Shown here piece by piece: positions 1-33,001 of a DNA stretch of 33,001 nucleotides. Location of the stretch: NCBI GenBank assembly GCA_027365145.1, contig DAHXOA010000110.1:1-33001 (forward strand), given 5' to 3'. The notes under the pieces were generated by a model that had not been told where the DNA came from, ran no database searches, and worked only from the letters and a program-made list of their open reading frames with translations. The position numbers and the translations under genes are program-made. Numbering within the stretch: the stretch's first letter is position 1; each line of letters starts with the position of its first letter. Origin of the DNA: Acidimicrobiaceae bacterium. GTDB taxonomy: Bacteria; Actinomycetota; Acidimicrobiia; Acidimicrobiales; RAAP-2.

Positions 1-1956
1 GATCGCCTGCACAACATGTCGACCCTCTCGGTGATGCCGGAGTGGAAGCAGCGGCGGACCGCCCAGGAGACCCTGGACATCTACGCGCCGTTGGCCCATC
101 GACTCGGCATCCAGGAGATCAAGTGGCAGCTGGAGGACCTGGCCTTTGCCACCCTCCACCCGAAGCGGTTCGCGGAGATCGAGCAGATGGTGGCCACGCG
201 GGCACCCTTGCGGGACGAGTACATCGCCCGGGTCCTGGTGGCGGTGCGGGAGCGGCTGTCGGCGTCGGGGATCGCCGCCGAGGTGACCGGGCGCCCCAAG
301 CACCTGTGGAGCATCTACGAGAAGATGGTGGTCCGGGGCAAGGAGTTCGACGACCTCTTCGACCTGGTCGGCATCCGGGTCATCGTCGACACCGAGAAGG
401 ACTGCTGGGCCGCTCTCGGGTCGATCCACGCCATCTGGCCGCCGGTGCAAGGCCGCTTCAAGGACTACATCAACTCCCCGAAGTTCAACCTCTACCAGTC
501 GCTCCACACCACGGTGATCGGGCTCGACGGCAAGCCGATCGAGGTGCAGGTGCGGACCGTGGAGATGCACCGGCGGGCCGAGTACGGCATCGCCGCCCAC
601 TGGGGCTACAAGGAGATGCCGGTCCGGGGTGTCGTCTCGCCGGGGGATGTGGTGGCGCCGTCGCGGGCCCGGCGCGACGGGGCGGCGACGGGCAAGGACA
701 CATCTGCGTCCCGGTCGTCGCGCCGGGAGGCGAAGCGCCGCCAGAGCGGGGCGGCGAGCCCGGCCGACCAGGAGGCGCTCCGCCAGTCCGAGCAGCGGGC
801 GCTGGCCCGGAGCACCTCGTCGACGGTGGCCGAGATCGAGTGGATGCAGCGGATCGTCGACTTCCAGAACGAGACGACCGACCCGATCGAGTTCCTCGAG
901 GCCCTCAAGCTCGACCTGGAGCAGGACGAGGTCTACGTGTTCACTCCGAAGGGGAAGGTCATCGCCCTCAACGCGAACGCCACCCCGGTCGACTTCGCGT
1001 ACGCCATCCATACCGAAGTCGGTCACAGGTGCATCGGCGCCAAGGTGAACGGCAGGCTGGTTCCCCTTGACACGACGCTCCGTTCCGCCGACACGGTGGA
1101 GATCTTCACCTCGAAGGCACCTACGGCCGGTCCATCCCGGGACTGGTTGGGCACGGTGGCCTCCTCGCGGGCCCGGTCGAAGATCCGCCAATGGTTCTCG
1201 CGAGAGCGTCGGGAGGACGCCATCGAGGCCGGCAGGGAGGAGCTGGTAAAGGAGCTCCGCCGGGAGAGTCTGCCCCTCCAGCAGCTCGCTGCGGAGCGGA
1301 CGGTGGCCGAGCTGGCCGCCGCCATGAACTACGCCGACTCCGAGGCGCTCTACGTGGCGATTGGCGACAACCGCCTGTCGGCCCGCACCGTGGCCCAACG
1401 CCTGGTCCGCCAGCTCCACGGCGACGAGTTCGACGAGCAGCTCCCGGTGACGGCCCGGCCGCGGGGAAGGGGGCCGCACCCCGGGAGGGGGTCGGCCGTC
1501 GGCGTCTACGTCGAAGGTCTCGATGACCTCATGGTGCGGCTGTCCCGGTGCTGCACCCCGGTGCCCGGGGACGAGATCATCGGCTTCGTCACCCGTGGAC
1601 GGGGGGTCTCGGTGCACCGGGCCGACTGTGCCAACGCCGCTTCGTTGGCCAGCCGGTCGAGGGAGCGGCTGATCGAGGTCGAGTGGGACCACCGGTCGAC
1701 CGGTGTGTTCGTCGCCACCATAGAGGTCGTCGCCATCGACCGGTCGCGGCTGCTCACCGACGTGGCAAAGGTTGTCTCGGAGCACCATTTGAACATCGTC
1801 GGAGCCAACACCCAGACCGACGAGGACCGCATCAGTCGGATGCGCTTCGATGTGGAGCTGGCCGACCCCACCCACCTCGACTCGGTCCTGTCGTCGATCA
1901 GGCACCTCGACGCCGTCTACGACGCGTATCGCATCCTTCCCGGGAAGAAAGGCTGA
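1..1956 (+). CDS. rel: Bifunctional (p)ppGpp synthetase/hydrolase RelA/SpoT family, 5'-truncated by window edge
   Basis: Open from base 1 (DRLHNMSTLSVMPEWKQRRTAQETLDIYAPLAHRLGI = end of HD domain), synthetase motif (KEFDDLFDLVGIRVIVDT), TGS (VYVFTPKGKVIALNANATPVDFAYAIHTEVGHRCIGAKVNGRLVPL), C-terminal ACT domain. Stop at 1954-1956. Confidence 0.96.
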   Translation, partial: DRLHNMSTLSVMPEWKQRRTAQETLDIYAPLAHRLGIQEIKWQLEDLAFATLHPKRFAEIEQMVATRAPLRDEYIARVLVAVRERLSASGIAAEVTGRPKHLWSIYEKMVVRGKEFDDLFDLVGIRVIVDTEKDCWAALGSIHAIWPPVQGRFKDYINSPKFNLYQSLHTTVIGLDGKPIEVQVRTVEMHRRAEYGIAAHWGYKEMPVRGVVSPGDVVAPSRARRDGAATGKDTSASRSSRREAKRRQSGAASPADQEALRQSEQRALARSTSSTVAEIEWMQRIVDFQNETTDPIEFLEALKLDLEQDEVYVFTPKGKVIALNANATPVDFAYAIHTEVGHRCIGAKVNGRLVPLDTTLRSADTVEIFTSKAPTAGPSRDWLGTVASSRARSKIRQWFSRERREDAIEAGREELVKELRRESLPLQQLAAERTVAELAAAMNYADSEALYVAIGDNRLSARTVAQRLVRQLHGDEFDEQLPVTARPRGRGPHPGRGSAVGVYVEGLDDLMVRLSRCCTPVPGDEIIGFVTRGRGVSVHRADCANAASLASRSRERLIEVEWDHRSTGVFVATIEVVAIDRSRLLTDVAKVVSEHHLNIVGANTQTDEDRISRMRFDVELADPTHLDSVLSSIRHLDAVYDAYRILPGKKG

Positions 1957-1964
1957 GCGCGGCA

Positions 1965-3308
1965 ATGTCCGACGACGCGACGGTGGCGCGCGCCCCGAGC
2001 GGCACGCACGACGTGCTGGCCCCGGAGTCGGCGCGGTGGGAGCACCTGGTCGTCCGCTTCGCCCACCAGGTGGAGCACGCCGGGTACGGCCTGGCCCATA
2101 CGCCGATCTTCGAGGACGCCCGGGTCTTCCGGCGGGGCATGGGGGACGCCAGCGACGTGGTCGGGAAGGAGATGTACGAGTTCGAGGATCGGGGCGGCCG
2201 GGTGCTGGCCCTCCGGCCCGAGGGGACCGCACCAGTGGTCCGAGCGTTCGTCCAGCACCGCCCGCCCACGCCGTGGAAGGCGTGGTACGTCACCCCCGCC
2301 TTCCGCTACGAGCGCCCCCAGGCTGGTCGGTACCGCCAGCATCACCAGCTCGGCGTGGAGGTGCTCGGCTCGGCCGACCCCGATCTCGACGTCGAGGTGA
2401 TCGGCCTGGCTGCCGGGCTGTTCGCCTCGGTGGGCCTGGGTGACGTGACGCTCCATCTCCACTCCATGGGCGACGACGCGTGCCGTCCGACCTACGTCGA
2501 GGACCTCCGGCGCTACCTGGCCGGACGCCGGAGCTCGCTGTGCCCCGAGCACGCCGAGCGCTTCGAGGCCAACCCGCTGCGCACGCTCGACTGCAAGAAG
2601 GACGCGTGCCGGACGGCGACCGCCGACGCTCCCCACCTGCTCGACGCCCTATGCGTTCCGTGCGCCGCCCACTTCGACCGGGTGCGGGCCGGCCTGGCCG
2701 CCCTTGGCGTCGACGCCGTGCTCGACCACCGGCTGGTCCGGGGCTTCGACTACTACACCCGGACGACCTTCGAATTCGTCTCCGGGGCGCTCGACGGTGC
2801 CCAGAACGGCATCGGCGGGGGTGGGCGCTACGACGGGCTGGTGGAGATGCTCGGCGGCCCCCCGACGCCGGGCATCGGTTTCGGGGTGGGGATCGAGCGA
2901 CTGCTCCTGGCGTGCGACGCCGAGGGGGTGTTCCCACTCGTCCCCCACCGGCTCGACGTCTACGTGGTCGACGTGACCGGGGGGGAGGCGGCCCGCGACC
3001 TGACCGAGGAGCTTCGCCGGGCCGGCCTGGCAGCCGACCGGGCGTTCGACGGCCGGTCGATGCGCTCCCAGCTCAAGTCGGCGGACCGGTCCGGGGCGGC
3101 CGTGGCCGTCATCGTCGGTGCCGACGAGCTCGAGCACGGCCAGGTGACGCTGCGTCCCCTGCGCTCGGGTGGCGACCAGCGTCCCCTGCGCTCGGGTGGC
3201 GACCAGCGCACCGTGGCTCGCGGCGATGCCGCCGCGGCGGTGGGCGCCCTTTTGGCCGACGGGCCCGACCAACCACCTGCCAGTGACCGACCAAAGGACG
3301 AGGCATGA
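1965..3308 (+). CDS. hisS: Histidyl-tRNA synthetase
   Basis: ATG at 1965; APSGTHDVLAPES, VLALRPEGTAPVVRAF, PAFRYERPQAGRYRQHHQLGVEVLG, LVRGFDYYTRTTFEF, IGGGGRYDGLVEMLGG are class II HisRS motifs. Confidence 0.96.
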   Translation: MSDDATVARAPSGTHDVLAPESARWEHLVVRFAHQVEHAGYGLAHTPIFEDARVFRRGMGDASDVVGKEMYEFEDRGGRVLALRPEGTAPVVRAFVQHRPPTPWKAWYVTPAFRYERPQAGRYRQHHQLGVEVLGSADPDLDVEVIGLAAGLFASVGLGDVTLHLHSMGDDACRPTYVEDLRRYLAGRRSSLCPEHAERFEANPLRTLDCKKDACRTATADAPHLLDALCVPCAAHFDRVRAGLAALGVDAVLDHRLVRGFDYYTRTTFEFVSGALDGAQNGIGGGGRYDGLVEMLGGPPTPGIGFGVGIERLLLACDAEGVFPLVPHRLDVYVVDVTGGEAARDLTEELRRAGLAADRAFDGRSMRSQLKSADRSGAAVAVIVGADELEHGQVTLRPLRSGGDQRPLRSGGDQRTVARGDAAAAVGALLADGPDQPPASDRPKDEA

Positions 3309-5062
3309 CCAGCGCTCCCGATACGACCACGTCGATGCGGACCCACCGGTGCGGGGAGGTCGGGCTTCACGATGTCGGTCGCACGGTGCGGGTGTGCGGC
3401 TGGGTGGCCCGGCGGCGTGAGCACGGCGAGCATCTCGCCTTCGTGGATCTGCGCGACCACACCGGTCTCGTCCAGTGCGTGGTCCCAGGGACGGTCGACG
3501 TGCGTAGCGAGTACGTCGTCGCCGTCGCGGGTGTCGTCCGAGCCCGGCCCGCCGGCACCGCCAACCCCGACCTCGCCACCGGGGAGGTCGAGATCGGGGA
3601 GTGCACGGTCGAGGTGCTCTCTGTCGCCGAGCCGCCCCCCTTCGCCGTCGACGACCGTGTCGATGCCGACGAGCACCTCCGGATCCGTTACCGGTTCGTC
3701 GACCTGCGCCGACCCCGCATGCAGGCCAACCTGCGGTTGCGGGCCGTGATCAACGCCGCGCTCCGTTCGGGCATGGAGCGCCAGGGATTCTGCGAGGTGG
3801 AGACCCCGCTGCTCTGGGCCCCCACGCCGGAGGGCGCCCGGGAGTTCGTGGTGCCGAGCCGTCTCCAGCGCGGCACGTGCTACGTGTTGCCCCAGAGCCC
3901 CCAGCTCGCCAAGCAGCTCCTCATGGGGGGGGGGATGGACCGCTACTACCAGATCGCCCGATGCCTGCGGGACGAGGACCTCCGGGCGGACCGGCAGTTC
4001 GAGTTCACCCAGCTCGACGTCGAGGCGTCGTTCGTCGGTCAAGAGGACGTGCTTGCGTTCGTCTCCGAAGCTGTCCTCGACGCGGCGGAGCGTGCCACGG
4101 GCACCCGACCGCCGGAGATCGAGCGGCTGACGTGGGCGGACGCAATGGACCGGTTCGGCACCGACAAGCCCGATCTCCGTTTCGGCATGGAGCTCGTCGA
4201 CCTGACCCAGACCTTCGCCGGGACCGAGGTCCGGGCGTTCTCCGCCCCGTGTGTGAAGGGGATCGTCGTCGAAGGCGGCGGTGGCACGACCCGATCGCGC
4301 CTCGACCAGCTGACCGACCAGGCAAAGCAACTCGGGGCGAAGGGCCTGGCGTGGTTCCGGGCGGTCCCCGGCGAGGGAGGGACCGGTCTCGACGGCCCGC
4401 TGGCTCGCTTCCTCTCCGACGACGATGTGGTCGGCCTGGTGTCGGCCACCGGGGCGGTCGCCGGTGACCTGGTCCTGGTGGTGGCAGACGAGTACCGGAC
4501 GGTGTGCGCCGTGCTCGGGAGGCTTCGGGTCGTCCTCGGGGGCAGCCCGGTGAGCGAGGGTCCGTTCCGCTTCGCCTGGATCGTGGACTTCCCCCTCTTC
4601 GAGGGGGTCGACGGCGACGGGAACCCGGTGGCCGCCCACCATCCCTTCACCATGCCCCACCCCGACGACCTCGATCGGCTGGAGAGCGATCCGACGTCGG
4701 TGCGCTCCCAATCCTACGACCTGGTCCTGAACGGGTGGGAGCTGGGCTCGGGCAGCGTGAGGATCCACCGTGCCGACATCCAAAGCCGCATCTTCGCCGT
4801 GCTCGGGATCGGCCCGGAGGAGGCCGAGTCGCGGTTCGGCTTCCTCTTGGGGGCGTTCCGCCACGGCGCGCCGCCGCATGCTGGCTTCGCCGTGGGCATC
4901 GACCGCCTGGTGGCGATCTTTGCCGGCGAGGAGTCGATCCGGGAGGTCATCGCCTTCCCGAAGACCCAGTCGGGCAGCGACCCGATGACCGGCGCTCCCA
5001 AGCCGGTAGCGCCGCGCGTCCTGGCCGACCTCGGCCTGAGAGAGGTTCCGGTGCCGGAGTAG
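3305..5062 (+). CDS. aspS: Aspartyl-tRNA synthetase, bacterial type
   Basis: ATGA overlap with hisS; OB-fold N-terminus, RYRFVDLRRPRMQANL, ETPLLWAPTPEGAREFVVPSR, DRYYQIARCLRDEDLRADRQFEFTQLD, GFAVGIDRLVAI. Confidence 0.97.
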   Translation: MTSAPDTTTSMRTHRCGEVGLHDVGRTVRVCGWVARRREHGEHLAFVDLRDHTGLVQCVVPGTVDVRSEYVVAVAGVVRARPAGTANPDLATGEVEIGECTVEVLSVAEPPPFAVDDRVDADEHLRIRYRFVDLRRPRMQANLRLRAVINAALRSGMERQGFCEVETPLLWAPTPEGAREFVVPSRLQRGTCYVLPQSPQLAKQLLMGGGMDRYYQIARCLRDEDLRADRQFEFTQLDVEASFVGQEDVLAFVSEAVLDAAERATGTRPPEIERLTWADAMDRFGTDKPDLRFGMELVDLTQTFAGTEVRAFSAPCVKGIVVEGGGGTTRSRLDQLTDQAKQLGAKGLAWFRAVPGEGGTGLDGPLARFLSDDDVVGLVSATGAVAGDLVLVVADEYRTVCAVLGRLRVVLGGSPVSEGPFRFAWIVDFPLFEGVDGDGNPVAAHHPFTMPHPDDLDRLESDPTSVRSQSYDLVLNGWELGSGSVRIHRADIQSRIFAVLGIGPEEAESRFGFLLGAFRHGAPPHAGFAVGIDRLVAIFAGEESIREVIAFPKTQSGSDPMTGAPKPVAPRVLADLGLREVPVPE

Positions 5063-5063
5063 C

Positions 5064-6416
5064 GTGCAGGGCGTGTGCGACGGCGACGACCTCTTCGCCA
5101 CGGTGGCCCAGGAGCGACTGGCCCAACGAGCGCCGCTCGCCGCCCGCCTCCGCCCCCACACCCTGGACGAGATCATCGGCCAGCAGCACCTGGTGGGGCC
5201 GGGTGCCCCCCTGCGTGTCCTGGTGGAGGCGGATCGGCTGTCGTCAGCCATCCTGTGGGGACCGCCGGGGACGGGCAAGACGACCCTGGCATCGGTCATC
5301 GCCGCCCGGACGGCCAAGGCGTTCGTGGCGCTCTCCGCCGTGACGGCCGGGGTGAAGGATGTCCGCGAGGTGGCCGACGGCGCCCGACGTCGTCTCGGCG
5401 AGCGGGGGGTCGGGACCATCCTCTTCCTCGATGAGGTGCACCGCTTCAACCGGGCCCAGCAGGACGCCTTGCTGCCGTCGGTGGAAGACGGGTTGCTCGT
5501 GCTCGTCGGGGCGACGACGGAGAACCCCTTCTTCGAGGTGAACGCACCGCTCCTGTCGCGATCCACCCTGTGGCGTCTGGAGCCGCTCACCCCCGACGAT
5601 CTGGCGGCGGTGGCCCGCAGGGCGCTGGCGGCGGAGGGCGGCGCCATCGACGACGATGCACTCTCGGCGCTGGTCGTCGTGGCCGGCGGCGACGCCCGGG
5701 CCCTGCTCACCACGCTCGAGGTCGCGCTGGCGCTCAGTGGGGGGCGGCCGGTGGGGCTCGAGGACCTGGAGCGGGCTCGCCACAGCCGCCTCGAGCACTA
5801 CGGCACCGACGCGCACTACGACCAGATCAGTGCCTGCATCAAGTCGATCCGGGGTTCGGATCCCGACGCCGGGCTCTACTGGCTGGCCCGGATGCTCGAG
5901 TCCGGCGAGGACCCGCGGTTCATCGCCCGCAGGCTGGTCATCCTGGCCAGCGAGGACGTGGGCGAGGCTGATCCCCTGGCCCTCGTGGTGGCTGACGCCG
6001 CGGCCCGGGCCGTCGAGTTCGTCGGCCTTCCCGAGGCGCAGCTCAACCTGGCCCAGGCGGTCGTCCACCTGGCCTGCGCCCCGAAGTCGAACCGGGTGAC
6101 GGTGGCCCTGGGACGGGCGCGGGCCGAGGTGGCAGTGGGGCGCCACCGCGACGTTCCCGCCCACCTGCGCGACGCCCACTACGGGGGGGCCGAGCGCATC
6201 GGCCACGGCGCCGGCTACCGCTACCCCCACGACTACCCGGAGGGATGGGTCGACCAGCGCTACCGGCCCGAGGGGATGGACGACGCGGTCTTCTACGAGC
6301 CGAGCGGCCAGGGCCACGAGGCGGCGATCGCCGACCGTCTGGCCCGGCTGCGCTCCCGGGACACCCGGGCCGGCGCCGAACCCGGGGTGTCGGGAGAACC
6401 CGGGGAGGCCACCTGA
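5064..6416 (+). CDS. rarA: Replication-associated recombination protein A (RarA/MgsA-type AAA+ ATPase)
   Basis: GTG start; LAARLRPHTLDEIIGQQHLVG, Walker A GPPGTGKTT, Walker B ILFLDEVHRFNRAQQDALLPSVE, GATTENPFFEVNAPLLSRS. Confidence 0.95.
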   Translation: MQGVCDGDDLFATVAQERLAQRAPLAARLRPHTLDEIIGQQHLVGPGAPLRVLVEADRLSSAILWGPPGTGKTTLASVIAARTAKAFVALSAVTAGVKDVREVADGARRRLGERGVGTILFLDEVHRFNRAQQDALLPSVEDGLLVLVGATTENPFFEVNAPLLSRSTLWRLEPLTPDDLAAVARRALAAEGGAIDDDALSALVVVAGGDARALLTTLEVALALSGGRPVGLEDLERARHSRLEHYGTDAHYDQISACIKSIRGSDPDAGLYWLARMLESGEDPRFIARRLVILASEDVGEADPLALVVADAAARAVEFVGLPEAQLNLAQAVVHLACAPKSNRVTVALGRARAEVAVGRHRDVPAHLRDAHYGGAERIGHGAGYRYPHDYPEGWVDQRYRPEGMDDAVFYEPSGQGHEAAIADRLARLRSRDTRAGAEPGVSGEPGEAT

Positions 6417-6459
6417 CGGGGCCGTCCAGGTCCGGCGGGCTGCGCTCTACACTCTGGCG

Positions 6460-6888
6460 ATGAGCTCCGCCACCGAGATCGTGGTTCTGGTGGCGGCGGT
6501 CGCGATCCTCGTGCTCGCTATCACCATGGCCGTGGCCGTGCGTACCCTGCGCCGCGACATCGGGCATCTGGAGGCGGTCGTCGGGGAGCTGACGCGCCGG
6601 ACGGTGCCGCTCGTGACCGACGCCCAGCGGGTGGTGGGCCAGGCCGCCACCGAGTTGGAGCGGGTAGGGTCGGTGCTGGGCTCGACCGAGTCGGTCGCCC
6701 AGACCGTCGAAGGGGCCTCGAAACTCGCCTACCGGGCGTTCGCCAACCCGGTCGTCAAGATCCTGGCGGTGCGTGCCGGTGCGGCTGGAGGTCTCCGGTC
6801 CCTCCGGTATGGTGAGGGCGCAGCATCCCAGCCGGCAGGCCGGACGGTCGCTCCGTCCCCGGGCGCCGGGCGATCGAGGAAGCGGTGA
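6460..6888 (+). CDS. Small membrane-anchored protein, DUF948-like
   Basis: N-terminal TM helix (EIVVLVAAVAILVLAITMAVAV) followed by a coiled-coil-like segment; 142 aa; own ATG after an intergenic gap. Confidence 0.75.
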   Translation: MSSATEIVVLVAAVAILVLAITMAVAVRTLRRDIGHLEAVVGELTRRTVPLVTDAQRVVGQAATELERVGSVLGSTESVAQTVEGASKLAYRAFANPVVKILAVRAGAAGGLRSLRYGEGAASQPAGRTVAPSPGAGRSRKR

Positions 6889-6892
6889 TCCC

Positions 6893-7222
6893 ATGCCGAG
6901 ACGAACGTTCTGGTTGACGGCCGGGATCGCCGTGGGCGCGGGGTCGTCCCTGTGGGTCGAGCGCCGGGTCCGCCGGGCCATCGACGATGCCGCCGCCCGC
7001 CTCCGTCCCGACGCACTGGCCATGGAGCTCGGTCGCTCGGCCCGAGGCGCTGCCGAGGTGGCCGCCGCACGCCTCCAGCAGGCGGTGGCGACCGGACGGG
7101 ACCAGATGCGCCGGACGGAGCAGGACCTCTGGACCCGTCTGGTCACAGATGGGCGGGTGGTAGAGGAGCGGGTCACAGTTGGGCGGCCGCGTCGCGTCGT
7201 CCCGCCGGTGCCGGTACCGTGA
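6893..7222 (+). CDS. Small hypothetical protein with N-terminal hydrophobic segment
   Basis: MPRRTFWLTAGIAVGAGSSLWVERRVRRAIDDAAARLRP...; between the DUF948-like gene and alaS; ends in GTGA overlap with alaS. Confidence 0.7.
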   Translation: MPRRTFWLTAGIAVGAGSSLWVERRVRRAIDDAAARLRPDALAMELGRSARGAAEVAAARLQQAVATGRDQMRRTEQDLWTRLVTDGRVVEERVTVGRPRRVVPPVPVP

Positions 7223-9819
7223 GCGGCACGGCGCGGAGCGGTGGGCCGCTGGACGCCGCTCGCCTCCGGGCCGCGTTCGTCGACTTCTTCGTGGCCAGAG
7301 GCCACGTGGCCGTTCCCTCGGCGAGCCTCATTCCCCACGACCCCTCGGTGCTGTTCACCATCGCCGGGATGGTGCCGTTCAAGCCCTACTTCGTCGGGGA
7401 GGAGCGGGCACCGTGGAAGCGGGCGACCACGGTGCAAAAGTGCTTCCGGACGGTCGACATCGACATCGTGGGCACGACCAGCAGGCACTGCACCTTCTTC
7501 GAGATGCTGGGCAACTTCAGCTTCGGCGACTACTTCAAGTCGGAGGCCATCCCCTTCGCCTGGGAGCTCGTGACCGAGGTGCTCGGGATCGACGGTGACC
7601 GGCTCTGGGTGACCGTCCACGAGAGCGACGACGAAGCCGAGCAGATATGGGTCGACGTGGTGGGCATGGATGCCGGCCGGATCCAGCGCATGGGCGACGA
7701 CAACTTCTGGAAGATGGGGGAGACCGGCCCGCGCGGGCCGTCCTCGGAGATCTACTACGACAAGGGTCCGGCCGCTGGAGCGGAGGGGGGGCCGGCCCAC
7801 GGCGGCGCCGACCGCTTCGTCGAGCTGTGGAACCTGGTGTTCATGCAGTACAACCGGCGTGCGGACGGCTCGACTGAGGACCTTCCGCGACCGAGCATCG
7901 ACACCGGTGCCGGGCTCGAGCGCATCCTGCCCGTGCTCCAGGGTGTGGAATCGATCTTCGAGACCGACGTGTTCGTCCCCATGGTCGAAGCGGCCCAGGC
8001 AGTGACGGGAGCCGTCGTCGGCCGGGACGCCCGGGTCGACACCGACCTGCGGGTGCTCGCCGACCACGGTCGGTCGATGGCGATGCTGGTCGCAGACGGG
8101 GTGCTCCCGGCCAATGACGGCAGGGGCTACGTGCTCCGGCGCATCGTGCGCCGGGCGGTGCGCCGGGCCCAGCGGTTCGGGGGCGCCGACCTGGTGACCC
8201 CGGTGCTGGTCGAGGCGGCGGCAGGTGTGCTCGGCGGTGCCTACCCGACGCTGATCGAGGCGAAGGGTCTCGTGACCGACGTGCTGGTCCGAGAAGAGGA
8301 GGGCTTCCTGCGGACTCTCACTACCGGTTCGGCCCTGTTGGACGAGGCGCTCGCCGCCGGAGACGGCACCATCTCGGGCGAGGCGGCGTTCCGGCTCCAC
8401 GACACCTTCGGCTTTCCGGTGGAGCTGACGAGGGAGATGGCGGCAGAGTCGGGCGTCGAGGTCGACATGGCGGGTTTCGAGGTCGCCATGGAGCGCCAAC
8501 GGTCGTTGGCCAGAGCCGCGTCGCGGGCGGTCCGGCCCACCGGGGGAGACGAGACCTACCGGTCGATCCTGGACGCCGAGGGCCGGACAATCTTCGTGGG
8601 GGACTCCCCTGACCGCTACGCCGTGGCGGTCAGGGTGGTGGCGGTGGTGCCGGTGGCCGACGACTCCAACCGGGTCGACGTATTCCTCGACCGGACGCCC
8701 TTCTACGCCGAAGGGGGCGGGCAGGTCGGAGATACCGGGACGATCGTGACCGAGACCGGCGTGGCCACGGTGGTGGACACCGTGCCGGCGGTCCCCGGGC
8801 TCTCGGCCCACCGGGCCACCGTGACCGGTGAGGTGCACGCCGGACAGGACGCACTGGCGACCGTCGATGCGGTCCGCCGGGAGGCACTCCGGCGGAACCA
8901 CACCGGGACGCACCTCCTCCACGCCGCCCTGCGGACGGTGCTGGGCGACCACGTCCGCCAGCAAGGGTCGCTGGTGGCACCCGACCGGCTGCGGTTCGAC
9001 TTCAGCCATCCCGGCGGGGTGCGTCCAGAGGAGCTCGAGGCGGTGACCGAGCTGGCCAATGCCGACGTGCTGACCGACGAGCGCGTGACGGTCACCGAGA
9101 CGTCGAAGGTGGAGGCCGAGGCGATGGGGGCGCTCGCCTTCTTCGGGGACAAGTACGGCGACCGGGTCCGGGTGGTGCGGGCTGGGGCACACTCCGTCGA
9201 GCTGTGCGGGGGCACCCACGTCGATGCGTTGGGGATGATCGGCCCCATCGTGGTCGTCTCGGAGTCGTCCATCGGGTCGAACACCCGGCGGATCGAGGCA
9301 GTGACCGGCCGTGGTGCCTTCGACCGTCTCCGGGCCCGGCAGGCGGTCCTGGAAGAGGCGGCTGCGCTCCTGCGCACCGAGCCGGAGAACCTGCCCGAGG
9401 CGATCGAGCGCGTCCTTGTCCGCCAGCGGGCGGCAGAGAAGGATCTGGAGTCGCTCCGGGCCCGCGAGCTGCACGAAGAGGCGAGGCGGCTCGCCGGTGA
9501 GGCCGTCGACGGCGTCGTGGTGGCCAGGCGGGACGGGGTGACGACCGACGGGTTGCGGACCATGGCGACAGAGGCGTGCCGGGCCGGTCGACTCCGAGCT
9601 GTCGTCGTGGCGGGGAGCCCCGATGGGGAACGGGCAGCCATCGTCGCCGCAGCCGACGGGTCCGGCAACGCCCACGCCGGAGACCTGGTGAAGCGGATCG
9701 CGCCCCTACTCGGCGGGGGTGGGGGCGGCTCGAAGGAGGTTGCCGTGGCCGGCGGCAAGGATCCCTCCGGGCTCGAGGCTGCGCTCGACGACGCCCGGCG
9801 TGCCCTGAACGGTGGCTGA
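7219..9819 (+). CDS. alaS: Alanyl-tRNA synthetase
   Basis: GTG start at 7219; FFVARGHVAVPSASLIPHDPSVLFTIAGMVPFKPYF, CFRTVDIDIVGTTSRHCTFFEMLGNFSFGDYFK, editing-domain HxxxH (RRNHTGTHLLHAAL) and CGGTHV. Confidence 0.97.
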   Translation: MSGTARSGGPLDAARLRAAFVDFFVARGHVAVPSASLIPHDPSVLFTIAGMVPFKPYFVGEERAPWKRATTVQKCFRTVDIDIVGTTSRHCTFFEMLGNFSFGDYFKSEAIPFAWELVTEVLGIDGDRLWVTVHESDDEAEQIWVDVVGMDAGRIQRMGDDNFWKMGETGPRGPSSEIYYDKGPAAGAEGGPAHGGADRFVELWNLVFMQYNRRADGSTEDLPRPSIDTGAGLERILPVLQGVESIFETDVFVPMVEAAQAVTGAVVGRDARVDTDLRVLADHGRSMAMLVADGVLPANDGRGYVLRRIVRRAVRRAQRFGGADLVTPVLVEAAAGVLGGAYPTLIEAKGLVTDVLVREEEGFLRTLTTGSALLDEALAAGDGTISGEAAFRLHDTFGFPVELTREMAAESGVEVDMAGFEVAMERQRSLARAASRAVRPTGGDETYRSILDAEGRTIFVGDSPDRYAVAVRVVAVVPVADDSNRVDVFLDRTPFYAEGGGQVGDTGTIVTETGVATVVDTVPAVPGLSAHRATVTGEVHAGQDALATVDAVRREALRRNHTGTHLLHAALRTVLGDHVRQQGSLVAPDRLRFDFSHPGGVRPEELEAVTELANADVLTDERVTVTETSKVEAEAMGALAFFGDKYGDRVRVVRAGAHSVELCGGTHVDALGMIGPIVVVSESSIGSNTRRIEAVTGRGAFDRLRARQAVLEEAAALLRTEPENLPEAIERVLVRQRAAEKDLESLRARELHEEARRLAGEAVDGVVVARRDGVTTDGLRTMATEACRAGRLRAVVVAGSPDGERAAIVAAADGSGNAHAGDLVKRIAPLLGGGGGGSKEVAVAGGKDPSGLEAALDDARRALNGG

Positions 9820-10336
9820 CGAGGTCGGCAACCAGCAGGAGCGCACTGTCCCGGTCGGACGCGTCGTCGGTGTCGACTTGGGACGGCATCGCGTCGGCCT
9901 GGCCGTCACGGACACCCAGCGGACGGTGGCCGTGCCCCTGGCCACGCTGGCCCAGACCGGGGACCCCCGACGCGACCGGGAGGCGCTCGTCTCCCGGATC
10001 CGGGAGGAGGAGGCGGTGGCGGTCGTCGTCGGCCTGCCGCTTTCGATGGACGGGAGCCGCGGTCAGGCGGCGCGCTGGGCTACGAGCGAGGCGGCGGCCA
10101 TCGCCGGAATGCTGGAGGGCGATGGGATCCCCGTGACCCTCGTCGACGAGCGCCTGACGACGGTGAGCGCCCATGCGGCCCTGCAACGGGGCGGGGTGTC
10201 GGGGCGCCGGGGGCGGTCGATCGTCGACCAGACGGCGGCCGCCGTACTGCTCCAGGCCTTCGTGGACGGCGGGTCGCGGATCGTGCCCGTGTCGTGCGAG
10301 CGGTGTCGCCATGCCGTCGGGAGCGAGGATGCCTGA
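9812..10336 (+). CDS. ruvX: Holliday junction resolvase-like / YqgF family protein
   Basis: GVDLGRHRVGLAVTD, VVGLPLSMDGS, LVDERLTTVSA, IVDQTAAAVLLQAF; 8-bp overlap with alaS. Confidence 0.93.
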   Translation: MADEVGNQQERTVPVGRVVGVDLGRHRVGLAVTDTQRTVAVPLATLAQTGDPRRDREALVSRIREEEAVAVVVGLPLSMDGSRGQAARWATSEAAAIAGMLEGDGIPVTLVDERLTTVSAHAALQRGGVSGRRGRSIVDQTAAAVLLQAFVDGGSRIVPVSCERCRHAVGSEDA

Positions 10337-11468
10337 GGGCACCCCCCCGCAGACCGGAGATCCCGGGCCCGGTGCTCGTGGCTTGGCTGACAGGGCGGAT
10401 ACCGGAACCGGGAGCCCGCTGCGTCCGGTTCCGAGTCGACGGCATACCCGACGCCCCCGTCACCGGCTCCGGTGGGTGGTCCTGGGGGCGGTGGCGGTCG
10501 TCGTTGCCGCCGTCGTGGTCGGCTGGGTGTGGATCGACGGCCAGGTGGGCCCGTCGGGTCCGAAAGGGGCCCAGGTCGTGGTCACGGTGGCGGCGGGAGC
10601 CTCCACACAGCACACGCTCGACGTGCTCTCGGCGAAGGGCGTCATGGGGAGCCCGCTGGCGTTCCGGTTGTGGACGATCGTCCACGGCTCGGTGGTGATC
10701 GACGCCGGGACCTACGCGTTCAACCGGGACGACGGGTTCGCCGCGGTGTGGAGCATCTTGCACGGTGGTCCGAACGTCTTCCACCTCGACGTGCGCCCGG
10801 GTCTCACCGTGGCCGAGGTGGCCGGCCAGCTCGGTCTGATGCCCGGGCAGAATGGGATCGCCTTCGAGCGGCTGGCCACGAGCGGCGCCGTGCGGTCGCC
10901 CTACGAACCCGCGGGCTCCAAGAGCCTGGAGGGTATCCTCGGCACCGGCGTCTACGAGATCCTCCCGGGCGAGTCGGACCGGACGCTTCTCCACCAGATG
11001 ATCACCCGGTTCGACGCCGACGCGGCGTCCGCAGGGCTCACCACTGGTGCCGCTGCGCTCGGCTTCACGCCCTACGAGGTCGTCACGATCGCCTCGATCG
11101 ACGAGAAGGAGGGGGTCTACGGCCCGAACCTCGGTCCTGTCGCCCGGGTCATCTACAACCGGCTGGCCCGGGGCATGCCGCTCCAGATGGACTCGACCGT
11201 CCTCTACGCCCTCGGGCAGGACGGCGGCTCGGTGACCCATGCCGACGAGCAGACCCCCTCGCCCTACAACACCTATCTCAACGCCGGGCTCACCCCGACG
11301 CCCATCTGCTTCCCCTCACAGGCCGCCCTGTCGGCGGCGCTGCATCCGCCGGCCGGGCAGTGGCTTTACTTCCAGGTGGTCTCCGAGAACGGCACCGAGG
11401 CGTTCGCCGATACGTTCGCCCAGCAGCTGGCCAACGAGAAGCTGGCCCAGGAGCGGGGTCTGCCGTGA
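10329..11468 (+). CDS. mltG: Endolytic murein transglycosylase MltG (YceG-like)
   Basis: TM helix near N-terminus; LEGILGTGVYEILPGES, ASIDEKEGVYGPNLGPVARVIYNRLARGMPLQMDSTVLYALG, SPYNTYLNAGLTPTPICFPSQAALSAALHP. Confidence 0.93.
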   Translation: MPEGTPPQTGDPGPGARGLADRADTGTGSPLRPVPSRRHTRRPRHRLRWVVLGAVAVVVAAVVVGWVWIDGQVGPSGPKGAQVVVTVAAGASTQHTLDVLSAKGVMGSPLAFRLWTIVHGSVVIDAGTYAFNRDDGFAAVWSILHGGPNVFHLDVRPGLTVAEVAGQLGLMPGQNGIAFERLATSGAVRSPYEPAGSKSLEGILGTGVYEILPGESDRTLLHQMITRFDADAASAGLTTGAAALGFTPYEVVTIASIDEKEGVYGPNLGPVARVIYNRLARGMPLQMDSTVLYALGQDGGSVTHADEQTPSPYNTYLNAGLTPTPICFPSQAALSAALHPPAGQWLYFQVVSENGTEAFADTFAQQLANEKLAQERGLP

Positions 11469-12337
11469 CCGGTGGCTCCGACGGGTCGGACCACCGGTCA
11501 GCCCTGTCCGCGGCGACCACGGTCGTCGGGGTGCTCGGTCACCCGGTCGCGCACTCCCTCTCCCCGCTCCTCCACAACGCCGCCTTCCAGGCGCTGGGGC
11601 TCGACTGGGTGTCGGTTGGGTTCCCGGTCAGCCCCGGGGCACTGGCCCCGGCGCTCGACGGGATGCGCGCCCTCGGGGTGCGCGGACTGTCGGTGACCAT
11701 GCCCCACAAGGAAGCCGCGTGGCGGCTCGTGGACCGGCGGAGCGCCATCGCCGACCGTCTGGAGGCGGTCAACTGTGTCACGAACGACGCCGGGACGCTG
11801 GCGGGTACGAGCACCGATGGTGCCGGGTTCTTAGACGCCCTGGCGCACCGCCTGTCCTTCGCACCAGCCGGGAAGCGATGCCTGGTCATCGGGGGCGGGG
11901 GGGCGGCACGGGCCGTCGTCGCCGCCCTCGGGGACGCGGGAGCGGCCGAGATCGTGGTCGTGAACCGGACGCCCTCGGGAGCGGCGCGTGCTGTGGCGTT
12001 GGCGGAGGGGATCGGGAGGTTGGGTGCGCCCACCGATGCCGTCGACGCCGACCTGGTCGTGAATGCCACACCGGTCGGGATGGCCGGGACCCCGACCGGG
12101 GAGGCGCGCCCTCTTGTCGATCCAGAACGCCTGGGACGGCACCAGGTGGTCGTCGACCTCGTCTACCACCCACGCCCGACAGCGTGGCTCCGGGCGGCGC
12201 GCGCCCGGGGCGCGGCCACGATGGACGGAGTGGCGATGCTCGTCCACCAGGCGGCCCACCAGCTCGCCCTCTGGACCGGCCAGGACCCTCCGGTCGAGGC
12301 CATGTGGCGAGCCGTGGACCGGGCCGGGACCGGGTAG
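11465..12337 (+). CDS. aroE: Shikimate dehydrogenase
   Basis: GTG at 11465; VLGHPVAHSLSPLLHNAAFQALGLDWVSVGFPV, SVTMPHKEAAWRLVD, CLVIGGGGAARAVVAAL, VVNATPVGMAGTP. Confidence 0.94.
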   Translation: MTGGSDGSDHRSALSAATTVVGVLGHPVAHSLSPLLHNAAFQALGLDWVSVGFPVSPGALAPALDGMRALGVRGLSVTMPHKEAAWRLVDRRSAIADRLEAVNCVTNDAGTLAGTSTDGAGFLDALAHRLSFAPAGKRCLVIGGGGAARAVVAALGDAGAAEIVVVNRTPSGAARAVALAEGIGRLGAPTDAVDADLVVNATPVGMAGTPTGEARPLVDPERLGRHQVVVDLVYHPRPTAWLRAARARGAATMDGVAMLVHQAAHQLALWTGQDPPVEAMWRAVDRAGTG

Positions 12338-12358
12338 AGTCGCGTCCGGAGAACACTG

Positions 12359-13495
12359 GTGAGTTACGCGATCGAGCACAGTATGCGCCCGCCCCGGCGC
12401 GCCATCCCCCGGTTCGACCTGGTGTTGGTGGGCGTGGCGGGGCTGCTTTCCGCCCTCGGCGTGGTCATGGTGTACACCGCCACCAGGAATGCGCTGCTGG
12501 CGGCGGGTGCCGACCCGCACTCCTACCTCATCCACCAGGCGATCTTCGTGGTGCTCGGCGTCGGGGTGATGGTCGCCGTGGCGCTGTTCGACTACCGGCA
12601 GCTCGAAGGGGTCTCGACGGTGATGTACGCCGGGATGCTCCTGGCGCTCCTGGCGGTGCTCTCGCCGATCGGGTCCCACGCACTGGGCTCCCAACGCTGG
12701 TTCTCACTCGGGATCTTCCAGCTCCAGCCGTCCGAGTTCGCCACGCTGGTGCTCGTCATCGCCATCGCCACCTACTGCTCGCGGCGTCCCGAAGGGCTCA
12801 CGCTGCGCGACATGGTGCGCCTGTTGCTCCTGACGGGGGTCTACATGATCCTCGTCATCAAGCAGCCCGACCTCGGGACCGGGATCGTGCTGGGGGTGAT
12901 CCTCGTCGTCATGCTGGCCGGCGCCGGCCTTCCCGGGCGTTACCTCCTGTTCCTGCTCATCGGCACAGCCATTGCCGTGACGATCGCCCTCAAGGTCGGC
13001 CTGCTCCAGCACTACCAGATCCAGCGCCTCACCAGCTTCATCTCTCCCAACACCGCGTCGCGGAGCGCCACCTACAACGTCGACCAGGCCAAGGCGGCCA
13101 TCGGGTCGGGAGGCCTGTTCGGGACGGGGCTGTTCCACGGGATCGCCACCAACCTGTCGTACGTGCCCGCTCAGCCGACGGACTTCATCTTCTCCGCCGT
13201 CGGTGAGCAGCTCGGCTTCGTCGGGTGCAGCATCCTCATGTTCCTGTACGGCGTCGTGGCGTTCCGGGTGCTGCGGGTTGCCCAGCAGGCGAAGGACAAC
13301 TTCGGCCGCTACCTGTGCGTGGGAGTGTTCGCCCTCCTCGTGTTCTCGGTGGTCGAGAACGTCGGCATGAACCTGGGGATCATGCCGGTTGCGGGCATTC
13401 CCCTCCCGTTCCTCTCGTACGGGGGATCGGCGATCGTCGACTTCTTCGCCGCCATCGGCCTCGTGTTGAGTGTGCACCTGCGGAATACCCGGTGA
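12359..13495 (+). CDS. SEDS family peptidoglycan polymerase (RodA/FtsW-type)
   Basis: Multi-TM; VVMVYTATRNALLAAG, SQRWFSLGIFQLQPSEFATLVLVIAIA, KQPDLGTGIVLGVILVVML, VGEQLGFVGCSILMFLYGVVAFR, GIPLPFLSYGGSAIVDFFAAIGLVLSV. Confidence 0.92.
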   Translation: MSYAIEHSMRPPRRAIPRFDLVLVGVAGLLSALGVVMVYTATRNALLAAGADPHSYLIHQAIFVVLGVGVMVAVALFDYRQLEGVSTVMYAGMLLALLAVLSPIGSHALGSQRWFSLGIFQLQPSEFATLVLVIAIATYCSRRPEGLTLRDMVRLLLLTGVYMILVIKQPDLGTGIVLGVILVVMLAGAGLPGRYLLFLLIGTAIAVTIALKVGLLQHYQIQRLTSFISPNTASRSATYNVDQAKAAIGSGGLFGTGLFHGIATNLSYVPAQPTDFIFSAVGEQLGFVGCSILMFLYGVVAFRVLRVAQQAKDNFGRYLCVGVFALLVFSVVENVGMNLGIMPVAGIPLPFLSYGGSAIVDFFAAIGLVLSVHLRNTR

Positions 13496-14001
13496 ACGAG
13501 GCTGGTCCCGTCGACGCGCCGGTGGGCGCGCAGCCCGACGGGACCGGTGCCGACGGGCATCCGCGGTCCGGCCCCTCCCGCCTTTGTATTGTCGAAGTCG
13601 AGTCGGTGGTCGCCGATCTCCCAGGGCAGCGGGCCGTGGTGGTTCTACGGGAGCGGGACGAACGGGTCGACCGCCAGGTGGCCTTTGCGATCGGGTTGGC
13701 CGACGCGTCGGCCCTCGCCTACGCCGTGCGACGGGCCCGGCCTCCCCGCCCCGTTGTCCACGATCTCGCTGCCCGGGTCGTCCAAGCCTTCGACGTGGAG
13801 GTTGTTGCCGTGCGGCTCGTCGGTCGCAGGGGCCAGACCTACTTCGCCGAGGTGGACGTGCGGGGTCCGGCGGGCATCGAGACGTTCCCGTGCCGGCCGT
13901 CGGACGGGTTGGGGTTGGCGATCCGCCAGCCGGTCCCGGCCCCCATCCTCGTCGACGAGCGCCTCTTCGCCGCGGACGGAGACGTGGCGTCCACACCCTG
14001 A
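13492..14001 (+). CDS. Bifunctional nuclease family (DUF151/BFN-domain) protein
   Basis: GTGA overlap with the SEDS gene; IGLADASALAYAVRRARPPRPVVHDLAARVVQAFDVEVVAVRLVGRRGQTYFAEVDV...CRPSDGLGLAIRQPVPAPILVDERLF. Confidence 0.85.
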   Translation: MNEAGPVDAPVGAQPDGTGADGHPRSGPSRLCIVEVESVVADLPGQRAVVVLRERDERVDRQVAFAIGLADASALAYAVRRARPPRPVVHDLAARVVQAFDVEVVAVRLVGRRGQTYFAEVDVRGPAGIETFPCRPSDGLGLAIRQPVPAPILVDERLFAADGDVASTP

Positions 14002-14002
14002 G

Positions 14003-15415
14003 TCAGGTCAGCACCGACGTCGGGGCCGACGTCGGATCGAGGTCGCTGCTGACCGTCCGGCTCATGGTCGCCGTCTCGGGTCCGGCCCTCCCGCCCTCGT
14101 CTGAGATGCGCATGAGGAGCGCGATCAGGATGTAGTTCGACAGGAGCGCCGATCCACCGTAGGAGACGAACGGGAGCGTGATACCCGTCTCCGGCACGAG
14201 ACGGACGATCCCGCCGATGATGATGAAGGCCTGGAGGCCGATGATGACGGTGAGCCCGGTGGCGGTCAGCTTGGCGAACTGCGAGCGGGCGGCCTGGGCG
14301 ATCCGCATGCCCGCCCCGACGAGGAGGAGGAACGCGACCACCACCACGGTCGATCCGAGCAGCCCCATCTCCTCGCCGATGATGACGAAGATGAAGTCGT
14401 CGAGGGCGTTGGGGATCCGCCACGCCTGGCCGAGGCCGAGCCCCACCCCGCCCAGCCCCCCGCTCCCGAGGGCGAACCACGACTGGACCAGCTGGTAACC
14501 GCTCGTCTCCGCATACTTCCACGGGTCCAGCCATGCCTCCACCCGGATGTTCGTCTGGTGGAAGAGGAGGCTGGAGGCATACGCCGCCACGGCGAAGCCG
14601 ACCAGGCCCACGAGGAGGTACATCGACCGCCCGGTCGCCACCCAGAGCATGACGACGAACACGGCGAACAGCAGGGCCGAGAACCCGATGTCGTCCTCCA
14701 GGCCGATCACGCCGATGGCGAACACCCAGGCCACGGCGATGGGAACGAGGGGCCGGGGGTCGACGACCAGGCGGTCACCGACCCGGGCGGTCGGGATCGA
14801 GAGGAGCTCCTGTCGCTCGATGAAGTAGGAGGCGAAGAACAGGCACAGCAGCATCTCGCCCAGCTCCACCGGCTGGAACTGGAGCCGGCCGATGTGTACC
14901 CATAGTCGCGCCCCGCCGATGTCGAGGCCGATACCAGGGACCATGGGCGACACGAGGAGGCCGATGCCGATGGCGAGCAGGAGGTACCGGTAGCGGTCGA
15001 GATCCCGGGAGCGCCGCACCAGCATCAGGGTGACGATGTAGGCGGCGACCCCGACCGCCGTCCAGATTGCCTGGAGGGAGGCGTAGTTGCCGTGGGTGGC
15101 GAGATCGATCCGGACGATCATGGTGTAGCCGATGCCGTTCAGGAGGAACGCCAGGGGGAGCACGACCGGGTGGGCGTCGGGCGCCAGTACCCGATTGGCG
15201 ACGTGGGCTGCGAAGGCCAGGAGGAAGAGGATCACCAGGAGGGGACCCACGTCGGTGGGAACCTTCGCCGTGGTGCCGAGCACCATCAGGGTGTACATGG
15301 TGGCGACGATCACGCCGACCCCGACCATGAGACCCATCTCGGTTCGTCGGCGGGGCTTGGGACCCTTCGGCCGGCGGAGCACCGCCGGGGTGCGCAGGGT
15401 GGCGAGCGCCATCAC
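14003..15415 (-). CDS. Second SEDS family protein (FtsW/RodA/SpoVE)
   Basis: 470-aa multi-TM; GARLWVHIGRLQFQPVELGEMLLCLFFASYFIERQELL, VIGLEDDIGFSALLFAVFVVML, EEMGLLGSTVVVVAFLLLVGAG, VPETGITLPFVSYGGSALLSNYILIALLMRIS. Confidence 0.92.
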   Translation of the reverse strand: MMALATLRTPAVLRRPKGPKPRRRTEMGLMVGVGVIVATMYTLMVLGTTAKVPTDVGPLLVILFLLAFAAHVANRVLAPDAHPVVLPLAFLLNGIGYTMIVRIDLATHGNYASLQAIWTAVGVAAYIVTLMLVRRSRDLDRYRYLLLAIGIGLLVSPMVPGIGLDIGGARLWVHIGRLQFQPVELGEMLLCLFFASYFIERQELLSIPTARVGDRLVVDPRPLVPIAVAWVFAIGVIGLEDDIGFSALLFAVFVVMLWVATGRSMYLLVGLVGFAVAAYASSLLFHQTNIRVEAWLDPWKYAETSGYQLVQSWFALGSGGLGGVGLGLGQAWRIPNALDDFIFVIIGEEMGLLGSTVVVVAFLLLVGAGMRIAQAARSQFAKLTATGLTVIIGLQAFIIIGGIVRLVPETGITLPFVSYGGSALLSNYILIALLMRISDEGGRAGPETATMSRTVSSDLDPTSAPTSVLT

Positions 15416-15421
15416 CTGATC

Positions 15422-16624
15422 CTACCCGGGCCCTCCCGTCGGGGAGGGGACGGACCCGTCCCTGTCGGGAGGGGGTTCGTCGCGACCGCTGCGGCGCTGG
15501 TAGCGGTGGAGGAAGAAGACGTGGAGCCGGCGGTAGAGGGAGCCCCGCTCGAAGCGCAGTGAGGCGTAGGTGGCACCGCCCACGGGAATGGGGAGCCAGA
15601 AGTTGAGGGCGCGGTAGGCGAGGACACCGGAGAGCGCCTCGCCGTAGGTGGGCCCGAAGCCGACGATCATGGAGGTGAGGACGACTTCGACGACCCCGAG
15701 ACCGCTCGGGGTGATGGGGATGGCAGCGAGGATGTTGGCGAGGCCGTAGGCGACGAGCACGTCGAAGGGTGAGATGAAGTAGCTGAAGGCGGCGACGAAG
15801 ACCCACAGGGACGCGGCGTCGAGCAACCAGTTCGCCGCCGCCCAGACGATGGCTCGGGTCAGGAGCTCGCGGTCGTCGAGCAGGGCCGAGAACCGCTTGG
15901 CCAGCCGCCCGAGCAGGGCGGTCACGCGCTGGTCGTCGATGAAGCGGATGCGCCTGGAGATCCGGGCGATGACGATCCCGGCGCGTTGCTCTCCCCGTGT
16001 GAGTAGGTAGAAGAGCCCACCGAACGCGCCGAGGAGCACCACGCCGAGGGCGGCGGCCAGGACGACGAAGATCGAGGCGGAGGTGGACTGCCCGTGCTGG
16101 TGGGTGGAAGGGGGATGGAAGCCGTGCAGCACCAGGAACCCCACGAGGGCGAACCAGAAGATGACGTTCAGCACGACGGCCGAACCGATCCCCTGTGTTC
16201 CGAGGGCGAACCCGGCGTCTGCCCCGGCCACCCCGGACTGGGTGAGGAGGCGGTAGCCGAGGGCCGCTCCCGGCGCCGTCCCGCCCGGCGACACGTGGCT
16301 GAGGGCCAGGGTCGACATGTTGATCCGGAACAGGCGCCGCCGCCTCGGGCTCCCCGGAGGGAGCACGGCATGGGTCAGCTGGGTGTAGGCGACGAGCGAC
16401 GCGCCCTCGAGCAGGGCACCGAGGATGAGGTACCAGGGGTTGATGTGGCCGAGGGCGGCGACCTCGGAGCGGTGGCTGGCCAGGAGCGGGATGGCGACGT
16501 AGAAGACGAAGAGAAACAAGAGGAGGATCCCGACGGTCCAGCGCACCTCCTTGCGGGCCAGGGGACCCCGGTGCCACCAGTGACGACGCTTCGGCGTGGT
16601 GTCCTCCTCGGGCATCCACGCCAT
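15422..16624 (-). CDS. UPF0104 / lysylphosphatidylglycerol synthase TM-region-type integral membrane protein
   Basis: Multi-TM; SHVSPGGTAPGAALGYRLL, ANILAAIPITPSGLGVVEVVLTSMIVGFG, VLAYRALNFWLPIPVGGATYASLRFER. ATG at 16624; the track ORF extends upstream to 16957 but that part lies antisense to the next gene. Confidence 0.85.
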   Translation of the reverse strand: MAWMPEEDTTPKRRHWWHRGPLARKEVRWTVGILLLFLFVFYVAIPLLASHRSEVAALGHINPWYLILGALLEGASLVAYTQLTHAVLPPGSPRRRRLFRINMSTLALSHVSPGGTAPGAALGYRLLTQSGVAGADAGFALGTQGIGSAVVLNVIFWFALVGFLVLHGFHPPSTHQHGQSTSASIFVVLAAALGVVLLGAFGGLFYLLTRGEQRAGIVIARISRRIRFIDDQRVTALLGRLAKRFSALLDDRELLTRAIVWAAANWLLDAASLWVFVAAFSYFISPFDVLVAYGLANILAAIPITPSGLGVVEVVLTSMIVGFGPTYGEALSGVLAYRALNFWLPIPVGGATYASLRFERGSLYRRLHVFFLHRYQRRSGRDEPPPDRDGSVPSPTGGPG

Positions 16625-16664
16625 GTTTGCACGGTTGCATGCCGGCACCTGCCATGCTTGAGCG

Positions 16665-18029
16665 ATGGCTGACCTTCCGAGCCAGGCGGGCGAACGGCCT
16701 GTCGACGTTCGGGACGCGGCCGGGCGAGTCGGAGTGCCGGTGGCGGGAGCCGACGGCGGTGCCTCCGGCCTCCCGGTCGGGTCCGGCGCGAGCGACGTCG
16801 GATCGGATGGAGCCGCTGGATCGGATGGAGCCGCTGGATCGGGGGGAGCCGCTGGATCGGATGGAGCCGCTGGATCGGGGGGAGCGCCAGTGGCACGTCG
16901 GGACCGGCTCTTTGCCGCCGCCGAGTCCAAGGGCGTCCCGTTGCGCACCATCCTCACCGTCGATGCCGTCGTGGTGGCGACCTACATCGTCTACCGCCTC
17001 GTGGGCAGGCTGCGGGAGATCCTCCTGTGGCTGCTCATTGCCTCGTTCATCTCGCTCATCTTGAACCCGGCGGTGGTGTGGCTCGAACACCGCCGCCTGC
17101 GTCGGACGGCGGCGGTGACCGTGGTGTTCCTCCTTGCCGTGCTGGCGTTTGCCGGCATCGTCGGGCTGTTCGGCTACCCGCTGGTCAACGCGCTCACCCA
17201 TCTGGCCGAGCGCATCCCCGAGATGACCAGGCAGCTCAGGAAGGGCCACGGGGGGCTCGCTCGCGCCCTGCAGCGTGTCCACCTGTTGTCCTGGGTCCAG
17301 CACAACGCCCCGAAGCTGGCGAAGTACGCCGACAGCCTGTCCAAGCCGGCGCTCAGCCTGGGGACGAACCTGGGTCGGGCCGTGTTCTCGACGATCATCG
17401 CCCTACTCACCATCACCTTCCTCACCCTGTTCCTCCTGCTCGAGGCGCCGAGGATCCGGTCCGGTCTGCTCGGCACCCTGCGACCCGACCGGCGCCAGGT
17501 CGTGGAGGAGACCGCCAGGACGGTCTCGCACTCGGTGACCGCGTACGTGCTCGGGACGTTCGGGTTGTCGCTCCTCTTCGGCGCCGTCGTATACGTGACC
17601 CTGCTCGCCACGGGCGTGCCGTTCGCGCTGCTGATCGGCCTGTGGGTTGCCCTGGTGGCGATGATCCCGCTGATCGGTGGATTGATCGCCGGCGTTCCGA
17701 GCGTGGTGATCGCCCTCCTGCACTCGCCGACGTCCGCCATCATCGTGGCGGTTGTCTTCGTCCTCTTCCAGCTCACCGAGAACCACTTCCTCTACCCGCT
17801 GGTCATGAGCAGGACGGTACGGATGAACCCCCTGTGGGTGCTGCTCGCCGTCCTGATCGGCGCCAATCTCGGCGGCGTCTTCGGCTCCAGCCTTGGTGCG
17901 CTCACGGGCGCCTTGGTGGCGATCCCCGTCGGCGGTGCCTGCCAGGTCGTCTTCGGCGAGGTGTGGCGTCGTTCCCGACCGGGAGGGCCCATCGGGGGCG
18001 AGGAACGTCCCGTAAGCTCTCCGCCGTGA
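16665..18029 (+). CDS. AI-2E transporter / PerM family permease with low-complexity N-terminus
   Basis: C-terminal core ALLIGLWVALVAMIPLIGGLIAGVPSVVIALLHSPTSAIIVAVVFVLFQLTENHFLYPLVMSRTVRMNPLWVLLAVLIGANLGGVFGSSLGALTGALVAIPVGGA is typical of the family; Gly/Ala/Ser/Asp repeat near N-terminus. Confidence 0.9.
   Translation: MADLPSQAGERPVDVRDAAGRVGVPVAGADGGASGLPVGSGASDVGSDGAAGSDGAAGSGGAAGSDGAAGSGGAPVARRDRLFAAAESKGVPLRTILTVDAVVVATYIVYRLVGRLREILLWLLIASFISLILNPAVVWLEHRRLRRTAAVTVVFLLAVLAFAGIVGLFGYPLVNALTHLAERIPEMTRQLRKGHGGLARALQRVHLLSWVQHNAPKLAKYADSLSKPALSLGTNLGRAVFSTIIALLTITFLTLFLLLEAPRIRSGLLGTLRPDRRQVVEETARTVSHSVTAYVLGTFGLSLLFGAVVYVTLLATGVPFALLIGLWVALVAMIPLIGGLIAGVPSVVIALLHSPTSAIIVAVVFVLFQLTENHFLYPLVMSRTVRMNPLWVLLAVLIGANLGGVFGSSLGALTGALVAIPVGGACQVVFGEVWRRSRPGGPIGGEERPVSSPP
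16801..16890 (+). repeat. 18-bp in-frame tandem repeat, 5 units (gatcggatggagccgctg and variants)
   Basis: Direct reading: units at 16801, 16819, 16837, 16855, 16873; units 1, 2 and 4 identical, unit 3 has gg for at, unit 5 diverges at its 3' end. Encodes (GSDGAA/GSGGAA)n. Confidence 0.95.
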
Positions 18030-18787
18030 ACGTCCTGGTGGTGTTGCCCACGTACAACGAGTCCTCGAACATCGAACGTGTCCTGCGCCGGATCCGCGCC
18101 GCGCTGCCCGAGGCGACGGTCCTCGTCGTCGACGACGGCAGTCCCGACGGTACGGCGGAGATGGCGGAGAAGCTCGGCGCGGAGCTCGGTGCCGTCGACG
18201 TGCTGCGTCGGCCGTCGAAGTCGGGGCTGGGCGGTGCCTACCGGGACGGTTTCCGCTGGGGCATGGCACGGGGGTTCGACGCCTGTGTCGAGATGGATGC
18301 CGACCTGTCCCATGACCCCGAAGCGTTGCCCCAGGTGGTCGAGCCGCTGCGCCAGGGCTACGAGGTAGTGATCGGCTCCCGGTACATCCCCGGAGGGGTG
18401 ATCCCGAACTGGTCGTGGCACCGGCGCCTGCTGTCCCGGGGCGGGAACCTCTACGCGTCGGTCCTCCTCGGCCTGGGGATCGCCGACTCCACCTCGGGGT
18501 TCAGAGCGTATGCCATGTCCCTCCTCCAGAGGATCGACCTCGACCGGGTGCGGGCCGACGGGTACGGCTTCCAGATCGAGATGACCTACGTCTCCAAACA
18601 GGCGGGCGCCCGCATGACCGAGGTGCCTATCCGCTTCGTGGACCGGGTCGAGGGTGAGTCGAAGATGTCGAGCACGATCGTGGTCGAGGCGTTGGCGCTC
18701 GTCAGCTGGTGGGGCGCGAGGCGGCTGTTCGGGTCGCCGTCCGGTCGTCGGCTCGGAGCGCCTGGCGCTCCAGGGCCGCCGGAGTAG
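18026..18787 (+). CDS. Polyprenol monophosphomannose synthase / dolichyl-phosphate mannosyltransferase-like GT2
   Basis: GTG at 18026; VVLPTYNESSNIERVLRRI, VVDDGSPDGTAEMAEKLG, EMDADLSHDPEALP, VIGSRYIPGGVIPNWSWHRRLLSRGGNLYA, DSTSGFRAY. Confidence 0.93.
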   Translation: MNVLVVLPTYNESSNIERVLRRIRAALPEATVLVVDDGSPDGTAEMAEKLGAELGAVDVLRRPSKSGLGGAYRDGFRWGMARGFDACVEMDADLSHDPEALPQVVEPLRQGYEVVIGSRYIPGGVIPNWSWHRRLLSRGGNLYASVLLGLGIADSTSGFRAYAMSLLQRIDLDRVRADGYGFQIEMTYVSKQAGARMTEVPIRFVDRVEGESKMSSTIVVEALALVSWWGARRLFGSPSGRRLGAPGAPGPPE

Positions 18788-18855
18788 GAACCGGGAGGTA
18801 CCCCAGACGTGGTTCGTGCTGTCGCGATGAGCCGCCCGGTCCCCGGGGACCGACC

Positions 18856-19560
18856 ATGAACGGTCGGGGAGGGGAACCCACGCGCGTGCTGGTCGTCGAC
18901 GACGAACCGTTCATCACCGACGTCGTGGCCACCGCGTTGCGGTTCGAGGGATTTCTCGCCGACGTGGCGGCGAGCGGGGCCGAGGCGTTGCGCCTCGTGC
19001 AAGAGGCGGCGTTCGGCATCGTGATCCTGGACGTGATGCTGCCCGACATGGAGGGCATCGAGGTAAGTCGCCGGATGCGAGCCACCGGGATCGACACCCC
19101 CGTGCTCTTCTTGACCGCTCGCGACGCGACCGCCGACAAGGTGGAGGGCCTGGCGGTAGGCGACGACTACGTGACCAAGCCGTTCAGCCTGGACGAGCTG
19201 GTCGCCCGGGTGCGGGCGGTGCTGAGGCGGACGGAGCCGGGGGATCCCGTCGACGACGGCCGGATCCGGTTCGCCGACCTCGTGCTGGACGCGGAGACCT
19301 TCGAGGTCTGGCGGGCCGGCGAGCTGATCGAGCTCACGGCGACGGAGTTCCGTCTCCTCGAGTACCTGATGATCAATGCCCGTCGGGTCCTGTCGAAGTC
19401 CGAGATCCTGGATGCGGTCTGGGACATCGACTTCGCCGGGGACCCCAACATCGTGGAGACCTACATCAGCTACCTCCGGAAGAAGATCGACTGCTACGAC
19501 CCCCCGTTGGTCCACACGGTGCGCCGGGTGGGCTACAGCCTGCGCGAACCCCGCCGATGA
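18856..19560 (+). CDS. OmpR-family response regulator (TrcR/PrrA-like)
   Basis: ATG at 18856; VLVVDDEPFITDVV, VILDVMLPDMEG, LFLTARDATADKVEGLAVGDDYVTKPFSLDELVARVRAVLRR; winged-helix ELTATEFRLLEYLMINARRVLSKSEILDAVW...RRVGYSLREPRR. Confidence 0.95.
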   Translation: MNGRGGEPTRVLVVDDEPFITDVVATALRFEGFLADVAASGAEALRLVQEAAFGIVILDVMLPDMEGIEVSRRMRATGIDTPVLFLTARDATADKVEGLAVGDDYVTKPFSLDELVARVRAVLRRTEPGDPVDDGRIRFADLVLDAETFEVWRAGELIELTATEFRLLEYLMINARRVLSKSEILDAVWDIDFAGDPNIVETYISYLRKKIDCYDPPLVHTVRRVGYSLREPRR

Positions 19561-21125
19561 GACTGCGACGCCGCCTGGTGATCACGATGGTCGTCCTCGT
19601 CATCGTGGCGTTGGGCACGACGTCGCTCGTGACGCTCGACTCCCTCCACTCCTACCTCTACGGTCGGACCGACCAGGAGCTCGAAGATAGCCAGGTCCAG
19701 GTGGACGACTACGTGCTCCACGCCGACCGGGTCCACGTCCCGCTGTCAGTTGCCATCATCTCGCTCCGGGTGAGCCCGCTCGTCTACGTCGAGATCCTCG
19801 GGCCCGACGGGCAGCCGGTGGTCGTGCGGCCGTCGGGAAACCGCACCGACGCGGAGCCTGCTCCGCGGCTACCGGCCGTCCTCCCGACGCGCCCCCCGAT
19901 GACGAGAGCGGAGCTGGACCGGATGCACGGGAGCTACCACCCCAACGGTGCCGCCATCGACGTCCCCTCGGTGGCGCGGGATGGGCCGGAGTACCGGTTA
20001 CAGGCCACGGCACTCCCGGGTGGCACGCTCGTGGTCGCCACGTCGCTCGTTTCGGTGAACGACACGCTCCGGTCGCTGCGCAACGTGGAGGTCGGGATCT
20101 CGGCCGTGGTGCTGGCTGCACTCATCGCCCTGGTCACCGTGTTCGTCAGTCGTGGCCTTCGCTCGCTCGACGACATGACCGAGACGGCCGGGGCGATCGC
20201 CGCCGGAGACCTCACGCGGCGGGTCGATCCCGAAGGAGGGAAGGGGGAGATCGGTCGTCTCGGCACGGCACTGAACGGGATGTTGAGCCAGATCGAGGCA
20301 GCCTTCCTCCAGCGCACCCGTTCCGAGGAGCGGCTCCGGGAGTTCCTGGCCGACGCCTCCCACGAGCTCCGAACGCCCCTGACGTCGATCCGTGGGTACG
20401 CCGAGCTGATCCGGAAGGACGCGCTCGATGAGGACGGCCGGGAACGGGCATTGGAGCGGATCGAGAGCGAGTCGGCGCGAATGGGTCGGATCGTCGAAAA
20501 CCTGCTCGCGCTGGCCCGTGCCGACGACGCCCCCGTGGTCGATCTCCTCCCTGTCGACCTCGTCCCCGTGGTGCTGGGCGCCGTCGACGACGCCCGGGCG
20601 CTCGGCGAGCACCACCCGATCGCGCTGGAGGCGCCGGCGCCGGTCGTGTGCGAGGCCGATGCGCTCATGGTCGGGCAGATCGTGCACAACCTCCTCCAGA
20701 ACGCCGTGCGGCACACCCCGCCGACGACCCCGATCGAGGTGGAGGTGGCGGCGGAGTCCGGTGCCGGGGTCCTCCGGGTGCGTGACCACGGCCCGGGGCT
20801 GACCCCCGAGCAGGCCGACCGGGTGTTCGAGCGCTTCTACCGGGCCACGCCGGACGGTGCCCGGCGGGGAACGGGTCTCGGGCTCACGATCGTGGCCGCC
20901 CTGGTCCACCTACTCGGTGGCACCGTCTCGGTCGACAGTGCCCCGGGCATGGGCGCATGCTTCGAGGTTCGCCTCCGGCTCGCACCCGGACCGGTAGCGC
21001 ACGCCGGTCCGGCTTCCCGATCCGGAGGGCGACCCGGCTCCGATCCCCGACCGGGTCCGAGCACGGTATCCGACGGAACGCGGGCTGGTCCCGCGCCGGT
21101 AGACGACCGTGTCGCCGGGAGGTGA
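19557..21125 (+). CDS. Sensor histidine kinase (HAMP-HisKA-HATPase; TrcS/PhoR-like)
   Basis: Two TMs, HAMP, H-box FLADASHELRTPLTSIRGYAELI, N-box NLLQNAVRHT, RVRDHGPGLTPEQADRVFERFYR, GTGLGLTIVAALVHLLGGTVSVDSAPGMGACFEVRLRL; ATGA overlap with the regulator gene. Confidence 0.95.
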   Translation: MRLRRRLVITMVVLVIVALGTTSLVTLDSLHSYLYGRTDQELEDSQVQVDDYVLHADRVHVPLSVAIISLRVSPLVYVEILGPDGQPVVVRPSGNRTDAEPAPRLPAVLPTRPPMTRAELDRMHGSYHPNGAAIDVPSVARDGPEYRLQATALPGGTLVVATSLVSVNDTLRSLRNVEVGISAVVLAALIALVTVFVSRGLRSLDDMTETAGAIAAGDLTRRVDPEGGKGEIGRLGTALNGMLSQIEAAFLQRTRSEERLREFLADASHELRTPLTSIRGYAELIRKDALDEDGRERALERIESESARMGRIVENLLALARADDAPVVDLLPVDLVPVVLGAVDDARALGEHHPIALEAPAPVVCEADALMVGQIVHNLLQNAVRHTPPTTPIEVEVAAESGAGVLRVRDHGPGLTPEQADRVFERFYRATPDGARRGTGLGLTIVAALVHLLGGTVSVDSAPGMGACFEVRLRLAPGPVAHAGPASRSGGRPGSDPRPGPSTVSDGTRAGPAPVDDRVAGR

Positions 21126-21924
21126 CCGACCGGCGCGGTCGCCCGTGCTCCTCCTGCACGGGCAACCGGGGAGCGCCCGGGCGTGGGACGCGGTCGTCCC
21201 CGGGCTCGCGACCCGCCACCGCGTGCTCGTCCCCGATCGGCCCGGCTACGGGAGCTCGACGCTCGATCCAGTCGGCCTGGCCGACAACGCCGAGCTGGCC
21301 GCGTCGTGCCTGACGGCCCACGACGCGGCACCCGCCACGGTCGTCGGCCACAGTTGGGCGGGCGGGGTGGCCGTGCTCCTGGCGGCGCGCCATCCGGAGC
21401 TGGTGCGCAGCCTGGTGCTCGTGGGATCCGTCGGCGCGCCACAGAGCGTGACTGCCCTGGATCGGCTGCTCGCGGTCCCCGGGGCGGGTGACGCACTGGC
21501 GGCCGCCGGGTTCGTCGGCGCCTGGGCGGCTCTGGGCCCGATCCGGCGGGGTGCGGCCTACCTGCCCCCCCGCTGGGGAAGCCGGTTGGCGGCGTTGCTG
21601 CCCGACGACGAGCTGGAGGAGGACTGGCACGAGGTGGTCGGTCGGACCCGGCACGCCTTCATGGTCGAACAGCGGGCGCTGGTCGACGAACTGCCGACTG
21701 TCCAGGCCGCGCTCGCGGACGTGACGGCACCTACGACGGTCGTCTCGGGGACGTGGGACGCCGTGGTCCCCCTGGAGGCGAGCCGCTTCCTGGCCGAGAC
21801 GATCGGCGGTGCCCGCCTCCACGTGCTGGGCGGGGTGGGCCACTTCGTGGCGCGTGACGCTCCGGAGGTGTTGATCGAGGTGATCACCGCGACCGATCGC
21901 CGGGGACTCGACGGGATGCCGTGA
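21109..21924 (+). CDS. Alpha/beta hydrolase
   Basis: VLLLHGQPGSARAWDAVVPGL, RVLVPDRPGYGSS, nucleophile elbow VVGHSWAGGVAV, C-terminal VLGGVGHFVARDAPEVLIEVI; overlaps the 3' end of the kinase gene. Confidence 0.88.
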   Translation: MSPGGDRPARSPVLLLHGQPGSARAWDAVVPGLATRHRVLVPDRPGYGSSTLDPVGLADNAELAASCLTAHDAAPATVVGHSWAGGVAVLLAARHPELVRSLVLVGSVGAPQSVTALDRLLAVPGAGDALAAAGFVGAWAALGPIRRGAAYLPPRWGSRLAALLPDDELEEDWHEVVGRTRHAFMVEQRALVDELPTVQAALADVTAPTTVVSGTWDAVVPLEASRFLAETIGGARLHVLGGVGHFVARDAPEVLIEVITATDRRGLDGMP

Positions 21925-21964
21925 TCGACGATCGAGACCGGGCCGGACCCGATCGGCATCCCGG

Positions 21965-23317
21965 TCAGGCGGCGCTGTCCCCGGGACGTATCTCCGGCGG
22001 GGGAAACAGGGCGGTGAGGACCGAGTCGAGCTTGAGGCGGGTCTCTTCGAGCTCGCGTTGGGGATCGGACTGGGCGACGATCCCGACGCCGGCGGTGAGT
22101 CGGGCGCGTCTGCCCTCGAAGACCGCCGAGCGGATCCCGTACCACCAGGCGCCGTTCCCGTCGCCGTCGACCCAGCCCACCGGGCCCCCATACTGGCCGC
22201 GGGGGTGGGGTTCGAGGCGAGCGATGAGCTCCAGCGCGGCGGCCGTCGGCACCCCCCCGACCGCCGGGGTGGGGTGGAGGAGCGCGGCCAGCGCTAGCGC
22301 ATCCGGTGACCCGTCGGCGTCCCGCAACGTTCCCTCGATATCCGTTCCCAGGTGGGAGATGGAACGGAGGGCGACCAGGCGGGGTTGGTCGGGAATGGCG
22401 ATGCGATCGCACCACGGCCCGAGCGCGGCGCCGATGGCATCGACGACGAAGCGGTGCTCGGCTCCGTCCTTCTCGGAGGAGAGCAGGGAGGATCCACGAC
22501 CCGCGCTGGTGCCGGCCAGCGGCCGACACTCGACGGCGGTGCCCTGGCGGGAGACCAGGAGTTCGGGGGTGGCACCCACGAACCGCCCCTGGCCCGACGG
22601 GAAGGCGAACACGGCGCATCCCGGTTCGAGGTCCCGCCACCGCCGGATCAGCGCTGCTTCGTCCGGGGCGCCGGGGAGAAGCGCGTCAGCCTGCCTGGTC
22701 ACCACCACCTTCACGACGACACCGGCGTCGATGGCTGCCACTGCCCGTCGCACGAGGTCGGCGTAGTCGGCATCGGTCGTCGCCAGGGTGACGACCGGTC
22801 GCCCCGGGTCGCCCCGGGTCGCCCCGGGTCGGCCCGGGGCCCGTTCGGCTACCCCATCGGGTAGACGCCCCTGGGTCCCGACGGGCTGATCGAGCTCCTG
22901 TTCGACGACGGACAGGGGATCACGCTGTCGCGCACCGGCGGCGTGGACCGTGGTGGCCCACGTCTCGCCGGTGGAGGTCCGGACGACCAGGAACTCGGGT
23001 ACGACCAACGTGGTCGGGCCGGCCCGATCGAAGGGGAACGCACCGAAGGCGAGCACGCCACTCCCCCGAAGGCAGACGGCATCGTCGACGTCGATGGACC
23101 GGAGCCAACGGCGAGCGAGGGACGGCGCGGGAGGCCGCGCACCCGCGCCGGGTCCACCGGCGAGCTGGTCCAGGGACCCGGTGAGCCGGGCCGCCTCGCC
23201 GATCGCCGCCATCTGCAGGTCGCCGTCGTCGAAGAAGATGCCTCGACCGGCAACGGCTCCGACCAGGTCGAGCGCCGGGGAGGGCTCGATCCGACGGCTG
23301 GAGGCCACGAGGCTCAC
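21965..23317 (-). CDS. menF: Isochorismate synthase (menaquinone branch likely)
   Basis: Chorismate-binding domain: VVKVVVTRQADALL, CAVFAFPSGQGRFVGATPELLVSRQG, CRPLAGTSAGRG, SEKDGAEHRFVVDAI, ALLHPTPAVGGVPT, GPVGWVDGDGNGAWWYGIRSAVFEGRRARLTAGVGIVAQSDPQRELEETRLKLDSVL; overlaps menG. Confidence 0.9.
   Translation of the reverse strand: MSLVASSRRIEPSPALDLVGAVAGRGIFFDDGDLQMAAIGEAARLTGSLDQLAGGPGAGARPPAPSLARRWLRSIDVDDAVCLRGSGVLAFGAFPFDRAGPTTLVVPEFLVVRTSTGETWATTVHAAGARQRDPLSVVEQELDQPVGTQGRLPDGVAERAPGRPGATRGDPGRPVVTLATTDADYADLVRRAVAAIDAGVVVKVVVTRQADALLPGAPDEAALIRRWRDLEPGCAVFAFPSGQGRFVGATPELLVSRQGTAVECRPLAGTSAGRGSSLLSSEKDGAEHRFVVDAIGAALGPWCDRIAIPDQPRLVALRSISHLGTDIEGTLRDADGSPDALALAALLHPTPAVGGVPTAAALELIARLEPHPRGQYGGPVGWVDGDGNGAWWYGIRSAVFEGRRARLTAGVGIVAQSDPQRELEETRLKLDSVLTALFPPPEIRPGDSAA
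22801..22840 (+). repeat. 10-bp tandem repeat (gccccgggtc), 3 exact copies plus one imperfect, inside menF
   Basis: Direct reading of 22801-22830 = gccccgggtc x3, followed by ggcccggggc. Confidence 0.97.
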
Positions 23318-24075
23318 GGATACCCGACCCGTGTGGCGGTGAACAGCTGGCTGAGCCCTCCGGACAGCACGCGGTGGTTGACCGTCGAGAACCCGGCCCG
23401 CAGCAGCAGCGAGCGGAGCTCGGGGGTCGGCGGAAGGTAGGCGGTGGAGCGGGGGAGGTAGTCGTAGGCGGCACGATCCGACAGGAGACCCCCGAGGACG
23501 GGGACGGCCCGGCGGAACCAGAGGCTGTGGCCGAGTGCCAGGACCGGGTTGGTCGGTTCAGCGACGTCGAGGAGGCTGATCCGACCTCCGGGTCGCACGA
23601 CCCGGGCGAGCTCGGCGAAGGTCCCTTCCAGGTCGGTGAAGTTCCGGAGGGCGTAGCCACAAGTTGCACCGTCAACCGCCCCGTCGGCCAGCGGGAGCGC
23701 CAGTGAGTCAGCCTGGACACGCGGGGCGTCGGCGTGGTTGGCACGGAGCATGCCCATCGAGAGATCCACGCCGAGGACCCGGTGGCCACGGGCGGCGAGG
23801 AGCGCGGACAGGTCGCCCGTGCCACACGCCAGGTCCATCACGGTCGTCCCGGGAGGTAGGCCCAGCGCCGCCACGGCCGTCGCCCGCCAGGAGCGATCGA
23901 GGCCGAAGGTCATCACCCGATTGACGAGGTCGTACCGGGGGGCGATCGTGTCGAACATCTGGCGCACCCGGGCGGTCTTCTCCGCACCGACGGGGAGGTC
24001 CCGTGCCCGTGGGTCCGTCCGTTCGGACGCCGAGGGGCGCCGGGATGTTCCCGTCGAGTCGCCGGGTGTGATCAC
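23314..24075 (-). CDS. menG: Demethylmenaquinone methyltransferase (UbiE/MenG)
   Basis: KTARVRQMFDTIAPRYDLVNRVMTFGLDRSWRATAVAAL, VMDLACGTGDLSALLAARGHRVLGVDLSMGML, GYALRNFTDLEGTFAELARVVRPGG. Confidence 0.94.
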   Translation of the reverse strand: MITPGDSTGTSRRPSASERTDPRARDLPVGAEKTARVRQMFDTIAPRYDLVNRVMTFGLDRSWRATAVAALGLPPGTTVMDLACGTGDLSALLAARGHRVLGVDLSMGMLRANHADAPRVQADSLALPLADGAVDGATCGYALRNFTDLEGTFAELARVVRPGGRISLLDVAEPTNPVLALGHSLWFRRAVPVLGGLLSDRAAYDYLPRSTAYLPPTPELRSLLLRAGFSTVNHRVLSGGLSQLFTATRVGYP

Positions 24076-24971
24076 GACGCCGCTGCCGAACCGGCCGGCG
24101 GAACCCCGCCGTGGCCGTGCTCGTGGATCGCCTCGAGCTCCGGGCGGGATCCGACGTCCTCGATGTGGTCGAGCGCGGTCCGGAGGAGGACCCGGGTGAA
24201 GTGGTGCGCGACGAGGCCGGTGACGGCGGCCAGGAGCTCGGTGTAGGCCTGGACAAGGTAGGCGGCGGGAGACATCCCGCCGCTGCCGCTGCCGCTGCCG
24301 CTGCCGCTGCCGCTGGCACTGCCGGCCGTTCCGTCTTCATCGGCACCGGCTCGGGCTCTGGCGGCACGTCGTACCGATGTGGAAAATAGGCGCACGGCAT
24401 CGTCGGCCAGGGCCTCGGTGGCAGCGTGGTGGCGCCGGGCCAGGTCGAGGAGGTCGGGCAGCGGGATTCCCCATTCGAGCAGGGCGAGGGCGTGGCCGGC
24501 GATGGCCACGTCCTCGTCGGTGTAGACGTCGCGCGTTCCCACGCGGCGGGGGACCAGGAGTCCCTCGGACTCGATCGCGGCCAGCAGGGGCAGCGGGACC
24601 GACGCCCGTGCCGCCAGGTCCGCCAGCGACAGCATCCCGTCGGCACCCGCGGTCGAAGCCTGGTCCGGGGAACGGTGGTCAGCCGGTGCTGCCGGGACGA
24701 CCGGAGCGTGGGGGATGCCGGAGACCTCGGCCACCAGCGCCTCGTCGGCTGCGTCGAGCCCACCGCCGACAAGGCGGGCGATCGTGGCGAGGCGGAACCC
24801 GCGTGCCTGGAGGGAGCGGACCCGGCGGATGCGTTGGAGATGGTCGTCGCCGTAGAGGGCCACCCGGCCTTGGCGGCGGGGCGGTGGGATGAGGCGCTTC
24901 GCCTGGTAGTAGCGGACGGTGTCCACCGACGTCCCGGCTCGCCGGGCCAGCTCCTCCACCCGTATCTCCAT
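24072..24971 (-). CDS. MerR-family regulator with two apparent MerR-type HTH segments
   Basis: First: MEIRVEELARRAGTSVDTVRYYQAKRLIPPPRRQGRVALYGDDHLQRIRRVRSLQARGFRLATIARLV. Second: LSLADLAARASVPLPLLAAIESEGLLVPRRVGTRDVYTDEDVAIAGHALALLEWGIPLPDLLDLA. ATG 24971 (alternative GTG 24974); overlaps menG start by 4 bp. Confidence 0.9.
   Translation of the reverse strand: MEIRVEELARRAGTSVDTVRYYQAKRLIPPPRRQGRVALYGDDHLQRIRRVRSLQARGFRLATIARLVGGGLDAADEALVAEVSGIPHAPVVPAAPADHRSPDQASTAGADGMLSLADLAARASVPLPLLAAIESEGLLVPRRVGTRDVYTDEDVAIAGHALALLEWGIPLPDLLDLARRHHAATEALADDAVRLFSTSVRRAARARAGADEDGTAGSASGSGSGSGSGSGGMSPAAYLVQAYTELLAAVTGLVAHHFTRVLLRTALDHIEDVGSRPELEAIHEHGHGGVPPAGSAAAS
24279..24314 (+). repeat. Hexanucleotide (gccgct)6 tract encoding a Ser-Gly linker in the MerR-family protein
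   Basis: Six exact gccgct units read directly; encodes the SGSGSGSGSGSG stretch on the minus strand. Confidence 0.96.
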
Positions 24972-24977
24972 CACCTC

Positions 24978-25007
24978 ACTCTAGGAGCATCCACTCTCAG
25001 CGTTGAA
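24978..25007 (-). promoter_or_regulatory. Candidate promoter of merR-menG-menF, leaderless configuration
   Basis: Minus strand TTCAAC (25007-25002), 18-nt spacer, TAGAGT (24983-24978), then 6 nt to ATG at 24971. The -35 is a weak match. Confidence 0.4.
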
Positions 25008-25080
25008 GCGGACCCGGACGGGGCATGTGCGGGCGAGTGCCGGACGGTTTCGACCTGGCGGGCGGCAGGGACCGGTCGAC

Positions 25081-25104
25081 CCGGGGCACCGGTCGGTGCC
25101 CCGG
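25081..25104 (-). terminator. GC-rich hairpin downstream of the maoC-like gene
   Basis: ccggggcacc-ggtc-ggtgccccgg: perfect 10-bp stem, 4-nt loop, 20 bp past the stop of the minus-strand gene; no clear U-tract. Confidence 0.6.
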
Positions 25105-25124
25105 TCCCCAGGCCGGCGGCCGGC

Positions 25125-25580
25125 TCAGCGGAAGTATCGATAGACGACCTCGGCGACGCAGCTCGGCTTTTCGGCCCCCTCGACTTCGAAGGTCACGTCC
25201 AAGACCGACTGCACGCCGCCACCGACCTCCTCGACGGAGACGAGCGTCGCACCGGCGCGCAGGTTGCTCCCGACCGGAACGGGTGCCGGGAAGCGCACGC
25301 GGTTGCACCCGTAGTTCACCCCCATCGTGACGCCCTCCACGTGGAGCACTTCGGCCAGGAGGACGGGGGCCAGCGACAGCGTGAGGTAGCCGTGGGCGAT
25401 GGGTCCCCCGAAGGGTCCCGTGGCAGCTCGTTCGGGGTCGACGTGGATCCACTGGTGGTCGCCGGTGGCGTCTGCAAACGTGTTGACCTGGTCCTGGGTG
25501 ATCCGGTGCCACTCGCTGTAGCCCAGATGCTGTCCGACGAGGTCGTTGAAGCCGTCGACTCCATGCACGGTGGTTGTCAT
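25125..25580 (-). CDS. MaoC-like dehydratase / (R)-specific enoyl-CoA hydratase-type hotdog protein
   Basis: ITQDQVNTFADATGDHQWIHVDPERAATGPFGGPIAHGYLTLSLAPVLL is a typical hydratase-2 motif. Confidence 0.92.
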   Translation of the reverse strand: MTTTVHGVDGFNDLVGQHLGYSEWHRITQDQVNTFADATGDHQWIHVDPERAATGPFGGPIAHGYLTLSLAPVLLAEVLHVEGVTMGVNYGCNRVRFPAPVPVGSNLRAGATLVSVEEVGGGVQSVLDVTFEVEGAEKPSCVAEVVYRYFR

Positions 25581-25716
25581 GTTCTCAGACTACGGGCACG
25601 TTCGCCTGGCCGGCGAGTCGACACCGGCCAGGCGGCGGCCGGCAGCGCCCGGGAGGCGCGCCTACGACACCGACGCAGTCCCTCCTCACCAGGAGCTTCC
25701 CGGTACCATCCGCCCT

Positions 25717-26412
25717 ATGGTCGAGCACCACCACAGGAACATCCACGGCGGTGGGGCGCGCGCCGCAGTGTTCGGTATCAGTGACGGGCTCGTGTCCAAC
25801 GTCGCGCTGGTGCTCGGGGTTGCCGGCGCCCACTCCTCCGGAGCGGCCGTGCGGCTGGCCGGGCTGGCCGGGTTGATCGGGGGCGCGTGCTCGATGGCGG
25901 CTGGGGAGTACGTGTCGATGCGAGCCCAGGGAGAGCTCCTGGAGCGGGAGCTCGACGTCGAACGTGGGGCGATCCGGCAGGATCCGGAGGACGAACGCCG
26001 GGAGCTGGCCTCGATCTACGTGACCCGCGGCGTCGAGCCGGAGATGGCCGACGAGCTGGCGACCCGGATGATGAGCAATCCCGAACTGGCGCTCGCCACC
26101 CACGCCCGGGAGGAGCTCGGGATCGATCCCGACCAGCTCGGCAACCCGATCCAGGCGGCCGGGTTCTCCTTCCTGCTCTTCGCCGTCGGTGCCCTGCTCC
26201 CGCTGCTCCCCTGGTTCGTGGCCGCTGGGACCGGCGCCATCCTGGCCTCGGTCGCCATTGCCGCCGTGTCGTCGTTCGGAGTGGGGGTGGCGCTGTCCAT
26301 CTTCACGGGCAGGTCGGCGTGGTGGTCGGCAGGTCGTCAGCTGCTCATCGCCGGCGTCGCCGCCGGGGTGACGTTCGGGGTGGGCCATCTCGTCGGCGGT
26401 GTGACAGGCTGA
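25717..26412 (+). CDS. VIT1/CCC1 family metal (Fe/Mn) transporter
   Basis: AVFGISDGLVSNVALVLGVAGA, GLIGGACSMAAGEYVSMRAQGELLERELDVER, cytosolic helical loop, three C-terminal TMs. Confidence 0.92.
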   Translation: MVEHHHRNIHGGGARAAVFGISDGLVSNVALVLGVAGAHSSGAAVRLAGLAGLIGGACSMAAGEYVSMRAQGELLERELDVERGAIRQDPEDERRELASIYVTRGVEPEMADELATRMMSNPELALATHAREELGIDPDQLGNPIQAAGFSFLLFAVGALLPLLPWFVAAGTGAILASVAIAAVSSFGVGVALSIFTGRSAWWSAGRQLLIAGVAAGVTFGVGHLVGGVTG

Positions 26413-26450
26413 GCAGTGATGGTTCGACGTGCCGCCTGTCGGCCGGCGGG

Positions 26451-27518
26451 ATGATGCGGAGCGCACCGGGTCGCCGGCTGGTAGTGGCAGCGGCGCTGGG
26501 CGCAGCGGCGCTTGTCCTCTCTGCCTGTGGCACGCCGGCTTCGCCGGGCCAAGCCGCCGGCGCAGCGCCGGTCACCGTGCCGCGCGCCACCGCCCGTGGT
26601 GGTGCCCGTGGTGGTGCCCGACCCGCGACGGGTGCGCACACGAAACCACCGGACGCGCTGTTCCCGACCTGGTCCGCTCCGGTCACGGTGGTGGGGCCGG
26701 GCCGGGTCGACGTCTCCTGTGCGGCGGCCACGTTCTGTGGCGTCGTCGGCGCCAGCGGCCAGGCGTCGGTGTGGAACGGCTCGGTCTGGGCGCCGCCGGT
26801 GTCGGTGGGGCCGGCCGTGGCGCCGGGATCGGCCGCTCCGACGATCGCCTGTACCGGTCCGGCGTTCTGCCTGGCGGCGGTGGGGGAGAGTCTGGTGGCG
26901 TGGAACGGGGTCTCGTGGGCACCGAGCGTGAGCGTGCCGGGAGCGCAGGCCCTGGCGTGCGCGAGCCCGCAGTTCTGTACGGTGATCAGCGGGATCGGCA
27001 ACGCCTACGTCTTCGACGGGACGTCCTGGTCGGGCGCCTTCAATGCGTGGGGCGGGCCGTCCAGCGTCTCGTGCACGTCGTCGTCGTTCTGCATGGCCGC
27101 CATCGGAGGCGCCTCTGAGTGGGACGGGTCTTCCTGGTCGCGGCCGGTCGACGTCGACCCGGTCGGCGAGATCGATGCCGTCTCGTGCGTCGGCAGCGCC
27201 TTGTGCATGGCGGTCGACAGCGCCGGCAACGTCCTGGTCTGGCGGGCCGCGTCGTGGACCCCACCGGCACCGCTGCGCCCCGGATCGGCCGACCCGACGA
27301 AGGCGGTGGCCCTGACGGCGCTCTCGTGCACCAGCACGAGAGCGTGCACAGTGGGGACGGTCGACGGTGCGGTGTCGAGATGGAACGGCACGACGTGGTC
27401 GGCGCTCGACGTCGTCACCGGAGGACACGCGCTCACGGCGCTCTCGTGTGTGGCCCCGGGCTTCTGCATGGCTGCAGACAGCGTCGGAGCGGTGGCGTGG
27501 TCGTCCCACGGCACGTGA
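26451..27518 (+). CDS. Secreted lipoprotein with seven C-x5-C beta-propeller-like repeats
   Basis: Signal peptide with lipobox LSAC (MMRSAPGRRLVVAAALGAAALVLSACGTPAS); repeats of the form (V/L/I)(S/A)C-x5-C...(W/F)(N/D)G-x2-W. Confidence 0.88.
   Translation: MMRSAPGRRLVVAAALGAAALVLSACGTPASPGQAAGAAPVTVPRATARGGARGGARPATGAHTKPPDALFPTWSAPVTVVGPGRVDVSCAAATFCGVVGASGQASVWNGSVWAPPVSVGPAVAPGSAAPTIACTGPAFCLAAVGESLVAWNGVSWAPSVSVPGAQALACASPQFCTVISGIGNAYVFDGTSWSGAFNAWGGPSSVSCTSSSFCMAAIGGASEWDGSSWSRPVDVDPVGEIDAVSCVGSALCMAVDSAGNVLVWRAASWTPPAPLRPGSADPTKAVALTALSCTSTRACTVGTVDGAVSRWNGTTWSALDVVTGGHALTALSCVAPGFCMAADSVGAVAWSSHGT
27319..27344. repeat. Perfect 11-bp inverted repeat, 4-nt loop, inside the lipoprotein CDS
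   Basis: cgctctcgtgc-acca-gcacgagagcg read directly. Confidence 0.9.
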
Positions 27519-27583
27519 GCGGGCAGACGGAGCGTCCTCGCAACGGCCGGCCGGCGCCAGTGGATCCCCGTGGTCGGCGTGCC

Positions 27584-28531
27584 TCAGGGTGGCGACGCCA
27601 CGGCGATCCGGAGCGCACGCCGGACGTGGTGGACCCCGAACCCGACCGATCGATAGAGCGCCAGAGCGGGTTCGTTGTCCGCCTCGACGTGGAGCATGGC
27701 GACCCGTGCCCCTCGGTGGTGGAGTGATGCGAGCCCGGCATCGAGGAGTGCACGGCCGAGGCCCTGCCCGTGGAGCCGGGGGTCGACGAAGATGACGTAG
27801 ATCTCCCCGAGGGGAGGAGTGGTCCCTGGGTGGATCTTCGTCCAACACGAGGCCCCTACGGCGTCACCGTCGGCAAGCACGAGGAAGCCCTGCGGATCGA
27901 ACCAGTCCTCCTCCTCCCGGGAACGGACCTCATCCACTGTCCAGTGCCCCTGCTCAGGATGGTTGGCGAAGGCGCGATTGTTCGCGGCCACCCAGGCCTC
28001 CTCGTCGAGGCCGGGACGGAAGGCCCGTGCCGGCGCACCGGGGCCCTGTCGTGCGTCTAGAACCGGAAGGGGACGGCGCAGTTCGACGAGCCGGCGCTCG
28101 GTCCATGGCAGGGCAGCCGGGGCGATGGCTTCCAGAGCTGGACCGCCGACGGGCTGCCACAGCATGGCGACGGTCGCACCGTTCCGGCGCACGCCGGCGC
28201 ACGCCTCGGCGACGAGCCGGGCGACAGTCGAAGGCGGGAGCTCCGAGGCGGCGGGTGCCACGACCTCGATCGTCCAGACCGCCTCTGGACCGGTGGAATC
28301 GGCGGGGCCGACACCCACGGCGGCAGCAGCGAGGTGTCCGTCCACCGCCGTCCGCAGCGCAGCGATGCCACAAGGGGCTCCGGACCCAGCCTGGAGCCGA
28401 AGTCGTGGCCCCTCGCTCAGCAGGTCGCCGTCCGCCGCCGCGGTGTGGGTCGCCGCCAATGCCAGCGTCTCTTCGGAACGCGAGGGCGTTGCCTCGGCAA
28501 AGGATTCGATCACCATCGGGACGGCATCCAT
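27584..28531 (-). CDS. mshD: Mycothiol synthase-like GNAT acetyltransferase
   Basis: FRPGLDEEAWVAANNRAFANHPEQGHWTVDEVRSREEEDWFDPQGFLVLADGDAVGASCWTKIHP...GEIYVIFVDPRLHGQGLGRALLDAGLASLHHRGARVAMLHVEADNEPALALYRSVGFGVHH matches the MshD C-terminal GNAT pattern. Confidence 0.88.
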   Translation of the reverse strand: MDAVPMVIESFAEATPSRSEETLALAATHTAAADGDLLSEGPRLRLQAGSGAPCGIAALRTAVDGHLAAAAVGVGPADSTGPEAVWTIEVVAPAASELPPSTVARLVAEACAGVRRNGATVAMLWQPVGGPALEAIAPAALPWTERRLVELRRPLPVLDARQGPGAPARAFRPGLDEEAWVAANNRAFANHPEQGHWTVDEVRSREEEDWFDPQGFLVLADGDAVGASCWTKIHPGTTPPLGEIYVIFVDPRLHGQGLGRALLDAGLASLHHRGARVAMLHVEADNEPALALYRSVGFGVHHVRRALRIAVASPP

Positions 28532-28564
28532 ATCGGCTCCGAGGCTACCGGTAGTGTCGGCCTC

Positions 28565-29245
28565 GTGACCGCGTCCCCCGAGCTCACCCGGCGTGCTCGT
28601 ATCGTCCGGTCCCGGCTGGCGAAGCGGTATCCCGGCACGACCGAGGACCTCTGTGCGCTCGACCATGCCGACCCGTTCCAGCTGGTCGAGGCCACGATCC
28701 TGTCGGCCCAGTGCACCGACGTCCGGGTGAACCAGGTGACGCCGGGGCTCTTCGCCCGGTATCCCGACGCGGTGGCGCTGGCCGGGGCCGATCCCGAGAC
28801 CGTCGAGGCCCTCATCCGCCCGACCGGCTTCTATCGGGCCAAGACCCGCCACCTCCTCGGGATGGCCCGGCGGGTGGTCGAAGGTTTCGGCGGTGAGATC
28901 CCCTCGCGGATGGAAGACCTGGTGACGCTGCCCGGGGTCGGACGCAAGACGGCCAACGTCGTGCGCAGTGTCGGGTTCGGCCTCCCGGGCCTGCCGGTCG
29001 ACACCCACGTCGGTCGGCTGGCGCGGCGACTCGGTCTCACGACGGCGACGGATCCCGTCCGCGTGGAGGAAGACCTGGGCCGTCTCGTACCGCCGCGGGA
29101 ACGGGGTGTCTTCAGTCTGCGGCTGATCGAGCACGGTCGGGCGGTCTGCCGGGCCCGCCGCCCGGCATGCGACCAGTGCGTCCTGTCCGACGTCTGCCCG
29201 TCGTGTCCGCCCGTCGTGTCCGCCCGTGGCGCCTGCCGGACGTGA
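28565..29245 (+). CDS. nth: Endonuclease III
   Basis: GTG at 28565; LVEATILSAQCTDVRVNQVTP, HhH-GPD LVTLPGVGRKTANVVRSVGFGLPGLPVDTHVGRLARRLGL, [4Fe-4S] motif C-x6-C-x2-C-x5-C (CRARRPACDQCVLSDVC). Confidence 0.96.
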   Translation: MTASPELTRRARIVRSRLAKRYPGTTEDLCALDHADPFQLVEATILSAQCTDVRVNQVTPGLFARYPDAVALAGADPETVEALIRPTGFYRAKTRHLLGMARRVVEGFGGEIPSRMEDLVTLPGVGRKTANVVRSVGFGLPGLPVDTHVGRLARRLGLTTATDPVRVEEDLGRLVPPRERGVFSLRLIEHGRAVCRARRPACDQCVLSDVCPSCPPVVSARGACRT

Positions 29246-29542
29246 CCGGCGGATGTGAACCGAGAAGAGCCCCGACGACTACCGAAGAGCCCCGGTGGCG
29301 GCAGCTGAACCCAGGGCGAGGCGTCCCAGAAGTGGTCGGTACGGCGACGGGCTCTCGCCGGCGCACATGAGATACTTGCACATGGAGTGAAATACATCAA
29401 CGGACGGAAAAATTTCCGCGTGGAGGGGCGTTCTGATTGGAACAAAGCGTCAAAACGTGCTGTTGTAGAGGTCACTCGGAACCGGTTCCCGCCACCTGGT
29501 TCCGAAGAGCGGTGTCCGGGATCCGCCGCCCGGCCCGCTCGC

Positions 29543-29572
29543 GCGAAGGCGCCCCTTCGGGGGCGCCTTCGC
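29543..29572 (+). terminator. Strong perfect hairpin with UUCG tetraloop
   Basis: gcgaaggcgcccc-ttcg-ggggcgccttcgc: perfect 13-bp stem. No U-tract after it, so the terminator role is inferred. Confidence 0.7.
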
Positions 29573-29658
29573 CGCGTCCGGGGCTCGCTCGTCCGGTCGG
29601 AGCCCTCGTCGACGAGCATCCCTTCTCCGGCTCGGGGGGTGGCGCGGTACCGTGAGGC

Positions 29659-29964
29659 ATGGTCATCAAGCGCTCGGTGTCACTGTCGGACTCGGTGGCA
29701 CTGGCGGTGGAGCAGGCGGCGAAAGAGGACGGCGTCTCCTTCAGTGCCTGGTTGTCGGCCGCCGCCGAGCGGCAGCTCGTGTTGCGGGCGGGGCTCCGGG
29801 GCGTCGCCGAGTGGGAGCGGGCGGAGGGAGCACTCACGCCTGAGGAGATCGCCGAGGGAGAGGCACTGCTCGGTCGGCTCTTGTCGGGGGTGGCCGCAAA
29901 GGTGCGTCCGGGCGTCGCGTCCATGGTGCGACCGGGTGCCGGGGTGAAGACGAGGCGACGGTGA
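29659..29964 (+). CDS. Ribbon-helix-helix (CopG/VapB-like) protein
   Basis: MVIKRSVSLSDSVALAVEQAAKEDGVSFSAWLSAAAERQLVLR is an RHH pattern; GTGA overlap with a PIN-like partner. Confidence 0.8.
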   Translation: MVIKRSVSLSDSVALAVEQAAKEDGVSFSAWLSAAAERQLVLRAGLRGVAEWERAEGALTPEEIAEGEALLGRLLSGVAAKVRPGVASMVRPGAGVKTRRR

Positions 29965-30392
29965 GCGATCAGGGTCCGTCGCACCCGGCGCCGGACCGGG
30001 CCCACCGGCGCTATGGACTGGTCTACGGGCCGGCCGCCCTCCAGGCGGCGGCCCGGGGGGACCGGCTGGTGTGGGCGCTCCACCGTGCTGCGCTCGACCA
30101 GGGGTTTGTCCCGGTGGTCCCGGCGGTGGTCGTGCTCGACGCAGTCCGGGTCGTCGGGGACGATCCCCACCTCGCCCGGTTCCTCCTGGGAACAGAGATC
30201 GAGCCGCTCGACGGCACCCACGCCTTCGACCTGGGCGTCGTGGCCCACGCGGCCGGAACCGACAGCCCGGCCACGATCGCTGTGGTCGAGTGTGCGGCCC
30301 GGCGGACGGTGGCGGCGGTCACGGCGCGTTCCCCGGGGACGGCCGAGTTGGCCGGAGTGCTCGGTCACGACCTCGTGCTCCACCCGATCTGA
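29961..30392 (+). CDS. PIN-domain-like protein, apparently degenerate at the catalytic acidic positions
   Basis: YGLVYGPAALQAAARGDRLVWALHRAALDQGFVPVVPAVVVLDAVRVVGDDPHLARFLLGTEIEPLD...VVECAARRTVAAVTARSPGTAELAGVLGHDLVLHPI resembles actinobacterial VapC-type PIN proteins as I recall them; adjacent to an RHH gene. Confidence 0.7.
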   Translation: MSDQGPSHPAPDRAHRRYGLVYGPAALQAAARGDRLVWALHRAALDQGFVPVVPAVVVLDAVRVVGDDPHLARFLLGTEIEPLDGTHAFDLGVVAHAAGTDSPATIAVVECAARRTVAAVTARSPGTAELAGVLGHDLVLHPI

Positions 30393-30429
30393 ACGGGTGT
30401 TCCGGAGCTCGGGTGCCCGGAGCCGACGG

Positions 30430-30451
30430 GCCCCGGTGCCGAGCCCGGGGC
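30430..30451. terminator. Candidate bidirectional hairpin between convergent genes
   Basis: gccccgg-tgccgagc-ccggggc: 7-bp stem, 8-nt loop, between stops at 30392 (+) and 30461 (-). Confidence 0.4.
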
Positions 30452-30460
30452 GCTGCGAGC

Positions 30461-30688
30461 TCAGGCCCGGCGGCGCTGACCTGGTCCCGGGACCGAGCGG
30501 GTCAGGCGAGTGAGGCGCCGGTGGGCGCCGGCCAGGGCACGCTCGACAGCGAAGAGCTCGGCGGCGCGCTCGTCGTCGCCGGCCGAACGGGCGCGCTCCG
30601 CATGGGCGGTGACCCGCCGGACGAGGTCGTCGAGACCGGTGGCGATGGAGGAGAGTTCTGCGGTGCCCGGGTCCACGAGCCCGATCAT
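30461..30688 (-). CDS. Small conserved-looking hypothetical protein (75 aa)
   Basis: MIGLVDPGTAELSSIATGLDDLVRRVTAHAERARSAGDDERAAELFAVERALAGAHRRLTRLTRSV: helical, charge-patterned, not low-complexity; fills the gap between a convergent stop and a divergent hisD. Confidence 0.65.
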   Translation of the reverse strand: MIGLVDPGTAELSSIATGLDDLVRRVTAHAERARSAGDDERAAELFAVERALAGAHRRLTRLTRSVPGPGQRRRA

Positions 30689-30761
30689 CGCAGCTGCGCG
30701 GGTCGAGCTCCAACCAGAGCCGGCGATCGCCAGGGACCGGCCCCGCTAGCATCGAGCCGTC

Positions 30762-32051
30762 ATGGCTCTCGAACGTCTCGACCTCCGCCGTTTCCGGGGC
30801 GATCTCGCCTCGGTGCTCCCGCCCCCGGTGGACGAGCAGGAGCGGTCGTCGGCGGCGGTGGCATCGATCATCGCCCAAGTGCGTGCGGGAGGTGACCAGG
30901 CGCTCGTGGATCTGACCTCCCGGTTCGACGGCGTGGCGCTCGACGGGATCGAGGTTCCGACTGGAGAGGTGCGAGGCGCGCTCGACCGGATCGCCGCGCC
31001 GGTGCGCGACGCGCTCGAGCTGGCGTACCGGAGGATCACCGCCTACCACACCCACGAGGCGTCCGGGGCCGTCGCCGACTTCCACTCCGACGGGGTCGTC
31101 GTGAGAGAGCTGGTGCGGCCCGTGGCGCGCGCCGGCTGCTACGCGCCGGGCGGCCGGGCCAGGTACCCCTCCACGGTGCTGATGTGCGCGGCACCGGCGC
31201 GGGCCGCCGGCGTGGGGGAGATCGTCTTGTGCGTGCCACCGGGGCCGGACGGCACCGTAGACGATGCCTCGCTGGCCGCCGCTGCCATCGCCGGGGTCGA
31301 CCGGGTGTTCCGCGTCGGTGGTGCCCAGGCGATCGCCGCCATGGCCTTCGGCACGGAGACGATTCCTGCCGTCGACGTCGTCGTGGGGCCGGGGAACCGG
31401 TTCGTGGCCGAGGCCAAGCGCCAGCTCTCCGGGGTCGTGGGCGTCGCGTCGGCCTTTGCCGGGCCCTCCGAGGTGGTGGTGGTGGCCGGCCCCGACACGC
31501 CGGTGGCACTGGTCGCCATCGACCTCGTGGTCCAGGCCGAGCACGGGCCCGACGGACAGGCGTGGCTGGTCACGTGGTCGCCGGAGCTGGCCGACGCCGT
31601 CGACGCCGAGATCGACCGGGTCGTCGCCGGCTCGGCTCGCCGGGCCGATCTCGAGGCGACCTTCCGCTCCGGCGGGTACGCCGTCGTCGTCGACGACCTG
31701 GCCCAGGCCCTGGCCGTGGCGAACGTCGTGGCCCCCGAGCACCTGGAGCTGCTCTTCGACGGCGCTGAGGACGCCCTGGACGGCGTCCCGTCGGCGGGTG
31801 CCGTCTTCCTCGGTCGCAACGCCCCGGCCAGCGTCGGTGACTACCTGGCCGGACCGAACCACGTGCTCCCCACCAACCGGACCGCACGGTTCGCCAGCCC
31901 GCTCCGGGTAGACGACTTCCGTCGGCACCTCCACGCCGTGTCCTTGGACCGTGCCGCGCTCGACCTGCTCGGTCCGGCAGTGGTGACGCTGGCGGAGACC
32001 GAGGGGCTGAGCGCCCATGCCGAATCGGTCCGTGCCCGGTGGGCCCCGTGA
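30762..32051 (+). CDS. hisD: Histidinol dehydrogenase
   Basis: GCYAPGGRARYPSTVLMCAAPARAAGV, FRVGGAQAIAAMAFGTETIPAVDVVVGPGNRFVAEAKRQLSG, GPSEVVVVA, QAEHGPDGQAWLVT, PEHLEL, LPTNRTARFASPL. Confidence 0.96.
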   Translation: MALERLDLRRFRGDLASVLPPPVDEQERSSAAVASIIAQVRAGGDQALVDLTSRFDGVALDGIEVPTGEVRGALDRIAAPVRDALELAYRRITAYHTHEASGAVADFHSDGVVVRELVRPVARAGCYAPGGRARYPSTVLMCAAPARAAGVGEIVLCVPPGPDGTVDDASLAAAAIAGVDRVFRVGGAQAIAAMAFGTETIPAVDVVVGPGNRFVAEAKRQLSGVVGVASAFAGPSEVVVVAGPDTPVALVAIDLVVQAEHGPDGQAWLVTWSPELADAVDAEIDRVVAGSARRADLEATFRSGGYAVVVDDLAQALAVANVVAPEHLELLFDGAEDALDGVPSAGAVFLGRNAPASVGDYLAGPNHVLPTNRTARFASPLRVDDFRRHLHAVSLDRAALDLLGPAVVTLAETEGLSAHAESVRARWAP

Positions 32052-33001
32052 GCCCGGAGCAGGCGGGTGCCACCCCGGTCACCCCGGACCGACGGGTGGC
32101 ACCGGGTGGGACGGTACCGATCCGGCCGGGCTTGGCGACCCTGCCGGGGTACCACTCGCCCCAGGTCGACGTGGCAGTGCGCCTGAACACCAACGAGTCC
32201 CCCCTGCCGCCTCCACCCGGCTTCCTGGCTGCGCTCGAGGAGGCGTGCGGAGCCGTCGCCTTCAACCGCTACCCCGACCGGGAGGCGAGGGATCTCCGGG
32301 AGGCGATCGCCGCCTACCACGAGGTGGCGCCGTCCCAGGTGTTCTGCGCCAACGGGTCGAACGAGGTGCTCCAGTGCCTGCTTCTGGCGTACGGGGGACC
32401 GGGTCGTGCCGCCGCCCTGTTCGAGCCGACCTACACGCTTCACGGCCATATCGCCCGTGTGACCGGCACCTCGGTGGCGGTCGGGGCGCGGGCGGCAAGC
32501 TTCCGGTTGGACCTGTCCACCGTCCGCCAGGTGCTGGCCGAGTCGTCGCCCGTCGTCACGTTCCTGTGCTCCCCGAACAACCCGACGGGCATCGTGGACA
32601 CCCCAGCGGAGATCGAGGCGGTCCTCGACGCCACGCCCGGCCTCGTGGTGGTGGACGAGGCCTACGGGCAGTTCGCCCGGACGTCGGGACTCGACCTGAT
32701 CGCCGCCGGGCGGGTGGGAGCCGAGCGCCTGGTGGTGGTGCGCACGTTCTCCAAGACGTGGTCGATGGCGGCCCTGCGCCTCGGCTACCTGATCGCCTCC
32801 CCAGAGGTGGTGGCCGCCTGCGAGCTCGTCGCCCTCCCGTACCACCTCGACGTGCTCAAGCAGGCTGCGGGCCGGATCGCCCTCGGTTTCGCGGCCGACA
32901 TGGCCGAGCGGATCGCGTCCGTCACGGAGGAGCGGGGGCGCATCGCTGCCCACCTGGCCGCCCTTCCGGTCGAGACGTGGCCGTCGGAAGCAAACTTCAT
33001 C
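32048..33001 (+). CDS. hisC: Histidinol-phosphate aminotransferase, 3'-truncated by window edge
   Basis: GTG at 32048 (GTGA overlap with hisD), open to window end: VRLNTNESPLPPPPGF, NRYPDREARDLREAIAAYH, ANGSNEVLQCLLLAYGGPG, CSPNNPTG, VVVDEAYGQF, RTFSKTWSMAALRLGYLIA. Confidence 0.93.
   Translation, partial: MSPEQAGATPVTPDRRVAPGGTVPIRPGLATLPGYHSPQVDVAVRLNTNESPLPPPPGFLAALEEACGAVAFNRYPDREARDLREAIAAYHEVAPSQVFCANGSNEVLQCLLLAYGGPGRAAALFEPTYTLHGHIARVTGTSVAVGARAASFRLDLSTVRQVLAESSPVVTFLCSPNNPTGIVDTPAEIEAVLDATPGLVVVDEAYGQFARTSGLDLIAAGRVGAERLVVVRTFSKTWSMAALRLGYLIASPEVVAACELVALPYHLDVLKQAAGRIALGFAADMAERIASVTEERGRIAAHLAALPVETWPSEANFI

What the first reader, a model, noticed from the sequence alone, without database searches (positions are those of the whole stretch)
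29659..30392. RHH / PIN toxin-antitoxin-like pair in which the PIN partner looks catalytically dead
The two genes overlap by GTGA and look like an RHH antitoxin plus a VapC/PIN toxin. Aligning by eye to the usual actinobacterial pattern (LDAGVLIAxDRxDRR...VPAGVxAQVWR...GTxDVVDAxVV...xTSDPxDL), the conserved acidic positions appear substituted: LDAG -> YGPA, GT-DVVDA -> GTDSPATIA, TSDP -> TARSP. The surrounding frame (RxDRxVWALHxxAL, VPVVPA, LARFLLGxEIEPLD, VVECAARR, VVAHAAGT) is preserved and the ORF is intact, so this looks like a retained non-nuclease PIN fold (regulator or co-repressor) rather than a decaying pseudogene.
Basis: partly seen in the sequence, partly recalled or inferred. Interest (0 to 1): 0.62.

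Follow-up and report, generated by a model that had tools for sequence, protein, structure and literature searches.

The report
Detoxified toxin–antitoxin pair kept as regulator
This is a VapBC-type toxin–antitoxin pair whose toxin lost its RNA-cutting site in an ancient ancestor yet has been kept at the same chromosomal address in at least 38 related species, where its DNA-binding half probably controls a few genes, so it looks like a selfish killer turned into a household regulator.

Summary
The 143-aa protein is a PIN/VapC relative with three of the four metal-binding positions replaced (D to G23, D to T105, D to R123), paired with an intact RHH antitoxin overlapping it by GTGA. It is not a local oddity. 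Thirty-eight genomes in 14 genera of the window's family carry a pair like this between nth and hisD. In the 34 orthologues aligned, G23 and R123 are invariant. The dead proteins form one clade, apart from 26 canonical relatives, and are under purifying selection (dN/dS 0.06–0.25). So this is a domesticated, detoxified VapBC, not a pseudogene.

The same element recurs in frame inside parB (17 of 19 genomes; 0 of 17 comparison genomes), inside yidC (two genera) and as arrays in the 5′ part of a luciferase-like monooxygenase gene. This suggests a small-regulon DNA-binding complex with the dead PIN as scaffold or co-repressor. Binding is inferred, not shown. In the window's own subclade the operator is eroded, the parB site is absent and only degenerate monooxygenase half-sites remain.

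A conserved three-hairpin small-RNA candidate with no Rfam match lies just upstream.

The parts
29659..29964 (+). RHH (VapB-like) antitoxin/DNA-binding protein, 101 aa
   Evidence: ORF. 69% identical to the antitoxin of a canonical relative in the same order (L003) and 70-93% to those of the dead-PIN orthologues. Relatives match the RHH families RHH_1, RHH_5 and HicB weakly. dN/dS 0.055 against the nearest genome.
29961..30392 (+). Catalytically dead PIN/VapC-like protein, 143 aa (GTG start, overlaps the RHH gene by GTGA)
   Evidence: D to G23, D to T105, D to R123; acidic D60 kept. Tree: one clade with all dead orthologues, SH-aLRT 100. dN/dS 0.246 against the nearest genome.
29646..29658 (+). 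Remnant of the promoter-proximal operator half-site (GGTACCGTGAGGC) directly before the RHH start
   Evidence: Compare L003 GCTACCGTGAGTCT-ATG and subclade-B GGTGCTACCAT. The distal half-site is not recognisable in the window.
28334..29245 (+). nth, endonuclease III (fixed upstream neighbour)
   Evidence: Pfam HhH-GPD 5.6e-23 and EndIII_4Fe-2S. Adjacent in the orthologues wherever the contig reaches, and also in family members without the pair.
30461..30688 (-). Conserved 75-aa ORF of unknown function, convergent with the PIN gene
   Evidence: tblastn matches in nearly all orthologous loci and in pair-less family members. No Pfam hit.
30762..32051 (+). hisD, histidinol dehydrogenase (fixed downstream neighbour)
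   Evidence: Pfam Histidinol_dh 2.4e-142; synteny.
29478..29577 (+). Candidate small RNA (three hairpins, C-rich first loop) between nth and the RHH gene; not part of the pair but its constant neighbour
   Evidence: Conserved sequence and structure with compensatory changes. Also present in pair-less genomes and other families of the order. No Rfam match.

Best explanation
The pair is a domesticated, detoxified VapBC module. An ancestor's chromosomal vapBC, sitting between nth and hisD, lost the toxin's metal-binding site (shown by sequence). The dead PIN protein was kept with its RHH partner by purifying selection (shown). The likely working unit is the usual VapBC heteromer: RHH dimers read 9-bp palindromes GGTRNYACC, and PIN dimers bridge neighbouring RHH dimers so that half-sites 12 bp apart are bound cooperatively (inferred from VapBC/FitAB structures and the site spacing). 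In most of the clade it represses its own promoter through the ancestral operator (inferred from site position) and very probably acts at a handful of other sites. These are a luciferase-like monooxygenase gene, the parB linker and, in two genera, the yidC tail (sites shown; occupancy inferred). The invariant Arg at the motif IV position may fill the metal site from within, as the VapB Arg does in active complexes (inference). In the window's own genus autoregulation seems to be eroded; target half-sites remain recognisable only in the monooxygenase gene.
For: Homology to canonical PIN relatives and fixed active-site replacements, G23 and R123 in 34/34. One clade, SH-aLRT 100. dN/dS 0.06-0.25 for PIN and 0.02-0.10 for RHH over 10-11 species pairs. 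One pair per genome in 37 genomes of 13 genera, plus a more diverged dead pair at the same site in G316. Constant nth/hisD location. The operator of the same type stands at the same position in canonical active relatives and in 27 of 31 subclade-B promoters at 0-1 mismatch. Additional sites are nearly confined to genomes with the pair. parB site with <=2 mismatches in 17/19 subclade-B genomes and 0/17 others. Arrays of half-sites in 12-bp register in the monooxygenase gene of pair-bearing genomes, none in the G329/G330 orthologues. Precedent for an inactive TA complex acting as a regulator: MtvT/MtvA (PMC11826091).
Against: No binding, expression or toxicity data exist. Pair-bearing genomes are related, so the co-occurrence of pair and sites is partly one shared history. 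In the window's subclade the pair is retained although the operator and parB sites are not, so the proposed targets cannot be the whole reason for its retention. Most extra sites lie inside coding regions, not in promoters. The dead protein could have some activity that does not need metal.
Confidence: 0.68

Rival explanations
1. Anti-addiction decoy: the dead toxin and its antitoxin are kept because they neutralise or titrate components of related active VapBC modules (antitoxin cross-talk, mixed complexes), not to regulate genes.
For: Several of the same genomes carry canonical relatives of the same family (L067-L072) with a similar operator half-site. Makarova et al. discuss domesticated chromosomal TA as protection against plasmid copies (PMC2701414).
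Against: It does not predict the fixed nth-hisD location across 14 genera or operator-like sites in monooxygenase, parB and yidC. Many genomes with the pair have no detected canonical relative.
Confidence: 0.12
2. The GGTRNYACC sites outside the operon are bound by some other regulator, and the pair is simply one of that regulator's targets.
For: No binding experiment; sites and pair share one evolutionary history.
Against: Sites are nearly absent from genomes without the pair.
Confidence: 0.12
3. The PIN protein is still a toxin or ribonuclease through a non-canonical site, or is toxic without nuclease activity.
For: The motif II acidic residue and, in subclade B, the neighbouring motif III Asp are kept. 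Absence of activity cannot be proven from sequence.
Against: Three metal ligands are replaced, one by an invariant Arg in the metal site. Activity of PIN nucleases depends on that acidic cluster (PMC3384007).
Confidence: 0.06
4. Ordinary pseudogenisation: only the RHH protein matters and the PIN gene is decaying behind it.
For: PIN evolves faster than RHH (dN/dS 0.246 against 0.055 in the window's genus); the G316 copy is strongly diverged.
Against: No frameshift or internal stop in any of 37 orthologues, dN/dS well below 1, 18 invariant residues including the two replaced catalytic positions, translational coupling (GTGA or TGA overlaps) kept in most copies.
Confidence: 0.02

Closest known systems
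VapBC type II toxin-antitoxin family with RHH antitoxin (FitAB of Neisseria gonorrhoeae, VapBC2 of Rickettsia felis, mycobacterial VapBC)
   Same: Gene order antitoxin-toxin with short overlap, RHH antitoxin, PIN-fold partner by profile, operator of paired palindromes at the operon promoter (in relatives and subclade B).
   Different: PIN active site replaced (three of four ligands) across a whole clade; fixed single-copy chromosomal location; operator-like sites in housekeeping genes.
MtvT/MtvA inactive type II TA on plasmid pPAD8 (PMC11826091)
   Same: A non-toxic TA pair whose complex autoregulates and binds other promoters.
   Different: Plasmid-borne single case with a MazE-like antitoxin fold; here a chromosomal VapBC-type pair conserved over 14 genera with a genetically visible cause of inactivity.
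Eukaryotic inactive PIN domains (SMG5)
   Same: PIN fold kept after loss of catalytic acidic residues, working through partner binding (PMC12923823 describes SMG5-SMG6 PIN pairing).
   Different: Different proteins and context (nonsense-mediated decay); no DNA-binding partner.
Canonical paralogous VapBC of the same genomes (L067-L072) and order-level relative L003 (G285)
   Same: Same PIN and RHH families; L003 antitoxin 69% identical to the window's; same operator type.
   Different: Catalytic Asp positions kept; L003 does not lie between nth and hisD.

Membership tests
VapBC (PIN toxin-antitoxin, type II) | PIN-domain fold of the second gene | tested here: met
   hhalign against canonical relatives 99.9%, E 2.5e-32; those match Pfam PIN in 20/28. 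AF2 model has the PIN order of strands and helices but low confidence, pLDDT 57; best PDB fold matches are VapC but weak, E 0.085.
VapBC (PIN toxin-antitoxin, type II) | Four acidic metal-binding residues of the PIN active site | tested here: not met
   Three of four replaced in the window protein: G23, T105, R123; D60 kept.
VapBC (PIN toxin-antitoxin, type II) | Upstream, overlapping antitoxin gene with DNA-binding domain | tested here: met
   GTGA overlap; RHH-type sequence shared with canonical antitoxins, RHH Pfam matches in relatives only weak.
VapBC (PIN toxin-antitoxin, type II) | Autoregulatory operator at the operon promoter | tested here: inconclusive
   Clear in canonical relatives and in 27/31 subclade-B genomes; only a half-site remnant in the window. 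No binding assay.
VapBC (PIN toxin-antitoxin, type II) | Toxicity of the PIN protein neutralised by the antitoxin | not testable with these tools
   Needs expression assays; loss of the active site predicts none.
Domesticated / inactive TA acting as transcription regulator (MtvTA-like) | Toxin without toxic activity, complex binds its own and other promoters | tested here: inconclusive
   Loss of catalytic residues and extra operator-like sites shown; activity and binding not testable here.
Mobile or plasmid addiction module | Occurrence on plasmids or phages, mobile distribution | tested here: not met
   No match among 72,556 plasmid and 50,697 phage records or in viral contigs for the dead profile; fixed nth-hisD location.

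The most novel reading that the evidence does not exclude
A toxin-antitoxin module has been domesticated into an origin-region DNA-binding complex. The detoxified VapBC-type complex binds palindromes embedded in the coding sequence of parB and, in some genera, yidC next to the origin, plus an array in a luciferase-like monooxygenase gene. It would thereby couple expression or organisation of the chromosome-segregation locus to its own level, with the dead PIN as the bridging scaffold.
Probability: 0.25. Interest if true: 0.8.

Novelty: new variant of a known kind. Interest (0 to 1): 0.62.

Why it matters
What chromosomal toxin-antitoxin modules are for, and whether they can be domesticated, is a long-running argument. 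This case offers a clean natural experiment: a clade-wide loss of the PIN active site with continued selection on both proteins. It also comes with an explicit, testable set of DNA targets, including parB. It would show that the DNA-binding half of a VapBC module can outlive its toxicity and acquire a housekeeping regulon. It would also warn annotators that PIN or VapC homology alone does not mean toxin.

Tried and rejected
The window PIN alone gave no family hit and no solved-structure hit; this was resolved by using relatives. The profile of canonical relatives found only one weak VapC in PDB by sequence (5k8j, E 0.051). Pseudogene reading rejected. The idea that the parB element is ParB's own parS was rejected: near-canonical parS sites (0-2 mismatches) lie between rsmG and parA in most of these genomes, with and without the pair. 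The idea that the parB and yidC elements are conserved as protein motifs is unlikely: the codons are GGT-(A/G)NT-ACC with varying residues (S, T, N, I, A) in genes with G or C at 54-91% of third positions, and synonymous shuffles that keep the site's own codons reach the observed match in only 0.2-8% of trials for 18 of 19 genomes. Exact double sites were sought in the window's subclade and not found. Near half-sites of the form GGT(A/G)CGACC at the start of the monooxygenase gene were discounted because they follow from the protein sequence VRP and also occur in a genome without the pair.

Full report
WHAT IS THERE. The window is contig C27 of a 74% complete, 1.95-Mb draft genome. The only named close relative found is a MAG labelled 'Actinomycetes bacterium WH5.bin15'. 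The two ORFs are as described: an RHH-like protein at 29659-29964 and a 143-aa protein at 29961-30392, overlapping by GTGA. They sit between nth (28334-29245) and, past a convergent 75-aa ORF, hisD (30762-32051).

IS IT A PIN PROTEIN? Alone it matches nothing in Pfam, NCBIfam or PADLOC and nothing credible in the PDB. A search of 296 genomes of the class found relatives up to 43% identical, many with the full motif (e.g. TYDAGALVAADR... DIVDATVV... VSSDADDL). Twenty of 28 of these match Pfam PIN. The profile of 34 orthologues aligns with the profile of the 28 canonical relatives over 123 columns at 99.9%, E 2.5e-32. AF2 gives a PIN-like order of strands and helices but at low confidence, and the best PDB folds are VapC with weak E-values. 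Membership in the PIN superfamily therefore rests on the profiles.

IS IT CATALYTICALLY DEAD? In the joint alignment the motif I Asp (28/28 canonical) is Gly in 34/34 orthologues. The motif III Asp (26/28) is Ala, Gly, Thr, Ser or Val. The motif IV Asp/Asn (27/28) is Arg in 34/34. The motif II column keeps an acid, D60 in the window; canonical relatives mostly have Gln there.

IS IT DECAYING? No. In the window's family 37 of 172 genomes, in 13 genera, hold one such copy at E < 1e-22 with no internal stop. A further, strongly diverged dead copy stands at the same site in G316, making 38 genomes in 14 genera. Eighteen residues are invariant, including the two replaced catalytic ones. dN/dS is 0.06-0.25 for PIN and 0.02-0.10 for RHH. 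In a tree of 55 proteins all 29 dead ones form one side of a branch with SH-aLRT 100, in two subclades: A (the window's genus g1, g160, g161 and G316) and B (all others). Canonical copies in the same genomes fall on the other side.

LOCATION. The gene order is nth, RHH, PIN, ORF75, hisD wherever the contigs allow it to be seen. Family members without the pair have nth, ORF75 and hisD in the same order. The pair therefore entered, or was lost from, a fixed chromosomal site. It is not seen on plasmids, phages or viral contigs.

OPERATOR. Just before the RHH start, subclade-B genomes share GGTRNYACYNNNGGTGYTACC, i.e. two 9-bp palindromes GGTRNYACC 12 bp apart. It is found there at 0-1 mismatch in 27 of 31 genomes. 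Canonical active operons of the class carry the same kind of element in the same place, e.g. L003 GTAGTACCAGCGGTGCTACCGTGAGTCT-ATG. This makes it the ancestral VapB-type operator. In subclade A only the promoter-proximal part remains (window GGTACCGTGAGGC-ATG).

SITES ELSEWHERE. Whole-genome scans found the paired palindrome almost only in genomes with the pair, and repeatedly in the same places. (a) In frame in the variable linker of parB: <=2 mismatches in 17 of 19 subclade-B genomes (9 genera), against 0 of 17 comparison genomes, including five of subclade A. (b) In the C-terminal tail of yidC in genera g158 and g164. (c) As arrays of two to four half-sites in 12-bp register in the 5' coding part of a luciferase-like monooxygenase gene next to a thiolase. 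For (c), shuffles give P <= 0.03 in each subclade-B genome tested, while G329 and G330, orthologues in genomes without the pair, have none. In the window's own genus this gene has degenerate half-sites (G000 GGTACTACC and GGTGCTACT; G296 GGTGCTACC and AGTAGTACC; P 0.026 and 0.004); g160 and g161 have single ones. Near-canonical parS sites lie elsewhere, so ParB itself looks conventional.

MECHANISM. Shown: PIN homology, loss and fixation of the active site, purifying selection, synteny, operator-like sites. Inferred: that the RHH protein reads these sites; that PIN dimers bridge RHH dimers, as in RHH-type VapBC complexes (FitAB, cited in PMC3384007); that the invariant Arg fills the metal site, as VapB Arg64 does in S. 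flexneri VapBC (same paper); that the outcome is repression or road-blocking. The best reading is a detoxified VapBC working as an autoregulated small-regulon DNA-binding complex, with the PIN as scaffold or co-repressor. For the window's own lineage the autoregulation appears eroded, so its present targets are less certain.

PRIOR KNOWLEDGE. Inactivated PIN toxins were suspected in 2009 (PMC2701414), and an inactive plasmid TA pair is a regulator in Pseudomonas (PMC11826091). Literature searches in the held library found no report of a clade-wide dead VapBC with chromosomal targets; most subscription papers are not held.

LIMITS. The genomes are mostly drafts and phylogenetically related, no experiment exists, and the structural model is weak.

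Noticed in passing
window 29478-29577 (+); homologues in L032, L045, L063, L064, L066, L044, L058, L036 and others: Candidate new small RNA between nth and the RHH gene: a -10-like TANNAT-type box in many copies, then GGAACCGGTTCCCGCCACCTGGTTCC (nearly invariant), a second hairpin GAGCGG...GGGATCCGCCGCC...GCTC and a strong GC-rich terminal hairpin; three stems, seven pairs with changes on both sides. Also present in pair-less family members next to nth and in other families of the order; no Rfam match.
   Followed up: partly
parB linker, e.g. L118:1601-1621, L117:2875-2895, L150:7866-7886: A 21-bp paired palindrome (GGTANTACC-N3-GGTANTACC) embedded in frame in the parB coding sequence across nine genera; DNA-level constraint inside a segregation gene.
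   Followed up: partly
yidC 3' end, e.g. L150:3929-3949, L148:5283-5303: The same palindrome in the codons of the YidC C-terminal tail, about 80 bp before the stop codon, in two genera.
   Followed up: partly
luciferase-like monooxygenase gene, G000:C47:3705-4718 (L234), G296:C80 (L241), L151, L156, L164, L166: Half-site arrays in 12-bp register in the 5' coding region of a luciferase-like monooxygenase (PF00296) gene beside a thiolase; also upstream of the same thiolase in G302 (L116:2595).
   Followed up: partly
window 30461-30688 (-): Conserved 75-aa ORF of unknown function convergent with the dead PIN gene and next to hisD, kept also in genomes without the pair; no Pfam hit.
   Followed up: no
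L108:3434-4070 (G316): A strongly diverged RHH-PIN pair at the same nth-hisD site in another genus; its PIN also lacks the catalytic residues (YSTEAL, ISSKV).
   Followed up: partly
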